In this document: one piece after another, positions 1 through 64,000 of the stretch
How the letters are laid out: each line of letters opens with the position of its first letter
How positions within the stretch are numbered: the stretch's first letter is position 1
Assembly (NCBI GenBank): GCA_001803045.1
Contig: MHAR01000056.1
Coordinates: forward strand, 1 to 64,000
DNA from: Ignavibacteria bacterium RIFOXYB12_FULL_35_14
GTDB taxonomy: Bacteria; Bacteroidota; Ignavibacteria; Ignavibacteriales; Ignavibacteriaceae
DNA: 64,000 nt
Direction: 5' to 3'
Notes under the pieces: model-generated
Told to the model about the DNA's origin: nothing
What the model saw: only the letters and a program-made list of their open reading frames with translations
Databases searched by the model: none
Translations under genes and position numbers: made by a program

Positions 1-49
1 AATACCTTTACATTAATCGAATACTCTATTCATTGCGGTTTACCGCGCT

Positions 50-349
50 ATGAATAAAAGGTATTTACCATTCGAAACAAGCCTGAAATCAGCATATGAA
101 GATTTGCATAAGCTCTTTTCTGTAGAAGGTGGAGCTTATTACTTCGCAACAAGAAAGAATAAATATTATGTTCTTTCTGATTTTGGAACATTGGCTGACT
201 TTTTTGAAGGATATGAAAAGGAGTTAGCTGAATTAAAATCCGAATATGAATTTTCAAATAAGGATGAGTGTCTAAATTTTATTAAAAAATTAATTGTGGA
301 TACAAAAAATGAACAAAGCAATATTAGACTTCCAGAAGCGTTGTTATAA
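50..349 (+). CDS. Hypothetical protein, 99 aa
   Basis: I do not recognise the family. The 99-residue protein is charged and apparently soluble, with no signal peptide or membrane segment. Aromatic residues are common in the first half (GGAYYFATRKNKYYVLSDF) and the second half looks helical. Its last 41 bases overlap the downstream UDG-like gene in another frame, which suggests a co-translated pair. A short inverted repeat (GCGGTTTACCGC) lies just before the ATG. The balanced amino-acid composition and the coupling to a clear gene support it being real. A role as partner of the UDG-like protein is inference only. Confidence 0.6.
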   Translation: MNKRYLPFETSLKSAYEDLHKLFSVEGGAYYFATRKNKYYVLSDFGTLADFFEGYEKELAELKSEYEFSNKDECLNFIKKLIVDTKNEQSNIRLPEALL

Positions 350-1055
350 TGAATATTTAGTTGAGCTAAAAAAACTAGGTTTAATTCCAGAACATTATCT
401 TTTTCCTTTTGGCAATCCAATTCGGCCAGTCATTCCGACAAAAACACAAATCAATGGGACTATGTTAATCGGTGCATTCCCATCAGCTCGATTTGAAGTA
501 GTTAACGGTTTGTTGGTTCCTTGTGCAAATAATTTATCTCCATTTGGTGAAGAAGAGTATTTCGATGGAATGCAAGTGAGAGTTCAAGAATCAAGAAGAA
601 GTCTAAATGAGAATTATTTTACTAAGCTAAATATTAATCCAAATAAATTATGGCTAACCGATATTGTAAAGATTTATCTTTTTCCTGAAAAGCACATCAA
701 GAATTGTATAAAAGTGAGCACAAATATAAACTATATAAACACTCACAAAGAATTTAAGAGGCTTTCTTACGCAAGTTTGAAATGGTTAATCGAAGAAATT
801 AAACTTTGTTCTCCAAAACTTATTATAACTCTTGGGGAGATTCCCGCAAGAGTATTAACTGGTGACAAGAAAGCAAATAATGTTGATTTATTAAGTGGTT
901 CGGTTGTTTCTAAAAATATTGATGGAAAAAATTATAATGTCGCTCATCTTGCTCATCCTGAGATTTGTAGAATTAATAAAGCTTGGAAGAATAACACTGA
1001 TAAAGCGCTTAAAAAACTCGGGCAATATATTATTCAAAATAAATTAAACTCATAA
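309..1055 (+). CDS. Uracil-DNA glycosylase superfamily-like protein
   Basis: A 248-residue protein with the layout of the UDG superfamily, whose members excise uracil or other damaged bases. The glycine-rich first motif appears as MLIGAFPSARFE, the middle strand as LTDIVKIYLFPEKH, the core strand as PKLIITLGEIPARVL, and the HPS-type third motif as LAHPEICR. These match the superfamily in order and spacing, but the exact catalytic residues of families 1 to 5 are not reproduced, so it is a divergent member. The ATG at 309 is preferred over one five codons upstream because the extra residues add nothing conserved. It overlaps the 99-aa gene and follows it on the same strand. Function as a glycosylase is inferred from motif pattern alone. 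Confidence 0.65.
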   Translation: MNKAILDFQKRCYNEYLVELKKLGLIPEHYLFPFGNPIRPVIPTKTQINGTMLIGAFPSARFEVVNGLLVPCANNLSPFGEEEYFDGMQVRVQESRRSLNENYFTKLNINPNKLWLTDIVKIYLFPEKHIKNCIKVSTNINYINTHKEFKRLSYASLKWLIEEIKLCSPKLIITLGEIPARVLTGDKKANNVDLLSGSVVSKNIDGKNYNVAHLAHPEICRINKAWKNNTDKALKKLGQYIIQNKLNS

Positions 1056-1246
1056 CAAGCTCTTCAAGCTGAATGCTTTAAACTGTTCGGCATTTGTTTA
1101 GTTAAAAAGTTACGTTGTAAAAGTTAGTTGCTTTTTATGCGTAGTTAACAAAACTAATTATTAATAAATTGTTGGCGTTGGTTTTTCTGTGTCACATTGT
1201 TGATCTGGCGTGACCTCTGTTGGGGAAATACCGGTCATCAATTATC

Positions 1247-2392
1247 TTAATTCTTAAACGGCTCGCTTAGGTATTTCTTTGCAAGCTCGCGGGAGTTAAG
1301 GTATTCACGCATTTCAAGAAGCTTTTCATAGTATTCAACCGCTTTGTCTCTATTTCCCAATTGATCATTTATCTTTCCCAAATAAAGATAAGCATTCACC
1401 CAAAATCCGGACTCTTCCTTCTTATCAATTTCTTTAGATATATCTGCACACATTTCAAAAAAATGCCTTGCGGAATCCAGTTGATTTGTATTACGATGCT
1501 GTAAACCAATGTAATAGCTTGCTTCTCGTTTCGTTTTTTTTGTGTTGTAACCGGGAAGATTTTTTTTTGCTTTAGACATTATGCTGGTAAAAATTTTCGA
1601 ACCCGAAAAATAATCTCCCCTCTTAGCAGAAATTCTTCCCTGCCATTTTTCAAAAATTGGATTATTGGGAAAATCACTTACAAGCATGTTCGCAAATTCT
1701 TCAGCTTTGTAAGGATTATTTTCATAAGTGTAATAAAGTGTCATAAGGAAATATCTTGCTTCGTACTTTGCGTATTTTCCTCTAAGAGCCGTGTTGGTAA
1801 GCTGCTCAATTCCCTTTTCACGATTTCCATCAGGAAAGAAAATCATTAAAGGTTTAAGTAACGGATATCTGTCTGGAATTACATCGGCATAATAATTATA
1901 TATTCCAAAACCAAGCTGAACATCCCGATTCTCCGGATCTAATATTGAAGCTTGTTCAACAATCGGAAGAGCTTCGCGGCCATCGTCGGCAGCTTTCAGC
2001 CAGCTTTCTCTGTACGCTCTGAGTCGACCTCTAAATCCAATTGCCCCGCCTTTGAAGAAAAGTGCATCAATATTGTTGGGATCTTTTTCCAGAATTTGTT
2101 CGCAATTGTAAATTACATCCTCAATCTTTTGAAAGAACAATTCGTCATAAGTTTCTACATCTAGGTCGAGGAGAATTCTCCACCAATCAATCATTGCCAG
2201 GAAAAATCTACCCGATGGGTGACCAGGGTAATCAGCCATTAACTTGCGGAATGTAACTTCGGCATCGCTGAAATTAATGCTGTAGATTTGTTTAATCCCC
2301 GTAGTGACTAAAGAATCAAAATGTAGCGTTTGAGAAGAGATATTCTTCCCGAACAATAACAGAAATGATATAAACACAAATAATTTTTTCAT
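1247..2392 (-). CDS. Secreted TPR-repeat protein
   Basis: A 381-residue protein with a cleavable-looking signal peptide (MKKLFVFISFLLLFGKNISS) followed by tetratricopeptide-like helical repeats. The first repeat is near residues 35-70 (ITFSDAE-type, with the sequence FSDAEVTFRKLMADYPGHPSG) and the last near 330-375 (LGKINDQLGNRDKAVEYYEKL). TPR arrays are protein-protein interaction scaffolds, so the exported protein probably acts in the periplasm or at the outer membrane. It stands alone on the minus strand, between the UDG-like gene and glyS, and no partner is evident. The TPR call is solid but the specific role is unknown. Confidence 0.7.
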   Translation of the reverse strand: MKKLFVFISFLLLFGKNISSQTLHFDSLVTTGIKQIYSINFSDAEVTFRKLMADYPGHPSGRFFLAMIDWWRILLDLDVETYDELFFQKIEDVIYNCEQILEKDPNNIDALFFKGGAIGFRGRLRAYRESWLKAADDGREALPIVEQASILDPENRDVQLGFGIYNYYADVIPDRYPLLKPLMIFFPDGNREKGIEQLTNTALRGKYAKYEARYFLMTLYYTYENNPYKAEEFANMLVSDFPNNPIFEKWQGRISAKRGDYFSGSKIFTSIMSKAKKNLPGYNTKKTKREASYYIGLQHRNTNQLDSARHFFEMCADISKEIDKKEESGFWVNAYLYLGKINDQLGNRDKAVEYYEKLLEMREYLNSRELAKKYLSEPFKN

Positions 2393-2476
2393 GTCAAGTT
2401 TATAGAAGAATGAAAGTTCTTTGCAAAATTTCTATCCGAACTTGGTTCGAAATCTCTTATTATATTTTTATGTAGG

Positions 2477-2497
2477 ATGCTGAAACAAGTTCAGCAT
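2477..2497. repeat. Dispersed palindrome (ATGCTGAAAC/GTTCAGCAT type)
   Basis: Inverted repeat with arms ATGCTGAA and TTCAGCAT, between the TPR gene and glyS. A near-identical copy lies at 39236-39256, differing by one base in the loop. This is an interspersed palindromic repeat and may also act as a transcript terminator or stabiliser. Confidence 0.75.
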
Positions 2498-2546
2498 GAC
2501 AAAATACTGGTACCATGCCGGCTTAATTGTTTTAATATTAATGTAC

Positions 2547-4055
2547 TCAAGATATCAAAATCTTATTGATGAGATATTCTCTTAATTTGTCGATTGAGAT
2601 TCTAATTTGTTCCATCGAATCTCTATCTCTCACAGTAACTGTTTGATCACTGAGTGTATCGGTATCAACAGTGATGCAATAAGGTGTTCCGGCTTCATCC
2701 TGTCTTCTATACCTTCTTCCGACTGCGCCTTTATCATCATAAAAAACTTTTAGATGCTTCCGCAAATCGCTTTCAATATTGCGAGCAATTTCCGGCATCC
2801 CATCTTTGTTCACTAAAGGAAAAATCCCAACTTTTATCGGCGCCAATTTGGGATGCAATCTTAGTACAGTTCTCATCTCACCTTTAACTTCTTCTTCATA
2901 AAGCGAATCAACAAGAAAAGCCATGAATGATCTGCTTGCACCAGCCGAAGTTTCGATTATATACGGTACAAACTTCTCTTTTGTTTCCTCATCATAATAC
3001 TTCAGCGATTTTCCGGAAAACTCTTCGTGGCGAGCTAAGTCAAAATCGGTTCTGTTATGAACGCCTTCAATTTCTCCCCAGCCGAATGGAAATTCATATT
3101 CAATATCGGTTGCATCTTTTGCATAATGGGCAAGCTTGGTCGGATGATGATCATGATATCTTAATTTCTCCTTCCTCATTCCTAACGATATAAACCAATT
3201 CATTCTTTCTTGTTTCCAGTACTCATACCACTTTTTATCATCAATTGGTTTTACAAAGAACTGCATTTCCATTTGTTCGAATTCACGAGTTCTGAATAAG
3301 AAATTTTTAGTGTTGATTTCATTTCGAAAAGCTTTGCCGACTTGCGCAATCCCAAAAGGAATTTTTTGGCGAGAGGAACCCTGAACATTAAGAAAGTTAA
3401 CAAAAATTCCCTGTGCGGTTTCAGGTCTTAGATACACCACTGAACCAGTGTCTTCAACCGGACCAACAAATGTTTTAAACATTAGATTAAACTTACGTGC
3501 ATCTGTGAATGTGTTTGCATTTCCGCATTGAGGGCAATTTAGTTTGAACAAAAGTGTTTTACCAACATCCACATCTTCTAAAAGCAAGTTAAAAGGATCA
3601 TCATCTTCGGGATTTTTCAATTTACCTTCAATCTTTTCTAAAATAACTGTGTTATCCTTAAAATCATTTTTAAGATCAGCTATAGCTTTATCTTTTTTCT
3701 TTTCATTGATTGAATCACTAAGCACATCTAATCGGAAACGAGCTTTGCATTGCTTGCAATCAACCATTGGATCGGTAAAATTCTCAACATGACCTGAAGC
3801 TTCCCAAACACGTGAATGCATAAGAATCGAGGCATCCAATCCTTCCACATCTTCTCTATAAGTCATTGCTTTCCACCATACTTCTTTGATATTGCGGAGC
3901 AGCTCAACGCCCAGCGGACCATAATCCCAGCATCCATTCAATCCTCCGTATATTTCACTTGATTGGAAAACAAAGCCGCGCCTTTTTGCGAGCGATACTA
4001 TTTTTTCAACTTCTCCAAGAGTATTCTTTTTATTTTTGATTGTACTTTCCTCCAA
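2547..4055 (-). CDS. glyS: Glycyl-tRNA synthetase, alpha2 type
   Basis: A class II aminoacyl-tRNA synthetase that charges tRNA-Gly with glycine. The 502-residue single chain is the archaeal/eukaryal-like homodimeric form, not the alpha2beta2 form. Visible features are the N-terminal GGLNGCWDYGPLGVELL segment (about 38-54), two Cys pairs (CKQC at 100-103 and CPQC at 174-177) that could hold zinc, the RPETAQG motif (210-216), the class II motif 2 region FRTREFEQME (254-263) and the motif 3 region GASRSFMAFL near 380. The C-terminal anticodon-binding domain follows. Length and motifs are complete. It is transcribed divergently from the phosphate-transport pair. Confidence 0.97.
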   Translation of the reverse strand: MEESTIKNKKNTLGEVEKIVSLAKRRGFVFQSSEIYGGLNGCWDYGPLGVELLRNIKEVWWKAMTYREDVEGLDASILMHSRVWEASGHVENFTDPMVDCKQCKARFRLDVLSDSINEKKKDKAIADLKNDFKDNTVILEKIEGKLKNPEDDDPFNLLLEDVDVGKTLLFKLNCPQCGNANTFTDARKFNLMFKTFVGPVEDTGSVVYLRPETAQGIFVNFLNVQGSSRQKIPFGIAQVGKAFRNEINTKNFLFRTREFEQMEMQFFVKPIDDKKWYEYWKQERMNWFISLGMRKEKLRYHDHHPTKLAHYAKDATDIEYEFPFGWGEIEGVHNRTDFDLARHEEFSGKSLKYYDEETKEKFVPYIIETSAGASRSFMAFLVDSLYEEEVKGEMRTVLRLHPKLAPIKVGIFPLVNKDGMPEIARNIESDLRKHLKVFYDDKGAVGRRYRRQDEAGTPYCITVDTDTLSDQTVTVRDRDSMEQIRISIDKLREYLINKILIS

Positions 4056-4182
4056 AACCTAATATTATTGAATGAAAATATAACAAAAGCACAGTAATTA
4101 TTATCAGATTGCTTAAGACGTTTTTTGTTTTTTTACCTCATATCAAACTATATTTGGCGCAATAAATTAAGGGATTTAGAAA

Positions 4183-4794
4183 ATGTTTAAAAAACTCCTG
4201 CCAAAAGAAGAAAAATATTTTGAAGATTTTAAAGAAATGATCACTCACATTGGTGAGATGGCAAAATATACCAATGAGATTTTTTCACAAGAGGAAATTG
4301 ATAGGAGTCTTCTGCTGAAAATCAAACCTTTAGAAGTTCGCTGCGATGAAATAACCTCCAGAGTAGTTAAGAGACTAAACAAAACTTATGTTACTCCTTT
4401 CGACCGGGAAGATATTTTTACTTTGATAAAAAAGCTAGATGACATTAGCGATATTCTCCTAGGAATTACAGCGCGATTAGATACCTATAACATCACTAAG
4501 AAATTAAAATTTACAGATAGATTAGCTGCAATTGTTTTCGAACAAATTAGCGAATTGGGAATAGCCATTCAAGACCTAAAAGTTAAAAGCATTAACGAAT
4601 GTAAAGCGGTTAAAGATCTTGAGATGGAGGCGGATAGAATTTATCAGCAAGCTATTAAAGATTTGTTCGATACAGAAAAAGATGCTATAACTCTCATTAA
4701 ACGAAAAGAGATTTTGGAATTATTAGAAGAAACCTCCGACAAATGCCAGGTTGTAGCGAATGTTGTTCTTTCAATCTTCATTAAAAACGCTTAG
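4183..4794 (+). CDS. DUF47/PhoU-like regulator of phosphate transport
   Basis: A 203-residue all-helical protein of the DUF47 (Pit accessory, PhoU-like) family. Proteins of this family sit beside Pit-type phosphate permeases and are thought to regulate them. The start is supported by an AAGGGA ribosome-binding sequence shortly upstream. It is followed after only 3 bases by the Pit transporter gene, so the two are almost certainly one operon. The protein has no membrane segment and should be cytoplasmic. The regulatory role comes from family context and gene order. Confidence 0.88.
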   Translation: MFKKLLPKEEKYFEDFKEMITHIGEMAKYTNEIFSQEEIDRSLLLKIKPLEVRCDEITSRVVKRLNKTYVTPFDREDIFTLIKKLDDISDILLGITARLDTYNITKKLKFTDRLAAIVFEQISELGIAIQDLKVKSINECKAVKDLEMEADRIYQQAIKDLFDTEKDAITLIKRKEILELLEETSDKCQVVANVVLSIFIKNA

Positions 4795-4797
4795 CAA

Positions 4798-5790
4798 ATG
4801 GAATTCCCTTATTTGATCATTTTCCTTGCACTCGTCTTCGATTTTTATAATGGAATGAACGATGCTGCAAATTCTATTGCCACAATTGTTTCAACACGAG
4901 TTTTAACTCCAGGTCAAGCAGTAGCTTGGGCCGCATTTTTTAATTTTTTTGCTGCATTTGTTTTTGGAGTAAGTGTTGCAACTACAATTGGAAAAGGAAT
5001 TGTTGATGTTTCCATTGTTGATAACTTTGTGATTTTTTCCGGTATTGTTGGTGCAATAATTCTTACAGCTTCAGCAACTCACTATGGTTTACCAATCAGC
5101 GTGTCTCATGCAATAATCGGAGGTTACGGAGGAGCTGCGGTGGCTAAAGCAGGATTTAGTGCTTTAATTATTTCAGGTTACACAAAAATTTTAATTTTCG
5201 TTTTACTTGCTCCAATTCTTGGGATGGTAATAGCACTAGTTTTCTCAATCATTACTCTTTGGATTGTAAGAAATAAATTTCCATCAAAAGTTGATAAATA
5301 TTTCAGAAAGCTGCAGTTAATTTCTTCAGCATTATTCAGCTTAAGCCATGGTTCAAACGATGCACAAAAGACAATCGGCATAATCACAATCGTTTTATTC
5401 ACTAATAATTTAATCGGCAGTACTTTTTATGTACCCTTCTGGGTAATTATTCTAAGTCACTTTGTTATTGCAATGGGAACATTAATAGGAGGATGGAAAG
5501 TAATTCGCACACTTGGAATGAGAGTTACAAAGCTAACCCCATTCGGAGGTTTTAGCGCTGAAACTTCTGCCGGTTTAACTGTAATCATGGCAACCGTATT
5601 AGGCATTCCGGTGAGCACAACACATACGATAACCGGTGCAATTATTGGAGTTGGTTCCATACATAGATTTTCTGCAGTAAGATGGGGTGTTGCAAAAAAT
5701 ATCCTCTGGGCCTGGGTACTTACAATTCCTCTATCAGCATTTTTTGCGATGGTAACGTACTTAATGACTACTTACTTCACAGGCCAGTAA
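4798..5790 (+). CDS. pit: PiT-family inorganic phosphate transporter
   Basis: A polytopic membrane protein of 330 residues in the PiT/PHO4 family of cation-coupled phosphate symporters. Both halves of the internal duplication carry the signature: GMNDAANSIATIV near residue 19 and GSNDAQKTIGI near residue 185. Around ten hydrophobic segments are visible. Some bacterial PiT proteins are longer, but this compact length is common. It is translationally close to the DUF47 gene upstream. A role in sulfate or other anion uptake is possible, but the two GxND motifs favour phosphate. Confidence 0.93.
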   Translation: MEFPYLIIFLALVFDFYNGMNDAANSIATIVSTRVLTPGQAVAWAAFFNFFAAFVFGVSVATTIGKGIVDVSIVDNFVIFSGIVGAIILTASATHYGLPISVSHAIIGGYGGAAVAKAGFSALIISGYTKILIFVLLAPILGMVIALVFSIITLWIVRNKFPSKVDKYFRKLQLISSALFSLSHGSNDAQKTIGIITIVLFTNNLIGSTFYVPFWVIILSHFVIAMGTLIGGWKVIRTLGMRVTKLTPFGGFSAETSAGLTVIMATVLGIPVSTTHTITGAIIGVGSIHRFSAVRWGVAKNILWAWVLTIPLSAFFAMVTYLMTTYFTGQ

Positions 5791-5848
5791 AAGTAATTTG
5801 ATCAATCCTACGATTTTCCGATTCAACAGTTTTTAAGCAAACCAGCAA

Positions 5849-6673
5849 CTAATCACTATAAACGGCAGCAGATAAATAACCAACAACTTCTGAATTATCT
5901 CCGCTTATATCACCTGAATCGCTTCGATTCAAAAGCATGGATTTTCTCTTATTTAGTAAAGCCGCGGCTTTCATCAAAGCTACAATTGGTCCGCCGCCAC
6001 AAGCTTCGCATCTTCTGCTGTCCAAATCATTTTGAAGTTTTTCATAATCAAAGTTGGAGATATGCTTTTCAACAATTGAGTCAAGCTGGAAAGCTTTTTG
6101 CTTAGAATAAAAATGCGAAAGATCGGAACTTGCGACTATTACCGTTGCTTCGTCTGCAGCTTTGGCAATTTGATTTGCTAATTCATCAACAAAAACTCTT
6201 CCTTGATCACCCATCACCATAGGGACAATCTTAAAATCACTTAAGACCATTTGTAAAAAAGGAATCTGCACTTCAACAGCATGTTCCTGCCGATGCCCCT
6301 CTATTCCAAAGAAAATGGTTTTGCTGCTTTCAATTATTTTTTGTGCCAATTCCTTATCGACCTCAACAACTCCGAGGGGAGTTTTATATGCATCTCCATT
6401 ATAAATCGAAACTCCGCTAAAATACTCTCTATGGCTTGGTGAAATAATGATAACCTTCTTACAGTTTTTATTTTTAAGCAAATTAAATCCGTATGCCGCG
6501 GTTGTACCCGAATAAACATATCCAGCGTGGGGTGAAACAATTCCAAAAATATTTGGGAAAACCGATTTTGATTCTGCAGCAGAAAGCATGGTTTGAATTT
6601 CAGACCGAAGTTTATGGGAATCGGATGGATAAAATAATCCCGCAACAGCAGGCTGCCTAATGTTAGTCATCAT
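5849..6673 (-). CDS. amrB: AmmeMemoRadiSam system protein B (MEMO1 family)
   Basis: A MEMO-like protein related to extradiol-dioxygenase-fold enzymes. The metal-site pattern is visible: SPHAGYVYSG near residue 45, SPSHREYFSG, SSDLSHF near 190, and a Cys-rich RRCEACGGGP. The ATG at 6673 is chosen because AAAGGAG ends five bases upstream; a GTG two codons further upstream is in frame but lies over that ribosome-binding site. The start overlaps the end of the AMMECR1 gene, so the two are co-translated. In the AmmeMemoRadiSam set a radical SAM partner accompanies A and B; none is present here. The biochemical function remains poorly defined. Confidence 0.9.
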   Translation of the reverse strand: MMTNIRQPAVAGLFYPSDSHKLRSEIQTMLSAAESKSVFPNIFGIVSPHAGYVYSGTTAAYGFNLLKNKNCKKVIIISPSHREYFSGVSIYNGDAYKTPLGVVEVDKELAQKIIESSKTIFFGIEGHRQEHAVEVQIPFLQMVLSDFKIVPMVMGDQGRVFVDELANQIAKAADEATVIVASSDLSHFYSKQKAFQLDSIVEKHISNFDYEKLQNDLDSRRCEACGGGPIVALMKAAALLNKRKSMLLNRSDSGDISGDNSEVVGYLSAAVYSD

Positions 6674-7229
6674 TTTCACTCCTTTCTTCTTTAAAGATAA
6701 TAGCAGTAAACACTTTTAAGTTTAGTTTTTTTCTTTGCCATAAATCGGGAGACAAACCAGCTTTCATACAAATTGAAGTGAGAAACTGCTGAACGGAATA
6801 ATTGTTTTCTGTTGCAACCTGTGGGAGAAGTAATCCCCTGTGATACCCTTCCTCGACTAATAATCCATGTTCGCCTATTATTATTTTATCGTAATCAGAA
6901 ATCTTTTTTAACGATGAGAGAACGGATATTTCAATATTGATCAAACCGAATTCATTTTTAGTCAACGGTGGAAATCTTGGATCTTGAATTGCAGCATGCT
7001 TAGCGACTTCACAAACTGTTTCAAACAGCGGTTGTTCTGAGGTTATAAATCCGATACAGCCGCGTAGTTCATTTTTAATTTTTAGAGTAACAAATGCTCC
7101 GGCATTAAGTTTTAAATTCGGATATACTTTATAATCAACAGCGGGAATTTCAGCATTTCCAAACAGGGTTCTTATGGATTCTCTCGCAGCTAATAGCAGT
7201 ATTCCTCTTTCTTTTGATGAAAGTTCCAT
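6663..7229 (-). CDS. amrA: AmmeMemoRadiSam system protein A (AMMECR1 domain)
   Basis: A 188-residue AMMECR1-domain protein. The conserved LRGCIGF segment is present (NELRGCIGFITS, around 54-65), as is a downstream PRFPPLT block (about 91-97), both typical of the family. The domain fills the protein and there are no extra domains. It lies directly upstream of, and overlaps, the MEMO-family gene, the usual pairing for this uncharacterised set. Human AMMECR1 is linked to disease but its molecular activity is not settled, so no reaction is assigned. Confidence 0.9.
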   Translation of the reverse strand: MELSSKERGILLLAARESIRTLFGNAEIPAVDYKVYPNLKLNAGAFVTLKIKNELRGCIGFITSEQPLFETVCEVAKHAAIQDPRFPPLTKNEFGLINIEISVLSSLKKISDYDKIIIGEHGLLVEEGYHRGLLLPQVATENNYSVQQFLTSICMKAGLSPDLWQRKKLNLKVFTAIIFKEERSENDD

Positions 7230-7255
7230 TGCCTATTACGATTTTTTATTTAAAC

Positions 7256-8083
7256 TTATTGGATAATTCTATAAACAACAAGCTTAGTTTTTTCAACTAA
7301 CAAGAAAAGTAGCTCACCGGAAATAAAAAACGATTCAAAAACCAAGTTTTTTGATTTAGAATTTAATGTTTCGTTCATAACAATTTTATTTTTTACAATA
7401 TCAAATACCTTGAAGTAACTGCTGAAGGTTCCGTTGGAATTCTCTTCGTTGAAGCTAAACATAAAATAATCGTAAAGTTTTAACCATTTGATGCTACCTA
7501 AAATTTTTCTATCAGCCAATGACCTGCTAATAATTTCAACAACGTCGGAATTTGCTTCGTTTGGATTGAATGTTTTCAAAAATAAAAAGCTATTTACAAA
7601 ATCATTTCGTATTGATTCTTCGCGCAGCTTATTGATCTCATCAAGCTCAGCATTCAAATCTTTGATTATTTCCCCAGTAATACTATCAAGTAGAAAATAT
7701 TGCCTTCCTTCAAATGTCGGCTGATATGCATAAATTTTGTCATCTTTAACTAACAAGAAAATCAAATCATCATTTTGCCAAATTAATTTTTGGCTTAAAA
7801 TATCAAAAACATAAATTCCTCTATGGCCTGGCATATCAGGCTTACGAAATTTGTGAAAGAAAATCATGTTCTTGTAAATGTTTTCAATTCCAATCCAGTA
7901 TTTTTCTTCTAATTGAAAATCCTTGAAATATACTTTTCCATCTTCAGTTTTGAGACAATTAAAATAAACCTGCTTACTCTTCAAATCTCTCTCTTCAATC
8001 ACTAAATATCCGTATTCAGAGGGAATGAGTCTCCAAATGTTCCTTTTATTTGAGAATGAATAAATTTTTTTTATTGAGGCCAT
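7256..8083 (-). CDS. Hypothetical protein, possibly DUF4905-like beta-repeat protein
   Basis: A 275-residue protein without a signal peptide, made largely of short beta-strand-like segments with repeated patterns such as GIYVFDILSQKLIWQND and QYFLLDSITGEIIKDL, as in beta-propeller-type chains. The PGHRGIYVFD...LIW segment recalls the DUF4905 family of Bacteroidota, but I could not verify that. It lies between tryptophanase and AMMECR1, 8 bases after the former and 26 bases before the latter, probably in one transcript. No catalytic motif is visible and no function is assigned. Confidence 0.6.
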   Translation of the reverse strand: MASIKKIYSFSNKRNIWRLIPSEYGYLVIEERDLKSKQVYFNCLKTEDGKVYFKDFQLEEKYWIGIENIYKNMIFFHKFRKPDMPGHRGIYVFDILSQKLIWQNDDLIFLLVKDDKIYAYQPTFEGRQYFLLDSITGEIIKDLNAELDEINKLREESIRNDFVNSFLFLKTFNPNEANSDVVEIISRSLADRKILGSIKWLKLYDYFMFSFNEENSNGTFSSYFKVFDIVKNKIVMNETLNSKSKNLVFESFFISGELLFLLVEKTKLVVYRIIQ

Positions 8084-8091
8084 CTAGTGAA

Positions 8092-9465
8092 CTATTTAAT
8101 CTTTTCAAACCTGGCAGTAAAATGTTTTAGCATCGGTGCTTCATAAGTAATCTTATAACCATTCAATTTATTCCTATTCCGAAATACTTCAAGAATAATT
8201 TCAATTACATAATCAATATGACTTTGAGTGTAAACTCTGCGAGGAACTGCGAGACGAACCAATTCCATTGGAGGAGGAATGAGCTTTCCATTTTCATTGT
8301 ATTTTCCGAACATCACGCTTCCAATTTCAACTGCACGTATTCCGCCTTCAATGTAAAGTTCACAAACAATTGATTGCCCGGGATAATTTTCCGGAGGAAT
8401 GTTGGGTAAAAATCGTTTTGCATCAATATAAATTGCATGCCCGCCAGGCGGTTCAATAATCGGTACACCTGCAGCAACAAGCTTTTCTCCCAAATATGCC
8501 ACGCTTCTAATTCTGTATTGAAGATAATGCTCATCTAAAATTTCTTTTAACCCTTGTGCAACAGCTTCGAGGTCTCTGCCGGCTAATCCTCCGTATGTTG
8601 GAAATCCTTCGGTAACAATTAGAAGATTACGGCATTGCATTGCAAGATTTTTATCATTCAATGCAAGAAAACCGCCAATGTTAACAAGTGCATCTTTCTT
8701 AGCGCTCATTGTTGCACCGTCAGCATAGGAAAACATTTCCTGTGCGATTTCTAAAACCGATTTTTTCGAGTAACCTTTTTCTCTAAGCTTTATGAAGTAA
8801 GCATTCTCAGCAAAACGGCATGCATCAATGAATAAGGGAATATTATAATTAACACAAATGTCTTTCACTTCTTTGATGTTCTGCATAGAAACAGGCTGAC
8901 CGCCGCCGGAATTATTTGTAACAGTTATCATGCACAACGGAATGTTCTCACTTCCTTTTTCTTCGATGAATTTCTTCAGAAGTGCTGTATCCATATTTCC
9001 TTTAAAGTCAGCCCGAACTTCGGAATGCTTGCCAACTTCAACAATAAAATCATCGGCTTCTGCACCAGTAAACTCGATGTTTGCTCTTGTTGTGTCGAAG
9101 TGAGTGTTATTCGGAAAATACTTTCCTTTTCCACCAACAATTGAGAATAGAATTTTTTCGGCTGCTCTTCCTTGATGAGTCGGTATGATAAATTTCATTC
9201 CAGTAATTTTTTTTACAGCGTCTTCAAATCGGTAAAAACTTTTTGAGCCTGCATAAGATTCATCTCCATCCATTATTCCCGCCCATTGTTTAGAACTCAT
9301 TGCAGAGGTTCCGCTGTCAGTCAACAGATCAATCAGCACATCATCAGCGTGAAGAAGAAAAGGATTATACCCGGCTTTCTTAATCAGCTTGATTCTTTCT
9401 TCTTTAGTGGTGAACCTGATTGGTTCAACTGATTTTATTTTGAATGGTTCAATGATTGTTTTCAT
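8092..9465 (-). CDS. tnaA: Tryptophanase (beta-eliminating lyase)
   Basis: A PLP-dependent beta-eliminating lyase that splits L-tryptophan into indole, pyruvate and ammonia. The PLP-lysine motif SAKKD is clear (Lys near residue 257 from the chosen start), as are LLTDSGT, PTHQGR and FPTYGG. Tyrosine phenol-lyase is the close alternative. The segment IRAVEIGS and the C-terminal HFTARF with His match the tryptophanase pattern; tyrosine phenol-lyases have an SMERG-like segment with Arg and Phe instead of that His. The ATG at 9465 (MKTIIEPFKIKSVEP) fits the family N-terminus. A 22-residue upstream extension starting at 9531 is open but unusual. No tnaC-like leader or tryptophan permease is adjacent. 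Confidence 0.88.
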   Translation of the reverse strand: MKTIIEPFKIKSVEPIRFTTKEERIKLIKKAGYNPFLLHADDVLIDLLTDSGTSAMSSKQWAGIMDGDESYAGSKSFYRFEDAVKKITGMKFIIPTHQGRAAEKILFSIVGGKGKYFPNNTHFDTTRANIEFTGAEADDFIVEVGKHSEVRADFKGNMDTALLKKFIEEKGSENIPLCMITVTNNSGGGQPVSMQNIKEVKDICVNYNIPLFIDACRFAENAYFIKLREKGYSKKSVLEIAQEMFSYADGATMSAKKDALVNIGGFLALNDKNLAMQCRNLLIVTEGFPTYGGLAGRDLEAVAQGLKEILDEHYLQYRIRSVAYLGEKLVAAGVPIIEPPGGHAIYIDAKRFLPNIPPENYPGQSIVCELYIEGGIRAVEIGSVMFGKYNENGKLIPPPMELVRLAVPRRVYTQSHIDYVIEIILEVFRNRNKLNGYKITYEAPMLKHFTARFEKIK

Positions 9466-9663
9466 ATCATACCCGAAAATATTTTGCATTATTTGGTTCG
9501 AAATTTTTTGAAAATTACTTCCTACAAACATAATAAACCGAAAAGCTCTTTTCTCAAAAGGACAAAATTATTTTATTAAAACTTACTTTTTCGTTGATTC
9601 TGCATTTAACAATCTATAATTTTCTTAAAAGCTTATCTCAATTATTTAACAAAAGGAGATGCT

Positions 9664-10476
9664 ATGAAAACAGAAGATACTTCTACCCTCGATCAATTGA
9701 GTTCGGAACAAGAGCTCAGCCACACCGATAAAATGATCGGTATTATCACTGCACCAAAAGAAACCTTTGTGAACATTGCAAAGTTCCCGCCTAAAACTAA
9801 GGATTGGTTTCTTCCTGTTTTAGTTCTTTGTGTTGTAATTGCTTTAACACAAATTCTGGTGATGACGAATCCCGACATTGCTTATCAGGCAAAGCAAAAG
9901 CAATTGGAAGCAATTCAAAAAAACTTTGATGAAGCGGTTGCTAGTGGGCGAATGACACAAGCTCAAGCGGATGAACAAATAGGCAATATCGAAGAAAGAA
10001 TGGCTTCAGGTGGTGCTATTACGTATGTTTTCCAGACTATCGGAATTTTCATTTTTGTCTTTGTTTTTTTCTTTATTCTTTGCGGCATTTACTTCCTGCT
10101 TTCAAAATTTGCCTTAAAAGGAAACGGAGTTTATGCATCGGCTTTAGTTGCCGATGGATTAGTTTCCTACATAGCCATGATTCAAATAATTCTTGCTGCA
10201 ATACTCGCTTTCGCTTTCGGTAGATTGATGAGCGACGTGAGTGTTGCTTCTTTAACCGGAACTGATAAATCTACTATTATTGGCTGGCTGCTTGCGAAGA
10301 TTGATCCGTTTTCGATTTGGGCTTACTCCGTTTTGGGCATCGGGTTGGCAAAAATGTTTAAGTCACAGTCAATGGGAAAATATATTATAATGGTTTTTGG
10401 GCTATGGTTAGTCGGTGGTTTATTAGTTTGGTTTATTGCTAAAGCCGTACCGTTCCTAAGCTTTTTAAATATGTAG
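9664..10476 (+). CDS. Yip1-family multi-pass membrane protein
   Basis: A 270-residue membrane protein with a roughly 45-residue cytoplasmic N-terminus containing an MIGIITAPKETFVNIAK segment, followed by about five hydrophobic helices. The N-terminal PKETF element and the helix layout match bacterial Yip1-domain proteins, whose function is unknown. A strong AAAGGAGAT ribosome-binding site lies six bases before the ATG. A helical, Gln/Glu-rich stretch (about 75-115) lies between helices 1 and 2. The gene is followed by a good rho-independent terminator. It is divergent from tnaA. Confidence 0.75.
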   Translation: MKTEDTSTLDQLSSEQELSHTDKMIGIITAPKETFVNIAKFPPKTKDWFLPVLVLCVVIALTQILVMTNPDIAYQAKQKQLEAIQKNFDEAVASGRMTQAQADEQIGNIEERMASGGAITYVFQTIGIFIFVFVFFFILCGIYFLLSKFALKGNGVYASALVADGLVSYIAMIQIILAAILAFAFGRLMSDVSVASLTGTDKSTIIGWLLAKIDPFSIWAYSVLGIGLAKMFKSQSMGKYIIMVFGLWLVGGLLVWFIAKAVPFLSFLNM

Positions 10477-10484
10477 GCATTCAG

Positions 10485-10518
10485 GTGAGATTCGCCCTGT
10501 AGGTGAATCTCACTTTTA
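10485..10518 (+). terminator. Rho-independent terminator after the Yip1-like gene
   Basis: A 12-bp stem (GTGAGATTCGCC with GGTGAATCTCAC, one G-T pair), a 5-base loop, then TTTTAAA, nine bases after the stop codon. The stem shares its GTGAG/CTCAC tips with palindromes found after the HepT gene. Confidence 0.8.
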
Positions 10519-10543
10519 AATTATATCTTACAAATTATTCAAC

Positions 10544-10834
10544 ATGAAAAATATCCTTGAAATAAAATCAGTTCTCGGGCTTCATAAACAAGAGCTAATT
10601 AGTAAGTATGGACTTAAATTTATCGCCATCTTCGGATCTTATACACGTGGGGAACAAATAAAAGATAGCGACATTGACATACTTGTTGATTTTGATAAAC
10701 CGATTGGAATTGAATTCATAGATTTAGCAAATGAACTCGAAGAAATACTTAATCATAAAGTTGATTTGGTTTCTAAGAATGGTGTTCAACCAAAATATTT
10801 AAGGGTTATTGAGCAAGAATTAAGTTATGTCTAG
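10544..10834 (+). CDS. mntA: MntA-type minimal nucleotidyltransferase (antitoxin)
   Basis: A 96-residue MNT-domain protein. The nucleotidyltransferase signature GS-x10-DxD is intact (Gly31-Ser32, Asp43, Asp45). In characterised MntA/HepT pairs the MntA enzyme AMPylates a tyrosine in the HepT toxin and so neutralises it. The gene overlaps the HepT gene by 8 bases, which fits coupled expression. The antitoxin role follows from the family and gene order; activity of this copy is inferred from the intact active site. Confidence 0.88.
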   Translation: MKNILEIKSVLGLHKQELISKYGLKFIAIFGSYTRGEQIKDSDIDILVDFDKPIGIEFIDLANELEEILNHKVDLVSKNGVQPKYLRVIEQELSYV

Positions 10835-11159
10835 CCGTGATCCCACATTGTTAATTGGTGACATTATTGAATCTGCAGAGAAAATGAAAGCATATACTGC
10901 ACACTTATCATTTGACGAGTTCCTTAGAGATTCTAAAACCAGAGATGCAGTTATAAGAAATTTTGAAATTATTGGAGAAGCTGCCCGAAGACTTCTAAAA
11001 GATTTTAAAAAATCTTACTTATCGGTTAATTGGTCAAGAATTATCGGCTTCAGAAATCGTATTGTGCATGATTACTTCGGCATTGATTATAAAATTGTAT
11101 GGAGGATTATAAAAAATAATCTGGATCAGTTGATTAAGGATTTGAGCTCAATACTCTAG
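10827..11159 (+). CDS. hepT: HepT-like HEPN ribonuclease (toxin)
   Basis: A 110-residue HEPN-superfamily (DUF86) protein. The R-x4-H-x-Y motif is complete: Arg76, His81, Tyr83 in RNRIVHDY. In this family the Arg and His form the RNase site and the Tyr is the residue AMPylated by MntA. With the overlapping mntA it makes a complete type VII-like toxin-antitoxin pair. The pair lies between unrelated housekeeping genes and is bracketed by GTGAG/CTCAC palindromes, suggesting a small cassette. Confidence 0.88.
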   Translation: MSSRDPTLLIGDIIESAEKMKAYTAHLSFDEFLRDSKTRDAVIRNFEIIGEAARRLLKDFKKSYLSVNWSRIIGFRNRIVHDYFGIDYKIVWRIIKNNLDQLIKDLSSIL

Positions 11160-11205
11160 TTATTTTAACCATCAACAAGACAGTCGCTGATGAAGCCAAT
11201 GTTAA

Positions 11206-11247
11206 AAGTGAGCCTCACTTGGTTAACCTTTGAAGTGAGCCTCACCT
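11206..11247. repeat. Two tandem GTGAGCCTCAC palindromes
   Basis: A perfect 15-base palindrome (AAGTGAG-C-CTCACTT, 11206-11220) and a second copy (AGTGAGCCTCAC, about 11235-11246) lie between hepT and the 3-prime end of priA. They share the core with the terminator stem before mntA and may terminate transcription from both converging genes. Confidence 0.7.
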
Positions 11248-11257
11248 GATAACCGAC

Positions 11258-13723
11258 TCACACCACACTTTGCGGATCAACATCGTATATCAAACGAATG
11301 TTACGGTAACGGGATTTGCGATTAAACTCTGCAAAAGCACCAAACAATGCTTTTTGTAAAACTTTTCCTCCTGGATCGGAATCTTTACTGCTTTTAATAA
11401 GAAGATGATAACGATAACTACCCTTTAACTTTGATATTATTGCTGGCGAGGGTGGAGCTATCTTTAAATATTTTTTATATACAAGCAACTCTTTATAATA
11501 ATCTACGATCGCACCTTTAGCTTTATTGTCATCTTCATCTTTAGTTTCAATTAAACAAATTCTCGTAAATGGAGGGTAACTCATCTTTTCACGATCGATA
11601 ATTTCCTTTTGATAAAAACCCTCATAATCATTTAATAAAACTTTTTGAAGAGCAAAACGTTTTTCATTTTGTGTTTGAATAATCACCTCGCCTTCAATCT
11701 GGCTTCGGCCTGACCTTCCTGCAACCTGGGTAAGCATTTGAAATGTTCTTTCATCTGCACGAAAATCAGGAATCCAAAGACTTGTCTCCGCTGAAATTAC
11801 TCCAACCAATGTGACTCTTGAAAAATCCAATCCCTTAGAAACCATCTGTGTTCCGACGAGAATATCAATTTCACCTCTACTGAATTCCATAAGCATTTTA
11901 CTTAAAGAAGATTTACGAGAAACAGTATCAGAATCAACACGCCTTACCTTAGCATTCGGGAAGTAAAATAAAATTTCATCTTCAACTCTCTCAGTTCCCG
12001 TTCCAAAATATTTAACTGAATGTGAACCGCAGTTAGAACAGGATTTCGGAACATCCTTTGTAAATCCGCAATAATGACATTGCAATAAGTTTTGATTTAT
12101 ATGATACACCATCGGTACCGAACAGTTCGTGCATATTTCTATTTCGCCGCAATCATCACAAAATATTTGAGTGGAAAATCCCCTTCTGTTTTGAAGAATT
12201 ATTACTCCTTCTCTTTTGTTTAGCCGATCTTCAATTTTATCAAGAAGAGTCTTTGTAAAAACATTTTCCATCCTTTTCTTCTTTCGTTCAACTATAACAT
12301 TTACTAGACTTATAATCGGAAGCTTAGCATTATCAACTCTCTCAGACAAATTGAGCAATTTATATTTACCACTAACTGCATTGTACATGCTCTCCATTGA
12401 TGGCGTAGCTGATCCTAGCAATACGGGACAAGTATTTATCTTTCCAAGAACAATTGCCGCATCTCTAGCGTTATATCTCGGGATTGAATCGCTTTGCTTA
12501 TAGCTTGCATCGTGTTCTTCATCAACAACTATCAAACCAATTTTACTTAATGGCGCAAACAAGGCTGATCTGGCTCCTACAACAACTTTAGATTTTTTAT
12601 TTAGAATTCTCCGCCAGGAATCATACCTTTCACCGATTGACATTCGGCTGTGGATAACTGTAATTGTATCACCGAAATTATTGTACAGCCTGAATGTTAT
12701 TTGAGGAGTCAAGGATATTTCCGGAACAAGAATTAGTGCAGTTTTATTTGAAGCTAGGGCTAACTTTATCAGTTCAATATAAACCTGAGTTTTGCCGCTG
12801 CCAGTAACACCGTGAAGAAGAAATGTTTGAAATACTCCATTTACAATTGAAGGAGTAACTTCAGCAATAATTGATTTTTGCTTTTCAGTTAGTTCAAAAT
12901 CTTGAAGCTGTTCCTTATACTCTTCGACATATTTTCTTTCAACTTCCTTTTCAAAAATCTCTATAAGTCCTTTTTTTGCTAAAGAATCAACTGATGATTT
13001 AGTTGTATCAGTTTTTTTTAGAAGTTGTGCTAGTGATTCTGTTTTATTTTTTTTTGAAATCAATTCAAGTAGAAGCGCAACTTGTTTGGGGGAACGGTTT
13101 TCTATTTCCGGTATATGATCATAAATATCTGAAATAGTTTTGGAAAGCTTAACAAAATTTGCAGTTTTGATTTTTACTTTTGCATCAGAAAGTAAAGTTA
13201 AAACATTTAGCGCACCTGCTTTCTCCAATCCTTGCAAAGCTGAATAGATGTTTTTCTTCTTAATTAATTTTTGCAGCGAGCTTATTGTGATTTCATCTTT
13301 TTCAGCAAGGACTTTTAATATTTTTCCCTTAGGCGAAGCTTTATTTTTTTCTTTCGCATAAAGCTCCGAGCATACACTTACATCGGAAATAATTTTTCGC
13401 TTACTTTCAATCTCCAAGCCGTATGGAACAGCTAGCTTTAATGCTTCACCTAGTGAACATAAATAATAATCGGCTAACCATTCATAAAACTTAAGATCGT
13501 CTTTGTTGAAAAGAGGAGCTTCATCGAGAATATCTGAGAGCGGTTTTATTTTTTCTGTTACTTCACTTTTATCTGAGAAGCTAATTACGAAACCGGTTAA
13601 AGTACGCTTGCCAAAAGGTGCAATTACCCGAACTCCGATTTGCAGCATTGATGATAGTTCATCGGGAACTAAGTATGTGAATGCATTCCGGAAAGGTAAT
13701 GGAAATACAACTTGTGCAAACAT
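11258..13723 (-). CDS. priA: Primosomal replication restart helicase PriA
   Basis: An 821-residue superfamily 2 DNA helicase that reloads the replisome at stalled forks. It shows an N-terminal DNA-binding domain, Walker A GVTGSGKT (305-312), a DEEH box (401-404), and the zinc-binding insertion with Cys pairs CDDC, CTNC, CHYC and CSNC. The helicase motif QVAGRSGR is near the C-terminus. Length and motif order are normal. Its ATG overlaps the TAA of the upstream lipoprotein gene by one base, so the two are translationally coupled. No other primosome gene is adjacent. Confidence 0.97.
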   Translation of the reverse strand: MFAQVVFPLPFRNAFTYLVPDELSSMLQIGVRVIAPFGKRTLTGFVISFSDKSEVTEKIKPLSDILDEAPLFNKDDLKFYEWLADYYLCSLGEALKLAVPYGLEIESKRKIISDVSVCSELYAKEKNKASPKGKILKVLAEKDEITISSLQKLIKKKNIYSALQGLEKAGALNVLTLLSDAKVKIKTANFVKLSKTISDIYDHIPEIENRSPKQVALLLELISKKNKTESLAQLLKKTDTTKSSVDSLAKKGLIEIFEKEVERKYVEEYKEQLQDFELTEKQKSIIAEVTPSIVNGVFQTFLLHGVTGSGKTQVYIELIKLALASNKTALILVPEISLTPQITFRLYNNFGDTITVIHSRMSIGERYDSWRRILNKKSKVVVGARSALFAPLSKIGLIVVDEEHDASYKQSDSIPRYNARDAAIVLGKINTCPVLLGSATPSMESMYNAVSGKYKLLNLSERVDNAKLPIISLVNVIVERKKKRMENVFTKTLLDKIEDRLNKREGVIILQNRRGFSTQIFCDDCGEIEICTNCSVPMVYHINQNLLQCHYCGFTKDVPKSCSNCGSHSVKYFGTGTERVEDEILFYFPNAKVRRVDSDTVSRKSSLSKMLMEFSRGEIDILVGTQMVSKGLDFSRVTLVGVISAETSLWIPDFRADERTFQMLTQVAGRSGRSQIEGEVIIQTQNEKRFALQKVLLNDYEGFYQKEIIDREKMSYPPFTRICLIETKDEDDNKAKGAIVDYYKELLVYKKYLKIAPPSPAIISKLKGSYRYHLLIKSSKDSDPGGKVLQKALFGAFAEFNRKSRYRNIRLIYDVDPQSVV

Positions 13724-14268
13724 TATTCTTGTTTTTTATAATAGGAACTTAATTTTCTATAAGCATCAGTTTCGGCCGAGAACATTGAGAACCTTAACAC
13801 TTTTTGTTTATCATCCCATAAAATTCTTTTATACGTTTTTGATTTTATTATCTCACCATTCGTTGATACTATACTGTCCGCAAGTTCCATCGTTAAAAAA
13901 TAAAATCCATCTTCATATACTATATTTTCGATACCGGCAATGTAGCTGAAATCAAATTTCACTTCTGCATCAAGATTATCGCCACTCAAAATTAATTTTC
14001 TGCTCGTAATAAAACGCCCTTCATTTTTCATCTCTCCAATGAACTCATCGCCCTTAAGCATCAGAGAGAATAAAGCAGAGGTATCTTGTCGAAATGCTTC
14101 GCTGTCAGTTGCATCCGATCTTATGTCAGTAATGCAAAGAGTTGCCGTTCCGCTTTTGTCTTCATTAAGAATCAGCTCGTAAGAAATTTTATTGAAGACA
14201 AGGCAGCCGGGGGTAGAGATCAAGATTAAGATAAGGATTAAGAAAGATGATTTGGAAATTCTGCTCAT
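13723..14268 (-). CDS. Hypothetical lipoprotein, 181 aa
   Basis: An unrecognised lipoprotein. The N-terminus has a basic start, a hydrophobic stretch of Ile/Leu and a lipobox-like STPGC, with Cys22 as the likely lipidation site. The mature part alternates beta-strand-like segments (YELILNEDKSGTATLCI) without a known motif. It overlaps priA by one base and follows the LD-carboxypeptidase gene by 10 bases, so it probably shares their transcript. Presence of the lipobox is seen; envelope location is inferred. Confidence 0.65.
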   Translation of the reverse strand: MSRISKSSFLILILILISTPGCLVFNKISYELILNEDKSGTATLCITDIRSDATDSEAFRQDTSALFSLMLKGDEFIGEMKNEGRFITSRKLILSGDNLDAEVKFDFSYIAGIENIVYEDGFYFLTMELADSIVSTNGEIIKSKTYKRILWDDKQKVLRFSMFSAETDAYRKLSSYYKKQE

Positions 14269-14278
14269 TTATTATCCT

Positions 14279-15316
14279 TTATATTACTGCATTTTCTAAA
14301 AGAGTTAAGGTTTGATTTATTGTGTCAAGTTCCGCTTTGATTCCTATCGGTAGTGTAAACTTATTTTTAATGTGTCCGAAAGACATTCCATAAATAACAG
14401 GAATGTTTAGGTTCGACAATCTATCAAATAATACTTCCATCAGCGAAAATGACGTACTGAAAGATGGATCTTTTTCTTTTGGCTCACAATCCTTAAAAAC
14501 TCCCACTACAATTCCGGCAGCTTTATCAAACTTACCAGATTGAATGAGCTGCGTAAGCATTCTATCGATTCTATAGGGTTCCTCTCCTATTTCTTCCAGA
14601 AATATGATTTTGCCTTCTCCATTAAAATCATATTTGGTTCCGATAAGTGAATTCAATACTGATAAATTTCCACCGACCAATTCACCAACAGCTTTTCCGC
14701 TCACGATGGTTTTAATTCCATTATTATCTTTTTCATCTTCGCCTTTAGCACTAATCAAAACCAAATCTTTCTCGGGATGAACAAGCACTTCATTAAAATA
14801 AGTCACACTAAAATCATTGAAGGAAGAAATTCCGACTGGACCGTGAAAAGTAACTAACCCTGTTTCAGCATAAATTCCATTCAGCATGGCTGTAACATCG
14901 CTGTAACCTATAAAAACTTTAGGATTATTTTTTATGAGATTGTAATCAAGCATTGGTAAAATCCTTGCACAACCATAACCGCCGCGCGCGCAAATGATCC
15001 CTTGAACATTTTTGTCAGCAAACATCGAGTTCACTTCCTCAGCTCTCGATTCATCTGTTCCTGCAAGATAACCGGTCTTTGAAAGGATTCTATCATTGTA
15101 AAAAACTTTATAGCCAAGCTTCTCTAAATTTTCTTTTGAGTATTTTAATTCATCCTCAGATATATAACTTCCCGGAGCGATTAATCCGAGGGTATCGCCA
15201 GGTTTCAATCGCGGCGGCTTAATTTTATTTTGCGGAAGAACTGCTGGATAGACATTAGGAATTGCAGAAAACACTGCCGCAGTTGAAACAGATTTTATGA
15301 AACTTCTTCTTTGCAT
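14279..15316 (-). CDS. LD-carboxypeptidase (peptidase S66), Tat-exported
   Basis: A 345-residue S66-family serine peptidase, the family that removes the terminal D-Ala from murein tetrapeptides. The nucleophile motif is GYSD (Ser139). The Glu of LEEIGEEPYRIDR near 247 and the His of SFGHIKN near 316 complete the family triad. The N-terminus begins MQRRSFIKSVSTAAVF, a twin-arginine export signal. Characterised LdcA is cytoplasmic, so export would place this enzyme in the periplasm. It precedes the lipoprotein gene and priA on the same strand. Confidence 0.85.
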   Translation of the reverse strand: MQRRSFIKSVSTAAVFSAIPNVYPAVLPQNKIKPPRLKPGDTLGLIAPGSYISEDELKYSKENLEKLGYKVFYNDRILSKTGYLAGTDESRAEEVNSMFADKNVQGIICARGGYGCARILPMLDYNLIKNNPKVFIGYSDVTAMLNGIYAETGLVTFHGPVGISSFNDFSVTYFNEVLVHPEKDLVLISAKGEDEKDNNGIKTIVSGKAVGELVGGNLSVLNSLIGTKYDFNGEGKIIFLEEIGEEPYRIDRMLTQLIQSGKFDKAAGIVVGVFKDCEPKEKDPSFSTSFSLMEVLFDRLSNLNIPVIYGMSFGHIKNKFTLPIGIKAELDTINQTLTLLENAVI

Positions 15317-15359
15317 TGTGTTATTTTTTTTCTGCCATTTTTAAACTTATAAGTTAAGA

Positions 15360-15546
15360 ATAAGGTGATAAGGTTTTTTATTACGCTAAAGTCTGGTTAC
15401 TAAGGTTAACAACAATTAGAACATTTTCCAGTTTTCTTTAAAATTTTCCTTTCTTAAAGAGATTATCTTTGCGTTAAAATAAAAATCCTTTAATAACTAA
15501 CCTTAGTAACAGTCTGATCCCCGACAGATAAACCTGATCACCTTAT
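15360..15546. repeat. Nested inverted-repeat element, copy A (187 bp)
   Basis: The outer arms ATAAGGTGATAAGGTT and its counterpart AACCTGATCACCTTAT enclose inner arms GTTACTAAGGTTA and TAACCTTAGTAAC. The element lies between the lysA stop and the LD-carboxypeptidase start. Related copies are at 54344-54542 and 63371-63517. The layout suggests a non-autonomous mobile element with no coding capacity. Confidence 0.7.
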
Positions 15547-15581
15547 CAAAAAGAAGCATTTCTATTTTATTAACTGTAAGC

Positions 15582-16850
15582 TTATGAATTAATTATTTTC
15601 TCATCAAACAAAAGATGGTCGTAAGTTTCTCTGCTGCGGATAACATAAAACTTATCATTAGCAACAAGCACCTCCGGTGGTTTTCGTCTTGCATTATAAT
15701 TTGATGCCATAACCATTCCATAAGCACCGGCAGACATGACAGCAATATATTCGCCTCTTTTTGATTCCTGGATTTTCCGTTTTCGACCAAGGAAATCACC
15801 CGTCTCACAAACGGGTCCCACTATATCTGAAATTATTTCTGCCCGATCAGAATGAACCTCAACGGGTTGAATATGATGATGCGCCCCGTAAATGCTTGGG
15901 CGAATAATATCATTCATTGCTGCATCAGCTATGATAAAATTTTTCTCACCATTCTTTTTTGTATAAAGAATTTGAGCGACCAAAATTCCCCCGTTTGCAG
16001 TTAAAAATCTTCCTGGTTCAAAGAAAATATGACAATCTAATTTCTTTAAGATCGGAGAAATCGCTTTAGCATAATCTTGAATTGAAAATGTTTCTTCGTA
16101 GCCATACTTTACACCAATTCCGCCGCCAACGTCAAAATGCTTTAGATGCACACCGCTATCTTTCAATTCAAAATAAATTTGAGAAAGCTTCTCAACTGCT
16201 TCTGTAAAGGGCTGAATGCTTGTAATCTGCGAACCGATGTGCATATCAATTCCCGTGAATAAAATATTCTTAAATCGGTTTTTATCCTTGAACAAACCAA
16301 GTGCAGACTTAGTATCAATGCCGAACTTATTTTCCGATAATCCAGTCGAAATGTATGGGTGAGTTTGAGCATCAACATCGGGATTAACTCGAATTGCAAC
16401 CCGTGCGACTTTTTTCATCTCACCGGCAATTGTGTTTATCAATTCCAATTCTTCTTCAGATTCAGCTTTGATCATCAGCAAATCTTTTTGCAAACCTAAA
16501 CGGATTTCATTAAGAGTTTTTCCAACTCCAGTTAAAATAAGTTTGCGGGGATCAGCACCGGCAAGCAATGCTCTCTTCAATTCGCCTTCCGAGTTAACAT
16601 CAACACCGCTGCCAAGATCAACAAATGTTTTTATTACATTTATATTGAAGTTGCTTTTGGCAGCAAAGAAAATTGTATGAGGAATTTCTTCAAATGCTTC
16701 AGTAAATTCTTTGTAGCGATCTATAAAAAAGTTTTTGCTGTATATGTAGGCCGGGGTTCCAACTTCCTGAATTATTTTTTTTACAGAAACGTTCTCACAG
16801 AAAAGTTCATCACTTTTATAGGTGAAATATGATGAGTCGAATAGGTTCAT
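15582..16850 (-). CDS. lysA: Diaminopimelate decarboxylase
   Basis: A fold-type III PLP enzyme that decarboxylates meso-diaminopimelate to L-lysine, the last step of lysine synthesis. At 422 residues it is of normal length. The PLP lysine sits in FFAAKSN (Lys65), followed by HIGSQ, the glycine-rich DVGGGIGVKY, EPGRFL and GPVCETGDFL, whose Cys serves the partner subunit's active site. No other lysine gene is adjacent. It is divergent from leuS across 212 bases. Confidence 0.95.
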   Translation of the reverse strand: MNLFDSSYFTYKSDELFCENVSVKKIIQEVGTPAYIYSKNFFIDRYKEFTEAFEEIPHTIFFAAKSNFNINVIKTFVDLGSGVDVNSEGELKRALLAGADPRKLILTGVGKTLNEIRLGLQKDLLMIKAESEEELELINTIAGEMKKVARVAIRVNPDVDAQTHPYISTGLSENKFGIDTKSALGLFKDKNRFKNILFTGIDMHIGSQITSIQPFTEAVEKLSQIYFELKDSGVHLKHFDVGGGIGVKYGYEETFSIQDYAKAISPILKKLDCHIFFEPGRFLTANGGILVAQILYTKKNGEKNFIIADAAMNDIIRPSIYGAHHHIQPVEVHSDRAEIISDIVGPVCETGDFLGRKRKIQESKRGEYIAVMSAGAYGMVMASNYNARRKPPEVLVANDKFYVIRSRETYDHLLFDEKIINS

Positions 16851-17062
16851 ATCAAGTAGAATTTATTTTTTGAATTTGTTAGTTCGAAGATAAAGAAAAT
16901 TTGTGTTTCCTTCTAAATCTTGAACAATGCATAGTATTCTCTACAAAAAAAATTCACTGTCATTTAATCATTCTCCGAGGAGTCATTCGGATATCCAATC
17001 AATCTAATCCGTTTGAAATACCTCTCCTTTTCGGTAAATTTGTCAAAATTTTTTAAGAAATA

Positions 17063-19522
17063 ATGACAACACGATACCCTTTTTCTGAAATTGAAACCAA
17101 GTGGCAGCAGTATTGGGAAGATAACAAAGTTTACCAAACTGATCTTTCTTTATCAGAGAACAAACTCTATCACCTAAACATGTTCATATATCCTTCCGGA
17201 GCTAAACTGCATACCGGGCATTGGTATCATTACGGTCCTTCCGATTCATGGGCAAGATATCAAAAGCTGAAAGGTAAAAATGTTTTTGAACCAATGGGTT
17301 ACGATGCATTTGGTTTGCCGGCAGAAAATTATGCGATCAAAACTGGAATTCATCCATACGACAGCACAATTGCAAACATAAATGAAATTCGCAAACAGCT
17401 TAAGAGAATGGGATGCATGTATGATTGGGATGCTGAGCTGATGACATGCGAACCGAAATATTACAAATGGAACCAATGGCTGTTCCTTCAGCTTTATAAA
17501 AAAGGATTGGCATACAGAAAAAACGCACCGGTTAATTGGTGTCCAAATGATCATACTGTCCTTGCAAACGAGCAGGTTCTTTCTGATGGAACATGCGAAA
17601 GATGTGGAACTTCTGTTATTCAGAAAAATCTTACTCAATGGTTTTTTAAGATTACAGAATATGCTGAGCAACTTCTCGAAGGTCTTGATAAAATAACCTG
17701 GCCTGAAAAAACTAAGCTTATGCAAAGAAATTGGATTGGTAAGAGTGTCGGTGCAGAAGTAAATTTTCAGATCAATGGGCACAACGAATCAATAAAAATT
17801 TATACTACAAGACCGGATACTCTATTCGGTGCAACTTACATGGTTTTATCTCCTGAGCACCCTCTCCTTGATAAACTAACCATTCAAAAATTTAAGGATG
17901 AAGTTCAAGAATATCGCAACTCTATTAAATCATTAACAGAAATTGAGCGGACATCCACTGTAAAAGAAAAGACTGGGGTTAATACCGGTGCATTTGCGAT
18001 AAATCCAGTTAACCATAAAAAAATTCCTATCTGGATCGCCGACTATGTTTTAATGACCTATGGAACAGGTGCAATTATGGCTGTTCCAGGGCAAGATGAA
18101 CGTGATTGGGAGTTTGCCGAAAAATTCAATCTTCCAATTATTAGAACTGTACAGCCGCCATCAGATTTTGAGGGTAAAGCTTACTTAGAAGATGGTCCAG
18201 CTATAAACAGTGAATTCTTAAATGGACTTTATGTCGAGGAAGCTAAAGAAAAAATTATTAAGTGGCTGGAAAAAAAAGCAATTGGTAAAAGTAAAGTCAA
18301 TTACCATTTGCGTGATTGGTTGATTTCACGACAAAGATATTGGGGAACTCCTATTCCAATCATTTATTGTGAAAAGTGCGGTGAAATTCTTGTTGATGAA
18401 AAAGATCTTCCGGTTGAACTTCCTTATGATGTTCATTTCAAACCAGGCGGTGAGTCTCCATTGATTAATCATGCGAAATTCATGAATGTGAAATGCCCCA
18501 AATGCGGTATGGATGCCAAAAGAGACCCCGATACAATGGATACCTTTGTTGATTCAGCGTGGTATTATTTTCGTTTTCTAAATCCTCACATTGATTCTGA
18601 TCCTTTCGATAAAAAGCTTGCAGAGAAGTGGATTCCGGTGGATATGTATGTCGGTGGGGCAGAACATGCAACAATGCACTTGCTTTATGCAAGATTCATT
18701 CACAAGTTTTTGCGTGATATCGGTTATACAAATTCGGATGAACCGTTCTCGCATCTTGTTCATCAAGGCACAATTACAAATCAAGGTGCTAAGATGTCAA
18801 AATCAAAAGGTAATGTTGTAAACCCCGATCAGTTTATTGAAAAATACGGCTCGGATGTTTTTAGAATGTACTTGATGTTTATGGGTCCTTACGAACTCGG
18901 CGGCGATTGGAGCGATAAAGGAATTGTCGGTACCGATCGATTTGTTCAACGAACTTATGAGTTGTTCAACAAGTTTCCCGATTTACTGAATCAAGTTACA
19001 CCGAAAGATGTTTACGAGTTAAATCAACTAAATGAAAATGAAAAACTCATTTATAAAAAAGTAAATCAAACAATCAAAAAGTATGATGAGGAGATAAATC
19101 ATTTCCGTTTTAACACTGCAATTGCAGCCATGATGGAACTGCTCAATGAAATGAAGAAATTAGAATTATGCTCTAAGGAAATTCAATGCTACTCGTTAAA
19201 AAGATTTGCTATTTTATTGGCTCCTATTGCTCCACATCTTTCAGAGGAATGCTTTAGCATCCTTAGATCAAAAGAATCAATATTTCAAAAACCATTTTGG
19301 TTTGAACCCGATCCGATAGCACTCGTTGAAGATTTGGTAAGCATCGCTGTTCAAGTTAACGGAAAACTGAGAGGTACAGTTGAAGTACCGATAAACAGCA
19401 GCCAGAATGATGTTAAAGACTTATTGCTGAATGATGAAAAGATAAAAAAGCATCTTGATGAAAAAGAAATTGTCAAGGAAATTTACGTTCCAAATAAAAT
19501 TTATAATATTGTAGTGAAGTAA
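17063..19522 (+). CDS. leuS: Leucyl-tRNA synthetase
   Basis: A class I aminoacyl-tRNA synthetase for leucine, 819 residues. The HIGH motif appears as HTGH (50-53) and KMSKS is at 577-581. The editing domain with TTRPDTLFGATYMVL and a T-rich GTGAIMAVPGQDERDWEF block is intact. Two zinc-ribbon-like Cys clusters are seen near 155-180 and 440-485. The synthetase is complete and ends with the conserved VQVNGKLRG segment. serS follows on the same strand after 109 bases. Confidence 0.97.
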   Translation: MTTRYPFSEIETKWQQYWEDNKVYQTDLSLSENKLYHLNMFIYPSGAKLHTGHWYHYGPSDSWARYQKLKGKNVFEPMGYDAFGLPAENYAIKTGIHPYDSTIANINEIRKQLKRMGCMYDWDAELMTCEPKYYKWNQWLFLQLYKKGLAYRKNAPVNWCPNDHTVLANEQVLSDGTCERCGTSVIQKNLTQWFFKITEYAEQLLEGLDKITWPEKTKLMQRNWIGKSVGAEVNFQINGHNESIKIYTTRPDTLFGATYMVLSPEHPLLDKLTIQKFKDEVQEYRNSIKSLTEIERTSTVKEKTGVNTGAFAINPVNHKKIPIWIADYVLMTYGTGAIMAVPGQDERDWEFAEKFNLPIIRTVQPPSDFEGKAYLEDGPAINSEFLNGLYVEEAKEKIIKWLEKKAIGKSKVNYHLRDWLISRQRYWGTPIPIIYCEKCGEILVDEKDLPVELPYDVHFKPGGESPLINHAKFMNVKCPKCGMDAKRDPDTMDTFVDSAWYYFRFLNPHIDSDPFDKKLAEKWIPVDMYVGGAEHATMHLLYARFIHKFLRDIGYTNSDEPFSHLVHQGTITNQGAKMSKSKGNVVNPDQFIEKYGSDVFRMYLMFMGPYELGGDWSDKGIVGTDRFVQRTYELFNKFPDLLNQVTPKDVYELNQLNENEKLIYKKVNQTIKKYDEEINHFRFNTAIAAMMELLNEMKKLELCSKEIQCYSLKRFAILLAPIAPHLSEECFSILRSKESIFQKPFWFEPDPIALVEDLVSIAVQVNGKLRGTVEVPINSSQNDVKDLLLNDEKIKKHLDEKEIVKEIYVPNKIYNIVVK

Positions 19523-19535
19523 AATCACTAGCACC

Positions 19536-19605
19536 ACATAGTGACAGGCACAGATGACTCAGTGTAAATCAGTCAAATCAGTGTCATCAGCGTGCTATTG
19601 ATTTG
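19536..19605. repeat. Relic related to the 122-bp MITE-like core
   Basis: The stretch between leuS and serS matches, in reverse complement, the core of the elements at 23022 and 51201: about 22 of 24 bases agree around GTCATCnGTGCCTGnCAC. Terminal arms are absent, so this is a fragment or a related text-like repeat. Confidence 0.5.
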
Positions 19606-19631
19606 TTTTTAAATTTAATAAATAGTACAAC

Positions 19632-20909
19632 ATGTTAGACATAAAATTCATCCGGGAAAATCCCGAGCTCGTTAAAAAGGGAATCGAATCAAAGAACGAA
19701 AACAGTAGAGTCGATGAAGTTCTTCAGCTCGATAAACAACGTAGAGAAATTCTTGTTGTAAGTGAAGAGCTAAAAGCAAAACGTAATCAAGTTTCACAGG
19801 ATGTTGGCAAACTAAAAAAAGCGGGACAAGACACATCCGCCATTGTTGCAGAAATGAAAGAAGTATCTGATAAGATAACAGAGTATGACAAAAAGCTTAA
19901 CACTGTTGAATCAGAGTTAAACGAATTACTAATGTACATTCCAAACATCCCTCACAGCTCTGTACCAATTGGCAGATCAACGGAAGACAATGTTGAAGTG
20001 AGAAGATGGCTGCCGGAAGAATTTAGCTTTGAACAAAATGAAAAAGTTTACGATCACATTGAACTGGGAAAAAAATTAAGAATTTTGGATTTTAAGCGTG
20101 GAGCAAAAATTTCGGGATCCGGATTTCCAGTTTACCTTGGTAAAGGTGCTACTCTTGAAAGAGCACTAATAAATTTTATGCTGGATTATCATCTTCATAA
20201 TCATGGTTATTCTGAGGTCTTTCCTCCATTTCTAGTTAATCGTGATTCGATGAAAGGAACTGGTCAGCTTCCCAAAATGGAGGAAGATCTGTACTTCATT
20301 GATAAGGATGGATTGTTTCCAATTCCAACAGCAGAAGTTCCAATAACCAATCTTTACAGAAATGAAATTCTGAACGAAAATGATCTTCCGATTAAGCTTG
20401 TTGGTTACTCCGCATGTTTCAGAAGAGAAGCCGGTTCTTATGGAAAAGAATCGAAAGGTTTTTTGCGCGTTCATCAATTTAACAAAGTGGAAATGGTGAA
20501 GTTTGTTAAGCCGGAAAATTCGCTTAATGAATTAGAAAATTTAGTCAATGATGCTGAAGACATTCTCAAAGCTCTTCAAATCCCTTATAGAATATTAATG
20601 TTATGTTCAGGCGATCTAAGTTTTGCAGCAGCAAAATGCTACGACATAGAAACTTGGTCACCCGCGGAGAAACGTTGGCTCGAAGCGTCATCATGCAGCA
20701 CTTTTGGAGATTTCCAGGCAAGACGAGCAAACATCAGATACAGAAACGAATCAACTAAGAAACTGGAATTCGTTCACACGCTTAACGGATCAGGTTTGGC
20801 TACAAGCAGATTAATGGTTTCGTTGCTGGAAAATTATCAAACTCCCGAAGGAAAAATTATTGTTCCTAAGGTACTTCAAAAGTACACCGGATTTAATATT
20901 ATTGAATGA
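19632..20909 (+). CDS. serS: Seryl-tRNA synthetase
   Basis: A class II synthetase of 425 residues that charges tRNA-Ser and tRNA-Sec. The N-terminal coiled-coil arm (about 30-105) is followed by a catalytic core with motif 2 (SACFRREAGSYGKESKGFLR) and motif 3 (LNGSGLATSRLMVSLLENY). The start MLDIKFIRENPELVKKG is canonical. There is nothing unusual about it. Confidence 0.97.
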   Translation: MLDIKFIRENPELVKKGIESKNENSRVDEVLQLDKQRREILVVSEELKAKRNQVSQDVGKLKKAGQDTSAIVAEMKEVSDKITEYDKKLNTVESELNELLMYIPNIPHSSVPIGRSTEDNVEVRRWLPEEFSFEQNEKVYDHIELGKKLRILDFKRGAKISGSGFPVYLGKGATLERALINFMLDYHLHNHGYSEVFPPFLVNRDSMKGTGQLPKMEEDLYFIDKDGLFPIPTAEVPITNLYRNEILNENDLPIKLVGYSACFRREAGSYGKESKGFLRVHQFNKVEMVKFVKPENSLNELENLVNDAEDILKALQIPYRILMLCSGDLSFAAAKCYDIETWSPAEKRWLEASSCSTFGDFQARRANIRYRNESTKKLEFVHTLNGSGLATSRLMVSLLENYQTPEGKIIVPKVLQKYTGFNIIE

Positions 20910-20995
20910 TAATTTCTTTCCGAGCCAATTCATGATTTTTTTACTGTAGGAATTCGTCTGGAACGTTTTTCTAATTAATTTACATTAAAGACAAT

Positions 20996-21090
20996 GGACT
21001 GAAGTCCAAATATTTGTGGTTTACTTTAATAACCCCAGCCTTAAGGCTGGGGTTTCAAAATCATCCATATAGTTGAGCTTTAGCCCACAG
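20996..21090. repeat. Cluster of variable-stem palindromes
   Basis: Downstream of serS are GGACTGAAGTCC (20996-21007), a perfect 24-base palindrome at 21031-21054 with core CCAGCCTTAAGGCTGG, and GAGCTTTAGCCC near 21075. The set resembles the cluster at 34065-34182. Each palindrome has a different stem sequence but similar spacing and loops. Confidence 0.65.
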
Positions 21091-21138
21091 AGCGGTAATG
21101 TTCAAATTTTCATATAACGTGAATCATTTACATTTCGA

Positions 21139-22887
21139 ATGAGAAATTTACGAACTCTAAAAAAATATTTTACACGATATAAAAGCCAGCTCGGCTGGGG
21201 TTTGCTTTTTATCATTCTGTCCAACATTGGAATGGTTTATATCCCTCTTTTATTAAAAGATGCTATAAACATTCTCCAAGAAAAGATTACAACTGAGAGC
21301 ATACTCTTCTACGCAATTATAATTGTAGTGACATCTCTTATTTCAGGAATATTTAGATTTTTTATTCGACAGACAATAATTGTTGTATCAAGAGAAATAG
21401 AATACGACCTTCGCTTTGACTTCTGGCAAAAGATTCAAAAATTACCTTTGAGATACTTTCAGAATAATTCTACCGGTAACATTATGGCTCATGCTACAAA
21501 TGATATAAATGCGGTGAGAATGTTTCTTGGTCCTGCTGTAATGTATTCAATAGATACAGGCATAAGATTGATTATGGTTATCGCAATTATGATATCATTG
21601 AATTTTAGTCTGACCATCTATTCACTAATCCCTCTTCCATTACTTTCAGTACTTGTTTATAAAGTCGGAAAGATCATTCATGAAAAATATACTCTCATTC
21701 AGGAGAAGTTTTCGGATTTAACAACCAAAGCACAAGAAAATTTTTCGGGGATACGGATTATCAAATCTTATGTACGTGAAGAAAGCGAAATAAGTGAGTT
21801 TAAGAATCTAAGTAACGAGTATCTGCAGAGAAATATGAACATGATAAAATACCAGGCGATCATTCATCCGATATTATTTTTGATAACCGGTCTGTCAGTC
21901 ATAATTGTTATTGGGCTTGGCGGCTACAAGGTCATCTCTAAAGAACTAACAATTGGTGAGATTACAGCATTCATTGCTTATCTGAATATTTTGATTTGGC
22001 CGATGATCGCTTTCGGCTGGGTTTTAAATATTATCCAACAGGCAGAAGCAAGTATGAAAAGGTTGAACAAAATTTTCTCGGAACCGAATGAGATTGAAAA
22101 TTCAGAGCAAACGATTACTTCTCTAAATGAAATCAACGGTGAGATCGAGTTTAAAAATGTTTCCTTTAAGTATGGTGAACACCTTCCATTGGTTCTGGAT
22201 AATGTGAGCTTAAAAATTCCAAAAGGTTCAACGCTTGCAATAATGGGATTTACAGGTTCAGGAAAAACATCATTTGTAAATTTAATCCCGCGGCTTTATG
22301 ATGCTATTGACGGAGGTGTTCTCATTGATGGAATTGATGTTAGAAAAATTCCTCTTGATGTACTGAGAACTAATATAGGATTAGTACCCCAAGAATCTTT
22401 CCTATTTTCTGATACTGTCGTAAATAATATTTCTTATGGATTACGAGAAACCCACAAAGAAAAAGTTATTGCAGTTTCGAAGGTTGCTGCTTTTGAAAAA
22501 GATGTGAGTTCCTTTCCAATTGGATACGATACAATCGTTGGTGAAAGAGGAATTACATTTTCGGGCGGACAAAAGCAGCGGACAAGTATTGCAAGAGCTT
22601 TGGCTATCAATCCCAAAATTTTAATTCTTGATGATTCTTTCTCGGCTGTTGACACGCATACAGAGGAAGAAATTCTAACAAACCTGAAAAGTTTTATGCA
22701 GAGTAGAACAAGCATTCTCATCAGTCATAGAATTTCCACAGTGAAGGATTCGGATAAGATTATTGTATTGCATAAAGGTAAAATTGCCGAACAAGGAACA
22801 CATGAAGAATTGGTTGCGTTAGATGGCATTTATGCAGATTTGCATTTCAAACAATTGCTCGAAAAAGAATTGGAAGAATTGAATTGA
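21139..22887 (+). CDS. ABC exporter subunit, degenerate-site half transporter
   Basis: A 582-residue half transporter with an N-terminal six-helix exporter domain (about 1-310) and a C-terminal ATPase domain. Walker A is GFTGSGKT (370-377) and the signature is FSGGQ (474-478). Walker B reads ILILDD, so the usual catalytic Glu is Asp499. That substitution marks the degenerate site of heterodimeric exporters of the TM287/288 and BmrCD type. Its partner is the next ABC gene, 356 bases downstream. The substrate may be lipid or drug; it cannot be read from the sequence. Confidence 0.9.
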   Translation: MRNLRTLKKYFTRYKSQLGWGLLFIILSNIGMVYIPLLLKDAINILQEKITTESILFYAIIIVVTSLISGIFRFFIRQTIIVVSREIEYDLRFDFWQKIQKLPLRYFQNNSTGNIMAHATNDINAVRMFLGPAVMYSIDTGIRLIMVIAIMISLNFSLTIYSLIPLPLLSVLVYKVGKIIHEKYTLIQEKFSDLTTKAQENFSGIRIIKSYVREESEISEFKNLSNEYLQRNMNMIKYQAIIHPILFLITGLSVIIVIGLGGYKVISKELTIGEITAFIAYLNILIWPMIAFGWVLNIIQQAEASMKRLNKIFSEPNEIENSEQTITSLNEINGEIEFKNVSFKYGEHLPLVLDNVSLKIPKGSTLAIMGFTGSGKTSFVNLIPRLYDAIDGGVLIDGIDVRKIPLDVLRTNIGLVPQESFLFSDTVVNNISYGLRETHKEKVIAVSKVAAFEKDVSSFPIGYDTIVGERGITFSGGQKQRTSIARALAINPKILILDDSFSAVDTHTEEEILTNLKSFMQSRTSILISHRISTVKDSDKIIVLHKGKIAEQGTHEELVALDGIYADLHFKQLLEKELEELN

Positions 22888-22926
22888 GAATGATTTTTGA
22901 CAAGATTAAAAATATTTTAACAGGCC

Positions 22927-22992
22927 GCTCCTATTGGAGCTTCATTTCGCTGGGTGTGAAATATTTCTACAAACAGTACGCTCCTCTGGAGC
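22927..22992. repeat. Paired variable-stem palindromes
   Basis: GCTCCTATTGGAGC (22927-22940) and GCTCCTCTGGAGC (22980-22992) lie 39 bases apart. The framework, including a leading GGCC and a central ACAAACAG, recurs at 37087-37156 with different second-stem bases. This is part of the gap between the two ABC genes. Confidence 0.65.
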
Positions 22993-23021
22993 TTACTCAA
23001 TAGTATATGTTTACGAATTTA

Positions 23022-23144
23022 GAGGCTGACCAAAAAGTAATTATTCAATTAAAAAATCAGGGAAAATCATTTAAAATCAGCGTCATCAGTGCCTGCCACC
23101 ATGTGGTTCCATTTACTAACAAATATTACTTTTTGGTCACCCTC
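23022..23144. mobile_element. MITE-like element, copy 1 (123 bp)
   Basis: The left end GAGGCTGACCAAAAAGTAAT and the reverse complement of the right end (GAGGGTGACCAAAAAGTAAT) match at 19 of 20 bases. The interior matches the copy at 51201-51322 closely. The element is too small to encode a transposase and lies between the two ABC half-transporter genes. No convincing target-site duplication is seen. A small ORF across it is rejected as non-genic. A further palindrome, GAATCCCATCGGGATTC, follows at 23179-23195. Confidence 0.75.
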
Positions 23145-23243
23145 AATACTTTTAAGGACACTGAGCAACTAAGAAATCGAATCCCATCGGGATTCAATAT
23201 CATACTATTTACGCAAGCTAAATTGAAAATAATTTTATAGACT

Positions 23244-25037
23244 ATGAGCCAGGATTACAAAAGCGAAGATGAAATATTAGGTAAAGCTTACGACGCACGT
23301 TTGATGAAACGCTTGTTAAAGTATGTTAAACCTTATAAAAAATATGTTTTGTTTGCAATACTTTTGAATATGGTTGTTGCTGTTCTTGGACCAATACGAC
23401 CCTATCTAACAAAAATTGCCGTTGATGATCACATCACTAATTCCAATTACAATGGATTGCTGGCAATTAGTTTACTGCTTTTGGGGTCGCTCGCTCTTCA
23501 AGCTGTTATTCAATATTTTCTTACTTATTACACTCAGTATCTCGGACAAAAAACAATTTTTGATCTTCGGATGCAAATTTTCCGGCATGTCCAAAACCTA
23601 GCACTAAAATTCTTTGATAAAACTCCTATCGGAAGATTAGTTACAAGAACAACAAATGATGTCGAATCACTTAATGAATTATTTTCGTCCGGCATTGTGA
23701 TGGTTTTCAGCGATGTCTTTATAATCATCTGGATACTCGTATTCATGTTTTTTATGGACATACCGCTTACTCTTGTAACTCTTTCGGTTTTACCAGTTTT
23801 AATTTACGGTACATTTTTATTTAGAAAGAAAGTTCGTGATTCATATAGAGATGTTCGGTTTCATTTAGCGCGGTTAAACTCATACATGCAAGAGCATATT
23901 ACGGGAATGAACATTGTCCAAATTTTTAGCAAACAAAAAGATGAGCTCAATCGATTCTCAAAGATTAATAATGACTACAGAGATGCAAACATTAAATCTA
24001 TACTTTACTATGCTGTGTTTTATCCTACTGTGGAATTTCTCAGTTCAATTGCAATCGGTTTGATTATTTGGTACGGCGGCGGAGAAATCATGCAGAAGAC
24101 TTTAACGATTGGAGTTTTGTTTGCATTTATTCAGTACACAGAAATGTTTTTCCGACCGATAAGAGATTTATCTGAAAAATATAACATTATGCAGACTGCA
24201 ATGGCTTCTTCAGAAAGAATATTTAAGCTGCTAGATAATGAAACGTTCATTGCTAATCCTGCTAATCCTAAGAACCTTACCGAAGTGAAAGGCGAAATTG
24301 AATTCAAGAATGTTTGGTTTGCTTACAATGAAAACAATTACATTTTAAAAGATGTTTCATTCAAAATAAATCCGGGTGAAACAGTTGCAATTGTTGGTGC
24401 AACCGGTGCAGGAAAAACCAGCATAATAAATATTCTTTCCAGGTTTTATGATATTAATAAAGGTTCCATTTTAATTGATGGAATAGACATTAGAGAAGTT
24501 GATAAACGTGAATTAAGAAAACATATCTCGATGGTATTGCAGGATGTTTTTCTATTTTCCGGAACTATTGAATCAAACATCAGCATGTCCAATGATTCTA
24601 TTCCACTTGAAAAAATTATGGAAGCCGCAATAACTGTAGGCGCAGATAAATTTATAGATTCACTTCCTAAAAAGTACAATGAAATTGTAAAAGAACGAGG
24701 CGCAACTTTAAGTGTGGGACAAAAGCAGCTCGTATCATTTGCACGCGCACTGGCTTACAATCCTCAAATATTAATTTTAGATGAAGCGACTTCAAGCGTG
24801 GATACAGAGACAGAAATTCTAATTCAAGAAGCAATTCACAAGCTTTTAGTAGGAAGAACAGCCATCGTAATTGCTCACAGGCTTTCTACAATTCAAAATG
24901 CAGATAACATAATAGTTCTGCACAAAGGTGAAATACGAGAAACCGGAACTCATCAAGAGCTACTTGCAAAACGAGGAATTTATTATAAACTTTATCAGCT
25001 TCAATTTAAGGATCAGGAAATTTCTAAAGCGGTCTAA
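23244..25037 (+). CDS. ABC exporter subunit, consensus catalytic half transporter
   Basis: A 597-residue half transporter with a six-helix domain and an ATPase domain. Walker A is GATGAGKT (385-392), and Walker B is ILILDEA with catalytic Glu514. The signature reads LSVGQ (489-493) rather than LSGGQ. In heterodimeric exporters the degenerate site combines the Walker motifs of one subunit with the signature of the other, so LSVGQ here complements Asp499 of the upstream subunit. The pair therefore looks like one heterodimeric exporter with a single consensus site. Confidence 0.92.
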   Translation: MSQDYKSEDEILGKAYDARLMKRLLKYVKPYKKYVLFAILLNMVVAVLGPIRPYLTKIAVDDHITNSNYNGLLAISLLLLGSLALQAVIQYFLTYYTQYLGQKTIFDLRMQIFRHVQNLALKFFDKTPIGRLVTRTTNDVESLNELFSSGIVMVFSDVFIIIWILVFMFFMDIPLTLVTLSVLPVLIYGTFLFRKKVRDSYRDVRFHLARLNSYMQEHITGMNIVQIFSKQKDELNRFSKINNDYRDANIKSILYYAVFYPTVEFLSSIAIGLIIWYGGGEIMQKTLTIGVLFAFIQYTEMFFRPIRDLSEKYNIMQTAMASSERIFKLLDNETFIANPANPKNLTEVKGEIEFKNVWFAYNENNYILKDVSFKINPGETVAIVGATGAGKTSIINILSRFYDINKGSILIDGIDIREVDKRELRKHISMVLQDVFLFSGTIESNISMSNDSIPLEKIMEAAITVGADKFIDSLPKKYNEIVKERGATLSVGQKQLVSFARALAYNPQILILDEATSSVDTETEILIQEAIHKLLVGRTAIVIAHRLSTIQNADNIIVLHKGEIRETGTHQELLAKRGIYYKLYQLQFKDQEISKAV

Positions 25038-25120
25038 AATTTCTATAAGGTATTTTTTTGTGACATTGATTTGGGATATGAAGTGTCTTTGTAAAGCGTT
25101 CAAAGATTACTTACTATCTC

Positions 25121-25286
25121 GTCCCATACGGGACTTGAAATTGTTTTCATTTTATTTTTTTTACAAATATTTAGTCCTTAAAAGGACTAGTTAATAGACC
25201 ATTGTAGTATAAATAAATCATGTCCCGTGAGGGATAAAATATTTTTAGAAAGCCTAATCAAGCTGATTAAAGAGTCCCATCGGGAC
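25121..25286. repeat. Cluster of four variable-stem palindromes
   Basis: The gap between the ABC pair and fbp holds GTCCCATACGGGAC (25121-25134), TAGTCCTTAAAAGGACTA (25172-25189), TCCCGTGAGGGA (25223-25234) and GTCCCATCGGGAC (25274-25286). The stems differ, while a downstream A/T-rich tail of the GAAATATT or AAATATTT kind recurs. No gene is seen here. Confidence 0.7.
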
Positions 25287-25344
25287 GAAATATTATATCC
25301 TGTTTGAACCAGATATGAAATAAAAAATAAAAGGGAGAAACATC

Positions 25345-26370
25345 ATGTCCATATTAAAATTCATGACCCTTGGACGCCACATTATCGAGGGTGAAGAAAT
25401 GCACCCCGAAGCAACAGGCGAACTTTCAAAATTATTAGCCGATTTATCTTTAGCTGCTAAAGTAATTTCATTGGAGGTTAATAAAGCCGGACTCGCTGAT
25501 ATTCTCGGTTTTACTGGCGACAGCAATGTGCACGGTGAGCAAGTTAAAAAGTTAGACGTTTACGCTCACGACATGCTTATCAGAGCAATGGATCATGGCG
25601 GACATTTATGCGTAATGGCCTCCGAAGAAGAAGAAAATATAATTCATATTCCAAACAGATTTAAGATTGGAAAATATGTTTTGCTTTTTGATCCTCTTGA
25701 TGGTTCTTCAAACATCGATGCCAACATCAGTATCGGAACAATTTTTTCTATTTATAAAAGAATTACACCTGAGGGCAAACCTGGTACTTTGGAAGATTGT
25801 CTTCAGCAAGGAACACAACAGGTTGCTGCAGGTTATGTTGTTTACGGATCAAGCACAATTTTAGTTTATACAGCAGGTCACGGAGTTCACGGTTTCACTC
25901 TTGACCCTGCTTTTGGAGAATTTCTTCTGTCGCACGAGTACATTCAGATTCCGAAGAAATCAAAGATCTACAGCATTAACGAAGGCAACTATAAATATTG
26001 GCATCCCGGATTGAAGAAATACATTAAGTATTTGCAAGAGGAAGATAAAGCCAGCGAAAGGCCTTATTCATCGAGGTACATTGGCTCTATGGTTGCGGAT
26101 AATCATCGCAACCTTTTGTACGGCGGAATATTCATGTATCCTGCTGATTCAAGAAATCCTAAAGGAAAACTTCGCTTGATGTATGAATGCGATCCATTCG
26201 CTTTTATTATTGAAGCTGCAGGCGGAAGAGCAACAGACGGAAAGAAACGAATACTTGAAATTCAACCTCAATCGCTTCACGAACGAACACCAGTTTTTAT
26301 GGGAAGTGAAGAAGACGTGAAAATGGTTGAGGATTTTATGGCGAAAGAAGAAGCTGCAGAAACAAAATAA
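25345..26370 (+). CDS. fbp: Fructose-1,6-bisphosphatase, class I
   Basis: A metal-dependent phosphatase of gluconeogenesis that converts fructose 1,6-bisphosphate to fructose 6-phosphate. The 341-residue chain has the inositol-phosphatase-fold metal motif DPLDGSSNID (116-125) and an upstream acidic MASEEEE (91-97). A strong AAGGGAGAAA ribosome-binding site precedes the ATG. The 3-prime end has a decayed second copy about 720 bases downstream, beyond the toxin-antitoxin islet. Confidence 0.96.
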   Translation: MSILKFMTLGRHIIEGEEMHPEATGELSKLLADLSLAAKVISLEVNKAGLADILGFTGDSNVHGEQVKKLDVYAHDMLIRAMDHGGHLCVMASEEEENIIHIPNRFKIGKYVLLFDPLDGSSNIDANISIGTIFSIYKRITPEGKPGTLEDCLQQGTQQVAAGYVVYGSSTILVYTAGHGVHGFTLDPAFGEFLLSHEYIQIPKKSKIYSINEGNYKYWHPGLKKYIKYLQEEDKASERPYSSRYIGSMVADNHRNLLYGGIFMYPADSRNPKGKLRLMYECDPFAFIIEAAGGRATDGKKRILEIQPQSLHERTPVFMGSEEDVKMVEDFMAKEEAAETK

Positions 26371-26379
26371 AACCGTAGG

Positions 26380-26397
26380 GACACAATGCATTGTGTC
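26380..26397. terminator. Perfect 18-base palindrome after fbp
   Basis: GACACAATGCATTGTGTC lies ten bases after the fbp stop and just before the convergent parE-like toxin gene. It can fold as a bidirectional terminator. It also has the form of a common interspersed repeat (GTAGGGACACAATGCATTGTGTC). Confidence 0.55.
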
Positions 26398-26407
26398 TTA
26401 ATTGAAA

Positions 26408-26716
26408 TTAACAGTTCTTGTTTTTGAATATCTCCTCTGTTTTCAATAATTGATGTCCCTCAAAAACAGTAAGAACATTTATTGTATTTTTCTTAACCAA
26501 ATAAACAGTTCGATAATTCTTGTGTAATAATTCTCGAATGTTCTCAATGGACAATTCAGGAACCACCCTTCCTTCTTTGGGATTATTAACCAGCGTTTCA
26601 GACAAATCAATTAATCTATCTACAAATTCAATCGCGATGCTAGGATTATCTCGCGATATATAATCTTGAATTTCTTGTAAACGCAGCAATGCTTCTTTTG
26701 TCCAGAATACTTTCAT
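26408..26716 (-). CDS. RelE/ParE-family toxin
   Basis: A 102-residue toxin of the RelE/ParE fold. The sequence starts MKVFWTKEALLRLQEIQDYI and has NPKEGRVVPEL and RELLHKNYRTVYLV, typical of ParE-like members. ParE proteins poison gyrase while RelE proteins cleave mRNA; the pattern here favours ParE, but the target is not certain. It overlaps the antitoxin gene by 4 bases and is downstream of it, the normal order. Confidence 0.88.
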   Translation of the reverse strand: MKVFWTKEALLRLQEIQDYISRDNPSIAIEFVDRLIDLSETLVNNPKEGRVVPELSIENIRELLHKNYRTVYLVKKNTINVLTVFEGHQLLKTEEIFKNKNC

Positions 26717-27003
26717 TTGATTTTAGATACTCTAGATTTCAGCAATTCACTTCTTAATTGAGATGTTGATAATATTTCTCCCTTGTCGGAATCGGACAAT
26801 CCCCTTGATATTGAATCAATAAAAATTTTCGTTTGCCGCATCTCATCAAACTCAGAAGGAGAAATCAATACCCCGGCTGGTTTACCATTTTGAGTTATGA
26901 TCAGTGAGTTTCTTTTATGCTGAATTTCATTTAGATATTTAGCCAAATTAGATTTGAACTGACCAACCGGAATTATGTCATTTGAAATTGATATGTTTTT
27001 CAT
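26713..27003 (-). CDS. Phd/YefM-family antitoxin
   Basis: A 96-residue antitoxin with an N-terminal Phd/YefM DNA-binding domain (ISNDIIPVGQFKSNLAKYL and LIITQNGKPAGVLISPSEF) and a charged C-terminus likely to bind the toxin. A perfect palindrome upstream is the probable operator, consistent with the autoregulation known for this family. Confidence 0.9.
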   Translation of the reverse strand: MKNISISNDIIPVGQFKSNLAKYLNEIQHKRNSLIITQNGKPAGVLISPSEFDEMRQTKIFIDSISRGLSDSDKGEILSTSQLRSELLKSRVSKIK

Positions 27004-27034
27004 TGTTATGTCCTTTATTTGTCATAATTACTGA

Positions 27035-27056
27035 CTAAATATAGACCTATATTTAG
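27035..27056. promoter_or_regulatory. Probable toxin-antitoxin operator
   Basis: A perfect inverted repeat with 10-base arms (CTAAATATAG and CTATATTTAG) and a 2-base spacer, 31 bases upstream of the antitoxin start. Position and symmetry fit a Phd-type autoregulatory operator. Binding itself is inferred. Confidence 0.65.
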
Positions 27057-27086
27057 ACATTAACAAGAGGTTTTTTAATTAACTTT

Positions 27087-27218
27087 GGTTCGTAGAGCTA
27101 CAAAGACAAGAAGTCCAACCTCAGTCTCTTCACGAAAGAACTCCCGTTTTCATGGGCAGTGAAGAAGATGTTAAAATGGTTGAGGAGTTTATGGCTAAAG
27201 AAGAGCTGCAGAAATAAA
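27087..27218 (+). pseudogene. Decayed second copy of the fbp 3-prime end
   Basis: The stretch encodes QPQSLHERTPVFMGSEED followed by VKMVEEFMAKEELQK and a stop, nearly identical in protein to the C-terminus of fbp at 26259-26370. Most codons differ at synonymous positions. Upstream, AGAGCTACA corresponds to the GRAT segment of fbp, but the frame is broken by a deletion of several codons. No start or further 5-prime portion remains. It lies between the toxin-antitoxin pair and the insertion sequence. Confidence 0.85.
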
Positions 27219-27243
27219 ATAAAATATCATTGTTTACCTCAAT

Positions 27244-27280
27244 TCGGCAAAACTGTCGACTTGAATTGCAGGTTTGCCGA
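27244..27280. terminator. Hairpin at the original end of the TolB-like gene
   Basis: Arms TCGGCAAAACTG and CAGGTTTGCCGA pair at 11 of 12 positions. Before the insertion sequence arrived, this hairpin would have lain about six bases after the TAG stop (27286-27288) of the TolB-like gene. A terminator role is inferred from that. Confidence 0.55.
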
Positions 27281-27301
27281 CACCTCTATAAAACTGACTT
27301 A

Positions 27302-28806
27302 GTCGATCCTGAAAAAGTAGCAAAAGCTTCAGAAACAGAAAAGAAATAAAATAAAATAAAATAATGGAAAAGAGTTGTCAGAAACTGCAAGAAATTAATA
27401 AATTGCAGTTAAAGTCTTGCAGAATATATCACGAGAAAAAGGACAACTTTAATGATAAGCTCCTCACCAAAACAAGAGCAACAAAGCTTTCTGTATCAAG
27501 GGCTAAAAGAAATGCTCAACCCGAAAGACCCCTTGTATCAGCTAACAGAAAAGATACGCTGGGAAGATATAGAGAAAGCATTTACAAAATATTACGTTGA
27601 TTTCGGAAGACCGGCAAAACCGATCCGTTTGATGGTATCACTACTGCTGTTAAAACAGATGTACAACTTGGGAGATGAAACAGTAATAGAACAATGGGTA
27701 CAAAATCCATATTGGCAATACTTCAGCGGAGAAAAAGAATTCAGATGGAAATTTCCATTAGAGCCAAGCGACTTTGTGCACTTTAGAAAAAGAATCGGAG
27801 AAGAAGGAATAAGCAAGATACTTGAGATATCAATATTGCTACACGGGAAAGAAGCGATGGAAAAAGAAGTAGTAGTTGATACAACAGTACAAGAAAAGAA
27901 CATCACGTTTCCTACCGATACCAAGCTGCATAAAAGAATCATCGAACAAACAAGAAAAATAGCAGAGGCGGAAGACATAGAGCAAAGACAGAGTTATAAG
28001 CGAACAGTAAAGAAATTGATGATGACACAGCGATTTAGGAATCATCCAAAGAATAAGAAAAAAGCGTTGAAAGCAGAAAGAAAACTGAAAACAATAGCCG
28101 GAAGAATGCTGCGGGAAATAGAGCGAAACTTAACAGCAGAACAGAAACAAAAGTATGAATCAAAATTAGCTGTCTACAACAAAATATTAAGCCAAAAGAA
28201 AAGCGATAAAGAAAAAATATACAGCATTCATGAACCCAAAGTCTATTGCATCTCTAAAGGGAAAGAACACAAGAAATATGAATTTGGTGCAAAGGCATCG
28301 ATAGTAATCACGAAGAACAGCGGCATAATAGTCGGAGCGTACAGCTTAGAAAAGAATGCCTATGATGGGCACACATTACCGAAGGCACTTGACCAATGCG
28401 AACAATTACGAAACTTGAGACCAGCAGTAGCTATAGTTGACAGAGGTTATAAAGGAAAAACCAGAATTGGAGAAACCGAGATACTTCTACCGAAGCCACC
28501 AAGGAAAACTACAAGCGACTATGAGAAGAAAAAAGCAAGAGGAAGGTTTAGAAGACGAGCATCGATAGAACCTTTGATAGGGCATCTAAAGACAGATAAC
28601 AGAGTAGCAAGAAACTATTTGAAAGGAGTTGCTGGAGATACGATCAACATTATGTTAGCAGCAGCGGCATTTAACTTGAGAAAGTGGATGAGAAAGATGA
28701 AAAACTTTTTTGGCTTATTTTACAAAAGAATTGAAACACACATTTTTAGATTTTTGGAGTCAATTATATCAACTCCAAATCTGAAAATGACTTCTTAAGG
28801 ATCGAC
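27302..28806 (+). mobile_element. Complete insertion sequence, IS5-like, 1505 bp
   Basis: The left end GTCGATCCTGAAAAAGT and the reverse complement of the right end (GTCGATCCTTAAGAAGT) match at 15 of 17 positions. The flanks carry the same GACTTA at 27296-27301 and 28807-28812, a 6-bp target duplication. The element contains one transposase gene. Removing it with one GACTTA rebuilds an intact end of the TolB-like gene (last residues YFKSVL, then TAG), confirming the boundaries. Family assignment rests on the transposase alone. Confidence 0.88.
27452..28798 (+). CDS. IS5-family-like DDE transposase
   Basis: A 448-residue DDE transposase. The N-terminal part has the DUF772-like block (RLMVSLLLLKQMYNLGDETV and ENPYWQYF-type NPYWQYFSGE). 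The catalytic triad is seen as Asp143 (VVDTTVQ), Asp330 (AIVDRGYKG) and Glu373 (RRASIEPLIGHLK). A Lys-rich helical insertion (about 160-260) separates the first two Asp residues. The ATG follows AAAAAGGA. The frame is intact, so the enzyme may be active. The gene ends just inside the right inverted repeat. Confidence 0.92.
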   Translation: MISSSPKQEQQSFLYQGLKEMLNPKDPLYQLTEKIRWEDIEKAFTKYYVDFGRPAKPIRLMVSLLLLKQMYNLGDETVIEQWVQNPYWQYFSGEKEFRWKFPLEPSDFVHFRKRIGEEGISKILEISILLHGKEAMEKEVVVDTTVQEKNITFPTDTKLHKRIIEQTRKIAEAEDIEQRQSYKRTVKKLMMTQRFRNHPKNKKKALKAERKLKTIAGRMLREIERNLTAEQKQKYESKLAVYNKILSQKKSDKEKIYSIHEPKVYCISKGKEHKKYEFGAKASIVITKNSGIIVGAYSLEKNAYDGHTLPKALDQCEQLRNLRPAVAIVDRGYKGKTRIGETEILLPKPPRKTTSDYEKKKARGRFRRRASIEPLIGHLKTDNRVARNYLKGVAGDTINIMLAAAAFNLRKWMRKMKNFFGLFYKRIETHIFRFLESIISTPNLKMTS

Positions 28807-29843
28807 GACTTAAAATATGGACGATAATTATTTCCCCTACCATTAGTTAAATCTATAATTTCATTACTTTTAAGCATTATAATAAAAATATCAATGATGT
28901 TATTTTGCCTCTGTTCATATACTATGCTTAATCCATCTGGTGAAAAGTGCGGACTATCTTTACTTGCGCTATTATTGGTTAATCTTTTTTGATTTGTACC
29001 ATCTGTATTCATTGTATATACTTCGGTGCTATTATCTCTATTCGATATGAATACTATTTCTGCTCCATCAGGAGAGAATGTTGGTCTTATATTAAATTCA
29101 GGTGTGTTTGTTAATTGCTTTTGATTATTTCCATTGCTATCCATAATATATATTTGAGCTTTGCCACTTCTGTATGAGACAAAAAGTATTTTTGAATTAT
29201 CAGGTGAAAACGAACAAGAACCATCATAACCTTCAGAATTTGTCAATCTTTTTACATCATTACCATCAATAGTCATTGTATAAATATCATCATTATTATT
29301 ACGGTTTGATATAAATAAAATTCTTCGATCATCGGAGGAAAACTGCAATGGAAAGTCTTGACCTAATGTTGAATAGATACTATCAGCCCAGTCAGTAAGT
29401 ACTTTTTTGTTGCTTCCATCAGCATTCATTATTCCCATAAGCCCCGAAGTTTGATATAATACTTTAGAGTTGTCATTAGAAAAAGTAGGATAATTTCCAT
29501 TTCCTAAATTAATAATATGACTTCCATCGCTATCCATTATATAAATATAGGACATTAACCAATCGATGGCTGATGCATATACAATTTTTTTACCGTCAGG
29601 TGAGTATTTCGGAGAAGTATCCCAAAAATCATTCTCCGTAATCCTAGTTTGATTAGTACCGTCAATGTTCATTGTGTAGACTTCACCTTTAATTCCTAAT
29701 TCAATATGGATTTGACCATCAGAATCTCTATCTGAGATAAATACAATTTTATAATTTAAATTTTCTTGTGGTGAAACTGTATCATCAATTTTGGTACAAC
29801 TTTGTAATAAAATAGCAATGAAAATAATGATTACTAGTTTCAT
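28764..29843 (-). CDS. TolB-like PD40 beta-propeller lipoprotein, 3-prime end altered by the insertion sequence
   Basis: A 359-residue lipoprotein with lipobox LLQSC (Cys16) and repeated PD40/WD40-like units: SPDGKKIVYAS, FSNDNSKVLY, FSSDDRRILFIS, FSPDNSKILFVS, FSPDGAEIVFIS and FSPDGLSIVYE, each followed by a YTMNxDGTNQ-like strand. The last 14 residues and the stop are encoded by the insertion sequence. Without it the protein would have ended ...YFKSVL. The six or so blades are untouched, so the product is probably functional. Such propellers act as periplasmic or surface binding proteins; the ligand is unknown. Confidence 0.88.
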   Translation of the reverse strand: MKLVIIIFIAILLQSCTKIDDTVSPQENLNYKIVFISDRDSDGQIHIELGIKGEVYTMNIDGTNQTRITENDFWDTSPKYSPDGKKIVYASAIDWLMSYIYIMDSDGSHIINLGNGNYPTFSNDNSKVLYQTSGLMGIMNADGSNKKVLTDWADSIYSTLGQDFPLQFSSDDRRILFISNRNNNDDIYTMTIDGNDVKRLTNSEGYDGSCSFSPDNSKILFVSYRSGKAQIYIMDSNGNNQKQLTNTPEFNIRPTFSPDGAEIVFISNRDNSTEVYTMNTDGTNQKRLTNNSASKDSPHFSPDGLSIVYEQRQNNIIDIFIIMLKSNEIIDLTNGRGNNYRPYFKSSILKKSFSDLELI

Positions 29844-29924
29844 AACTCATCTCCCTCATTTGTATATATTATCGTCGTTTTAACCTGCTTACAACAGGCA
29901 AGCACTAATTTTTCGGCTGATGCA

Positions 29925-30362
29925 CTACATACTTAATGCTTTCGACTTCCTTTGAATCATCTGCATCATTCCAGTAAGACCCATATTTTTACCCATCGAT
30001 AACCCCTGCCCGAATATTTTATAAACTAAATCATCAGGCAGGTTAAATACTGCTTCAGGTTTTTCACCTGATAAAGTTTTATCCAAAATTGCAGCCAATG
30101 CTTTTGCAGAAATACCCTGGGGGTTTTCAACTGCAAAATAAAATTTTAGAGTCCCGTCAGTATTTTTTTTAACCCAAACATAAGCTCCCGACTCACAAAA
30201 CGGAACTTTATTTTCATCGGAATAAGGTCTTTGTGCTATTTCTTCGGTTACAGCTTTAAACTTGTCTGCATAGCTTATTAGCAGATTAATGCGCTGGCTT
30301 TCATCGGAAAACATTGAAAGCGTTTCTAAAAATTCTGAAAGCTTTTGTGGAATATTTGACAT
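29925..30362 (-). CDS. sufE: SufE-family Fe-S assembly sulfur acceptor
   Basis: A 145-residue SufE protein that accepts sulfur from a cysteine desulfurase during Fe-S cluster assembly. The acceptor Cys lies in KVPFCESGAYVWV (Cys56). The ATG at 30362 is chosen because the residues before it would need a TTG and do not match the family. No SufS or SufBCD gene is nearby. The gene follows a sulfurtransferase gene on the same strand, which may be related sulfur chemistry. Confidence 0.92.
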   Translation of the reverse strand: MSNIPQKLSEFLETLSMFSDESQRINLLISYADKFKAVTEEIAQRPYSDENKVPFCESGAYVWVKKNTDGTLKFYFAVENPQGISAKALAAILDKTLSGEKPEAVFNLPDDLVYKIFGQGLSMGKNMGLTGMMQMIQRKSKALSM

Positions 30363-30408
30363 AATTAATTCAACCCAACGCCTACTGACCAATGACTACT
30401 AACTTTTC

Positions 30409-31269
30409 TCACTTTTCAATCGGCACACCAACTAAGTTGCCCCACTCGGTCCAGCTTCCATCATAATTTCTTACATGATCATAGCCAAGCAAATTTTTCA
30501 ATACAAACCATGTATGACTGCTACGCTCCCCGATTCTGCAGTAGGCAATTACATTATCTTTACTATTTAAATTGTTTTCCTTCTCATAAATTTGCTTTAA
30601 TTCGTCGGCGGTTTTGAAAGTACCGTCATCAGGGTTAATAGCTTTAGCCCACGGAATGCTTTTAGCTCCGGGAATATGCCCGCCGCGCAGCGCTCCTTCA
30701 TTTGGATAGTTGGGCATGTGCAGCCTTTCGCCGGAATATTCTTCGGGACTTCTAACATCTACTAATTTTTTGCCTGCACTAATATGCTTTAACACATCAA
30801 CCCTGAAAGCTCTGATTGTTTTATCATCACGCTCCTTTGCTTTGTATTTTGTTTCAGGATATGTGGGAACGTCGCGAGTTAACTCTCTTTTCTCAATTTC
30901 CCATTTAAGCCTTCCGCCGTCCATTACCTTTGCTTTTACATGCCCAAATAATTTGAAGACCCAGTAAGCATAGCAAGCCCACCAATTGTTTTTATCGCCG
31001 TAAAAAATTACTGTTGTAGTATTTGAAACACCAATACGCGACATTAACTTTTTAAAACTATCTTTGTTAAGATAATCTCTTATAACTTGATCGTTAAGAT
31101 CTTTAGTCCAATCAACATGAACAGCGCCCGGAATATGCCCGCTTGAATATAAAAGCTGGTCTTCATTTGATTCAATTATTCTGATACCTTCATCTTTAAG
31201 ATGATCGGCAGCCCAATCCGTTGAAACAAGAACTTCAGGGTGCGCATATTTTCTATCTTCTATTTTCAT
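30409..31269 (-). CDS. Thiosulfate/3-mercaptopyruvate sulfurtransferase, two rhodanese domains
   Basis: A 286-residue tandem rhodanese. Domain 1 spans about 10-130 and domain 2 about 155-285. The catalytic Cys244 lies in the CRIGERSSH loop, the form common in thiosulfate sulfurtransferases. Domain 1 lacks an active-site Cys at the equivalent loop (FYGDKNNW), as expected. A strong AAGGAGGAAGC ribosome-binding site precedes the ATG. It lies just upstream of sufE. Confidence 0.92.
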
Positions 31270-31612
31270 AGCTTCCTCCTTTTAATTTATACGTATAGAT
31301 TATATTTAATTTGTATTTAACGATTATTCTTATGAATTTCAACTCAATTAATTATTAGCTTTAACTTTTGATAAAGCATTCCTTTCAGCTGATTCTTGTT
31401 TGAGGGTATATTAAAAATTAATGCTAAAATAAAGTCGAAGTCCAGTTTACCTGTAGAAGTTTTACAATGAAGGGAACAGCAATGCCTGATTTGTAAATAA
31501 ATTTTATAATTAAAAAATAATCATTACAAGACTACCTTGAACAATGCTTACTTTTCTTCTGATGTCGAAATTGCTTTATCATCATCTTTCGTTTTAACGT
31601 ATTTCAAATTAA
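31270..31612. other. Gene-free interval, 343 bp
   Basis: I see no ORF of usable length, palindrome cluster or RNA gene here. The region is AT-rich and probably holds the promoter of the sulfurtransferase-sufE transcript. Confidence 0.5.
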
Positions 31613-32092
31613 TTATTTACTTAATCTACGTTTTGTTAAGAATGATAAAAGTTGAGCACTTGTAGCATTACCAATCCAATATTCCCCATCCATTTCGATT
31701 ACAGGAACTGACCGAAAACCTTTTTCTTTGATAAGATTCGGTTTGAAAGTAATGTCTACTTCATTTAGCTTAAATTCCAGATAGCTCTGCAGCTTAATAA
31801 GTCGTTGTTTTACGATAGGACAAAATGGACAAACATTAGCAGTATACAGTGTTACAATTGATGATATTTTTATTTTTTGGGCGGGCAAAATTGCAACATC
31901 CTCAACCGAGCCATAACCAAGCCATTTGGATATTCGTGGAAATACTTTTATGTAGAAGACTTGAGCGAACACACCTACAACTATTATAAATACAGAAGCC
32001 CACCATCCTTGTATTGCTCCCATTCCGATAGCCAATGCTGGAATACCAAGCCAGGTAATCCAAATCATCACAAGTTTGCATTCTTGTTTCAA
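31613..32092 (-). CDS. Membrane-anchored thioredoxin/glutaredoxin-fold protein
   Basis: A 159-residue protein with two N-terminal hydrophobic helices (about 8-25 and 28-48) and a C-terminal thioredoxin-fold domain. The redox motif is VCPFCPIVKQRL (Cys-Pro-Phe-Cys), and the cis-proline region reads FRSVPVIEMDGEYWIG. Glutaredoxins normally have CPYC/CPFC and no anchor, so this is an anchored variant. The topology is not certain. It lies 92 bases downstream of the three-gene HTH operon on the same strand, but is probably separate. Confidence 0.75.
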   Translation of the reverse strand: MKQECKLVMIWITWLGIPALAIGMGAIQGWWASVFIIVVGVFAQVFYIKVFPRISKWLGYGSVEDVAILPAQKIKISSIVTLYTANVCPFCPIVKQRLIKLQSYLEFKLNEVDITFKPNLIKEKGFRSVPVIEMDGEYWIGNATSAQLLSFLTKRRLSK

Positions 32093-32184
32093 AGTTCAAT
32101 TCCTCTCAATGCATTTTAAAAACTTATTTTGAATGGCTAACAGTTTAAAGTGATCGATTTGAAGACCATGTTAACCAGAATTGC

Positions 32185-33069
32185 TTATTTAAACTTTTCA
32201 GGATATGCTTTAATGATTCTTTGAGTATCTATTCCTTCTATAATACCATAATAGATTTTTCTATTTTCAATAGCTGATTTGGCAATTGCAAATTGTTTTA
32301 ATTGTTCCATAATACTAGGATCAATAAGAGAATAATACTGGACAAAAAATATCGAAGCTGAACTTCTAAACAGTCTTTGAATTTGATCGCCATTTTTACC
32401 CATCTTCCTTGGAGTCAAAGTTCCTTTTGTTCCCCTCCCTTTCAAACCAAAAGAAGTGCTAATTCTCTTACCTTTCAACAAAATTCTATTGGTGAACATA
32501 TCATCTGTTTCACCACCCCAATCTGTAAATTTACCTTCTTCACCCAATATCTTTTTTAAACCCAACTTGAATTTTTTCTCATATATGGGTTTTGATTTGA
32601 CAGATGAACTTAGAATTGTTTTTACTTTTTTAAATGAATCAATGTCATCAATAGTTACTTCTTCTACATTCACTAATTTTTGTGGTAGCGAAATATTGAA
32701 GACCGAAGAAGAAGCTTTTGGAGATACTCTTGTTGGGAAAGAGTCAAGTTTCTTTTTATTAGCAGCTAAAGATATAATTTTATGTTTGTTGTGAGTATAA
32801 AAATCAATTTTCTGATAAGTTGTTTCTCCATATACTTTTTCAGCTTTTTGAATAATATCTTCACTGTAAAGCTTTTTAGTTTCTTGGAGAACTCTAACTT
32901 TGTTTGTTATTCCAGAAATCTTACTTATTTCAGTAATGGTTTTTTGTTTTTTCTTACCAGTATAAATAGCAAGAAATACTTTTTTTCTATCTTCTGACCG
33001 ACCCAATACTTTAGCGGCATTGGCAATCTTATCACTGCGGTCACCACTTGGATTAGAAATATTTAGCAA
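32185..33069 (-). CDS. Unknown protein: winged-HTH plus nuclease-like C-terminal domain
   Basis: I do not recognise this 294-residue protein. An HTH-like segment (about 43-67, KTITEISKISGITNKVRVL) follows a short N-terminus. The C-terminal half (about 165-290) holds acidic residues (Glu177/178, Asp183, Asp189/190), then FGLKGRG (207-213) and GDQIQRLF (227-234), a layout like a PD-(D/E)xK nuclease core. This is pattern-based inference. It starts one base after the stop of the 77-aa gene, so it is the third gene of a tight operon. No transmembrane segment is seen. Confidence 0.55.
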   Translation of the reverse strand: MLNISNPSGDRSDKIANAAKVLGRSEDRKKVFLAIYTGKKKQKTITEISKISGITNKVRVLQETKKLYSEDIIQKAEKVYGETTYQKIDFYTHNKHKIISLAANKKKLDSFPTRVSPKASSSVFNISLPQKLVNVEEVTIDDIDSFKKVKTILSSSVKSKPIYEKKFKLGLKKILGEEGKFTDWGGETDDMFTNRILLKGKRISTSFGLKGRGTKGTLTPRKMGKNGDQIQRLFRSSASIFFVQYYSLIDPSIMEQLKQFAIAKSAIENRKIYYGIIEGIDTQRIIKAYPEKFK

Positions 33070-33070
33070 T

Positions 33071-33304
33071 TTATTTCACTTTTTTCTTAGGATATAAATA
33101 TGGAGCAACATCGGTAGCAGATTTTTTCCCAAGTATTTTTGCGATTTCAGTTGGTGTCAATCCAACAGATTTTAAAATCCTTGCCGCAACCCCTTCGTTA
33201 AAATTCTCTTTATCTTTATTAAATTCAATTTGTAATCTAAGTAATGCATCAAGGCGCATTATAAATGATTGCTCGAATGAGCCACTCTGTTTTTCGTTAG
33301 CCAT
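33071..33304 (-). CDS. Small HTH-like protein, 77 aa
   Basis: A 77-residue basic protein. The N-terminal half is helical (FEQSFIMRLDALLRLQIEF) and the C-terminal half reads GLTPTEIAKILGKKSATDV, an HTH-like segment resembling a sigma region 4 type helix pair, ending in a Lys-rich tail. It overlaps the upstream 59-aa gene by 8 bases and is one base from the 294-aa gene. DNA binding is inferred. It could regulate the operon or form part of its effector. Confidence 0.65.
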   Translation of the reverse strand: MANEKQSGSFEQSFIMRLDALLRLQIEFNKDKENFNEGVAARILKSVGLTPTEIAKILGKKSATDVAPYLYPKKKVK

Positions 33305-33476
33305 TTTTCTTTTTACCTCCTAATCCAGTTAATATTTGACGGACTCGACTATCACTGGTATTGATTACTTTACCAATTTCTGCTGATTGAGCACCATTTT
33401 TAGAAGCAATTAATATTAATAGATTCTTAATGGTAGTTATTTCATCAAAGACTTTTTTGAATTGTTTTTCATCCAT
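33297..33476 (-). CDS. Small HTH-like protein, 59 aa
   Basis: A 59-residue ORF that begins MDEKQFKKVFDEITTIKNLL and contains QSAEIGKVINTSDSRVRQIL, a helix-turn-helix-like pattern, before a GKKKNG end. It is the first gene of a three-gene operon: it overlaps the 77-aa gene by 8 bases (ATGGCTAA). A near-perfect palindrome lies about 30 bases upstream. The frame is preserved and the gene overlap is tight, so it is likely real although short. Confidence 0.65.
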   Translation of the reverse strand: MDEKQFKKVFDEITTIKNLLILIASKNGAQSAEIGKVINTSDSRVRQILTGLGGKKKNG

Positions 33477-33505
33477 TATTGTTTCCCTTTTTATTTTTAT
33501 AATTT

Positions 33506-33524
33506 GGCTAACTATTAGTTAACC
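33506..33524. promoter_or_regulatory. Candidate operator upstream of the HTH operon
   Basis: GGCTAACTATTAGTTAACC is a 19-base palindrome with 8 of 9 arm positions matching, 29 bases before the start of the 59-aa gene. It would suit a small HTH dimer. Binding is inferred, since no second copy was found in the window. Confidence 0.5.
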
Positions 33525-33576
33525 CACCATATTGCTTTATATCATTCCCACCAAAGGCGGACAAACCGACGGGTAG

Positions 33577-33590
33577 TCTGCCGAGGCAGA
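33577..33590. repeat. CTGCC/GGCAG palindrome
   Basis: TCTGCCGAGGCAGA is a short perfect inverted repeat between the 93-aa gene and the HTH operon. It is related to the CCTGCC/GGCAGG palindromes at 39176-39196, 43578-43608 and 51409-51428. Confidence 0.55.
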
Positions 33591-33608
33591 TAAAAATACT
33601 ATGTTTAA

Positions 33609-33890
33609 CTAAGAAGCACTTTTAAGCTTCTTCAATTCTTCCGAAAGCTTTTTAGCAAATTCTGCTTCGCTAATTCCTTCTAATCTTATTTTTGTTGACT
33701 TAACCAAAACTTCAGGAGGATCGCCTTCGCCTGTTACATATTTGAATAAGGTGAAACCTAACCTATATCTGTCATTCAAAACCGGAAGATGATCTTTGAA
33801 TTTATCTACGATATCGTAAACTTTTTTCTCAATAGAATGCTCGGGAGCAGGGTTAACTGATGGTGGTGGTAGTGTTGTCATTAAAATCAC
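33609..33890 (-). CDS. Hypothetical protein, 93 aa
   Basis: An unrecognised small soluble protein. A Pro-rich N-terminus (TTLPPPSVNPAPEH) precedes a helical remainder (FAKKLSEELKKLKSAS). The start may be the ATG four codons in. It lies upstream of the HTH operon on the same strand, separated by 132 bases with two palindromes, so it may have its own transcript. No motif gives a function. Confidence 0.5.
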   Translation of the reverse strand: MILMTTLPPPSVNPAPEHSIEKKVYDIVDKFKDHLPVLNDRYRLGFTLFKYVTGEGDPPEVLVKSTKIRLEGISEAEFAKKLSEELKKLKSAS

Positions 33891-34064
33891 TTATTTTTTT
33901 TGTAAAAATACATTTATGTCTTATCTCTCGCAAATTGTTAGCTTGTTATGAATTGCGTAAATTTTTATTGAGATTTTCATTGATTAGTTTGTTTTTCCTT
34001 TTGCTTATGTCGTAAACCCATGATAAAATTTAAATTTATTCGGTTTGACTACTTAGAAAATGAT

Positions 34065-34182
34065 GGGTTAAAACCCAGGTAATTTGGGTTCTTTGCTTAT
34101 CCACGCCCTGAAGGGCGTGGTTACTAACCCCGACCTTTAGGTCGGGGGACATGAAAGCCACTAATATCACCTGGCTTTAGCC
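34065..34182. repeat. Cluster of variable-stem palindromes
   Basis: In the 361-base gap before the GT9 gene are GGGTTAAAACCC (34065-34076), CCACGCCCTGAAGGGCGTGG (34101-34120), CCCCGACCTTTAGGTCGGGG (34128-34147) and GGCTTTAGCC (34173-34182). Stems vary and loops are short. The rest of the gap shows nothing gene-like. Confidence 0.7.
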
Positions 34183-34251
34183 ATTTCTAATTTTTTAAGC
34201 AGTCAATTGGGTTAGGTTATTTTTATAAACTTAATTTTCAATGTTTAATAA

Positions 34252-35244
34252 TTGACTCCTTTTCATTATCAAAAAATACTTATCGTACGGCTCAGCTCGC
34301 TGGGTGACATTTTGCTCACCACTCCTTTAATTCGTTCATTAAAAAAAACAAATCTAAAGCTTGAAATACATTTCTTGCTTCGTGAAGAATATCAAGACAT
34401 GCTGATTAACAATCCATATATTTCAAACTTAATAACTATCAAAAGAGAAGATTCGTCCTCAAATACAAAAGATATTCTATCGCAAAATAAATATGACTTT
34501 GTAGTTGATCTTCAAAATAATTTAAGATCGAGAAATTTGACTTCACAATTAAACTATCCCAAAGTCAGATTTAGAAAACTAAGCTGGCAGAAATTTCTTC
34601 TTGTAAAATTCAAGATAAATAAATTGAAAGCCGCACCTCCAATTCCAGTTCGCTATGCATCTGCATTGGGGAACTTTACTCTTGATGATGAAGGCCTCGA
34701 TCTCTTCACTAAAAATAATCCTTCGGATAAACTTAATAGGTTGACAAATCTTATTGGCTTTTGCCCTGGCTCAAGACATTATACAAAAATGTGGCCTAAT
34801 GAATATTATATCGAGCTTGGTAAAAAATTAATTGATAATAATTTTAATATCGTTCTCTTTGGCGGAAGAGATGATAAAATAATTTGCCAGAAAATTTCCT
34901 CAGAACTTTCAAAATGCATTAATCTTTCCAACGATAATGACATTCTTCAAACTGCTGCAGATATGAAAATGTGCAAGGCAATTATTTGCAACGACTCCGG
35001 ATTGATGCACGCTGCGTGTGCTGTTAAAGTCCTTGTTATCGCAATTTTTGGTTCAACCATCAAAGAGTTCGGATTTACTCCTTACCACTGTAAAAATTTA
35101 ATTTTAGAAAACAAATCATTAACTTGCAGACCGTGTTCGCACATTGGCAAAAGTAGTTGTCCAAAGGGTCATTTTAAGTGTATGAAAGAAATAACTCCGC
35201 AATTAGTTTATAACGGCTTAGTTCAATTCCTCAACCACCAATGA
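34252..35244 (+). CDS. Glycosyltransferase family 9 (heptosyltransferase-like)
   Basis: A 330-residue GT9 enzyme of the kind that adds heptose to the LPS inner core. Visible features are KILIVRLSSLGDILLTTPLI at the N-terminus and GFCPGSRHYTKMWP in the middle, with CNDSGLMHAACAV near 240-255 in the nucleotide-sugar site. The start is uncertain: a stop lies immediately before, and the first codon is TTG at 34252 with no clear ribosome-binding site; the nearest in-frame ATG is about 46 codons later and would remove the conserved N-terminus. It overlaps waaA by 4 bases. Confidence 0.85.
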   Translation: MTPFHYQKILIVRLSSLGDILLTTPLIRSLKKTNLKLEIHFLLREEYQDMLINNPYISNLITIKREDSSSNTKDILSQNKYDFVVDLQNNLRSRNLTSQLNYPKVRFRKLSWQKFLLVKFKINKLKAAPPIPVRYASALGNFTLDDEGLDLFTKNNPSDKLNRLTNLIGFCPGSRHYTKMWPNEYYIELGKKLIDNNFNIVLFGGRDDKIICQKISSELSKCINLSNDNDILQTAADMKMCKAIICNDSGLMHAACAVKVLVIAIFGSTIKEFGFTPYHCKNLILENKSLTCRPCSHIGKSSCPKGHFKCMKEITPQLVYNGLVQFLNHQ

Positions 35245-36518
35245 AAAAAATCTGGTTCGTCTTTTATAACTATCTATTTATTCCGTTATTTTATCTTCTG
35301 ATACTTGTTAGCGGTATTTTTAACAATAAAATTCGTAGGGGTATTCGCGGCAGAAAGCGAATGTTTGAAGAGCTTATTCTCGATTCGGCTATTTTTTCTA
35401 AAACAAAAAAAATGATTTGGTTTCATTCATCTTCGCTCGGTGAATTTGAACAAGCAAAACCAATTATTGAAGCTCTAAAAAAAGATGAGGGGCTAAGCAT
35501 ACTTGTCACTTTCTTTTCTCCTTCCGGTTATGAAAACTCAAAAAAATATCCTTATGCAGATTTAGTTTCTTACATTCCTTTTGATTCATATCAAAAAGCA
35601 CAAAGATTTAGGCAAATCGTTCGACCGGATTTAGCTGTGATGATGCGTTATGATATCTGGCCTAATCATATTTGGATGATGAAAAAATTTGATGTGCCCG
35701 TTTTTCTCGTCGATGCAACAATGAAAAGAAATTCTGCTAGAAAGTTTGTCTTGCTAAAAAGCTTTCATAAAATACTCTTCAAGGAATTGACAAAAATTCT
35801 AACCGTGTCGAAAAATGATGCCGAAGGCTTTAGAAGTTTTGGCTGCACGGATAATCAAATTAAAGTTGTTGGTGATACGCGGTTTGATCGTGTCTATCAA
35901 CGAAGCTTAAAAGCACGGACCAAAAACTTAATTAATGAAAATCTTTTAAAGGATAAAAAAATATTTGCGGCAGGCAGCACCTGGAGCGCAGATGAAGAAG
36001 TTATTATTCCGGCGTTTATAAAACTTGCTGTACACGATAAAACTGCTTTACTGCTAATTGCGCCGCATGAACCAACAATTATCAACCTTGAAAAAATCGA
36101 GAACGAGTTCGTAGGCAAGCTATCAACTATCCGATTCTCACATATGAACAACTATAAAGATGAACGCGTTATAATTGTTGATTCAATCGGAATTCTTCTT
36201 ACTCTTTACACTTATGCATCAGCAGCATTTATTGGTGGAAGCTTTAAACAAAGTATTCACAATGTTTTGGAAGCCGCTGTTTATGGTATTCCGGTGTTGT
36301 TTGGACCAAAGATTGAAAGCTCTCAAGAAGCACAAGAATTGCAGGCAAGGGGCGGCGGCATTATGGTTAGGAACAAGCGTGAAATGTACAAGCAGATAAG
36401 AACTTTATTTATGGATGATAAAAACAGATATGCCAGAGGCAAAATTGCATTTGAGTATGTTCAAGAAAATTTAGGAGCTACAAACAAAATCATCAAAGAA
36501 ATTTATAATTATCTCTGA
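35241..36518 (+). CDS. waaA: 3-deoxy-D-manno-octulosonic acid (Kdo) transferase
   Basis: A 425-residue GT30 enzyme that attaches Kdo to lipid A precursor at the inner membrane. An N-terminal membrane anchor (about 8-26) precedes the conserved RGRKRMFEE and FHSSSLGEFEQ blocks; later blocks are AGSTWSADEE, FIGGSF and the C-terminal HNVLEAAVYGIPVLFGP. The start overlaps the GT9 gene (ATGA). Its stop abuts the stop of the convergent DinB gene with no spacer. Confidence 0.95.
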   Translation: MKKIWFVFYNYLFIPLFYLLILVSGIFNNKIRRGIRGRKRMFEELILDSAIFSKTKKMIWFHSSSLGEFEQAKPIIEALKKDEGLSILVTFFSPSGYENSKKYPYADLVSYIPFDSYQKAQRFRQIVRPDLAVMMRYDIWPNHIWMMKKFDVPVFLVDATMKRNSARKFVLLKSFHKILFKELTKILTVSKNDAEGFRSFGCTDNQIKVVGDTRFDRVYQRSLKARTKNLINENLLKDKKIFAAGSTWSADEEVIIPAFIKLAVHDKTALLLIAPHEPTIINLEKIENEFVGKLSTIRFSHMNNYKDERVIIVDSIGILLTLYTYASAAFIGGSFKQSIHNVLEAAVYGIPVLFGPKIESSQEAQELQARGGGIMVRNKREMYKQIRTLFMDDKNRYARGKIAFEYVQENLGATNKIIKEIYNYL

Positions 36519-37043
36519 CTACTGATTCAAATAAGATTTTTTGTAACGCTCTATTAATATGTTCATATGATGTTTCTCGTGCCCTGCAATAATATACAGC
36601 AAAGCAAGAACCGTAACTTCATTTTTATTTGCAATCCCCCTTCTTTGCAGCGCTTCTTGAGTAAATCCTTTAGCAAGAAGCATGTTCGAGTCACGAAGTA
36701 ATCTAAATTCATAAATCAATTCGAACAATTCTTTTTGATTAAAGTTACCGAATTTTACATAAGCATCCTGATCGAATCCCGGCAATTGCTGATGTTCTCC
36801 TCGTGCAAAGCACATTGCACGATATGCCATCACTCTTTCGGTATCAATGAGATGACCTATAACTTCTTTCACTGTCCACTTTCCGGGTTCATAGCAATAG
36901 CTGCCCATTGCTCCGGGAAATGAGTTTAATACCTCTTGAGTTTCCTTCGATTGAGAAGAGAGTATTTTGTTGATGTCATCTCCCTCCACAAGACTAATGT
37001 ATCGTTCGTAGTAAGGTGCATAATCGTTTTTGTTTGGGCGCAT
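36519..37043 (-). CDS. DinB-family protein
   Basis: A 174-residue four-helix DinB/YfiT-like protein. The histidines typical of the metal site appear in VKEVIGHLIDTERVM (His near 65) and in the C-terminal IIAGHEKHHMNIL (about 152-164). The family includes thiol-dependent transferases, and many members are of unknown substrate. It is convergent with waaA and its last stop base touches the waaA stop. Confidence 0.85.
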   Translation of the reverse strand: MRPNKNDYAPYYERYISLVEGDDINKILSSQSKETQEVLNSFPGAMGSYCYEPGKWTVKEVIGHLIDTERVMAYRAMCFARGEHQQLPGFDQDAYVKFGNFNQKELFELIYEFRLLRDSNMLLAKGFTQEALQRRGIANKNEVTVLALLYIIAGHEKHHMNILIERYKKSYLNQ

Positions 37044-37090
37044 GTTCTTCTTCCTTAATTAGTTTCAGATATTATACAGGGAAAAAGGCC

Positions 37091-37156
37091 GCTCCTATGG
37101 AGCTCGATCCGCCTATCGTGTTTCGTAATTACAAACAGCTAGCACCTAAGGTGCTA
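37091..37156. repeat. Paired variable-stem palindromes
   Basis: GCTCCTATGGAGC (37091-37103) and TAGCACCTAAGGTGCTA (37140-37156) are separated by the same spacing class as at 22927-22992. Both copies share the leading GGCC and central ACAAACAG. The second stem differs between the loci. Confidence 0.65.
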
Positions 37157-37319
37157 AACAGAATATTATGCTTATCGTGATTAAACCTGTCAGTGGCAAA
37201 CTGTTTATAAAAAAAATATATGTAATCTAAAGAAAGTTCTTATGAACTTTCTAACTCTTTTCGTAGTAAAAAGTCTTTAGGAGCATTTGGAACGATATAT
37301 TGATTATTATTATAAAATT

Positions 37320-38294
37320 TTAATCCCAAATTTTTATCTCGAAAATCCCTTCGGAATTGGCAATTCCGCGAAACATTCCTGTTGTGTTATAGACAATTGC
37401 ATAATTTCCGTTCTTATCAACGGCAATCAATCCTCCATCGCCCTCTGTAATATAATTATGAATCATTTCCTCTGCTGCATCGTTAAGAGAATAATTTTTA
37501 TACTTCATCAGAGCCGAGATGTTGTAAGCAACACTGTGCTTTATAAACAGCTCCCCCTTACCGGAACAAGAAACGGCACAAGTAAGATTATCGGCATAGG
37601 TTCCTGCGCCGATAATTGGTGAGTCCCCAACTCTTCCGGGTATTTTATTAACCACACCTCCGGTCGAGGTAGCGGCTGCTAAATTACCATGAATATCCAA
37701 TGCAACGCAGCCAACCGTTCCTTTAGTTTCTTTTTGAATAGCCTTCTGCCACTGTTCGAACCGCTTTGGAGTATCAAAATAATTATTCGGTACCAGCTGA
37801 ACATTCATTTTTTTACCAAAAGTCTCGGCACCTTCACCAACTAAAAGAACATGAGAAGTTTTTTCCATTACTAATCGGGCTAACGAGATGGGATTTTTAA
37901 TTGTCCTAACTCCTGCTACTGCGCCGCATGATAAATCTCTTCCATCCATAATTGAAGCATCCAATTCATGCGTTCCTTCCGAAGTATACACTGCACCCTT
38001 ACCGGCATTGAACTTTGGATCATTTTCTAAAAATTTTACAACTTGCTCAACAGCATCGAGACTTGTTCCCCCATTATGCAAAATAGTTTTGCCAATCGTT
38101 AACGCCTCAGACAATGATCTAAGATAATCTTCTTTAATCGAATCCGGCATTTCTCTGCTAATTGTACCAACACCTCCATGTATTACAATTATGTATTTAT
38201 TTTGATCCTTAAACAGAAATGCTGAATTAGAATCAATAAGCTTTGAACCCATCATTAAGACGGTAACGCTAACTGCAACAATTACTGATTTCAT
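37320..38294 (-). CDS. Isoaspartyl peptidase / plant-type L-asparaginase
   Basis: A 324-residue N-terminal nucleophile hydrolase that cleaves isoaspartyl dipeptides and asparagine. Autocleavage is expected before Thr193 in KGTVGCVALD; the LAAATSTGG block follows. A hydrophobic N-terminal segment (about 3-20) resembles a signal peptide, so the enzyme may be exported. The GHGG-like VIHGGVGTISREMP start of the mature domain is present. It is in the same transcript direction as the NUDIX gene but 26 bases apart. Confidence 0.88.
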   Translation of the reverse strand: MKSVIVAVSVTVLMMGSKLIDSNSAFLFKDQNKYIIVIHGGVGTISREMPDSIKEDYLRSLSEALTIGKTILHNGGTSLDAVEQVVKFLENDPKFNAGKGAVYTSEGTHELDASIMDGRDLSCGAVAGVRTIKNPISLARLVMEKTSHVLLVGEGAETFGKKMNVQLVPNNYFDTPKRFEQWQKAIQKETKGTVGCVALDIHGNLAAATSTGGVVNKIPGRVGDSPIIGAGTYADNLTCAVSCSGKGELFIKHSVAYNISALMKYKNYSLNDAAEEMIHNYITEGDGGLIAVDKNGNYAIVYNTTGMFRGIANSEGIFEIKIWD

Positions 38295-38320
38295 TTTATT
38301 TCAAACGAACTTTTTAAAAT

Positions 38321-38788
38321 TTATTTTTTTAAATTTTTCTGAAGCACATCTAAAAATTCTGCTTGAGCACCTCTGATTTTTAACCGTGCTTCAGCCATTG
38401 AAAAGAATCGACCCTCATCCACCTCGGGAATAAATTGTTTCTGTCCCGAATTTGGAGGCCATTCAAGTTCAAATTCATTGCTTAATATTTTTATATGATT
38501 GTCACCAAAGTACTCAAACGACCATGCATGAATTGTCTTCCCGCTTTTCTGTTTCACCCAACCAAGAGAATCAAATTTTCCGTCAGGTTCAATTCCTGTT
38601 TCTTCCTTAAACTCACGGATTGCAGAATCCAGTATATCTTCGTCCTTTTCAACAAGCCCTTTTGGAATGCTCCAATATCCATCATCTTTATTTTTAAAGA
38701 ATGGTCCGCCGGGATGAACTAAAAATACTTTCAGCTCATCTCTGTCAATCTTGTACATCAATAATCCGGCACTAATTGAGTCGTTCAT
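38321..38788 (-). CDS. NUDIX hydrolase
   Basis: A 155-residue NUDIX pyrophosphohydrolase. The Nudix box starts at Gly44 and its REFKEETGI end is intact with the catalytic Glu residues. The ATG at 38788 (MNDSISAGLL) is preferred over an upstream one at 38827, which would overlap the SMR transporter gene. The PGGPFFKNKDDGYWSIPKG lead resembles diadenosine-type or general NTP NUDIX enzymes. The substrate is unknown. Confidence 0.88.
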   Translation of the reverse strand: MNDSISAGLLMYKIDRDELKVFLVHPGGPFFKNKDDGYWSIPKGLVEKDEDILDSAIREFKEETGIEPDGKFDSLGWVKQKSGKTIHAWSFEYFGDNHIKILSNEFELEWPPNSGQKQFIPEVDEGRFFSMAEARLKIRGAQAEFLDVLQKNLKK

Positions 38789-38801
38789 TTCAAAAAAATA
38801 T

Positions 38802-39116
38802 TTATGAGTAAATCTTAAGACCGGCAATTCCAGCTACAATTAAAAAAATGAAGAAGAGTCTTACAAATTCGGATGACTCACTAAAAAGAAAAATGCCAAG
38901 AATTGCAGTTCCAAATGCACCGATACCTGTCCATACCGCATAAGCAGTTCCCAATGGAATTTCTTTGATTGAAAAAGATAAAAGCACCATGCTTAAAATC
39001 ATGCTGATAATTGTAAAAACACTTGGCCAAAATTTTGTGAAGCCGTCTGAATATTTTAATCCAACAGCCCAGCAAAACTCAAATACACCAGCTACAATTA
39101 AAATGAACCAAGACAT
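38802..39116 (-). CDS. Small multidrug resistance transporter, Gdx/SugE type
   Basis: A 104-residue four-helix SMR protein. The essential Glu is in GVFEFCWAVGLKYS (Glu13), and the block GTAYAVWTGIGAFGTAI is characteristic of the Gdx (guanidinium exporter, formerly SugE) group rather than EmrE. It forms a dimer in the membrane and exchanges guanidinium for protons in characterised members. I looked upstream for a guanidine riboswitch and saw none; the leader is taken up by palindromes. Confidence 0.9.
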   Translation of the reverse strand: MSWFILIVAGVFEFCWAVGLKYSDGFTKFWPSVFTIISMILSMVLLSFSIKEIPLGTAYAVWTGIGAFGTAILGIFLFSESSEFVRLFFIFLIVAGIAGLKIYS

Positions 39117-39167
39117 AATTTTCCTACAAATTTGGCTAGCAAAATAAGTGACAATAACATTACTGTC

Positions 39168-39209
39168 ATTCCGAACCTGCCTTGCCGGTAGGCAGGCTTG
39201 TTTCGGAAT
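39168..39209. repeat. Palindrome nested inside another palindrome
   Basis: Outer arms ATTCCGA (39168-39174) and TCGGAAT (39203-39209) normally flank only a short AACTTGTT loop in this repeat type. Here a complete CCTGCCTTGCCGGTAGGCAGG palindrome (39176-39196) sits inside the loop. Another palindrome, ATGCTGAAAC... at 39236-39256, follows, the same type as at 2477. Confidence 0.7.
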
Positions 39210-39295
39210 CTGTTTTTTTATCTAGTAAATTGAAGATGCTGAAACGAGTTCAGCATGATATTTTCATACATCTTATCAACCTCTTTAACACAAAG

Positions 39296-40240
39296 CTAAG
39301 AATCCAAAATCATTTTCATAGTTGGAGCATCAATGTTACCACCGCTGATGATAACACCGACTCTTCCGTCAACAGAAACTTTTGAACTTAGCAAAGCTGC
39401 AATTCCTAGAGCACCGGACGGCTCTACCACAAGCTTTAATCTGAAAAAAAGAAATTTCACTGCATCAATAATTTCTTTTTCCGACACAGTTTTCATTTCA
39501 TTTACATATTCAAGCACTAAAGGAAAAGTTATTTTTCCCAATGATGCAGTTCTTGTTCCATCTGCAATAGTTGACGGATTTTTTACAGTATGAAGAGTTT
39601 TAGAGTAAAACGATTTAGTTGCATCATCGGCAAGTTCAGGTTCAATTCCAATAACATGACAAGCCGGATTCATTCCCTTTGAAGCAACTGCCGTGCCCGA
39701 TAAAAGTCCCCCGCCGCCGCATGGTGACAATATATAATCGAGATTGCCAACCTCATTAAACAATTCGAGTGCAGCTGTACCATGACCCGCAATAATATCG
39801 TAATGATCAAAAGGCGGAATTAAATAGTAACCATGTTTTTCAATTAGCTCTTTGGCAACCACTTCACGCACTGCTGTTTCCGGATCGTACAGAATAATTT
39901 CAGCACCATAATCTTTTGCAGCAGCTCTTTTGATGATTGGAGAATTTTTAGGCATAACCACTTTGGTTTTCACATTAAGAAGCCTGCCAACTAATGCAAC
40001 AGCTTGAGCATGATTTCCTGAAGAATAAGTTATCACTCCGCGCTCTTTTTCTTTTTCAGATAATTTTGAAATAGCATTATAAGCTCCCCGAAATTTAAAC
40101 GCACCCGCTCTTTGAAAATTTTCACATTTCAAAAATACTTCGGCATCAACTAATTTATTTAGCGTGGTAGAAGTGATAACCGGAGTTTGATGTGCAATTT
40201 CCTCAAGCCGCCTCTTTGCACCTTTTATCTTATCGAACAT
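39296..40240 (-). CDS. Threonine/serine dehydratase (PLP)
   Basis: A 314-residue fold-type II PLP enzyme of the threonine ammonia-lyase/serine racemase group. The PLP lysine is in FKFRGAYNA (Lys near 48); SSGNHAQAVA (about 71-80), a GGGGLLSG phosphate-binding loop (about 177-184) and the C-terminal GVIISGGNIDA are present. It lacks the C-terminal ACT regulatory domain of biosynthetic IlvA, so it is closer to catabolic TdcB or serine racemase. No isoleucine gene is nearby. Confidence 0.9.
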   Translation of the reverse strand: MFDKIKGAKRRLEEIAHQTPVITSTTLNKLVDAEVFLKCENFQRAGAFKFRGAYNAISKLSEKEKERGVITYSSGNHAQAVALVGRLLNVKTKVVMPKNSPIIKRAAAKDYGAEIILYDPETAVREVVAKELIEKHGYYLIPPFDHYDIIAGHGTAALELFNEVGNLDYILSPCGGGGLLSGTAVASKGMNPACHVIGIEPELADDATKSFYSKTLHTVKNPSTIADGTRTASLGKITFPLVLEYVNEMKTVSEKEIIDAVKFLFFRLKLVVEPSGALGIAALLSSKVSVDGRVGVIISGGNIDAPTMKMILDS

Positions 40241-40252
40241 GACTATTCATTC

Positions 40253-40699
40253 TCAGAGTTTGAACCTAAATCCAAGAGACAGGTTTTTACCGGGAATATT
40301 TTGCTCATTATTTTGGAGACCAAGGAATAATTCAAAAGGAATTTGATTCTGAATTTTCTTTAATCGTAATTCTTGATCTAATAAGTTCTTGTAAAAAGAT
40401 TTACCCAAAGATGCTTTTGTGGAATCAGTTTTAATTTCCTCTTTGGTTTTAGGTTCTTTTTTATCGAGAAAAACTTTCCACACAATCAATCCAACGACTA
40501 TAGCACCGGCGGCAATGTAAAGAAAGGTATTATCGTTATTAGAATCCTCTGAAGCAGTGTTGGTACCACTACCGCCAATTTTATCTTCAATCCGATTTAT
40601 GCTTTGAGGAAAAGCATTTGGTGAGAAGAAGACTATCTCAAATGAAAAAATAAAAAGTGTGAGTAGAAGAACGGCTTTAAATCTTTCATTGGTTTCCAT
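40253..40699 (-). CDS. Hypothetical membrane protein, 148 aa
   Basis: An unrecognised protein with two hydrophobic segments: an N-terminal one (about 10-29) that may be a signal peptide, and TFLYIAAGAIVVGLIVWKVF (about 63-82). A Gly/Ser/Asn-rich linker lies between. The C-terminal 65 residues are charged and end in SLGFRFKL, a beta-strand-like end. It follows uvrA by 59 bases on the same strand. A role is not assigned. Confidence 0.6.
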   Translation of the reverse strand: METNERFKAVLLLTLFIFSFEIVFFSPNAFPQSINRIEDKIGGSGTNTASEDSNNDNTFLYIAAGAIVVGLIVWKVFLDKKEPKTKEEIKTDSTKASLGKSFYKNLLDQELRLKKIQNQIPFELFLGLQNNEQNIPGKNLSLGFRFKL

Positions 40700-40758
40700 T
40701 TTAACATCTCTAGTTTTACCTGAAATATAATTTAACCTAAGCTTAATTTAAGATTAAT

Positions 40759-43539
40759 TCAAGAAAGATAATCTTTAAGATATTTGCCTGTCCAGGAATT
40801 TTTATTTGATGCAACTTCTTCAGGCGTGCCTTGCGCAACTATTTCTCCACCATTATCCCCAGCATCGGGACCAAGATCAATCACATGATCGGCACATTTT
40901 ATCACTTCCAAATTATGTTCAATCACAACAAGCGAATTGCCTTTCTCAAGCAGAAGATTGAAGCAATTCAGCAGCTTAGATATATCATCAAAATGAAGTC
41001 CGGTTGTTGGTTCATCAAAAATAAATAGAGTATGTTTTCTATCTCTCTGTAAAGAAAGATGTGCCGCAAGCTTTACTCTTTGTGCCTCACCGCCTGAAAG
41101 CGTATTTGAGGGCTGACCAAGCTTAATGTAGCCAAGACCGACTTCGGCAAGCACCTTCAGTTGTCGCGATATTTTCGCATTCTCCTTAAAATATTCTACG
41201 GCTTCATCAACTGTCATATTTAAAGCATCAACCAGGTTTTTCCCTCTGTAAGTTATCTCTCGTATTTCTTCTTTGAATCGCGTGCCTTTACAATCTTCAC
41301 ATTCAAGATAAATATCGGCAAGAAATTGCATTTCAACTTTTATGAATCCATCACCCTGACAAGTTTCACATCTTCCGCCGGGTACATTAAAGGAGAAAAA
41401 TCCGGGTTTATATCCTCGTGCTCTTGCTTGATGAGTTGATGCGAATAATTCGCGAATCAGCTCAAACGTTTTAATATAGCTTATAGGATTTGACCTCGGC
41501 GATTTTCCAATTGGAGATTGATCGACTATTTCAACTTCATCAATATATTCATTTCCTTTTAAATCCTTGAACTTCCCAACCTTCGATGGAGCCATTCCAA
41601 AATACTTCGCAAGACCTCCATAAAGAATATCATGAACAAAAGTACTTTTACCAGAGCCGCTTACTCCGGTGACAACGACAAATTTGTTTAATGGAATTTC
41701 AACATCAATATTTTTAAGATTATTCTCCGAGGCACTAAAAATTTTTATCGTCTTGGTTTGTTTTTTATTTCGTTTAGCAGGTAAAGGAATTTTTATTCGA
41801 CCCGACAGATATTTTCCTGTTAATGAATCTTTGTTTTTTACCACTTCATCATAAGTTCCCATAGCAACAATTTCACCTCCATGTATTCCCGCTTTCGGTC
41901 CCATGTCCACAAGTAAATCCGATTCCCTCATCATTTCGGGATCATGCTCAACAACAAGAACTGTATTTCCAATGTCACGAAGATTTTTAAGAATGTTTAT
42001 CAGCTTCGAATTATCTCTCGGATGAAGACCAATGCTTGGTTCATCAAGAACGTAAAGTGTTCCAACCAGTGAAGAGCCAAGCGATGTTGCCAAATTAATT
42101 CTTTGTGCTTCGCCGCCGGAAAGACTATTGCTCAGTCTATCAAGAGTTAAGTAGCCGATTCCAACATTATTTAAAAATGTTAATCGCTTAATAATTTCTT
42201 TGAGTATGCGATCGCCAACTTTTAAATCGTAATCTGATAATTTGATATCTAAAAAGAACTTTAATGCATGTTCGATCTGAAGCTGCACTATATCGTGAAT
42301 TGAATGATCACTAATTTTCACTTGCAATGCTTCCCTTCTTAAACGTGAACCTTTGCAAGCTCTGCATACTGAATAACCTCTGTACCGGCTAAGCAAAACC
42401 CGGATGTACATTTTGTATGTTTTGCTTTCGAGTTTTTCAAAAAATTTATCTATGCCGATGAAATCACCGAATCCTTTTTGAATTTTTTCAACTTGTTCAT
42501 TCGATAAATTTTTATAAGGAACATTTAACGGAATATTATTTTGTTTAGCATTATTAACAAGATCTTTAAGATGAGTGGTGTATTTTGCAGTGCGCCATGG
42601 AGCAATTGCTCCATCGGTTATTGACAAATTAGGATTTGGAATTACAAGGTTCATGTCTATCCCTATCGTCTTGCTGAAACCCTGACAAACAGGGCAAGCT
42701 CCAAAAGGATTATTGAAAGAAAAAAATCTCGGTTCCGGTTCTTCGTATCTGCTTCCGCAGCACTCGTAAAACTTATTAAACTCAGTCTGCTCGCCTGTGT
42801 CGGAATTAATGAGGATTAATCGATTCTCGCCTTCTTTAAACGTAACTTCTATTGCATCTGAGAGCCTGTTTCTTAGTTCTTCCTTCACAATTTTGAATCT
42901 ATCTATTAAAACCCGAATCTCATCTTTCTTTTTTGGCGATATATCTTCAACATTAATATCATGCAGGTTTCCTTTGAAAAATATTCTGAAGAATCCTCTT
43001 CGTTTGAGTAGTTCAATCTCTTGCTTAACCGTTGTACCTTCATGAATGTGAAGCGGAAAGGTTAAGTAAAATTTAGTTCCTTCGGGCTGATTTTCTAACC
43101 AATCAACAACCGTTCCTGTACTTGCTTTCTTTACTTCTTTACCACACTGGAAGCAAATTGTTTTTCCGATACGAGCAAACAAAAGTCGCAGGTAATCATA
43201 AACTTCAGTCGTAGTTCCAACTGTTGAACGGGGATTACGCGAGCCGGATTTCTGCTCGATAGCAACCGCCGGGCTTATCCCTTGAATTAATTCAACATCA
43301 GGCTTATTCATTCGTTCAAGGAATTGTCTGGCATAAGATGACAAGCTTTCTACATATCGCCTTTGGCCTTCAGCATAGATTGTATCAAAAACCAGAGAAG
43401 ATTTTCCGCTTCCACTTACTCCAGTAAAAACGATGAGCTTATTGCGGGGCAGTTCGAAACTTAAATTTTTCAGGTTGTGCTCTTTTGCACCCTTAACGAT
43501 GATCTTTTTATTGTTGGAGTTTTTACTCTTGCTTGCCAT
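40759..43539 (-). CDS. uvrA: UvrABC excinuclease subunit A
   Basis: The damage-recognition ATPase of nucleotide excision repair. The two ABC modules are intact: Walker A GVSGSGKSSLVFDT near the N-terminus and GVSGSGKSTFVHDI near 630, with LSGGEAQRI and LSGGEAQRV signatures. The zinc-finger Cys blocks CEDCKGTRF and CRACKGSRL, and CETCQGDGF, are visible. The ATG at 43539 (MASKSKN) is chosen over a 20-residue upstream extension that lies in repeat-like DNA. Length is about 926 residues, normal for UvrA. Intergenic repeat DNA follows upstream. Confidence 0.97.
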   Translation of the reverse strand: MASKSKNSNNKKIIVKGAKEHNLKNLSFELPRNKLIVFTGVSGSGKSSLVFDTIYAEGQRRYVESLSSYARQFLERMNKPDVELIQGISPAVAIEQKSGSRNPRSTVGTTTEVYDYLRLLFARIGKTICFQCGKEVKKASTGTVVDWLENQPEGTKFYLTFPLHIHEGTTVKQEIELLKRRGFFRIFFKGNLHDINVEDISPKKKDEIRVLIDRFKIVKEELRNRLSDAIEVTFKEGENRLILINSDTGEQTEFNKFYECCGSRYEEPEPRFFSFNNPFGACPVCQGFSKTIGIDMNLVIPNPNLSITDGAIAPWRTAKYTTHLKDLVNNAKQNNIPLNVPYKNLSNEQVEKIQKGFGDFIGIDKFFEKLESKTYKMYIRVLLSRYRGYSVCRACKGSRLRREALQVKISDHSIHDIVQLQIEHALKFFLDIKLSDYDLKVGDRILKEIIKRLTFLNNVGIGYLTLDRLSNSLSGGEAQRINLATSLGSSLVGTLYVLDEPSIGLHPRDNSKLINILKNLRDIGNTVLVVEHDPEMMRESDLLVDMGPKAGIHGGEIVAMGTYDEVVKNKDSLTGKYLSGRIKIPLPAKRNKKQTKTIKIFSASENNLKNIDVEIPLNKFVVVTGVSGSGKSTFVHDILYGGLAKYFGMAPSKVGKFKDLKGNEYIDEVEIVDQSPIGKSPRSNPISYIKTFELIRELFASTHQARARGYKPGFFSFNVPGGRCETCQGDGFIKVEMQFLADIYLECEDCKGTRFKEEIREITYRGKNLVDALNMTVDEAVEYFKENAKISRQLKVLAEVGLGYIKLGQPSNTLSGGEAQRVKLAAHLSLQRDRKHTLFIFDEPTTGLHFDDISKLLNCFNLLLEKGNSLVVIEHNLEVIKCADHVIDLGPDAGDNGGEIVAQGTPEEVASNKNSWTGKYLKDYLS

Positions 43540-43577
43540 ATGAATATTTCTGCTATTTGCGAAACTTTGTGTCCCCG

Positions 43578-43680
43578 CCTGCCAGCGTATAATTTGCATG
43601 GCGGGCAGGTTAGAGACTTTGTGGCTGATAAATTAAAAACAAAGAAAAAACTGCCACGAAGACACAAAGCCACAAAGAAC
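43578..43680. repeat. Intergenic inverted-repeat region upstream of uvrA
   Basis: CCTGCC (43578-43583) pairs with GGCAGG (43603-43608), sitting inside a larger repeat whose CTTTGTG-type left arm matches the GCCACGAAGACACAAAG and CCACAAAG right arm near 43650-43678. It is a second case of the CCTGCC palindrome lying within another repeat. No gene is seen between 43540 and 43744. Confidence 0.5.
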
Positions 43681-43744
43681 TTTTTAGAATGTTTACTTCA
43701 ATACGAACTTGTATTTAATGCGGGAGAGAAAATATTTGAAAAAT

Positions 43745-44788
43745 TTATTTATTTACAGAAGCTTTTTCTTCTAATCTCTTTAAAGTTTCAATTTTTTGAT
43801 CAATCATTTTTATTTTTTCATCTAATTCGCGCAGACTAGAATTTATTTGATCTTCATATTCAGCTTTATCCCAATACCCTCGCTCTTCAAAATAACTTTT
43901 GAAAAGCCAATTATGTTTCAGTGCTTCCATATTTTCCGATAGACGGGAAGCTGCAACACGTGCATCAACAGATGTTTTCTGAATTTCAGACATGGTAAAG
44001 GTGAACAGTGAATCATATTTACTTCCTTCTATCAACACCTGTCCCAACATTCCACGTCCTTTACTGACGTCATAAATAATTGTGTCGACTTCCGTTACAA
44101 CTCTATTAACGTTGGTTATAACTTCATGAACACCGCTGCCAAGATTTTTGAAAATGTCCGATACTTTTTCTAATTCTTTAATTACTGCGAAAAGACTTTG
44201 ATCAGCTCTTTTAGTTAACTCGGTTGCCTGATTATAAAGTTTTTCATCAGTTAAAATTTTTCCGATTGTTCCTTCTCCTCTATTAATCTTCTCAACTATA
44301 TCTGCCATATTTTTTGTCATCTCTTTAGTGTAACCCATAATTCCCTGGGTTTCTTGAATAACAGCAGCAAAACCGACCGGATCTTTTGACTGAATTGTTC
44401 CACCATCTTCAATAAGATCGGCTGTTGAACTGCCAATCGCAAGAATTACAACTTTGTTTCCTACCAAACCTTCTGTTTCAATTGAAGCTCTTGTATCCTT
44501 TCTAATGAACCGTTGAATTTCATTCAGCAATCTCATTGAAACTTCTACCTTCCCTGTTGTATCCTTAACAATTTCTATATCCTTCACGCTGCCAACATCA
44601 ATTCCGCCAAGTCTTACCGGCGCTCCATTTCTCAATCCCTCAATATTGCTGAAGTAAGCTTTAACAGTAAAGGTCGGACGAAACAGAGCTTCTTTATTTC
44701 CTAAAAGAAAAATTCCGATGACAAGCAATGTGCTTCCAATAAAAATAAATATTCCAAGTTTTGCACCTGATAAATCTTTTATCATCAT
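43745..44788 (-). CDS. mlaD: MlaD/MCE-family lipid-binding protein
   Basis: A 347-residue MCE protein anchored by an N-terminal helix (about 10-26). The MCE domain (about 35-125) has the core GLRNGAPVRLGGIDVGSVKDI; a long helical C-terminal part (about 130-345) follows, larger than that of E. coli MlaD. MCE proteins form periplasmic hexamers that carry lipids between membranes. The gene overlaps the ATPase gene by 4 bases and completes an MlaEFD operon. MlaB and MlaC equivalents are not adjacent. Confidence 0.92.
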   Translation of the reverse strand: MMIKDLSGAKLGIFIFIGSTLLVIGIFLLGNKEALFRPTFTVKAYFSNIEGLRNGAPVRLGGIDVGSVKDIEIVKDTTGKVEVSMRLLNEIQRFIRKDTRASIETEGLVGNKVVILAIGSSTADLIEDGGTIQSKDPVGFAAVIQETQGIMGYTKEMTKNMADIVEKINRGEGTIGKILTDEKLYNQATELTKRADQSLFAVIKELEKVSDIFKNLGSGVHEVITNVNRVVTEVDTIIYDVSKGRGMLGQVLIEGSKYDSLFTFTMSEIQKTSVDARVAASRLSENMEALKHNWLFKSYFEERGYWDKAEYEDQINSSLRELDEKIKMIDQKIETLKRLEEKASVNK

Positions 44789-45531
44789 TTCCTCCCGATT
44801 TCTTCGATCAGTTCATCACTAAAGAAATTTTTTAAGAATGGATCTTTTGAAGTTGTTAGTTCTGTAATATCACCTGTGTATTGAATTTTGCCGTCTTCCA
44901 GCATAACAGCTCGATCCGCAATAATTTTTGCACATAAAATATCATGCGTAACAATAACCGATGTCATTTTTAATTCTTTTTGAAGATCAAGTATCAGCTT
45001 ACTGATTTCTTTTGCAGTAATCGGATCAAGTCCTGTTGTAGGTTCATCATAAAGCATTAGCTTTGGTTCAGTAATGATAGCACGGGCTAAGCCGATTCTC
45101 TTCTTCATACCGCCGGATAGATCAGCCGGCATTTTGTCAATTGCTTCTTCTAATGAAACTTTTTCCAGCACATCTTTTATTCTCATCTCTCTCTCTTTGG
45201 GGGTAAGATGTGAATTTCTTATGAGCGGGAAATCGAGATTACCTCTAACGCTCATAGAATCATACAAAGCTGCACCTTGAAAGAGAAAACCCATCTGTTG
45301 TCTCAATTCATTCAGCTCATCGATACCGAGGCCCATTACATCTTTACCAAAAATAGAAACATTACCACCATCAGGCTCCATCAACCTTACTATACATTTA
45401 AGTAAAACACTTTTTCCTGTTCCGCTTCTGCCAAATACAACAAGGTTTTCAGCTTCTTCAACTTTTAATGAAACTTCATCAAGAACAAGATGACTGCCAA
45501 ACGACTTGGATAGCTTTTCAATAATTACCAT
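44785..45531 (-). CDS. mlaF: MlaF-type ABC transporter ATPase
   Basis: A 248-residue ABC ATPase that powers MCE-type lipid transport. Walker A is FGRSGTGKSVLLKCI, the signature is LSGGMKKRIGLARA, and Walker B is LMLYDEPTTGLDP. The MKKR pattern after the signature is typical of MlaF. It lies between mlaE (1-base gap) and mlaD (4-base overlap), confirming the assignment. Confidence 0.95.
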   Translation of the reverse strand: MVIIEKLSKSFGSHLVLDEVSLKVEEAENLVVFGRSGTGKSVLLKCIVRLMEPDGGNVSIFGKDVMGLGIDELNELRQQMGFLFQGAALYDSMSVRGNLDFPLIRNSHLTPKEREMRIKDVLEKVSLEEAIDKMPADLSGGMKKRIGLARAIITEPKLMLYDEPTTGLDPITAKEISKLILDLQKELKMTSVIVTHDILCAKIIADRAVMLEDGKIQYTGDITELTTSKDPFLKNFFSDELIEEIGRK

Positions 45532-45532
45532 A

Positions 45533-46339
45533 CTAAATCGTCGGCCATAGCCATAAAGTTATTTTAACAAGTATCATATCAAAAATTAAAATTAATATTG
45601 AGGATACCACCACCGAAGTTGTAGATGCCCTGCCAACGCCTTCAGTTCCGTTTGTGGCAGTGTAACCTTTATAAGTTCCTACAACTCCAACGATGAATCC
45701 AAACACAAAAGTTTTTGCAATTCCCGGGATTGCATCACCAAATTCTACCGATTTAATTACCGCACCTGTAAAGTAGTCGAAGCTCATATTCTGAACAAGA
45801 AGCACTGCAACATATGCTCCAAACAATGCGATAAAAATTACATACACAGTCAAGATCGGGAGAATGAAAGTGCAGGCAAAAATTCTGGTAACAACTAAAT
45901 ATTTAAATGGATTAACAGCGCCAACTTCCATTGCATCGATTTGTTCCGTCACGCGCATTGAACCTAACTCAGCTCCAATTCCAGAACTGACTCTTCCGGC
46001 AAATATTAGAGCGGTGATAACGGGTCCAAGTTCTCTCACAATTGAAATCCCGACTGAACCGGGAAGAAAAGCTTCTGCTCCGAACCTCACTAAAACCGGC
46101 TGCGTCTGCATCGTAATTACCAAACCAATAATAAAACCTGTTAAGCTGACAATAGGGAACGTCTGAATACCTAAAATATCCATATGCTTTCTGATTTGGT
46201 CTACTTCATATGGTGGTTTGAAAACATTTTTGAAAAATAAAATTGTGAATTCAGTTAAGCCGCCAATTGTTTCAAAAAAATTGTTGGATTTCTTTTCAAA
46301 GCTTCTATAAATTTTTTCTTGTAAGGATTGTGATTTCAC
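45533..46339 (-). CDS. mlaE: MlaE-type permease
   Basis: A 268-residue integral membrane protein of the MlaE/DUF140 family, with about five hydrophobic segments. GAELGSMRVTEQIDAMEVGAVNP and RELGPVITALIFAGRVSSGIGAELG are typical of the family. It is the first gene of an EFD operon and would form the permease of the phospholipid transporter in the inner membrane. Confidence 0.95.
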   Translation of the reverse strand: MKSQSLQEKIYRSFEKKSNNFFETIGGLTEFTILFFKNVFKPPYEVDQIRKHMDILGIQTFPIVSLTGFIIGLVITMQTQPVLVRFGAEAFLPGSVGISIVRELGPVITALIFAGRVSSGIGAELGSMRVTEQIDAMEVGAVNPFKYLVVTRIFACTFILPILTVYVIFIALFGAYVAVLLVQNMSFDYFTGAVIKSVEFGDAIPGIAKTFVFGFIVGVVGTYKGYTATNGTEGVGRASTTSVVVSSILILIFDMILVKITLWLWPTI

Positions 46340-46440
46340 TAGAGTTGTATTATAAGTGGTTATTATTCATAGTCTTATTTGAATCAAAATTAGCGAAAAA
46401 TAGAAATGAAAAAAAGTTATTGATGTGTCTTACTTTTATG

Positions 46441-46809
46441 CTAATCGAATGCGTTAACATAGTGCTCTATTTGCGGCTTTTCACCTGGCAGCATTAAGAT
46501 TGCAATAACATCGAAGCGGCATAATATTTCTTTTATCTCATTTTCGTAAAGATAAAGTTCCGCAATTCTTTTTAGCTGTTTGATTTTATTTTTAGTGATT
46601 GCTTCTTCGGGAGAACCGTATTCGAGACTTTTTCTCGACTTAACCTCAATGAAAACTAATCCCTCTTCCTGCGGATCCTTTGCGATGATATCAATTTCAC
46701 CTTTGCCGTAGCGATAATTCCTTTTAATTATTGTGTAGCTCTTCGATTCCAGTAATTCAACAGCTAATTCTTCACCTTTGTCACCGGTTTTTTTAGTTGA
46801 GAATGTCAT
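46441..46809 (-). CDS. yraN: YraN/UPF0102-family nuclease-fold protein
   Basis: A 122-residue UPF0102 protein. The PD-(D/E)xK-like residues are visible: GEIDIIAKDPQEEGLVFIEVK, with Asp near 41 and the FIEVKSRKS Glu/Lys pair. The start MTFSTKKTGDKGEELAVELL is characteristic. The gene overlaps rnhB by 4 bases, an association found in many bacteria. A role in DNA metabolism is presumed but not established. Confidence 0.9.
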   Translation of the reverse strand: MTFSTKKTGDKGEELAVELLESKSYTIIKRNYRYGKGEIDIIAKDPQEEGLVFIEVKSRKSLEYGSPEEAITKNKIKQLKRIAELYLYENEIKEILCRFDVIAILMLPGEKPQIEHYVNAFD

Positions 46810-47441
46810 ACGACTTCTTTTTCATGTATGAACTCAATTTCAAAATTCTCGGTTAGAATATTGTGCAAAAAAGTTTTTCTGTGAAGAGGCGTTGCTCCAA
46901 ATATTTTTAGCGCATTTATATGTTCTTGAGTCGGATATCCTTTATTTTTTGCCCAGAGATATCGTGGGTGTTTACGGTTTAATCTTTTCATAATTTTATC
47001 GCGTGTAACTTTAGCAATGATAGATGCTGCAGCAATAGCAAATGATTTTGAATCGCCTTTTACAACTGCTATTGTGTGAATTTTATGAGCGAATGTTTTA
47101 TTCCCATCAACCAAAATAAGATCAGGTTTAACTTGAAGCTTATTCACCGAATTCTTCATAGCTAAAAGCGACGCTTGAAGAATATTAATTTTGTCAATCT
47201 TTACATTTGAGATGATGGAAACAGCATATGATAAAGATTTTTCAATGATAATTGGAAAAAGTTTTTCGCGCTCTTTCTCGCTTAATTTTTTAGAGTCATT
47301 TACGTTCTCAATAAAGGTGTCGGGAGAAAAAATGACCGCTGCGGCAACTACAGGCCCCGCAAGAGGACCTCTTCCTGCTTCATCTGTACCGGCAATTAGA
47401 TTTATTTCATCGTTTAGAAATGAATTGTCAAAATTTTTCAT
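46806..47441 (-). CDS. rnhB: Ribonuclease HII
   Basis: A 211-residue RNase HII, which removes ribonucleotides from DNA-RNA hybrids. The active-site blocks GTDEAGRGPLAGPVVAA (Asp, Glu), ILVDGNK (Asp) and FAIAAASIIAKVTRD are present. It overlaps yraN downstream and the prenyltransferase gene upstream, each by 4 bases, in one operon. Confidence 0.97.
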   Translation of the reverse strand: MKNFDNSFLNDEINLIAGTDEAGRGPLAGPVVAAAVIFSPDTFIENVNDSKKLSEKEREKLFPIIIEKSLSYAVSIISNVKIDKINILQASLLAMKNSVNKLQVKPDLILVDGNKTFAHKIHTIAVVKGDSKSFAIAAASIIAKVTRDKIMKRLNRKHPRYLWAKNKGYPTQEHINALKIFGATPLHRKTFLHNILTENFEIEFIHEKEVV

Positions 47442-48274
47442 TTACCAATATAGATTGCTATTAATCCGAATATCATATTTAATTTGAGTAAAGCGCTTAC
47501 TTTTCCAAGATTCTGTTTTGATACATCCTCGAACAACAATTTTACAACATAAACCAATAACGGATTTACAATTATCATTATAATTAGAAAAAATTCAATT
47601 TCATAAATATGAAATAAAAACGGAACAAAGCTGAACAAAAACAATATTGACGAGACTACCAAAACGAAATATTTTGAAGCGTTAATCCCATATTTAATTG
47701 GTAATGTATTTACACCGGCAAGTTTATCTCCCTTTGTGTCTTCCATATCTTTTATCACTTCTCTAATCAAATTAATTAAGAATGCAAAGACAGCAGGAAT
47801 AAAAGCACCGTTCACATTTTCGACTACCATTCCTCCAAAAATAAACGCATAAGCTGTAAGAAATGATATTACAATATTTCCGAATACCGGCACTCTTTTG
47901 ATGGATAATGAATATAAAATTAAAAGTGCATTCGATAGTAGAACAATTAAAAATGCAAAAAGATTTATAAACAAACTTAGAACCAAAGAAGTTGTTACCA
48001 GCAACAAAAATAAAACCCAAGCTTGCTTTAATGTAAGTCTTAAACTTGGGAGCGGCCGATGCGGACGGTTGATTCTATCAATATCAACATCTATTATATC
48101 ATTTATCGAATTGCCCGCGGCTGTAATTATGAAACCAACCAATCCCGCCAGCAATAATTTAATTGAGATGTGATTATCATTCGTACAGATTAACCCGCTG
48201 ACAATAATTACAATAAAAGTTATTAAACAATTTAGCGGCCGAATAATTATAAAAAATCCTGTTATCATTCTCAT
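47438..48274 (-). CDS. UbiA-family prenyltransferase
   Basis: A 278-residue polytopic membrane enzyme with about eight helices. The prenyl-diphosphate Asp motifs are NDIIDVDID near residue 61-69 and DMEDTKGDKLAG near 175-185. The family includes UbiA, MenA and geranylgeranylglyceryl phosphate synthase partner enzymes; this sequence (NRPHRPLPS and INLIREVIKDMEDTKGD) resembles the geranylgeranylglycerol-phosphate geranylgeranyltransferase-like bacterial group. The substrate is not decided by sequence. Confidence 0.85.
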   Translation of the reverse strand: MRMITGFFIIIRPLNCLITFIVIIVSGLICTNDNHISIKLLLAGLVGFIITAAGNSINDIIDVDIDRINRPHRPLPSLRLTLKQAWVLFLLLVTTSLVLSLFINLFAFLIVLLSNALLILYSLSIKRVPVFGNIVISFLTAYAFIFGGMVVENVNGAFIPAVFAFLINLIREVIKDMEDTKGDKLAGVNTLPIKYGINASKYFVLVVSSILFLFSFVPFLFHIYEIEFFLIIMIIVNPLLVYVVKLLFEDVSKQNLGKVSALLKLNMIFGLIAIYIGK

Positions 48275-48308
48275 GAAACTTGATAATGATTATGCAGTGC
48301 AAAAATAA

Positions 48309-50078
48309 TCAAAACTCACTAACCAATCCGAAATGAATTTTTCCATCAGTGAAAGAATCTCCCTTTGCCAATGCAAAACTAACACCGATGACTCCTAATG
48401 AGGTTTCAATATTTAGCCCTAATCCATAACCGATGTTGAATGCTTCCTGTTTGCTTACTTTTCTCGCGGCATCTTCTTTAACAAGATAATATCCGGTATC
48501 AAAAAATAAATACGTGTAAGTGCGGCGTGCTAGTAGCAATCTATACTCAAGATTTGACCAAAATACCCGCGATCCTAAAAACTGATCTTCACGGTAACCG
48601 CGCAAGCTGTTTGTTCCTCCGAGTTTGAATAAATCGCTGATTTCAAAAAACGAACCCTGCAATTCACGTCCGTTTAATTTTAAAGCCACAACTTGCCTGC
48701 TGAAGATTGAATAGAAAAAATCAAGACCGATTAATATTCTCTGCAAATTAATATTCGTTTTTAGATCGGATGAAATAAACTGAGATGGACCATTTATTAT
48801 TTTTCTGCTGAATGAATATGTATTGCTGAATAAAATTCCTTCCGTTGGAGCATAAGGATCATCACGCGTATCGATTTTAAGACTCAACCCCGTGAGAAGT
48901 GAACTAGAATTATAAACCGTAAAAACATTAGCTGAATTTTCTGATGGTATAATTGATTCAGTTGCCAATTGCACGGATGCGGTTATTGTTTCGGTTGCGA
49001 GAAACTCAATTGCTCCTTCAAATTTTCTTTGAACATAAATAGTATCTTGCTTTCTCTGATTGAATCCCACACCAATGTTAAAAGGGTAACCTAAAAACCA
49101 TGGTTCGAGATATTTTAATTCAAGCTCCTGAGAATTACGATCAAGTTTTTGCCAGCGAATAGCTGCTGATCTACCGCTGCCAAAGATGTTCCTTAAGCTA
49201 ACGTTAACTAACCCCGTAACGAATCCCTTTTCATCCGGCTTGTTTGAGGGAATGTACCCGATGATCCCGTCAAAGTTATTCGTTTGCTTTTCTTTTATTT
49301 CAATTAATAAAGTTCCTTTATTATCCGAGCTAAAATAAAATTGCGGTGAATTGACAGGTTCAAAAAAACGTAAGCGGTTTAATTTCTTAGGAAGCTCGTC
49401 AATTTCTTTTTGTGAATAAAGCTCACCCGGCTTAATTCGAAGCTCCCGAATAATTACATTATCATTCGTTTTATCGTTACCTTTAATTTCAAATCTATCA
49501 ATTGTTCCTTTCACGTCCTTAGTAATATTTACAAATACATCCGCATAATATTCTTCTTCCACAGTATCTTTTATAAAATTTACAGAACTAATTTTTAGAT
49601 TGGCAAATGGATAGCCATTGTTTTCAAAATATTGTAAAAGATTTGCGACAACTTCTTCGAATTCCGATTTATCAAAAAATCGTCCTTCCAGGTAATTAAA
49701 CGATTCTACTATTTCAGCCTTGTCAGATGAATCAGGATAGTTAATATTTATTTTTCTGAAATAAGTTGCAGGACCTTCATCAATAAATAAATTAACAACG
49801 GCATAAGAGGAATCAGAATTGTAGTTGATATTGCTTCCAGTAAAATCTGCATTAAAATATCCACGCGAAGTGAGATTCGAAGCAATTCTAAGCAGAGTCG
49901 AATCGAGATACTCCGGTTTTACTTTAGCAGAAACGGCTAAGCCGCTCCACGTCAAATATTCTTTCTCGCTGAAAATTTTATTTCCGGAAATATTTATCGA
50001 TTGAATATTCTGGGATTGTAGGGAAGAATAAATTAGCGATAGAATAATGAAAATTAATTTATACCGGCTTAACATCAA
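48309..50078 (-). CDS. Omp85-superfamily outer membrane protein (POTRA plus barrel)
   Basis: A 589-residue outer-membrane protein with a signal peptide (MMLSRYKLIFIILSLIYSSLQS), about three POTRA domains (roughly 25-270), and a C-terminal barrel of the Bac_surface_Ag type (about 300-589, ending GLVSEF). It is shorter than BamA, so a TamA-like or other translocation/assembly role is possible. The start overlaps the PfkB gene by 20 bases. It is followed by the prenyltransferase gene after 34 bases. Confidence 0.9.
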   Translation of the reverse strand: MMLSRYKLIFIILSLIYSSLQSQNIQSINISGNKIFSEKEYLTWSGLAVSAKVKPEYLDSTLLRIASNLTSRGYFNADFTGSNINYNSDSSYAVVNLFIDEGPATYFRKININYPDSSDKAEIVESFNYLEGRFFDKSEFEEVVANLLQYFENNGYPFANLKISSVNFIKDTVEEEYYADVFVNITKDVKGTIDRFEIKGNDKTNDNVIIRELRIKPGELYSQKEIDELPKKLNRLRFFEPVNSPQFYFSSDNKGTLLIEIKEKQTNNFDGIIGYIPSNKPDEKGFVTGLVNVSLRNIFGSGRSAAIRWQKLDRNSQELELKYLEPWFLGYPFNIGVGFNQRKQDTIYVQRKFEGAIEFLATETITASVQLATESIIPSENSANVFTVYNSSSLLTGLSLKIDTRDDPYAPTEGILFSNTYSFSRKIINGPSQFISSDLKTNINLQRILIGLDFFYSIFSRQVVALKLNGRELQGSFFEISDLFKLGGTNSLRGYREDQFLGSRVFWSNLEYRLLLARRTYTYLFFDTGYYLVKEDAARKVSKQEAFNIGYGLGLNIETSLGVIGVSFALAKGDSFTDGKIHFGLVSEF

Positions 50079-51030
50079 TCAATCTCATCTTTTTACCAAG
50101 CGGAATAACTTCAATTTTATCTTTGATGGCATTAACTTCTTCAAGAGTTACATTACATACTTCATACTTTGCGGAATTAGCTGCACCTAGCGAAGAAGCA
50201 ATAATTAATGATTCTTCAAAAGGCAGGTTTTTATGCCATCCATAAACAATTCCCGCGACAAAGCTGTCTCCGCTTCCGGTGGAATCTATTGTTTCTACTT
50301 TTGGATTCGTAGCCTTGAATTTAAAATCAAAGTTAGCTGCATAGGTTGGATTTGCACCATCGGTGATGTAAGCTTGCTTAATATTTTTACTGTTGAGGAA
50401 TTTTATATGATCAATTATTTGATTTTCTGATCGAAGTGAAACCTTTAATGATTTTTCAACTTCATCAATATTATTATGGAGAATTGTTGGTGATGCGTCT
50501 ATGCAATCTTTAAGATGAGTGCCATAAGTATCGCATATTGAAATCTTATCGTGTTTATTTGCAGCCTGAATACCGAAAGGAAAAATGGAGTTCGTCACTT
50601 CGCATGGAGAACTCCCGGAAAAAACCACCATTTCACAATTCTGAATCATTTTATCCAGCTTGAATTTAAATTCTTCAGCTTCAGTTAAAGATATTTGCGG
50701 ATCATTACCGAAATATGATGTGATGGATTTATTTGATTCATCTAAAATTATTGCTGAGGAGCGCGTTTCAGAATGAGTTGAGATGAATGTGAAATTTATT
50801 TTCTCCTCGCCAAGAAGTTTTTTTAAGATTTTACCGTTACTTCCACCAAGAAATGTGAATGCTAAATTATCAACCGAAAGAACATTTAATTGGCGGCTGA
50901 CATTTATTCCTTTTCCACCGGCTTTATAATTTTCTACCGCCGAACGATTTTCTTTACCAATGTGCAGAACTTTGTAGGCAAGTCTGTGTTCAAGCAGCGG
51001 ATTGAGCGTAACGGTTAAAATCATTTTCAA
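50059..51030 (-). CDS. PfkB-family sugar kinase, probably 1-phosphofructokinase
   Basis: A 323-residue PfkB kinase. The N-terminal TVTLNPLLEHR and GGKGINVSRQL blocks and the C-terminal anion hole TIDSTGSGDSFVAGIVYG (catalytic Asp) are clear. The TLNPxxD-like start and GGKGINVSR match the 1-phosphofructokinase/tagatose-6-phosphate kinase subgroup. No fructose PTS gene is nearby, so the substrate is unsure. It is the first gene of a minus-strand transcript through the Omp85 gene. Confidence 0.85.
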   Translation of the reverse strand: MKMILTVTLNPLLEHRLAYKVLHIGKENRSAVENYKAGGKGINVSRQLNVLSVDNLAFTFLGGSNGKILKKLLGEEKINFTFISTHSETRSSAIILDESNKSITSYFGNDPQISLTEAEEFKFKLDKMIQNCEMVVFSGSSPCEVTNSIFPFGIQAANKHDKISICDTYGTHLKDCIDASPTILHNNIDEVEKSLKVSLRSENQIIDHIKFLNSKNIKQAYITDGANPTYAANFDFKFKATNPKVETIDSTGSGDSFVAGIVYGWHKNLPFEESLIIASSLGAANSAKYEVCNVTLEEVNAIKDKIEVIPLGKKMRLIDVKPV

Positions 51031-51200
51031 ACCGGGTAATAATTAGAATACATCAAATAGTGCGGAACTAGTACTTAGTCACTCATCAAAATTCAAATGT
51101 GGCTATCCGCAGGTTTCCTTTTGAAACACTAGAAAGTTCTTGATCATATTAATCCCGCTCTTAAGGTTTTGTTGTATAACCATGATTTAAATAATATGTT

Positions 51201-51322
51201 GAGGGTGACCAAAAAGTAATTATTCAAATAAAAAATCTACGAAAATCATTTAAAATCAGCGTCATCAGTGCCTGCCACCATGTGGTTCTATTTGCTGATA
51301 AATTTTACTTTTTGATCACCCT
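51201..51322. mobile_element. MITE-like element, copy 2 (122 bp)
   Basis: The left end reads GAGGGTGACCAAAAAGTAAT; the right end is its inverted match with a few changes (TTACTTTTTGATCACCCT). The interior is nearly the same as copy 1 at 23022-23144. It lies in the 574-base gap upstream of the PfkB gene. No target duplication was clear. Confidence 0.75.
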
Positions 51323-51360
51323 AGGCAGACCGGCTGGTTCTTAGTTTCTATAATTATTAA

Positions 51361-51473
51361 ATCCCTACGGGATTTTCAAAATCAGACCTTGTAGAGGTCA
51401 AATTATTGCCTGCCTGACGGTAGGCAGGTAGAAAGAACAGATCAATCTAATACAAAATCCTCGTAGAGGATTT
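51361..51473. repeat. Cluster of four variable-stem palindromes
   Basis: ATCCCTACGGGAT (51361-51373), GACCTTGTAGAGGTC (51385-51399), CCTGCCTGACGGTAGGCAGG (51409-51428) and AAATCCTCGTAGAGGATTT (51455-51473) lie in series. The third is of the CCTGCC/GGCAGG type. No gene is seen in the whole 51031-51604 gap. Confidence 0.7.
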
Positions 51474-51604
51474 ATAAAATTTAATTTGTTGAATTGTGCA
51501 ACAACTCTTAAGCCCGGGGTGGATGAAACCCTAGACGCTGAGTACATTAGTCCAAAATATTCTGACACTGAAAATCTACAAGAAATGTAAATCGTCGATT
51601 CATT

Positions 51605-52885
51605 TCAGTTCCGATATCTAAAAAAGTCTCCGTACAACGGCGTTATCAAACGATAATCGCCAAAACCTGTTTCATCAAGAAAAACAAAGCTCTTATTCAA
51701 TTCGTAATATTCCCAAACCTCATAAGGTTTTGAATCATATTCAAAAGGATGACGGTCAATATTATTTGGAGCACCGAGAATAATAAAAACCATTCCACGG
51801 TCTGTCCTCCAGCCTTCGATGTAGTGTGAGAAATTTTCGTTTGCAAAAACAACTCTTCGATAGTATTCGTCAAAAACAGGGTTATCTTCCGATTGGGGAT
51901 CGGGATCTTTCTTCTTCCAATAAGCAAGATATTTTTGGATTTTTTCTTCTTTCGATTTCGAATCATTTATTTCATCAAGCTCACTGCTTGTTGCAATATA
52001 AACCATTTGGGCGATTGCTTTATCTAAATCTCTTATTGATGTCGGAACGCCCATCCATCTTGAAACAAAATTTTTAATGGTTGAAATAGCCAAATCATTT
52101 TTATCGTCCTTAACGTCCGCCGCCAATATGTAATTACCTAAACCTAAATCAACGTCTTTTATATTATGGAATATTTGAGTCCTGCCGGAATCGATTTGCC
52201 TGGCAACTTCTTCTTTGTAAACTTTATCCTTACCATTATCTAACACGGAATATTCAATTTTAACTTCTCTAGGCATGCTGGAATAAACTTCGAAGAAAAA
52301 TGGTATGCCATCCTTTTTTGCCGCAACATTTCTTGAAACATTCGGTATGATTTTGCTGCTGCCTTCAATAACGGTCTGCTTCGAAATTAACATTATATCG
52401 CTCATCGCAAATTCTTGCTCCAACTTACGAACATTTATAACATTTTCTGCAGCATATTCCTTTCTAGAATCTACATCCTCAAATGCGGTTCGCATCAAAT
52501 ATTTTCCCGGTTCTAGGTTGAATGATCTTAAGCTTAAGTTATAATTATATTTAGAAATGGTTTGATCAAATTCCTTTACAGTTATTTTTTCACTCCACGA
52601 TTTTTCGACTAAAAGATTATCCTTGTCTTCATCAAAAACCGAGACAGTAAGATTGTATTTCGATTCAAAACCAGCTGAAGCTTTTACAAATTGTATTTCG
52701 GAATATGGTACTTGAACAAAAACATCTAAACGTGTTTTACCAGATTCGATTGAAGCAAAGTTTAGATAGTCTTCGAAAAATTTTGCTTTTGGATTAAACT
52801 TAATTTCTTTATCCTGCTTTCCCGGCTGTGCAAAAACTGCGGTAACTAGAAGAAAGCAGCAAATTATTTTGAATAAGCTTTTCAT
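51605..52885 (-). CDS. GWxTD-domain protein, exported
   Basis: A 426-residue protein with a signal peptide (MKSLFKIICCFLLVTAVFAQ). The N-terminal two thirds (about 20-270) are beta-rich, and the C-terminus carries the GWxTD domain: EGWRTDRGMVFIILGAPNN, then YEVWEYY and FGDYRLITP. The family is found in Bacteroidota and Acidobacteria relatives and its function is unknown. The ATG at 52885 is chosen because GGAGG lies about seven bases upstream. It follows rimO closely. Confidence 0.88.
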   Translation of the reverse strand: MKSLFKIICCFLLVTAVFAQPGKQDKEIKFNPKAKFFEDYLNFASIESGKTRLDVFVQVPYSEIQFVKASAGFESKYNLTVSVFDEDKDNLLVEKSWSEKITVKEFDQTISKYNYNLSLRSFNLEPGKYLMRTAFEDVDSRKEYAAENVINVRKLEQEFAMSDIMLISKQTVIEGSSKIIPNVSRNVAAKKDGIPFFFEVYSSMPREVKIEYSVLDNGKDKVYKEEVARQIDSGRTQIFHNIKDVDLGLGNYILAADVKDDKNDLAISTIKNFVSRWMGVPTSIRDLDKAIAQMVYIATSSELDEINDSKSKEEKIQKYLAYWKKKDPDPQSEDNPVFDEYYRRVVFANENFSHYIEGWRTDRGMVFIILGAPNNIDRHPFEYDSKPYEVWEYYELNKSFVFLDETGFGDYRLITPLYGDFFRYRN

Positions 52886-52899
52886 AACAAAATCCTCCA

Positions 52900-54216
52900 C
52901 TATATTATTAACTTACCAAAGACATCATAATCATCGTAGTCATAAAATTCCACATCATAAAAATTACCGATGTTAATACCGCTGCCAGCCGGAATTAAAA
53001 CATCGCCATCAATTTCCGGCGCATCTCGATACGAACGCGCTACATAATAACCATTTTCTCTGTCTTCGACTAAAACTCTTAATCTTTTTCCTGAAAGTGC
53101 TTTATTTTTTTCAGTAGAAATATCTTTCTGTATTTCCATTAGAACTTCGAGCCTTCGCTTTTTTTCTTCTTCAGATACAGGGTCGCCAAGAATAAAGCTG
53201 CTTGTACTTTCTTCTTTTGAATATGTAAATACACCTAACTTATCGAATTTAGTTTCACGAACAAATTCACAAAGCTCATCAAAGTCTTTTACTTTCTCAG
53301 TAGGATACCCGACAATAAAAGTAGTTCTTAAAACAATCTTCGGAACACGAGCACGTAAATTTGCAATAAGCTCTTTGGTTTTTGTCTTGGTAATTCCTCT
53401 TCGCATTGATTTTAAAACATCATCGGAAATATGCTGAAGCGGAACATCGATATATTTGCAAATTTTTTCATTATTGGCAATGACATCAATTACATCTTCG
53501 GGAAAGTGTGACGGATAAGCATACATGATTCTAATCCATTCAATTCCATTAATTTCGCTCAGCTTTGTTAGAAGCTCGGCTAAATTTCTTCTTCCGTAAA
53601 TATCTTTACCATAATCAGTTGTATCTTGGCCAATAATTATAAGCTCTTTAACACCTTTTGCGGCTAAATGATTCGCTTCGAATATAAGCTCTTCCATCGG
53701 TTTGGATTTATGCAATCCGCGCATTAAAGGAATTGCACAAAAGGAACACGGATGATCGCACCCCTCAGAAATTTTTAGATACGCTGTATGATTAGGTGTA
53801 GTTAATAATCTTTCACCTAAAAGCTCATACTTCAATTCACCACCAAGTTCGTGTATTATTTCTTCATATTTTTCGGTTCCAAAAAACGCATCAACTTCGG
53901 GAATCTCCTTTATCAAATCTTCTTTGTATCGTTCGGATAAACAACCGGCAACAACAATTTTTTTAACCTGTCCTAATTTTTTCAGTGCTACGGCATTCAA
54001 AATTGTCTCGATAGATTCGTTTTTTGCTGCTTCAATAAACCCGCAAGTATTTATAATTAATGTTTCGGCATCATTTGGATCTTCAGCTAAATCAAACTTA
54101 TTAACTTGAAGCTGTTTCATTAATCTCTCGGAATCAACTGTGTTTTTTGAACAACCCAATGTAATCACGCTGACTTTATTTTGTTTATTCTTATTCATGC
54201 TAATTTTATGCTTCAC
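52900..54216 (-). CDS. rimO: Ribosomal protein S12 methylthiotransferase RimO
   Basis: A radical SAM enzyme that methylthiolates an Asp of ribosomal protein S12. The three domains are in order: an N-terminal UPF0004 domain with conserved Cys22, Cys58 and Cys92, the radical SAM core with Cys153-x3-Cys157-x2-Cys160 (EGCDHPCSFC), and a C-terminal TRAM domain. IPLMRG and YPSHFPEDVID are typical of RimO rather than MiaB. The start may be the second ATG, six codons in. Confidence 0.95.
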   Translation of the reverse strand: MKHKISMNKNKQNKVSVITLGCSKNTVDSERLMKQLQVNKFDLAEDPNDAETLIINTCGFIEAAKNESIETILNAVALKKLGQVKKIVVAGCLSERYKEDLIKEIPEVDAFFGTEKYEEIIHELGGELKYELLGERLLTTPNHTAYLKISEGCDHPCSFCAIPLMRGLHKSKPMEELIFEANHLAAKGVKELIIIGQDTTDYGKDIYGRRNLAELLTKLSEINGIEWIRIMYAYPSHFPEDVIDVIANNEKICKYIDVPLQHISDDVLKSMRRGITKTKTKELIANLRARVPKIVLRTTFIVGYPTEKVKDFDELCEFVRETKFDKLGVFTYSKEESTSSFILGDPVSEEEKKRRLEVLMEIQKDISTEKNKALSGKRLRVLVEDRENGYYVARSYRDAPEIDGDVLIPAGSGINIGNFYDVEFYDYDDYDVFGKLII

Positions 54217-54343
54217 CTCATGTGATTGTAATTCAAACCGAAACCACTAAACAATAACAGATACGTAAACGAAGCTCTCACTTTATAATAAAATTTATAT
54301 TAAATCAAAATTTTTATAGTGCAATTTAATGATAGATAACAGC

Positions 54344-54542
54344 TAATAAGGTTGAAATATTAAGTGCATGCGAGAGTTACTAAGGTTCATTATTATGATA
54401 TTTTCGTTTCAATTTTATATTGAGATTACTAAAACATTTTTGTTGGATGAGTGATCCAGTTTTATTTGGATCAATGTAAAACCTTATCTATTTTTTTCTA
54501 ACCTTAGTAATAAACTAAACCTTAACTGCTTTGACCTTATTA
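54344..54542. repeat. Nested inverted-repeat element, copy B (199 bp)
   Basis: Outer arms TAATAAGGTTGAA and its counterpart (reverse complement TAATAAGGTCAA) flank inner arms AGTTACTAAGGTT and TAACCTTAGTAA. It lies between rimO and cdsA and belongs with copies at 15360 and 63371. Confidence 0.7.
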
Positions 54543-54639
54543 CTTTATTAATAATTCCATGATTTTGGATTAAGATTTTTACAGCACTGGTCAGTGTTGT
54601 GCTGCAATAAATTACTTTTTGTTTACTTCAGTTAAAAAA

Positions 54640-55464
54640 TCATCTTTCAATCCACAGTAAGAGAATAAGAATTAGCGGGGCAGAAAATATTAATGAATCG
54701 AACCGGTCAAAAATTCCGCCGTGGCCGGGAATAAGACCGGAAGAATCTTTTACACCCGAATCTCTTTTGAAAAGTGATTCTATCAAATCACCAATTTGTC
54801 CAAAAACTCCAACGATTATCCCGATTCCTATTGTTGAATTCCAGGAAAGGAAATCTAAGACAATTATTTTGGAAGCAATCATAGCCAATATGGCAAAAAC
54901 AAAGCCGGCGATTGCGCCTTCCCAGCTTTTTTTAGGACTAACACGCAGAAAAAGTTTATGCTTTCCAAATGCGGTGCCAATGTAATATGCTGCGGAATCG
55001 CAAATCCAAATTGCTGCAAAGATGCAGATGATTAAAAATCCACCGTGCAAATAATTTTCTTTAGACTGAATGTAAAACTCTCGTATAGAAATTAATGCAG
55101 CAGAAAATAATCCAATGTAAAGAACTCCTAAAAGAGTACTGCCTAAATTTAGTAACGACGAGTTTTTATTTCTAAACAGTTCGATCGCACAAAGTGCAGC
55201 AACAACTATAAGAAGAGAAGCATAACTATCAGCAAGTTTTAAGTAGGAATTAACAACTAAGTAAAATACACCGAGTAATCCCATAAACAAATTTACGTGC
55301 ATATTTTTATTGCGAACTAATAAAGAAAATTCATAAAAAGAAATTAGCGAGATGACTAAAACAAAAAAGAGGAAGAAAAATCCGCCTAAATAGCTCGCAG
55401 CTAAAATAACCGGTATTGCGATTATCGAAACTAAAACTCTTAGAACTCCATTACTCATCGCCAT
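54640..55464 (-). CDS. cdsA: Phosphatidate cytidylyltransferase
   Basis: A 274-residue integral membrane enzyme that makes CDP-diacylglycerol for phospholipid synthesis. About eight hydrophobic segments precede the signature LFKRDSGVKDSSGLIPGHGG and DRFDSL at the C-terminus. It starts inside the preceding DUF2007 gene with a 14-base overlap (an ATG two codons later gives an 8-base overlap). Complete and typical. Confidence 0.95.
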   Translation of the reverse strand: MAMSNGVLRVLVSIIAIPVILAASYLGGFFFLFFVLVISLISFYEFSLLVRNKNMHVNLFMGLLGVFYLVVNSYLKLADSYASLLIVVAALCAIELFRNKNSSLLNLGSTLLGVLYIGLFSAALISIREFYIQSKENYLHGGFLIICIFAAIWICDSAAYYIGTAFGKHKLFLRVSPKKSWEGAIAGFVFAILAMIASKIIVLDFLSWNSTIGIGIIVGVFGQIGDLIESLFKRDSGVKDSSGLIPGHGGIFDRFDSLIFSAPLILILLLWIER

Positions 55465-55813
55465 TAGTTTCAGCTTCTTTTATGTTTTCGTTTTTAACTT
55501 TTTGAATAAAAGCTACAGCATCTTGCACATCTTCTTTTCGAACCAGAAGCTTTACTACAGAAAAATCACCTGGGGCAGGATAATTCCTATCTTTTTGAGA
55601 TAACACAACCGCCTTAATTCCGGCGCTTTCAAGATTATTCTTTATCATTTCAACCTCATATTCTTGAGATGAAGTGTAAACAATCTCCCAATTTTGTTCG
55701 CTCCATTCTTCCGGCTTAATATAATCATCATCGGGAAGCAGAGCTGAACCGCAATCGGGACAAAAGGCCATTCCTTCAACATATTCATATTCGCATTTCG
55801 GACATACTGGCAT
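55451..55813 (-). CDS. Zinc-ribbon DUF2007 protein
   Basis: A 120-residue protein with an N-terminal zinc ribbon (CPKCEYEYVEGMAFCPDCG, two Cys pairs) and a DUF2007-like domain (WEIVYTSSQEYEVEMIKNNL, about 42-110). DUF2007 proteins are of unknown function and often accompany signal or membrane genes. It overlaps cdsA by 14 bases and follows the CPBP gene by 8 bases. Confidence 0.82.
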   Translation of the reverse strand: MPVCPKCEYEYVEGMAFCPDCGSALLPDDDYIKPEEWSEQNWEIVYTSSQEYEVEMIKNNLESAGIKAVVLSQKDRNYPAPGDFSVVKLLVRKEDVQDAVAFIQKVKNENIKEAETNGDE

Positions 55814-55821
55814 AAGTCCTC

Positions 55822-56805
55822 CTATATTTTTATTGCTTTAGAATAATACTTTTTAATTGTGAATAAAACTCCTGCAAAGAGTACAACCATAAATAATAAA
55901 AGCATAAATGATGATCCTAACTCAACCGGCTTTTGAACTTTTGAACTGATAAGTTCAGCATCGCCAAAAATAAAGTAAAGCATAACTGCTGCGAAATTAT
56001 TCAGGAAATGAAGTATTATCGGTATGATTATCGAACCGCTCATGTATGCTGCAAATCCAAAATACAAACCAAGAACAATGAGGGGAATTAACCCATAAGG
56101 ATTAAAATGATTTGCACCAAAAAATATTGCCGTGATAAGTGCAGCATAAAACGGCTTCATTTTCATTTCAAAACTTCTCTGCACTAATCCTCTAAACATT
56201 GCTTCTTCACTTAATGCCGGAATAACTGCAACAACAAATACGATTAATATTCCTTCATAAACAGAATTGGCTTTCAGCAAACTGCCATAAGTTTTTTCAA
56301 TGTACGTATTGAGCGTATCTAAAAGTTCTTTAAATGTTTTAATGATAGGTACACTGTTGGCAAGCTGATCAATAAAATAATTTTGGATGTAAAGATAATT
56401 TTGCAGAAGAACAGTTAGAATTGCTATCCCGATTGTGAAGAGAAGAACTTCTTTCCAACCGGGAATTTTTATGCGAAGAAATTTTGTAACATCAGTATAA
56501 AATAATCTTGAAAAAACGAGAGCAGGCAATAATATAAATAAAATTTGACCTGCCATTGTCATTAATCTTATTCCGTTTACAGGAGCATTTTCAATATCCA
56601 AACCAAAAATAAGAAGCGTTAGCAATCCGCCAACAATTTGATATAAAAAAAATCCTCCTATCAAACCGATAAATGCGGCACCTATTGGAGATATTTGCGG
56701 GTTAAATTGCTGTTCGGGAGTTAATTCGGGCTGAAGTTGTTCTTTGAATTCATTACCGTATCCGGAATTTTCGTTCAGCTCTGGGTCTTTGTTTTGTTCA
56801 TCCAT
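55822..56805 (-). CDS. CPBP-family intramembrane metalloprotease
   Basis: A 327-residue polytopic membrane protein of the CPBP (ABI) family. The motif EEAMFRGLVQR holds the paired Glu and Arg residues, and FFGANHF supplies the His. Members are putative intramembrane proteases related to Rce1; in bacteria the substrates are mostly unknown. A Gln/Glu-rich N-terminal tail (about 1-40) lies before the first helix. It is in one transcript with DUF2007 and cdsA. Confidence 0.88.
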   Translation of the reverse strand: MDEQNKDPELNENSGYGNEFKEQLQPELTPEQQFNPQISPIGAAFIGLIGGFFLYQIVGGLLTLLIFGLDIENAPVNGIRLMTMAGQILFILLPALVFSRLFYTDVTKFLRIKIPGWKEVLLFTIGIAILTVLLQNYLYIQNYFIDQLANSVPIIKTFKELLDTLNTYIEKTYGSLLKANSVYEGILIVFVVAVIPALSEEAMFRGLVQRSFEMKMKPFYAALITAIFFGANHFNPYGLIPLIVLGLYFGFAAYMSGSIIIPIILHFLNNFAAVMLYFIFGDAELISSKVQKPVELGSSFMLLLFMVVLFAGVLFTIKKYYSKAIKI

Positions 56806-56907
56806 ATTAACGGGAAAATTTATGATTTGAAGAATTTTTTCGAATCAAATTACTTAAAAACCAATTTCTATCAAATTTAAATTAGCTTCGAAAAGAATGG
56901 AGAGCGA

Positions 56908-57696
56908 TTATCTTTTTGAAGTTAATTTACCGGCTAATCCTTCATACGCGGTTAATTCCCCGTCAATGGCGCCAATTATAACTTTGGTTTTAACTTTAAC
57001 CGGAAGCTTTAAAGCATCATCTGTCATCCAAACGAGGATGCTTCCCTCACTTTTAAATAGTCCGCCTTCCTGAACTAATGGTTCAACAACAATGCAGCCA
57101 AATTTCCCGGCAGGAACTTCAACGGTTTCCTTACCATGGTATTTTACATCTAAATCGTAAACTCTATCTTTATAAAAATTTTTTAAGTGAACTCTATCAT
57201 CAGCTTTAAGTTTTGAGTAATCGAAAGTTCTTGCAAAATACAAAGCTGAAACAATATCGTTTACATATTTTGGAATTTCATATTCACCTTCGCTGGTTTT
57301 TGCTTTTCCTTTGCGCTGATCAAAAAATGCTGAGAAGTCGCGCGAATAGCTCCCCTCTCTGATATGCTGTTCAAATCTCCAGGGAAAAAGTCCTTCAACA
57401 TCAAGATATGTTTCATATCTATCTCTAACTTTGTATATCCAATCAAAGCTTGGAACAGTGTTTACTTCGAATGTAACATGATAGGCATTTCGTCCGGAAA
57501 TTCTTTTTATTTTAGGAATATTAAACGTTGCTATTCCAGCAGTGACAAATCCATACTTAACATCAAAGGTTAATTTTTCATTTACCTTAAAAGCTTTGTT
57601 CTCAACTTTTCTGAACTCATCTGGAGGAGTGAATATCATTCCATTGAAAAAAAATGTCGTAAATACAAGAATTGAAAACAAAAAGGATTTAGGCAT
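56908..57696 (-). CDS. DUF3108-domain exported protein
   Basis: A 262-residue protein with a signal peptide (MPKSFLFSILVFTTFFFNG) and a DUF3108 domain over most of its length, with FKVNEKLTFDVKYGFVTAG near the N-terminus and a C-terminal VVEPLVQEGGLFKSEGSI. The ATG at 57696 is preferred because GGAG lies six bases before it; further upstream ATGs sit inside the GT9 gene. DUF3108 proteins appear beside LPS or envelope genes; function unknown. Confidence 0.85.
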   Translation of the reverse strand: MPKSFLFSILVFTTFFFNGMIFTPPDEFRKVENKAFKVNEKLTFDVKYGFVTAGIATFNIPKIKRISGRNAYHVTFEVNTVPSFDWIYKVRDRYETYLDVEGLFPWRFEQHIREGSYSRDFSAFFDQRKGKAKTSEGEYEIPKYVNDIVSALYFARTFDYSKLKADDRVHLKNFYKDRVYDLDVKYHGKETVEVPAGKFGCIVVEPLVQEGGLFKSEGSILVWMTDDALKLPVKVKTKVIIGAIDGELTAYEGLAGKLTSKR

Positions 57697-58744
57697 TAAT
57701 TTCTCCATCATTTTTCTTAAAGTTAAGTAATTTTTGCACTTCTGAAAACACTTTGCTCATTTTAATGCTGCTCATACAATTTAAACGCTCACACTGTTCA
57801 CTTGTACAATCAGAACAATCGATTTCCGGAATAAATATTTTTGCGCTGCTCGAATATGGTCCCCATCTTTTGGCTGAACAAGATAAAATTTTGGAGTAAA
57901 AACCAATAGTTGATTTTCCTAATGCTGCGGCAATGTGAATTGGACCGGTTGAATTTGAAATAAAAAGTGCCGATTTATTAATTATTGCAATCATTTCCGC
58001 CAGTGATAGTTTTCCTGCAAAGTTTTTTATGTTGTCGTTTATAACTAGTTGATCACAAAGTTTTTTCTCCGAGGAAAGTCCGGTAATAATTATTGAAACT
58101 TCCGATTCTTTTGACAACATTACAACAAGGTCTTTAAAGCTCTTAATGGGAAGATCAATGGCGCTGCCACCGCTTCCAGGATGAATAATGATAATTGGCT
58201 TAGCGGGGTAAATCTTACAATCCTTTAGCAGCTTATCAATTGCTTTTTCACTTTGTGATTCCACATTAAGATGAAAATCTATTTTATCAATACTAACTTT
58301 CTCAACAATTCCAAAAGCTTTAAGAAGATTAACATTATATTCAAGCTCATGTTTCTCCGCATACTTTCTGTGCTCAAATATTTTGTGATTGAGCAGAAAA
58401 GAATACCAGCGGTAGCCGGTTCCAATTCTATGCTTTATTCGGCTTAAGAACACAATTAAAGCTGTTTGAAAAGTTGGATATACGATTAAGCACGAATCAA
58501 AATTATATTTCTTCAATTCTTGATAATTTTCTTTTATGATTACCTTACCATCTGCCTCTTTCAGTAATAAAATTTCATCAATAAAAGGATTTTCAAAAGC
58601 TAAACTCTTTGTGTATTTTCGTAAAAGGTATGTCACTCTGCACTTGGGGAAATGTCGTTTGATAATTTCAGCCAGAGGCAGAGATAAAACCACATCGCCA
58701 ATTCTATCTGTTCTTACAATTAATAAATTTTTAGGTTCAATCAT
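57689..58744 (-). CDS. Glycosyltransferase family 9 (heptosyltransferase-like)
   Basis: A 351-residue GT9 protein. NLLIVRTDRIGDVVLSLPLAE is the N-terminal Gly-rich block, and FISNSTGPIHIAAALGKST is the C-terminal nucleotide-sugar site. A Cys-rich end (DCSDCTSEQCERLNC, about 315-330) is unusual and may bind metal or form disulfides. It overlaps the MPG gene by 4 bases and the DUF3108 gene by 8 bases. A role in LPS core or another glycolipid is inferred. Confidence 0.88.
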   Translation of the reverse strand: MIEPKNLLIVRTDRIGDVVLSLPLAEIIKRHFPKCRVTYLLRKYTKSLAFENPFIDEILLLKEADGKVIIKENYQELKKYNFDSCLIVYPTFQTALIVFLSRIKHRIGTGYRWYSFLLNHKIFEHRKYAEKHELEYNVNLLKAFGIVEKVSIDKIDFHLNVESQSEKAIDKLLKDCKIYPAKPIIIIHPGSGGSAIDLPIKSFKDLVVMLSKESEVSIIITGLSSEKKLCDQLVINDNIKNFAGKLSLAEMIAIINKSALFISNSTGPIHIAAALGKSTIGFYSKILSCSAKRWGPYSSSAKIFIPEIDCSDCTSEQCERLNCMSSIKMSKVFSEVQKLLNFKKNDGEINA

Positions 58745-59352
58745 CTTCTTGAAACGAATGGATTACCTTTTATAAAAAATCTCCACTGCAAATTTACTGA
58801 TCTTGTAATACCAATCCTTTTGCTGACACCAATTTCTTTGCTTCTTAGCTTTGGTTGATTTAAAATAAAAATTTCATTCCCGGTTAGATCAACACCATTA
58901 TGCTTTCTATTTATTCCACAAGCTTGACATAATTTCCCGGGACCATTTGTTAGATTATATTTTTCTTTATCGTGAATTAATTTTCTTCCAAAACGATTTT
59001 TTATCATCACGTCGATACTCTTCATCGGTTCAAGTGCTCTAATCAAAACAGCAATGCCTTTATCTTTTTTGCCAACAACAATATTAGCACAAAAATGAGC
59101 ACCATAAGTAAAATACACGTATAAATATCCGCCTTCATTGAACATCACTTCATTGCGGTTTGTTTTTCCTTTAAACGCATGAGAAGCCTGATCATAATCT
59201 CCATGATAAGCTTCAACCTCAACTATTTTGCCGGATAATATTTTGCTGCCGGATTTTTTCACCAAAACTTTCCCAAGAAGATCTCTGGCGACAAAAAGTA
59301 AATTGCGGGTATAAAATTGTCTGCTAAGCTTTTTAGGTTTGTAAAAAATCAT
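58741..59352 (-). CDS. mpg: DNA-3-methyladenine glycosylase, MPG type
   Basis: A 203-residue alkyladenine glycosylase of the mammalian Aag/MPG family, which removes alkylated purines. Conserved blocks are LLGKVLV, GKIVEVEAYHGDYDQASHAF with the catalytic Glu, YFTYGAHFCANIV, and NLTNGPGKLCQACGI. It overlaps the GT9 gene by 4 bases, though its repair role has no clear link to that gene. Confidence 0.93.
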   Translation of the reverse strand: MIFYKPKKLSRQFYTRNLLFVARDLLGKVLVKKSGSKILSGKIVEVEAYHGDYDQASHAFKGKTNRNEVMFNEGGYLYVYFTYGAHFCANIVVGKKDKGIAVLIRALEPMKSIDVMIKNRFGRKLIHDKEKYNLTNGPGKLCQACGINRKHNGVDLTGNEIFILNQPKLRSKEIGVSKRIGITRSVNLQWRFFIKGNPFVSRR

Positions 59353-59379
59353 AAAAAGTTAATGAGGCTAATACCAGGA

Positions 59380-59961
59380 TTATTTTTCAAGGCGGGATTT
59401 TAATTCTTCGATTGAATGAAGATACTTTTCTTTATTCTCAGGCTTTCTCTCAATCAGCTTTTCATAAATTTTTATGGCTTCTTTTAATTCACCTTGTGAA
59501 ATATAAATTTTTGCCAGAGTTTCCGATATTAATAAGGTCTCGTACGTTTTGGGCTCATCAGCGGGAGTTAGGTTCCCATCATGCGTTTCAAATGGAATCT
59601 TAATATCAGCATGTTTTAGATCATCAATATTATAAATAGTTTTTTCTCCGCGTTGAATACTCTCAATTTCTTGCAGGTAAAAATTAAATGTTTTGGGAGA
59701 ATGAATAATATCGCTGGCTGATTTTAAATGCTGCACTGCCTGGTGATATTTTCCAAGCTGTGCATAAGTTTTACATAATAAGATTTGTGCAGAAGTGTCA
59801 GTAGGAAATTTTTCTAAATGTCTTTCAAGTAATTGGGCTGATTCCACATAGTGTGCATTTGCGTATTTCTTCGCAGCTAAACAGAGTGAAAGATGTGTTT
59901 CTCGATTCAGGTTCGAAATAATTTGCGCCTTTTGCGTTAACGAATCGAATAACTTATCCAA
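59380..59961 (-). CDS. TPR-repeat protein, 193 aa
   Basis: A 193-residue helical protein without a signal peptide, with TPR-like units: HYVESAQLLERHLEKFPTD (about 35-53), GKYHQAVQHLKSA (about 70-82) and GELKEAIKIYEKLIERKPEN (about 155-174). It is cytoplasmic and a scaffold, probably co-transcribed with the GT2 gene 16 bases upstream. The partner is unknown. Confidence 0.8.
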   Translation of the reverse strand: MDKLFDSLTQKAQIISNLNRETHLSLCLAAKKYANAHYVESAQLLERHLEKFPTDTSAQILLCKTYAQLGKYHQAVQHLKSASDIIHSPKTFNFYLQEIESIQRGEKTIYNIDDLKHADIKIPFETHDGNLTPADEPKTYETLLISETLAKIYISQGELKEAIKIYEKLIERKPENKEKYLHSIEELKSRLEK

Positions 59962-59977
59962 CTATTTTCCGATCGTA

Positions 59978-61429
59978 CTAGACTTTTGAGTATGCATGTT
60001 TAATTGAAGTTAGCGACACAAAAGAAAATCCCAAAAAGAATAAAATCTGAAATGGTAATGCCGCTATCTCAGAAAAATAAATTGATGAACCAATTCCAAC
60101 CAGACAATACAAAGCCATAATCAGTTCAACATAAACCGAAAGCCCTATTTTGCGGCTTGTATAATGTTTGCCAATCCATGAATCTTTTTCATTTTCAAGC
60201 TTGAATTTTGGAGTTCTGACGAATTCACTTTTTCTGCTTAAAAGTCCTTCAATAACAGCACGTGAATTGTTAACTGCAAAACCCATGCTTCCAGCCATGA
60301 ACAAAGGAAACAAAACTATCTTTTTGCGCCAATCCGTTCTAATATCTTTCTGTGAATAAAGATAAAAAACGAATGAGCTTATGAATGCCAAAACAAATAA
60401 TGATAAAACTGCAAAATAAAGCTCATGCGAGCCGCTGTTCTTAATAAATATTAATGGAACATTCAATATTGCAGCTAACAAAATGAACGGAAAAACTAAA
60501 TTGTTAGTCAAATGAAAAGTTGATTGAAGCTTTACCCGCAGAGGAATATCCGATTTCCAAACAAGTGGAAGAATTTTTTTTGCAGTTTCAATTGCACCTT
60601 TGGTCCAACGGAATTGCTGGGATTTAAGTGCATTAATTTCTGATGGTAGTTCTGCAGGTGAAGTAAAGTCTTTTAAGTAAACAAATCTCCAGCCATTTAG
60701 CTGGGCACGATAGCTTAAATCCAAATCTTCTGTAAGAGTATCAGTATGCCAATCACCAGCATCAATAATGCAGCTTTTTCTCCAAACTCCGCCGGTTCCG
60801 TTAAAATTAATGAAGAACCCTGCTTTATTTCTTACGGATTGTTCAATCACAAAGTGACCATCCAAAGCTAATGCTTGTGCTTTTGTGAGAAGAGAAAAAT
60901 CTCCGTTAAGATGTTCCCATCTCGTCTGAACCATTCCAATATTTTGATCGCTAAAGAAAGAAAGGGTTTTACGTAAAAAGTTTTTGTCTGGAATGAAATC
61001 GGCGTCAAATATCGCTATGTACTCACCTTTAGCTGTACTTAAACCTTCCTTAAGAGCACCAGCTTTAAATCCAGATCTGTTAGAACGACGAACATGTTTT
61101 ATGTCAAATCCTTCATTCTTCTTTAATTCAACTGCTTTGGCTGTAATGTTAACCGTTTCGTCCGTGGAATCATCAAGTACTTGAATTTCTAATTTATCCT
61201 TTGGATAATCAATCTCGCACACAGAATCAATTAATCTTTCCACAACATACATCTCGTTATAAAGCGGCAGCTGAATTGTAACCAAAGGAAATTCTTCCGG
61301 TCTGTTTCTGGGAATCGGTTTTACATCACGGTATTTATTGTAGTAAAAGATCATGATGAATCCGTGGCATCCGAAAACGAATAGGATAAACAGGGCAACG
61401 AAGTATGAAATAAGTACTATATCATCCAT
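59978..61429 (-). CDS. Family 2 glycosyltransferase, membrane-embedded (BcsA/ceramide-glucosyltransferase-like)
   Basis: A 483-residue membrane GT2 enzyme. One N-terminal helix (about 5-27) precedes the cytoplasmic GT-A domain with VLDDSTDET (about 84-92), the metal-binding DAD in FDADF (142-144), TLTEDLDL, and the QFRWTKG motif near 272. Four or so helices follow. The QxxRW motif suggests a processive or glycolipid glycosyltransferase. The product is not readable. The 32-base gap upstream is followed by lptE. Confidence 0.9.
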   Translation of the reverse strand: MDDIVLISYFVALFILFVFGCHGFIMIFYYNKYRDVKPIPRNRPEEFPLVTIQLPLYNEMYVVERLIDSVCEIDYPKDKLEIQVLDDSTDETVNITAKAVELKKNEGFDIKHVRRSNRSGFKAGALKEGLSTAKGEYIAIFDADFIPDKNFLRKTLSFFSDQNIGMVQTRWEHLNGDFSLLTKAQALALDGHFVIEQSVRNKAGFFINFNGTGGVWRKSCIIDAGDWHTDTLTEDLDLSYRAQLNGWRFVYLKDFTSPAELPSEINALKSQQFRWTKGAIETAKKILPLVWKSDIPLRVKLQSTFHLTNNLVFPFILLAAILNVPLIFIKNSGSHELYFAVLSLFVLAFISSFVFYLYSQKDIRTDWRKKIVLFPLFMAGSMGFAVNNSRAVIEGLLSRKSEFVRTPKFKLENEKDSWIGKHYTSRKIGLSVYVELIMALYCLVGIGSSIYFSEIAALPFQILFFLGFSFVSLTSIKHAYSKV

Positions 61430-61460
61430 AACTATTTATTTGAGCAACCTTATACTGTTA

Positions 61461-62042
61461 TTACCATCCTGAAACTGTATCAAGCAGGATATCCTGAGTT
61501 ATTTTTTCAATCGCTTCTTCGATTGCATTTTTTCTTGAATCAATACTTCCTCCGGACGGATAATCTCCATAATTGGAGAAAGTTTTTTCAAATATTGTTT
61601 TTCTTTTTACTAAATCTTTGTTAACAACTTGAACTGAAATAGTAATTCTTCTTGTTGCGATTTGCTCCCCGGCAGAAACGATTGCCGGTGCATCTGTAAG
61701 AGAAACTACCGTACATTCCAAAATTGCATTTACTGTTGTTTTATCGGTTACCTGAAGTGTATTATCATCAATGAATTTTTGAGTCAGCACTTCAGTAATT
61801 TTCTCACGTAAGCCGGGTTCACCACCCCCGCTTCTGTCGTCAACAATCGGAATTGCTATAGTCTTTAAATGTTCGGGAACAGAAGCGCCTGTAAAAGAAT
61901 ACACGCAACACCCGCCAAAATTAAGCACCATAGAAGTGATAAACAAACACTGAATTATGAGTAAAAAATTCATTTTCTTGCAAAATTTGCAGATTTTTAA
62001 ACGATTGGATCTTCCTGAAGTCATGCTTTTTTTCTTAATCAT
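61461..62042 (-). CDS. lptE: LptE-family LPS-assembly lipoprotein
   Basis: A 193-residue lipoprotein of the Bacteroidota LptE group, the plug partner of the LptD LPS translocon. The lipobox ends FGGC (Cys45 in the long frame), after a hydrophobic segment (about 24-43). The mature region reads LKTIAIPIVDDRSGGGEPGLRE with strand-helix pattern typical of the fold. The longest start overlaps the sigma-54 activator gene by 8 bases; starts at codon 7 or 24 are also possible. No lptD gene is in view. Confidence 0.88.
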   Translation of the reverse strand: MIKKKSMTSGRSNRLKICKFCKKMNFLLIIQCLFITSMVLNFGGCCVYSFTGASVPEHLKTIAIPIVDDRSGGGEPGLREKITEVLTQKFIDDNTLQVTDKTTVNAILECTVVSLTDAPAIVSAGEQIATRRITISVQVVNKDLVKRKTIFEKTFSNYGDYPSGGSIDSRKNAIEEAIEKITQDILLDTVSGW

Positions 62043-63156
62043 CGTGGATATCGTACGCCTTAATTTTTCTATACAAAGTTCTCTCGCTTATATTCAATTT
62101 CCTTGCAGCTTCCCTTTTATTCCCCCTGGTTTGATACAATGCGTTTTTGATCGCTTCCATCTCCATTTGATTTATTGGAATTACCTCTCGTCTTTGATTA
62201 TTCCCTGTTGAACCCTTGATCTCCATTTGCTTCTGAAGAACCAGATCCTTCAATTCAAGAATATCTTTTTTTATCTCAAAAAGAGCCCGATATAAAATTT
62301 CTCTATCAACTTCTTCAGGCGTTTTTTTAAGGAACACGGGAAGATTCCTGTGGTCAGTATCCTCAACACGTACATTCAAAAGGTTAATGAAATGCGAGAC
62401 ATCAAGTACATCGCTTTTGCTAATTGCAATTGCAGATTCAAGTGTATTTTTTAATTCACGAATGTTTCCTGGCCAGCTATACTCCTTTAAAAGTTCTAAT
62501 GCTTCATCCGTGAGCCGCGGAGGTTTTCTTTTATTTGATTCCGAATATCTTGTGATAAAATAATATGCAAACTCCTCAATATCACTTTTTCTTTTTCTTA
62601 ATGGAGGAATACTCAATGTTACAGCTTTAAGCCGAAAATATAAATCCTCTCTGAACTTTCCGGCGTCAACCTCTTTTTGAAGATCCTTATTGGTTGCGGC
62701 AATAATTCTAACATCAACACTTGTAACGGTCTCAGCACCAATTTTCATGAACTCTTGTGTTTCGATTGCACGTAATAATTTAACTTGAGTTCTCAAGGGC
62801 ATTTCAGCAATTTCGTCAAGAAATAGAGTTCCGCCATTCGCAATTTCAAAATATCCTTTTCTTGTTTCGAAGGCGCCGGTGAATGATCCTTTTTTATGTC
62901 CAAAAAGTTCACTTTCTAAAATGCCTTCCGGAATTGCACCGCAGTTTACACTTACAAGAGGTTTTTCTTTGCGATGACTGTACCCATGAATTGCTTGAGC
63001 AAAAACTTCCTTCCCAACGCCGCTTTCCCCGTAAATTAAAATTGAAATATCCGCTTTTGCAACTTGCATAGTAATGTCAATAAGATCCCGCATCTCTTTC
63101 GATCTACCGATAATTCCAAACTCTTTTTTGAATTCTTCAATAATCATTTTTTGCAA
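62035..63156 (-). CDS. Sigma-54-dependent transcriptional activator without a receiver domain
   Basis: A 373-residue AAA+ activator. Walker A is GESGVGKE (43-50); the sigma-54-contact loop reads GSFTGA (90-95), a variant of GAFTGA; the Walker B-type block GGTLFLDEIAEMP lies near 110. The C-terminal Fis-type HTH is about 330-370 (NQMEMEAIKNALYQTRGNKREAARKL). There is no N-terminal receiver, PAS or GAF domain, only 20 residues before the AAA+ core. It overlaps lptE by 8 bases, so it may be co-expressed with envelope genes. Confidence 0.92.
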   Translation of the reverse strand: MQKMIIEEFKKEFGIIGRSKEMRDLIDITMQVAKADISILIYGESGVGKEVFAQAIHGYSHRKEKPLVSVNCGAIPEGILESELFGHKKGSFTGAFETRKGYFEIANGGTLFLDEIAEMPLRTQVKLLRAIETQEFMKIGAETVTSVDVRIIAATNKDLQKEVDAGKFREDLYFRLKAVTLSIPPLRKRKSDIEEFAYYFITRYSESNKRKPPRLTDEALELLKEYSWPGNIRELKNTLESAIAISKSDVLDVSHFINLLNVRVEDTDHRNLPVFLKKTPEEVDREILYRALFEIKKDILELKDLVLQKQMEIKGSTGNNQRREVIPINQMEMEAIKNALYQTRGNKREAARKLNISERTLYRKIKAYDIHDD

Positions 63157-63370
63157 GTAATTAACTTTGAACGGTGAATAATAATGAAAATTCTATTCGA
63201 TTGCCCAGCGAAATATATCATATTTTTAAGGTTTAATAAAAACCATTCCTCCCCTGAAGTCCAGGGTAGAATCTCTACAAAATCGTTACCTCTCCATGAT
63301 ACAATCTAGGATACTACTTATTAAAGCCCAACACTGTAAATTAAATTGCTGATGAAAAGATTTCTCCACC

Positions 63371-63517
63371 TAATAAGCTTCTAAGGTTGGACAGCAATAT
63401 TTAAGTTTATTACTAAGGTTAGAAAAATATAACTAAGGTTTTGTAACTGTTTCCTTAAAAATACTGACCTTAGTAACCTAAACCAGTATATACTTTTTCA
63501 ACCTGATCATCTTATTA
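63371..63517. repeat. Nested inverted-repeat element, copy C (147 bp)
   Basis: Outer ends TAATAAG...AAGGTTG and CAACCTGATCATCTTATTA are inverted matches; inner arms TTACTAAGGTTA and GACCTTAGTAA lie within. It sits in the gap upstream of the activator gene, between minus-strand genes, like copies A and B. Confidence 0.65.
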
Positions 63518-63579
63518 AGATTAATAAAACAATTAGGATAGCTGTATAAATTTTATATAAATAATTGTTCAATGAGTGA

Positions 63580-64000
63580 TCATATCCGAACAATCAAACC
63601 ATCATCAGCAAGTACGATTTTATCAATAAGAATTTTAGGGAGGCTATCAATTTTTTGCTTTAACTCTAAAGCAAGTTCATCACCTAAATGCGTAAGGTAA
63701 ACTTTTTCAGGTTGATTCGTTTCAATATAATCTAGAATGCTCTCCCATTTGATATGAGCTGCTTCAGTAATTATAATTTCAGGCTTTTGATCTCTGAATA
63801 AATCTAAATCTTTTTCAGATCCAATGTCGGCGGAGTAATAAACTCTTCTTTCCCCAAGCAGGAGCAAAAAACTGCTGCATGCAAAGCCAGCCTTCCTTCC
63901 GTCCAGATAATTAACATACTCATCTAAATGAGAATTTTGCTTGGATATGAATTTAAAATCTTCGGACAAAACTATCTTTTCGCCATGTTCAAATTCAAAA
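63580..64000 (-). CDS. Metallo-beta-lactamase-fold protein, C-terminal fragment cut by window edge
   Basis: The coding frame is open to the right edge, so only the C-terminal 139 residues are seen. ERRVYYSADIGSEKDLDLF, the acidic PEIIITEAAH, and VYLTHLGDELALELKQKI resemble the end of an MBL-fold metal-dependent hydrolase. The N-terminal HxHxDH motif would be outside the window. The first in-frame start candidate inside (TTG at 63969) is not convincing. Substrate unknown. Confidence 0.65.
   Translation of the reverse strand, partial: FEFEHGEKIVLSEDFKFISKQNSHLDEYVNYLDGRKAGFACSSFLLLLGERRVYYSADIGSEKDLDLFRDQKPEIIITEAAHIKWESILDYIETNQPEKVYLTHLGDELALELKQKIDSLPKILIDKIVLADDGLIVRI

Follow-up and report, generated by a model that had tools for sequence, protein, structure and literature searches.

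Genes and elements at the locus

The window, that is, the whole stretch of 64,000 nucleotides analysed, contains an IS5-family insertion sequence (IS) overlapping the end of a gene for a secreted TolB-like PD40 beta-propeller lipoprotein (Table 1). The present product of this gene scored 179 bits with the TolB equivalog model TIGR02800, below the cut-off of 343.15, so that "TolB-like" is the right name and "TolB" the wrong one; judged from its sequence, the protein is a propeller lipoprotein resembling the propeller of TolB.

Table 1. Features of the IS, its flanks and the TolB-like gene (window positions).
Feature	Position	Strand	Observations
Hairpin TCGGCAAA	27244..27280	.	-15.9 kcal/mol, z -3.14; closely followed the TolB-like stop before the insertion, now across the IS
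Displaced original gene end, outside the duplication	27286..27295	-	Completes Val-Leu and TAG stop (27286-27288) when flanks are joined; G081 homologue ends PVL-stop
Target duplication GACTTA, left copy	27296..27301	.	Exact match to 28807-28812
IS5-family insertion sequence, 1505 bp	27302..28806	+	End-to-end alignment with G118 element, both ends present
Left terminal inverted repeat GTCGATCCTGAAAAAGT	27302..27318	+	15/17 match to right end
Transposase gene, 448 aa, intact	27452..28798	+	Sole long ORF of the IS; NF033578, Pfam DUF772 and DDE_Tnp_1
TolB-like PD40 beta-propeller lipoprotein gene, present reading, 359 aa	28764..29843	-	Residues 347-359 and stop from the IS
Right terminal inverted repeat ACTTCTTAAGGATCGAC	28790..28806	+	Overlaps last transposase codons
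Target duplication GACTTA, right copy	28807..28812	.	Inside TolB-like coding sequence

The transposase matched the NCBIfam model NF033578 (transpos_IS5_1) with 462.6 bits (cut-off 275), and its scores with other family models (ISNCY, IS1182) stayed under their respective cut-offs. The DDE triad (D143, D330, and E373) was invariant across four aligned transposases. Members of the IS5 family carry a signature of the type Y(2)R(3)E(6)K; the corresponding stretch, FRRRASIEPLIGHLK, reads F(2)R(3)E(6)K, with F replacing Y. Terminal repeats and a short target duplication, as in this family, were also present (ends matching at 15 of 17 positions, GACTTA on both sides), and these data support the assignment of the element to IS5. 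Elements falling under NF033578 are alike in having one DDE transposase ORF, a length of about 1.5 kb and short terminal inverted repeats, and nothing in the present copy distinguished it from them. Compared by tabulated features alone, it also resembles ISPhae1 of Paracoccus haeundaensis (IS5 family, IS5 group; 1485 bp, ends 16/13, 6-bp direct repeat) in its similar length, short ends and 6-bp repeat (PMC3281130).

No terminator was called at 27244-27280, and the hairpin found there does not correspond to a classical terminator because it lacks a run of T. Its being a repeated genomic element was discarded, as no further copy occurs in the genome. At lower window positions lies a complete fructose-bisphosphatase gene (fbp, 25345-26370), followed immediately by the palindrome GACACAATGCATTGTGTC (26380-26400), which is also found after fbp in a relative from the same genus (G001, L043). 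A ParE/Phd-YefM toxin-antitoxin pair (26408-27003) separates the full gene from a partial second copy of its 3' end (27107-27211; 86% amino acid identity over 35 residues); this copy looks as if an insertion had either brought the end of fbp along or duplicated it.

Ends of the element and target duplications

The initial annotation had delimited an element at 27302-28806 with ends matching at 15 of 17 positions and with identical GACTTA flanks; its coordinates proved exact on rechecking, and the two GACTTA copies were located immediately outside both ends (Table 1). We then counted inverted pairs that matched at 15 or more of 17 positions, were separated by 500-2500 bp and had an exact direct repeat of 6 bp at their borders: the real 3.5-kb stretch contained one, and 20 random sequences generated under an order-1 Markov model contained none. 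The inverted pair by itself occurred on average 1.5 times per random sequence of 3.5 kb (n = 20) and is therefore no evidence on its own; the joint expectation for pair and repeat, estimated by multiplying both rates, was approximately 0.0008. This frequency of chance pairs is what would favour the view that the TolB-like gene natively ends as it does today and that the repeats are fortuitous. Against it, the interval is occupied by an intact IS5 transposase, a related element, with a duplication of its own, occurs elsewhere in G118, and homologues of the TolB-like protein lack the tail; on sequence comparison this view is already refuted by the relatives, and its probability is practically negligible.

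The closest relative of the IS, a 1500-bp element from G118 (L158), of the same order, aligned end to end with 1150 of 1505 alignment columns identical; its transposase is 80% identical and its ends are near-identical, whereas its duplication is TAAATA instead of GACTTA. The leftmost 60 bp of the IS share AGAAATAAAATAAAATA with positions 27210-27226, which raised the possibility that they were host DNA; this was rejected because the G118 element aligns through them. Transposases of the IS5 family on plasmids of Leptospira, Aliarcobacter, and Sulfurospirillum are more distant (44-47% identical to that of the window). The scan of viral contigs gave no relative of the transposase, and phage records contained only partial ones (about 27-35%).

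In order to define the ends of the relatives, full-length copies were collected by transposase similarity and then examined for matching terminal repeats with a direct repeat of 2-10 bp. Exact 6-bp duplications were obtained in seven independent relatives with clear ends, and all seven conformed to TANNTA (TAAATA in G068, G041, and G118, TATATA in G086, TAATTA in G103, and TATTTA and TAACTA in the plasmid copies of Sulfurospirillum and Leptospira, respectively). The plasmid copy of Aliarcobacter, unlike these last two, lacked a clean 6-bp duplication. For several relatives the ranking also contained an alternative register, displaced by 1-2 bases, in which the terminal repeats matched over a little more length and the direct repeat was shorter; the 6-bp register was the one common to all seven. 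The copies in G046, G018, and G080, which are more degraded or more remote, agreed in direction. A 2-bp TA duplication with a flanking preference was discarded as an explanation, since all seven relatives agree exactly over six positions and the duplication in the window includes two bases, GA, that do not belong to a TA. Because full-length relatives share similar ends and exact 6-bp duplications, the boundaries of the IS are supported independently of the window sequence.

The GACTTA of the window departs from TANNTA at two bases, with only the second TA kept, and yet it is perfectly duplicated. A tentative proposal, to which we attach a rather low probability, is that the transposase clade represented in this order and on plasmids of Leptospira and Sulfurospirillum regularly selects TANNTA as its target, duplicating 6 bp, and may constitute a distinct IS5 subgroup whose target rule is undescribed, the window copy being off-consensus. 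A targeted search of the literature found no statement of such a rule, although one could still exist. Separately, a 230-bp sequence in G020 (C41, L092, 1064-1293) displays both IS-like ends with almost no transposase between them, is flanked by TATTTA and TAATTA, and is possibly a MITE-like deletion derivative.

The original end of the TolB-like gene and its present tail

When the flanks were joined with a single GACTTA, the reading frame encoded a 348-residue protein ending in NNYRPYFKSVL, followed by a TAG stop (CTA on the forward strand, 27286-27288). The initial annotation had proposed this same ending (YFKSVL and TAG) and an insertion two codons from the stop; rejoining gave an identical result, with the insertion inside the Ser346 codon, two codons ahead of TAG. 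It had also attributed the last 14 residues and the stop to the IS: the origin of tail and stop stands, whereas the count is 13 whole residues plus one base of Ser346. Thus, in the present gene Val-Leu is replaced by the 13 IS-encoded residues SILKKSFSDLELI (347-359) and a TAA stop within the IS (28764-28766), and the third base of the Ser346 codon comes from the IS (TCA to TCG, a synonymous change).

Among 80 genomes searched within the family, a single close homologue, free of the IS, was retrieved, in G081 (L134/L149, C120; 73-74% identical, 74% over 344 residues). Its gene ends in NNYKPLFGPVL-stop, in exact register with the joined sequence, and in G002 a less similar homologue terminates with DYPDWNPKK-stop at the same alignment column. 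The reconstructed gene end is confirmed by the stop of the IS-free G081 gene at the aligned position. The initial annotation had expected IS-free relatives to show the gene end followed by the hairpin; the Val-Leu-stop was found, but the hairpin TCGGCAAA was not seen beside the G081 stop and the gene is at another locus. According to our reading of the ORFs, YbbR-like and thymidylate kinase genes adjoin it in G081, and this genome therefore shows the original gene end without being an empty site for the present locus. Searching 31-80 related genomes for the neighbouring genes (fbp, SufE-like, and TolB-like) revealed no empty site at the same locus. The genus is represented by one further genome, G001; its sequence stops shortly after fbp, and it has no close TolB-like gene. 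A scan of genome contigs with the TolB-like protein returned only distant matches (22-36%). An empty site in the same species is predicted to read AAGTCAGTTTTATAG on the gene strand, with one GACTTA. The closest homologue belongs to a different genus and neighbourhood, while nearer relatives lack the gene, which hints at horizontal transfer of the lipoprotein gene.

All these data taken together lead us to consider that an IS5-family element transposed into the end of the TolB-like lipoprotein gene (probability around 0.95), an event ordinary in kind, well supported and probably harmless. DDE transposases generally cut their target in a staggered manner; here, the observed duplication suggests a cut at GACTTA with a 6-bp stagger, after which repair would have left two copies. 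The element entered the Ser346 codon two codons short of the original stop, and translation now proceeds for 13 codons into the right IS end, against the direction of the transposase, up to the TAA.

In an AlphaFold model (mean pLDDT 74) based on an alignment of two sequences, a shallow depth that limits its reading, the last propeller strand comprised residues 339-344 and residues 346-359 had pLDDT values lower than 50. The new tail, small and unstructured in the model, is probably inert, considering these values and its position past the last strand; most likely the protein works as before with a floppy tail, since the propeller is complete ahead of the junction. A captured tail kept by selection, through changed function or stability, would agree with a frame that is open through the IS end and with the integrity of the rest of the gene. 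We regard this as very unlikely: the perfect 6-bp duplication is consistent with a recent insertion, the model predicts a disordered tail, any insertion at a gene end yields some such tail, and a 44-bp remnant of the element at a broken gene has one frame that reads as a similar peptide (SIIKKLFSDLELI), indicating that the peptide simply follows from the IS end.

Copies in the assembly and implications of the insertion

The assembly (4.10 Mb, 95 contigs) contains the IS in full only once, a count that rests on sequence search. The initial annotation had suggested looking for further copies; a second complete one did not appear, and the search yielded a single right-end remnant, the 44-bp sequence mentioned above (93% identical; C28:28123-28166, L003, G000), whose outer flank is TAATTA. 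It lies where a broken galT-like reading frame, adjoined by a galactokinase-like gene, loses similarity to intact homologues; this frame is also broken upstream by stops. An intact galT-like gene is present on the same contig at about 11963. This remnant shows that the same element, or one closely related to it, was once present at another place in the genome.

The fragmentation of the assembly into 95 contigs could be invoked in favour of an artefact in which the IS had been joined to the wrong flank. With a single full IS copy there is no second one to drive a misjoin, and a misjoin is unlikely to produce exact duplications on both sides together with a joined end matching that of G081; an assembly error thus seems highly improbable.

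The likeliest effect of the insertion is that the lipoprotein carries a small tail, unstructured as judged from the model, and that the gene is cut off from the sequence that used to follow it. The locus illustrates clearly how an IS can provide both the stop codon and the tail of a gene, here one whose ancestral end is confirmed by a homologue, and warns for annotation that the last 13 residues of this TolB-like protein are not native. The 6-bp TANNTA target rule offers a simple marker for the ends of related elements.
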